This document shows positions 1 to 5,520 of a stretch of DNA of 5,520 bases, piece after piece (position 1 is the first letter of the stretch; each line of letters begins with the position of its first letter). A program made the translations under genes and the position numbers. Origin of the DNA: an uncultured Anaerosolibacter sp. (GTDB lineage: Bacteria; Bacillota_A; Clostridia; Peptostreptococcales; Thermotaleaceae); the NCBI GenBank assembly GCA_937948705.1, contig CALECF010000029.1, positions 1-5,520 of the forward strand, written 5' to 3'. The notes under the pieces were generated by a model. That model was not told where the DNA came from, ran no database searches, and worked only from the letters and a program-made list of their open reading frames with translations.

Positions 1-166
1 CATCAGATATTGGTTGTACAGATGTAGAACCTGCGATAACAACTTTTCCAGATAATTTTGTTTCTTCAGCGGGTTTTTGTTCCTCTACAGCTGGTTTTGA
101 ACCACAGCCCGCCAACATCGCAACAGCTAACATGAGTACTAGAGTAAGCGATAAAATCTTTTTCAT
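1..166 (-). CDS. pstS: PstS, phosphate ABC transporter substrate-binding lipoprotein (5' part only)
   Basis: This is the N-terminal 55 codons of a periplasmic-type phosphate-binding lipoprotein, cut by the window edge. Residues 1-20 are a lipoprotein signal peptide: Lys-Lys after Met, a hydrophobic core, then the lipobox LAGC with the lipidated cysteine at residue 21. A short Pro/Glu/Lys-rich linker follows. Residues 40-54 read GKVVIAGSTSVQPIS, the opening beta strand and phosphate-contacting GSTSVQP motif of the PstS family. In that family the protein captures inorganic phosphate outside the membrane and hands it to PstCA/PstB, whose genes should lie beyond the left edge. The ATG at 166 follows a G-rich site (177-181) about 10 nt upstream, an acceptable but not ideal spacing. 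An upstream PHO box supports the call. The first GSTSVQP motif is shared by a few related anion-binding proteins, but the promoter favours phosphate. Confidence 0.9.
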   Translation of the reverse strand, partial: MKKILSLTLVLMLAVAMLAGCGSKPAVEEQKPAEETKLSGKVVIAGSTSVQPISD

Positions 167-225
167 TTTAAAATTTCCCCCATTCATTATGTTTGTTCGT
201 CTAATTTGTACTACCCACATATATG

Positions 226-231
226 AGTATA
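226..231 (-). promoter_or_regulatory. Candidate -10 box for pstS
   Basis: TATACT on the minus strand, 9 nt downstream of the last PHO repeat and about 60 nt upstream of the pstS ATG. It is the best sigma-A -10 match in the gap. The assignment rests on its position relative to the PHO box. Confidence 0.45.
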
Positions 232-240
232 CGGTTATAT

Positions 241-280
241 TGTTAACCCCCTATAAAGCAACTGTTAAATACGTGTTAAA
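241..280 (-). promoter_or_regulatory. PHO box (PhoP-binding direct repeats) of the pstS promoter
   Basis: Read on the minus strand, four TTAACA-like hexamers recur about one helical turn apart: TTTAACA at 280-274, TTTAACA at 269-263, a degenerate TTTATAG at 257-251 and GTTAACA at 247-241. This matches the Bacillus-type PhoP site, TT(A/T)ACA repeats spaced by 4-6 nt. A -10-like TATACT lies at 231-226, just downstream of the last repeat, with no proper -35. That is typical of promoters where phosphorylated PhoP substitutes for the -35. It predicts induction of pstS in phosphate starvation. The repeats begin only 28 nt after the upstream gene's stop codon. Confidence 0.75.
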
Positions 281-307
281 TCGCAAAAGTTTAATACTGA
301 ATCTCTT

Positions 308-2071
308 TTATAATCCTTTTACTGTTTGGTAGATGTTTTCTATATTATCCTTCTGGGTCTCTAATAGTTGGAATTGATGCTGTACACCTTCCAATGAATC
401 TTTTGTACTATTGGCTACCTCGATGACCACCCCTGTGAATTGTTGAATAGATGAAATAAACTGTTGAATTCTTTCCGTTATACTTTGGGAATAAGCTCGA
501 ATTTGTTCTGTTTCATGATTTGTTTTCAGAGAATTCTCTGAAACCAGATCCGATAGTTCCTTTATATTGTTAATGTCTTTTACGATATCTCGGAAAACAT
601 CACTCACTTCATGGAAAATAGTAGTGATTTGTTTGGTTTCATTTACAGAAGAAACCGCTACCTGTGTACTCTGGTTTAATTGTTTTACAGTTATCGTGCT
701 TTGCCCTATCAGATCTTTAATAATTTTTTCAATTTCTTGAGCAAATTGAGAGGATTGGTTTGATAGATTTCTGATCTCCTCTGCTACCACCGTAAAGCCT
801 CTACCATATTCACCGGCTCTTGCTGCTTCGATGGAAGCATTTAATGCCAGTAAGTTTGTTTGTTTTGAAATATTGGTGATATCTGTCAAGATTTTATTAA
901 TGTTTCCAATCTTATCGGTCAATTGCACTACATTGTCTGATGCCTCGGTAATCTCTTCTAGGCTTCCGTGGAGACGTCCAACAATTCCCTCTACATCCTC
1001 TATTTTTCCCTCTAGCTTCTGGTTAAATAGACTAAGGTCCAACTGGGTTTTTTCTACAAAGGCAATGGTACTTTCAGTGGATTGTGTCAATGAATTATTT
1101 AACATACTTACATCGTTAATTCCCCTATTGACTTCCTCTACTGCTAGGGCAATTTCATCCGTACCTGATACGAGTATTTCAATATCTCTAGATAATTCAC
1201 TCAAGTGTTGATCTGACACGCCCGCATCAAGCTTAACATCCGACGCAATCTGAATCATTTCATCAGCTTCCATGACCAGTTCCTTCGTCAGCTGATGAAT
1301 GTGGTTTCGAAAGGATTTAACATTGGCGGTGATGGTGTATACAAAGTATAAAGTAATAAGGAGCGCAATTAAGGTTATGCTAATAGATAACTTAGCGTAA
1401 AGATCATTTTGTTGATGGATGTTATGTATAATAGGTGTAGTATAGCTTAGGGTATGTTGCTTCAATAGGTTAGCGGATTCTTTCATTTTCCCGATTCGAT
1501 CTAAGGATAGCAGTACAATCGTATCCTTCGTAGCCTGTGTTGTGTCCGCATAGGTAATAGGCAGTTTTTCTGCATATTCTTCTAATCTCACATAAATTTC
1601 TTCATATCGTTCAATTTCTTTGACTATTTCTACTGCTTCTATACCATTCGCATTTGTTCCTATGGTATTCTGTAGTGTTTCCAGACTTTCATGGATTTCT
1701 GTCAGCTTTTTTTTCACATCTCCAATGGAATAGTTACGTGTTAAGTAGCCTTGAAAAATAACATGAAATTGCAGGGTTTCCACTTGTATTTGTGAAGCAG
1801 TCATCACCTGGTTATTAATCAAACCCTCGACCTTTTCTAAATTGTTATTGGAAGTGTACAATGAAAAACTGGCACTGATGGAAACCATCAAAATTAGAAC
1901 AGTTAAGATAACAAATGCCCGATAGATCTGCTTATGAATCACTCTATTTTGGGATAATTTAACAGTTCTTTCTTGCTGCAGACCTGTTATTTTTCCCTTA
2001 AAGTAGGGAAATCTTTTAGTAAGCTGAATTAACTGTATTCTCTTTAGCAGCTTCTCTATTTTTTTCATCAT
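308..2071 (-). CDS. Methyl-accepting chemotaxis protein, membrane-bound, no evident HAMP domain
   Basis: A 587-residue chemoreceptor that should feed CheA/CheW and bias flagellar rotation. The order of parts is: a basic cytoplasmic N-terminus (1-50), TM1 (about 52-73), a helical external sensor region (74-226) that looks like a four-helix-bundle ligand domain, TM2 (about 227-248), then a long helical signalling domain. The conserved hairpin tip lies at about 399-440, including [17 protein letters not shown] and [15 protein letters not shown], the CheA/CheW contact region. The arms on either side of the tip are about 165 and 170 residues, so the coiled coil seems to run straight from TM2 to the C-terminus. 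No HAMP signature is visible after TM2, and there is no C-terminal CheR/CheB tether pentapeptide. The ATG at 2071 is preferred over an in-frame ATG at 2107 because GGAGG lies 9 nt before it. The ligand cannot be told from the sequence, and no terminator is seen after the stop. Confidence 0.93.
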
Positions 2072-2080
2072 TGTCACAAA

Positions 2081-2085
2081 CCTCC
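2081..2085 (-). promoter_or_regulatory. Shine-Dalgarno site that sets the chemoreceptor start
   Basis: GGAGG on the minus strand, 9 nt before ATG 2071 and 12 nt before ATG 2068. The more upstream in-frame ATG at 2107 has only A-rich sequence ahead of it and no ribosome site, so the 12 extra residues it would add are probably not made. Confidence 0.75.
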
Positions 2086-2152
2086 ATTTATCAATGTCCT
2101 TTTCCATTTTATGTGGTTCAGCGTTATCGAACTATCATAAAAGGTAAGAGAT

Positions 2153-2180
2153 TTGTTAAAGTTTTGTAAAGGAATATAAT
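2153..2180 (+). promoter_or_regulatory. Sigma-A type promoter for the small plus-strand gene
   Basis: TTGTTA (2153-2158) and a perfect TATAAT (2175-2180) are separated by 16 nt. Transcription would begin near 2187, giving a leader of roughly 38 nt before the ATG at 2225. It supports the view that the small ORF downstream is really expressed. Confidence 0.65.
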
Positions 2181-2224
2181 GAAATTTCTCTTAATAATAT
2201 ACCTATTGGTAGGGAGGAAGGAAA

Positions 2225-2397
2225 ATGGGACAAAAAAAATACAATCCCTATGGACTAGATTTATACGATTTAGATAATCAAAAAAAGCGAATATAAAAAA
2301 ACAAGAAGAGATCATGGGTGAGATGATTCAAGAACTAAAAAGAATTGATGATAGCCTAGAAAATATCAAATCCACCATCAGTAATTTATTGAAATAA
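2225..2397 (+). CDS. Small charged coiled-coil-like protein, split by a -1 frame change at an A7 run
   Basis: I do not recognise this family. ATG 2225 follows GGAGG (2213-2217) with 7-nt spacing and opens a 23-codon reading frame (MGQKKYNPYGLDLYDLDNQ, then KKRI) ending at TAA 2294-2296. The -1 frame stays open across the junction and continues to TAA 2395-2397. That second part contains EIMGEMIQELKRIDDSLENI, a strongly amphipathic helix with coiled-coil spacing, followed by KSTISNLLK. The frames overlap at A7 (2280-2286) followed by G, which in frame reads CAA AAA AAG, the heptamer A-AAA-AAG. Shifting back one base there gives a 57-residue protein. Alternatives are a sequencing or real one-base deletion in the A run, or two separate peptides, the second from ATG 2314 with a weak AAGAAGAG site. 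It is divergent from the chemoreceptor gene and convergent with mgtE2. Confidence 0.55.
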
Positions 2398-2408
2398 AAA
2401 AATCAATT

Positions 2409-2431
2409 AAAAAAGGCACATTTTCTGTGCC
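2409..2431 (-). terminator. Intrinsic terminator of the mgtE pair
   Basis: Immediately after the mgtE2 stop, the minus strand reads GGCACA-GAAAA-TGTGCC followed by six T. The stem arms are at 2426-2431 and 2415-2420 and the T tract at 2414-2409. On the plus strand no T tract follows the hairpin, so it should not stop transcription coming from the small gene on the other side. Confidence 0.88.
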
Positions 2432-2432
2432 C

Positions 2433-3767
2433 CTATAATCCTAATATCCATGCAGCCATTGAAAAATAAACGACCAATGCCACTGCATCTACAATGGTTG
2501 TAATCAACGGACTAGCCATAATGGCGGGATCTAATTTCAAGCGCCTTGCAGCGATGGGTAAAGCTCCCCCTACAAGCTTTGCCAGTACAACGGTTACAAA
2601 CATTGTCACACAGACCGTAATGGCAATCTGTATGCTCACTTTTTCAATGTAGTAAATCCGTAAGAAGTTAATACCTGCCAAAGCAAGTCCTACGATCGTA
2701 CTTACTCTAAGTTCCTTCCATAATACCTTCAGTGTGTCTTCAAGCTTTATATCCCCTAAAGCCAAGCCCCGAATGACTAGGGTAGAAGACTGTGACCCTG
2801 CATTTCCTCCAGTATCCATCAACATAGGAATAAAGGCAGCCAGTATTACAACCGCAGAAAGTACATCCTCGAATCTACGAATAATATTTCCAGTAAAGGT
2901 AGCTGAAATCATCAAAATCAATAACCAGGCTATCCTATGCTTTGCCAGGGTTAAAACAGGGGTTTCCAAATATTCCTCTTCCGAAGGGGCCATGGCAGCC
3001 ATTCTTTGGAAGTCCTCTGTGTTTTCTTGTTCGATAACATCTACGATATCATCTATGGTGATGATCCCTGTTAACCTTTCCTCTTTATCTACTACAGGTA
3101 TGGCCATCAGGTCATACTTTTTGAACAGATGGGCGATGGTCTCCTGATCATCATGGGTATGGGCATAGATCACATCTATATTCATCATCTCGCCTACTGT
3201 TTCTTTCTCATCATGGGTGACCAATTTACGAAGAGATATAATCCCTTCCAGCTTTCGATTGGCGTCGGTCACATAGCAGGAATAGACTGTTTCTTTATCT
3301 AATGCAATACGCTTGATATACTCTAGCGCCTCCCGTAAAGTCATTTCCTTCTTTAAACCAACGTATTCGATCGTCATCAAGCTTCCTGCAGAATTTTCAG
3401 GATAATTTAAAAACTGATTAATCAGAATTCGTTCTTCTTCCTTTGTGTTTTTTAGTATCTTTTTCACAATACTAGCAGGCATTTCCTCCAAAAAGTCAAT
3501 CATATCGTCAAAATATAATTCATCCATAATATGCTTGATTTCACGGTCTGTAATGGCATCGATGATCGCCAACTGCTGTTCATTGGACAGATAGGCAAAA
3601 ACTTCTACAGCCGTATCCTTGGGCAACATACGAAAAAGAATAATGGCTTCATTTCTATCGAATTCTTCCAGAATCTCAGCTATATCTACTACATTCAAAT
3701 TCATTACTTCTCTTCTGGCATCACCAAATCTTTTTTCTTGCATCAATTCTATGATTCTTTCTTTCAT
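2433..3767 (-). CDS. mgtE: MgtE-family magnesium channel/transporter (second copy)
   Basis: A 444-residue MgtE, the usual family length. It is a homodimeric Mg2+-selective channel in the cell membrane whose cytosolic domains sense internal Mg2+ and close the pore when it is high. The helical N domain spans about 1-125. The conserved YPENSAGSLMT (122-132) opens the CBS pair, which runs to about 250 and includes GIITIDDIVDVIEQE. A connecting plug helix follows, and the five-helix membrane domain begins at about 278. Pore-motif MDTGGNAGSQSSTLVIRG (317-334) and KLDPAIMASP...TTIVDAV (411-429, with the family Asp at 427) are intact. The translated frame can be extended to TTG 3773, but that codon touches the Shine-Dalgarno site, so ATG 3767 is chosen. 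It has its own leader ORF but no M-box and no promoter that I can see, so it is probably co-transcribed with the upstream mgtE. The two copies align without gaps, about 326 of 444 residues identical. Confidence 0.96.
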   Translation of the reverse strand: MKERIIELMQEKRFGDARREVMNLNVVDIAEILEEFDRNEAIILFRMLPKDTAVEVFAYLSNEQQLAIIDAITDREIKHIMDELYFDDMIDFLEEMPASIVKKILKNTKEEERILINQFLNYPENSAGSLMTIEYVGLKKEMTLREALEYIKRIALDKETVYSCYVTDANRKLEGIISLRKLVTHDEKETVGEMMNIDVIYAHTHDDQETIAHLFKKYDLMAIPVVDKEERLTGIITIDDIVDVIEQENTEDFQRMAAMAPSEEEYLETPVLTLAKHRIAWLLILMISATFTGNIIRRFEDVLSAVVILAAFIPMLMDTGGNAGSQSSTLVIRGLALGDIKLEDTLKVLWKELRVSTIVGLALAGINFLRIYYIEKVSIQIAITVCVTMFVTVVLAKLVGGALPIAARRLKLDPAIMASPLITTIVDAVALVVYFSMAAWILGL

Positions 3768-3773
3768 GGGCAA

Positions 3774-3780
3774 CCCCTCC
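3774..3780 (-). promoter_or_regulatory. mgtE2 Shine-Dalgarno site abutting the leader ORF stop
   Basis: GGAGGGG, 6 nt before ATG 3767 and directly next to the upstream TTG codon, which excludes TTG as the start. The leader ORF stop TAA (3783-3781) is contiguous with it, reading TAAGGAGGGG. This geometry allows a ribosome finishing the leader to restart on mgtE2, or to block it while paused. Confidence 0.8.
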
Positions 3781-3882
3781 TTAGAAGAACCGCCATCCCT
3801 CCATCTGAATGGTTATGGTTCTTAAAATAACCTTTTTTATTTTTTCTGTCCACCTGGGTACGGGACTAGAATCCATAACCAT
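3781..3882 (-). CDS. Leader peptide ORF 2 ahead of mgtE2 (33 codons, MgtL-like beginning)
   Basis: A 33-codon ORF fills most of the gap between the two mgtE genes. It begins MVMDSSPVPRWTEKIKK and ends GWRFF-TAA on the mgtE2 Shine-Dalgarno site. ATG 3876 (MDSSPVPR) has the better ribosome site, AGGTGG 8 nt upstream; ATG 3882 is two codons earlier. The start matches leader ORF 1 ahead of mgtE1: over 34 aligned bases there are four differences, three of them in third codon positions, and the peptide core MVMDSSPxPR is kept. Further on, the sequences diverge except for a shared Thr-Ile-Thr-Ile that coincides with an RNA stem arm. The Pro-x-Pro-Arg start resembles MgtL, which controls mgtA in enterobacteria. 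Translation is an inference, and the conservation could also come from RNA structure or gene duplication. Confidence 0.5.
   Translation of the reverse strand: MVMDSSPVPRWTEKIKKVILRTITIQMEGWRFF
3785..3882 (-). promoter_or_regulatory. Two-state RNA leader of mgtE2
   Basis: On the minus strand ATGGTTATGG (3882-3873) is perfectly complementary to CCATAACCAT (3818-3809). The stem can extend inward by TTCT/AGAA past a bulged A. That stem covers both candidate start codons of leader ORF 2. The 3' arm can instead form a hairpin against downstream sequence: AAGAA (3823-3819) with TTCTT (3789-3785), CCAT (3818-3815) with ATGG (3796-3793), and CCAT (3812-3809) with ATGG (3804-3801). It ends 2 nt before the AAGGAGGGG ribosome site. 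The two folds share the CCATAACCAT arm and exclude each other. No T tract follows, so this looks like translational rather than terminator control. Confidence 0.55.
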
Positions 3883-3907
3883 CACCACCTTTCATATCTA
3901 AACAAAA

Positions 3908-5245
3908 TCATATACCTATAATTTTACTGGCTAATGAAAAATACACAATTAGGGTTACTGCATCCACAAGGGTTGTAATTATTGGACTGGCCATAATGGC
4001 TGGGTCCAGTTTTAAACGCTGCGCTATAATCGGTAATATCCCTCCAACCAGCTTGGCAAACACAACAGTAACAAAAAGGGTTCCACAAACAGTCAAAGAT
4101 ATATATAAACTGATTCCCTCAAAAAAATAGATCCGCAAAAAATGAAATCCAGCTAACAGCGCACCTACTACTGCACTTACACGGAATTCCTTCCAAACAA
4201 CCCGCAATACATCTCCGATTTCAATTTGTCCCAGTGCCAATCCACGAATAACCAATGTAGAGGACTGTGCACCAGCATTCCCTCCTGTATTCATCAGCAT
4301 GGGAATAAATGCAGCAAGTAAAACGACTGAAGAAAGTACGTCCTCGAATCTTCGAATAATTTTCCCGGAAAAAGTGGCAGAAATCATCAGAATTAAAAGC
4401 CAGGTAATCCTATTCTTCGCCAGTGTTACAACACTGGTTGACAGATATTCAATTTCTGAAGGGATAATTGCAGCCATCTTTTGAAAGTCTTCTGTATCCT
4501 CTTGCTCAATAACGTCTACAATATCGTCAATCGTTATAATGCCGGTCAATCGTTGATCCTTATCTACCACTGGAACAATCATGAGATCATATTTTTTAAA
4601 CATTTGTGCGATTTTCTCCTGATCGTCATGGGTATGGGCATAAATCACATCTGTTTCCATAAGTTCTCCGATGGCCGTGGATTCATCACTGATAACCAGC
4701 TTTCGAAGAGAGATACTTCCCTCCAACTGCTGATTGTCATCGGCAACATAACAGGTATAAATGGTTTCCTTGTCAATTCCTGTCCGTTTAATGTAGGTCA
4801 AAGCCTGATCTACGGTCATTTCTTTTTGTAGCCCTACATATTCGATGGTCATTAGACTTCCCGCGGAGTTTTCAGGATAATTTAAAAACTGATTGATAAG
4901 AATTCTTTCTTCTTCTCTTGTATGCTTAAGAATCCTCTTCACCACACTGGCAGGCATTTCCTCAAACATGTCTATCATATCATCAAAATATAATTCATCA
5001 ATAATGTGCTTGATCTCTTTGTCAGTAATTCTATTAATAATATCAATTTGCTGTTCATTGGATAGATATGCAAAAACATCTACAGCAATATCCTTAGGCA
5101 GCATACGAAAAAGTATAATCGAGTGGTCCGCTTCCAATTCACCTAAAAGCTCAGCAATATCTACCTCGTTTAATTCAATAATTTCTTTGCGGGCTTCGCC
5201 AAACCTTTTGGCTTCCAGCAATGTAAGGATCAATTCCTTCATCAT
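3908..5245 (-). CDS. mgtE: MgtE-family magnesium channel/transporter (first copy)
   Basis: A 445-residue MgtE Mg2+ channel. The helical N domain is at about 1-126, then YPENSAGSLMT (123-133), two CBS domains to about 251 with GIITIDDIVDVIEQE, a linker/plug helix, and a five-helix pore domain from about 279. The pore motif is MNTGGNAGAQSSTLVIRG (318-335), and KLDPAIMASP with TTLVDAV carries the family Asp at 428. The start is ATG 5245, or the adjacent ATG 5242 that aligns with the second copy; AAAGGAGG (5259-5252) lies 6 nt upstream. It stands first in the operon behind an M-box riboswitch, a terminator and leader ORF 1, so expression should rise when Mg2+ is scarce. Compared with the second copy, differences cluster in the first 40 residues and in the loop at about 340-385. 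The NTGGN versus DTGGN change at the pore motif may alter ion handling, but this is not established. Confidence 0.96.
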   Translation of the reverse strand: MMKELILTLLEAKRFGEARKEIIELNEVDIAELLGELEADHSIILFRMLPKDIAVDVFAYLSNEQQIDIINRITDKEIKHIIDELYFDDMIDMFEEMPASVVKRILKHTREEERILINQFLNYPENSAGSLMTIEYVGLQKEMTVDQALTYIKRTGIDKETIYTCYVADDNQQLEGSISLRKLVISDESTAIGELMETDVIYAHTHDDQEKIAQMFKKYDLMIVPVVDKDQRLTGIITIDDIVDVIEQEDTEDFQKMAAIIPSEIEYLSTSVVTLAKNRITWLLILMISATFSGKIIRRFEDVLSSVVLLAAFIPMLMNTGGNAGAQSSTLVIRGLALGQIEIGDVLRVVWKEFRVSAVVGALLAGFHFLRIYFFEGISLYISLTVCGTLFVTVVFAKLVGGILPIIAQRLKLDPAIMASPIITTLVDAVTLIVYFSLASKIIGI

Positions 5246-5351
5246 TCAATGCCTCCTTTGAAGAGCCATTCAACCACAAGATGGTTATGGTTTCTTCACT
5301 ATTAATTTTTCTAGCCTGACGCCTGGGCAAAGGACTCGAATCCATAACCAT
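5175..5351 (-). CDS. Leader peptide ORF 1 ahead of mgtE1 (58 codons, MgtL-like beginning)
   Basis: A reading frame begins at ATG 5351 (MVMDSSPLPRRQARKI) after AAGGA 5 nt upstream. In-frame ATGs at 5357 and 5345 are alternatives. It does not stop before mgtE1 but runs out of frame 71 nt into it, ending at TGA 5175-5177. The first 14 or so residues are the conserved part shared with leader ORF 2. MDSSPLPRRQARK recalls the enterobacterial Mg2+-sensing peptide MgtL ([17 protein letters not shown], from memory) in its acidic start, alternating prolines and basic tail. In MgtL, ribosomes become unstable on this stretch in low Mg2+, and this changes mgtA expression. Here a ribosome that falls off early would leave the mgtE1 start free, while one that continues would traverse it. 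Function is inferred, and the residues after about 20 may be meaningless overlap. Confidence 0.5.
   Translation of the reverse strand: MVMDSSPLPRRQARKINSEETITILWLNGSSKEALNDEGIDPYIAGSQKVWRSPQRNY
5260..5351 (-). promoter_or_regulatory. Two-state RNA leader of mgtE1
   Basis: It has the same architecture as ahead of mgtE2. ATGGTTATGG (5351-5342), holding two candidate leader start codons, pairs perfectly with CCATAACCAT (5290-5281), with TTC/GAA extending the stem across an A-A mismatch. The same 3' arm can join a competing hairpin: GAAGA (5297-5293) with TCTTC (5264-5260), CCAT (5290-5287) with ATGG (5269-5266), and ACCA (5285-5282) with TGGT (5276-5273). That hairpin ends exactly where the AAAGGAGG ribosome site begins. 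The hairpin's downstream arm differs in sequence between the two leaders yet still pairs, which suggests selection for the fold. Confidence 0.55.
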
Positions 5352-5380
5352 CACCATCCTTACATATATATTGGAAACGC

Positions 5381-5407
5381 AAAAAAATCTCTACCCAACA
5401 GTAGAGA
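5381..5407 (-). terminator. M-box expression-platform terminator
   Basis: On the minus strand TCTCTAC (5407-5401), a 6-nt loop and GTAGAGA (5394-5388) form a 7-bp stem followed by seven T (5387-5381). Sitting about 20 nt after the aptamer and before the leader ORF, it is the expected Mg2+-bound OFF state: termination when Mg2+ is plentiful, read-through into mgtE when it is scarce. Confidence 0.85.
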
Positions 5408-5417
5408 GAATCAATAA

Positions 5418-5520
5418 TCCTTCTATGTTGAGCTTTAGCACTAGAGAGCTTTGACCTTTCGAAGTCAGCTACATTAAATATAACCTTCACGATTATATCT
5501 GTTAACCACATTGGCGTCTC
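5418..5520 (-). promoter_or_regulatory. M-box (ykoK) Mg2+ riboswitch aptamer, 3' portion
   Basis: Several strongly conserved M-box blocks appear in order on the minus strand: GAGACGCCAAT (5520-5510), GTTAACAGA (5506-5498), TTTAATG (5478-5472) and AGTGCTAAAGCTCAAC (5442-5427), then AGAAGG of the closing P1 region. The 5' half, including the usual GTTAGGTGAGGCTCC block, lies beyond the right edge. M-box RNAs bind several Mg2+ ions and control Mg2+ transporter genes, which fits the mgtE genes downstream. The motifs are from memory of the family consensus. Confidence 0.88.

Follow-up and report, generated by a model that had tools for sequence, protein, structure and literature searches.

A conserved leader peptide ahead of mgtE and other magnesium transporter genes in Clostridia as a putative translational attenuator

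We detected a conserved leader open reading frame (ORF) ahead of mgtE in Clostridia, the product of which usually begins M-[DE]-x-x-P; the leader is found ahead of corA and of a PRC/MgtE_N/Nramp operon as well, a wider range than first seen. Both coding selection on this ORF and two predicted RNA helices, 1:2 and 2:3, are supported by comparison of related leaders. We consider it likely, at a probability of roughly 0.7, that the arrangement constitutes a translational attenuator with the nascent leader peptide as its sensor. By analogy, we infer that what the leader senses is Mg2+, and these Clostridia probably use the translating ribosome as a magnesium gauge.

The window analyzed here, a stretch of 5,520 nt from an uncultured Anaerosolibacter sp., encodes two MgtE proteins on its reverse strand, each preceded by a leader of its own. 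An M-box (Mg2+) riboswitch aptamer, of which the 3' two thirds are present, is cut by the window edge (5413..5520(-); RF00380, 57.2 bits, E = 7.8e-11), and its intrinsic terminator (5388..5407(-)) consists of an 8-pair stem (5407-5388) and the T-run TTTTTTT. Between this terminator and mgtE1 (3908..5245(-), 445 aa, start at 5245; PF01769, PF03448 and CBS domains; 92% identical to its Geosporobacter ferrireducens homologue in a protein similarity search) lie the leader codons MVMDSSPLPRRQARK (5351-5307(-)), as the original prediction had stated. A length of 13–17 codons does not hold for the leader, since leader ORF 1 (MDSSPLPRRQARKINSEETITILW...; 5175..5345(-)) comprises 56 codons plus a stop, running from the ATG at 5345 to 5175 and overlapping the start of mgtE1 out of frame. 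Additional in-frame ATGs are found upstream at 5351 and 5357. Because these are missing from several relatives (L005, L115, L117, L118, L121 and L126-L129 in an alignment of 37 leaders, A1), whereas a start codon preceding Asp is retained, the start was taken as 5345.

Four regions make up the putative attenuator 1. Region 1 (GAUGGUUAUGG, 5342..5352(-)), placed from alignment A1, covers the leader start codon and has 5280-5290 as its partner; region 2 (CCAUAACCAUC, 5280..5290(-)), placed by helix tests and folding, is common to helices 1:2 and 2:3; region 3 (AUGGCUCUU, 5261..5269(-)) is predicted by folding to pair either with region 2 (2:3, -13.3 kcal/mol) or with the mgtE1 Shine-Dalgarno (SD) sequence (3:4, -8.4 kcal/mol); and region 4 is this SD itself (AAGGAGG, 5252..5258(-)), recognized from sequence and folding. 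The second leader in the window (MDSSPVPRWTEKIKK.., 3876-3781(-)) precedes mgtE2 (2433..3767(-), 444 aa, ATG at 3767; PF01769, PF03448 and CBS domains), a gene that lacks an M-box immediately upstream. This leader ORF 2 (MDSSPVPRWTEKIKKVILRTITIQMEGWRFF, 3781..3876(-)) encodes 31 aa beginning MDSSPVPRW, and its stop codon overlaps the mgtE2 SD (UAAGGAGG; AAGGAGG at 3776..3782(-), from sequence and folding). Attenuator 2 has its region 1 at 3873..3883(-) (from alignment A1), region 2 (CCAUAACCAUU) at 3808..3818(-) (from helix tests) and region 3 (GCGGUUCUU) at 3785..3793(-), with folding energies of -13.2 kcal/mol for 2:3 and -11.6 kcal/mol for 3:4. The string TGGTTATGGATTCNAGTCC occurs in two copies in the window, a result obtained in 0 of 200 shuffles. 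Elsewhere in the window, two small ORFs, MGQKKYNPYGLDLYDLDNQKKRI (with a good SD) and MGEMIQELKRIDDSLENIKSTISNLLK, were spotted by eye at 2225-2397(+), between a divergent chemotaxis receptor gene and the convergent mgtE2; the former encodes a methyl-accepting chemotaxis protein (308-2107(-), PF00015), and the start of a lipoprotein resembling a phosphate-binding protein, also assigned by eye, is located at 2-220(-).

The claim that a leader ORF under coding selection is conserved ahead of clostridial mgtE is upheld by the codon pattern, the open frame and a survey of the class. Among 41 leaders from loci gathered without the motif, themselves chosen by the pattern M[DE]x(1-3)P, which fixes the start codon, D/E2 and Pro in advance, the in-frame BLOSUM score was 1.26, compared with 0.69 in permuted columns (sd 0.12, maximum 0.96). 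This score exceeded all 200 column permutations. The share of synonymous changes in the same leaders was 0.32 in frame versus 0.12 and 0.04 out of frame; third codon positions were the most variable, and Leu6 and Pro7 were each found in 26 of the 41. In a broader set of 88 leaders (motif-chosen with no length filter; start codon, D/E2 and P5 present by construction, and one row, LELLP, probably spurious), 58 had a leader frame without a stop between codon 9 and the transporter SD, compared with 11 for the +1 frame and 7 for the +2 frame, and the corresponding counts among 67 non-redundant leaders were 42, 9 and 5. Because the leader frame stays open to the SD, the pattern suggests that a ribosome passing the N-terminal codons is meant to travel regions 2 and 3 up to the transporter SD.

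The same leaders delimit the part of the peptide that is likely to matter. Resemblance to the start of the enterobacterial leader MgtL had been proposed on the basis of an acidic second residue, prolines and the string PLPRR; the acidic residue 2 and Pro hold across relatives, while PLPRR does not (Arg8 in 14/88, with Leu6 in 41/88 and Pro7 in 45/88), and by sequence comparison the conserved core is usually M-[DE]-x-x-P, with PLPRR a local feature. Most leaders have one acidic residue near the start, and a full M[DE]PDP start was seen only in L331 (MDPDPGSS). Some small peptides, such as MgtR and MgtS, act in trans on a transporter or the membrane, and many of the leaders here, at around 30 residues, are long enough to recall them; however, the peptides diverge after their first 5–7 residues and frequently overlap the SD or transporter codons, and we consider an action in trans extremely unlikely.

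Whether so short a resemblance to MgtL could have arisen by chance in one genome was a concern already with the original prediction. MgtE genes were gathered without the motif, as 49 loci by protein similarity and as PF01769 matches in 22 genomes, and further motif-free PF01769 sampling took in 128 class genomes, 82 of them with and 46 without a match, and all 16 genomes of the family. The class survey, the count of which leaves out four partial matches at contig ends, one match below the cut-off and 8 alignments beginning after residue 60, returned an SD-led upstream ORF (uORF) starting M[DE] at 43 of 90 distinct mgtE starts, compared with a mean of 0.84 and a maximum of 5 in 200 shuffles; a uORF of the form M[DE]x(1-3)P was present at 24 of the 90 (shuffles: mean 0.10, maximum 2), and 47 of the 90 had no M[DE] uORF by the criteria used. 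Residue 2 of the 68 SD-led uORFs in this survey was D in 37 and E in 6, compared with 7.3% D and 8.4% E at 344 other gene starts from the same loci, a control that still included a few MgtE genes; these control starts yielded 9 uORFs of this kind, all 9 of which preceded MgtE genes overlooked by the filter. Close relatives of the window genes are more uniform: 19 MgtE genes, counting the two in the window, share 65% or more identity with MgtE1, and an M[DE]xxP leader precedes 18 of them; the nineteenth, L179, has VDSSSIPRR. Together with the codon pattern and the open frame, the class survey and the gene-start control refute a chance likeness, the probability of which we regard as negligible, and the resemblance is accepted as lying beyond chance.

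The full table of SD-led uORFs covers 171 distinct mgtE starts, with motif-found loci included, and holds other leaders of note. A distant MgtE paralog about 30% identical to MgtE1 (L181 and L182, in genomes G089 and G132) follows a leader beginning MDSGPYAS.., and both genomes additionally carry a leader ahead of a corA gene. A second type of SD-led mgtE leader was observed in other Clostridia (L159, L215, L246, L218, L223, L166, L193, L204 and others), with starts such as MDAGSS, MDADSS, MDTADS or similar, no Pro near the start and, often, AGT Ser codons together with a CGA Arg codon. A helix resembling 1:2 (z < -2) was predicted in 10 of 19 M[DE] leaders without a near-start Pro. The MDAGSS-type leaders may constitute a further family of Mg2+ leaders, or they may represent some other RNA motif.

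Fold tests were run on 52 leaders with an ORF of at least 20 codons, 42 of which are present in the motif-free loci; 42 of the 52 passed the peptide filter, and the omission of L008, L120, L123, L147 and L216 for length gave the 37 leaders of alignment A1. In helix 1:2, which RNAalifold recovers unprompted, the leader start region pairs with a stretch approximately 55-80 nt downstream. Across A1, 94.6% of its cells were paired and 7 of 11 pairs had double changes (41 double-change cells versus 15 when shuffled), pairing fell to 20-63% when the helix was slid by 1-3 columns, and the pair formed by the first base of the start codon was A-U in 24 rows, G-C in 4 and G-U in 7. For helix 2:3, 79.3% of cells were paired, with double changes in 8 of 9 pairs (38 cells versus 16 when shuffled). 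The 1:2 helix and the 2:3 hairpin each had z < -2 in 47 of the 52 leaders. By these comparisons the two predicted helices are conserved and covarying, and they are mutually exclusive because both use region 2.

The SD-masking helix 3:4 is weakly supported. Covariation in A1, which is poorly aligned around the SD, lends it no support: 63.5% of its cells were paired (shuffles, 65.4%), and it did better when slid by +1 to +3. Folding does form 3:4 in both window copies, each time weaker than 2:3. The probability that the SD is paired was 0.64 with region 2 blocked and 0.36 with region 2 free when region 2 was defined from the 2:3 hairpin, a small excess over the 0.55 obtained with a shuffled region 3; with a longer region 2 taken from the 1:2 duplex, the values in 45 leaders were 0.50 blocked and 0.47 free, that is, no switch, so that the result depends on how region 2 is defined. 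In local folds the SD was less often paired than in shuffles (0.48 versus 0.60), which we read as the 2:3 hairpin winning.

Conserved and covarying helices, with region 1 overlapping the start codon, would also be expected of an element acting through RNA only, such as a riboswitch or protein-binding RNA not described before, with the ORF arising as a by-product of conserved RNA letters. Against this, codons 2-7 lie outside both helices except for the first G of codon 2 and vary most at their third positions, the in-frame substitution score beats every column permutation, acidic residues at position 2 are far above chance in the motif-free survey, and the path to the SD is open in frame 0 in far more leaders than in either of the other frames. 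Rfam matches covering the leader were likewise not found, with no match at E ≤1 over 5240-5380 and none covering the leader at gathering scores in the locus scans. On the codon pattern and the open frame, we reject an RNA-only element as very unlikely. Besides the M-box, Rfam matches in the window were limited to sub-threshold SNORD20, S15 and Histone3; the last of these (3793-3837(-)) overlaps attenuator 2 at chance level (19.1 bits, gathering score 34) and was rejected as a known Rfam RNA.

A covariance model of the leader and the 1:2 helix, blind to the gene downstream, was used to search genomes from the order (247) and from the phylum (299). At E ≤0.0032 it returned 47 matches in the order, 16 of which were model members. 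Of the 31 non-members, 30 precede a Mg2+ transporter gene, namely 27 mgtE (one fragmentary) and 3 corA, two of the latter already known before the model run; downstream genes were named mostly from their translated starts, ten by Pfam and many also by blastp. In all 31, Asp or Glu comes directly after an SD-led start, and 28 have Pro5, the exceptions being L302 (VDSSSIP), L308 (MEPDSLV) and L340 (MEGDSYV), which count against a universal Pro5. No Mg2+ transporter gene follows L351 and L352 (E 0.006-0.008), and inspection covered the order matches apart from twelve at E ≥0.0288 and one in genome G242 (0.022). Among the 15 non-member matches in the phylum, all 9 at E <0.02 and one at 0.044 precede an mgtE, corA or PRC gene, and five at E 0.029-0.081 do not. 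Two matches stand by themselves: L303 is an orphan leader (MDSGPIPK..) that matches the whole model with no transporter gene downstream, and in L337 the leader MDSSPLPL.. lies ahead of an mgtE that reads as fragments.

The genes found downstream of the leader thus include mgtE, corA and PRC/MgtE_N/Nramp. The PRC gene is fused to MgtE_N-CBS in L321 and L358 and separate in L357, and it heads an operon with an Nramp gene in all three extended loci; control of mgtE-nramp operons by an M-box has been reported in the available text of one study (PMC4072509), as has transport of Mg2+ by Nramp relatives of this kind from C. acetobutylicum. Leaders ahead of corA were found in L107, L108, L258, L324 (MDPSPRQ, read by eye) and L348, and a survey of 29 corA loci found a leader only at L258, L287 and L288. 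Two scans of 20 loci each placed an M-box upstream of the leader in 12 and 8, and in a further set of 20 loci, consisting mostly of MDAGSS-type leaders, one was found in 3; the remaining 8 and 12 loci of the first two scans had a leader with no M-box within the locus covered. Because the M-box is found upstream in only part of the scanned loci, the leader is a separate module, often stacked with it.

In the layout on which our proposed mechanism builds, region 1 holds the leader start codon, region 2 lies inside the ORF, region 3 just before the SD, and region 4 is the SD. At low Mg2+, a ribosome would slow or drop off past Met-Asp/Glu-x-x-Pro, starting ribosomes would occupy region 1, and 2:3 would pair, leaving the SD free and the transporter to be made. 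With ample Mg2+, the ribosome would continue across regions 2 and 3 until it met a stop codon at the transporter SD or beyond, 1:2 would close behind it, and region 3 would pair with the SD, turning translation off. In the window, such an attenuator would come into play once the M-box has made its decision, separately for mgtE1 and mgtE2. The anatomy points to translation as the level of output; the Mg2+ response, the pause site and the sign of control we infer by analogy.

The positions of the leader stops lend themselves to a simpler reading as well. In 51 of the 88 leaders they are located no more than 25 nt upstream of the transporter start, and in 14 they are at or past it, as would suit translational coupling, in which leader ribosomes would open an SD hairpin, stop at a site such as UAAGGAGG and restart on the transporter. 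Nonetheless, the stop comes earlier in 23 of the 88, coupling has no need for covarying helices 1:2 and 2:3, and early drop-off would then lower rather than raise expression, the wrong sign for a Mg2+ importer; we judge coupling quite unlikely. A leader-peptide attenuator that reads another signal, such as charged tRNA-Pro, EF-P or ABC-F capacity or general ribosome fitness, is in our estimate unlikely, if less so. A model for it exists in the Salmonella mgtP leader, said in the available text to read tRNA-Pro (PMC8092293), EF-P and ABC-F proteins have been reported to act on such peptides (PMC11282234; PMC11611912, as far as their available text goes), and Leu6 and Pro7 recur in about half of the 88 leaders. 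However, many leaders have a single Pro while residue 2 is acidic, and the targets are unrelated families of Mg2+ transporters, often under an M-box. A nascent-peptide attenuator responding to Mg2+ remains the reading that we favor.

Its closest parallel in RNA layout is Salmonella MgtQ, for which mutations were used to test the alternative 1:2/3:4 and 2:3 logic with Asp2/Glu5, according to the available text of that study (PMC8092293). There, slow or aborted uORF translation is held to keep region 1 open, favor 2:3 and free the mgtB SD, and loss of the start codon or Asp/Glu-to-Ala changes lower mgtB (PMC8092293, same text). Shared with the clostridial leaders are a short SD-led uORF with Asp2 ahead of a Mg2+ transporter gene (mgtB), translational control, alternative stems and a 2:3 stem more stable than 3:4 (reported there as -16.4 versus -12.26; -13.3 versus -8.4 in attenuator 1). 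MgtQ differs in having 8 codons as reported, with Glu5, and in lying in the mgtC-mgtB gap, whereas the clostridial leaders usually have around 30 codons and Pro5, place region 1 at the leader start and serve MgtE, CorA or Nramp-operon targets, in another phylum. The Pro codon of MgtQ is described as working via stem 1:2 and not as a residue (PMC8092293, available text), which counts against a role for Pro5.

The N-terminus, by contrast, is MgtL-like. The M-[DE]-x-x-P start is in the same register as in E. coli MgtL (MEPDP..), likewise ahead of a Mg2+ importer gene; Pro-Leu-Pro is present in about half of the leaders, followed by basic residues in some. On MgtL, ribosomes are reported to be lost on EPDP in low Mg2+, and clear EttA dependence needed at least DPEE, which counts against leaders with a single acidic residue (PMC11282234, in the available text). 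MgtL also differs in its Rho-dependent termination (PMC11282234, available text), its target, the P-type ATPase gene mgtA, and the position of PLPRR, two residues later than in the window leader, and most clostridial leaders lack its second acidic residue. The leader was not filed as MgtL because the downstream gene and, by anatomy, the level of control differ; its RNA layout is closer to MgtQ than to MgtL. In translational attenuators of the erm type, too, a stalled leader ribosome frees a downstream SD by re-pairing of stems, although the signal is an antibiotic and the targets are resistance genes. The M-box shares Mg2+ control of the same genes and in the window lies upstream of the leader, but it is a metal-binding RNA, whereas the leader lies downstream of it and occurs also at loci where no M-box was found.

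The original prediction knew of no such leader for mgtE, and none appeared among the matches listed in a literature search the scope of which stops short of preprints and most subscription journals; a paper treating mgtE and mgtL together was not found within that same scope. As far as their available text goes, the nearest published cases come from two studies (PMC12810186; PMC11109978). In Mycobacterium tuberculosis, a conserved uORF with a conserved Pro near its N-terminus lies between an M-box and its operon, but the available text describes it as a regulated target, specific to mycobacteria and of unclear role (PMC12810186). A comparison between it and the clostridial leaders may be worthwhile. 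The Thioalkalivibrio mgtE motif, which the available text lists as a strong candidate riboswitch from a single genus, resembles the present case as a structured mgtE leader with the SD in a stem (PMC11109978); as a single-genus riboswitch candidate with no leader peptide described in that text, it was set aside.

We lean, by a little, towards a more general reading in which the M-[DE]-x-x-P start would be a general Mg2+ gauge built on the ribosome, with separate origins in Clostridia and Enterobacteria, driving unrelated transporter families (MgtE, CorA and Nramp-type), in many operons behind an M-box, where the RNA would report on free Mg2+ and the nascent chain on the stability of the ribosome. 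If the proposed mechanism is true, sensing of Mg2+ through the nascent chain, familiar from a handful of enterobacterial leaders, would be common in another branch of bacteria, and the same leader principle would serve several unrelated families of importers. Dozens of natural variants would then point to the key residues, D/E2 and usually P5 rather than PLPRR, and the mechanism would be testable in Gram-positive ribosomes. Two Mg2+ sensors, one made of RNA and the other the ribosome, would apparently act in series on one mRNA.
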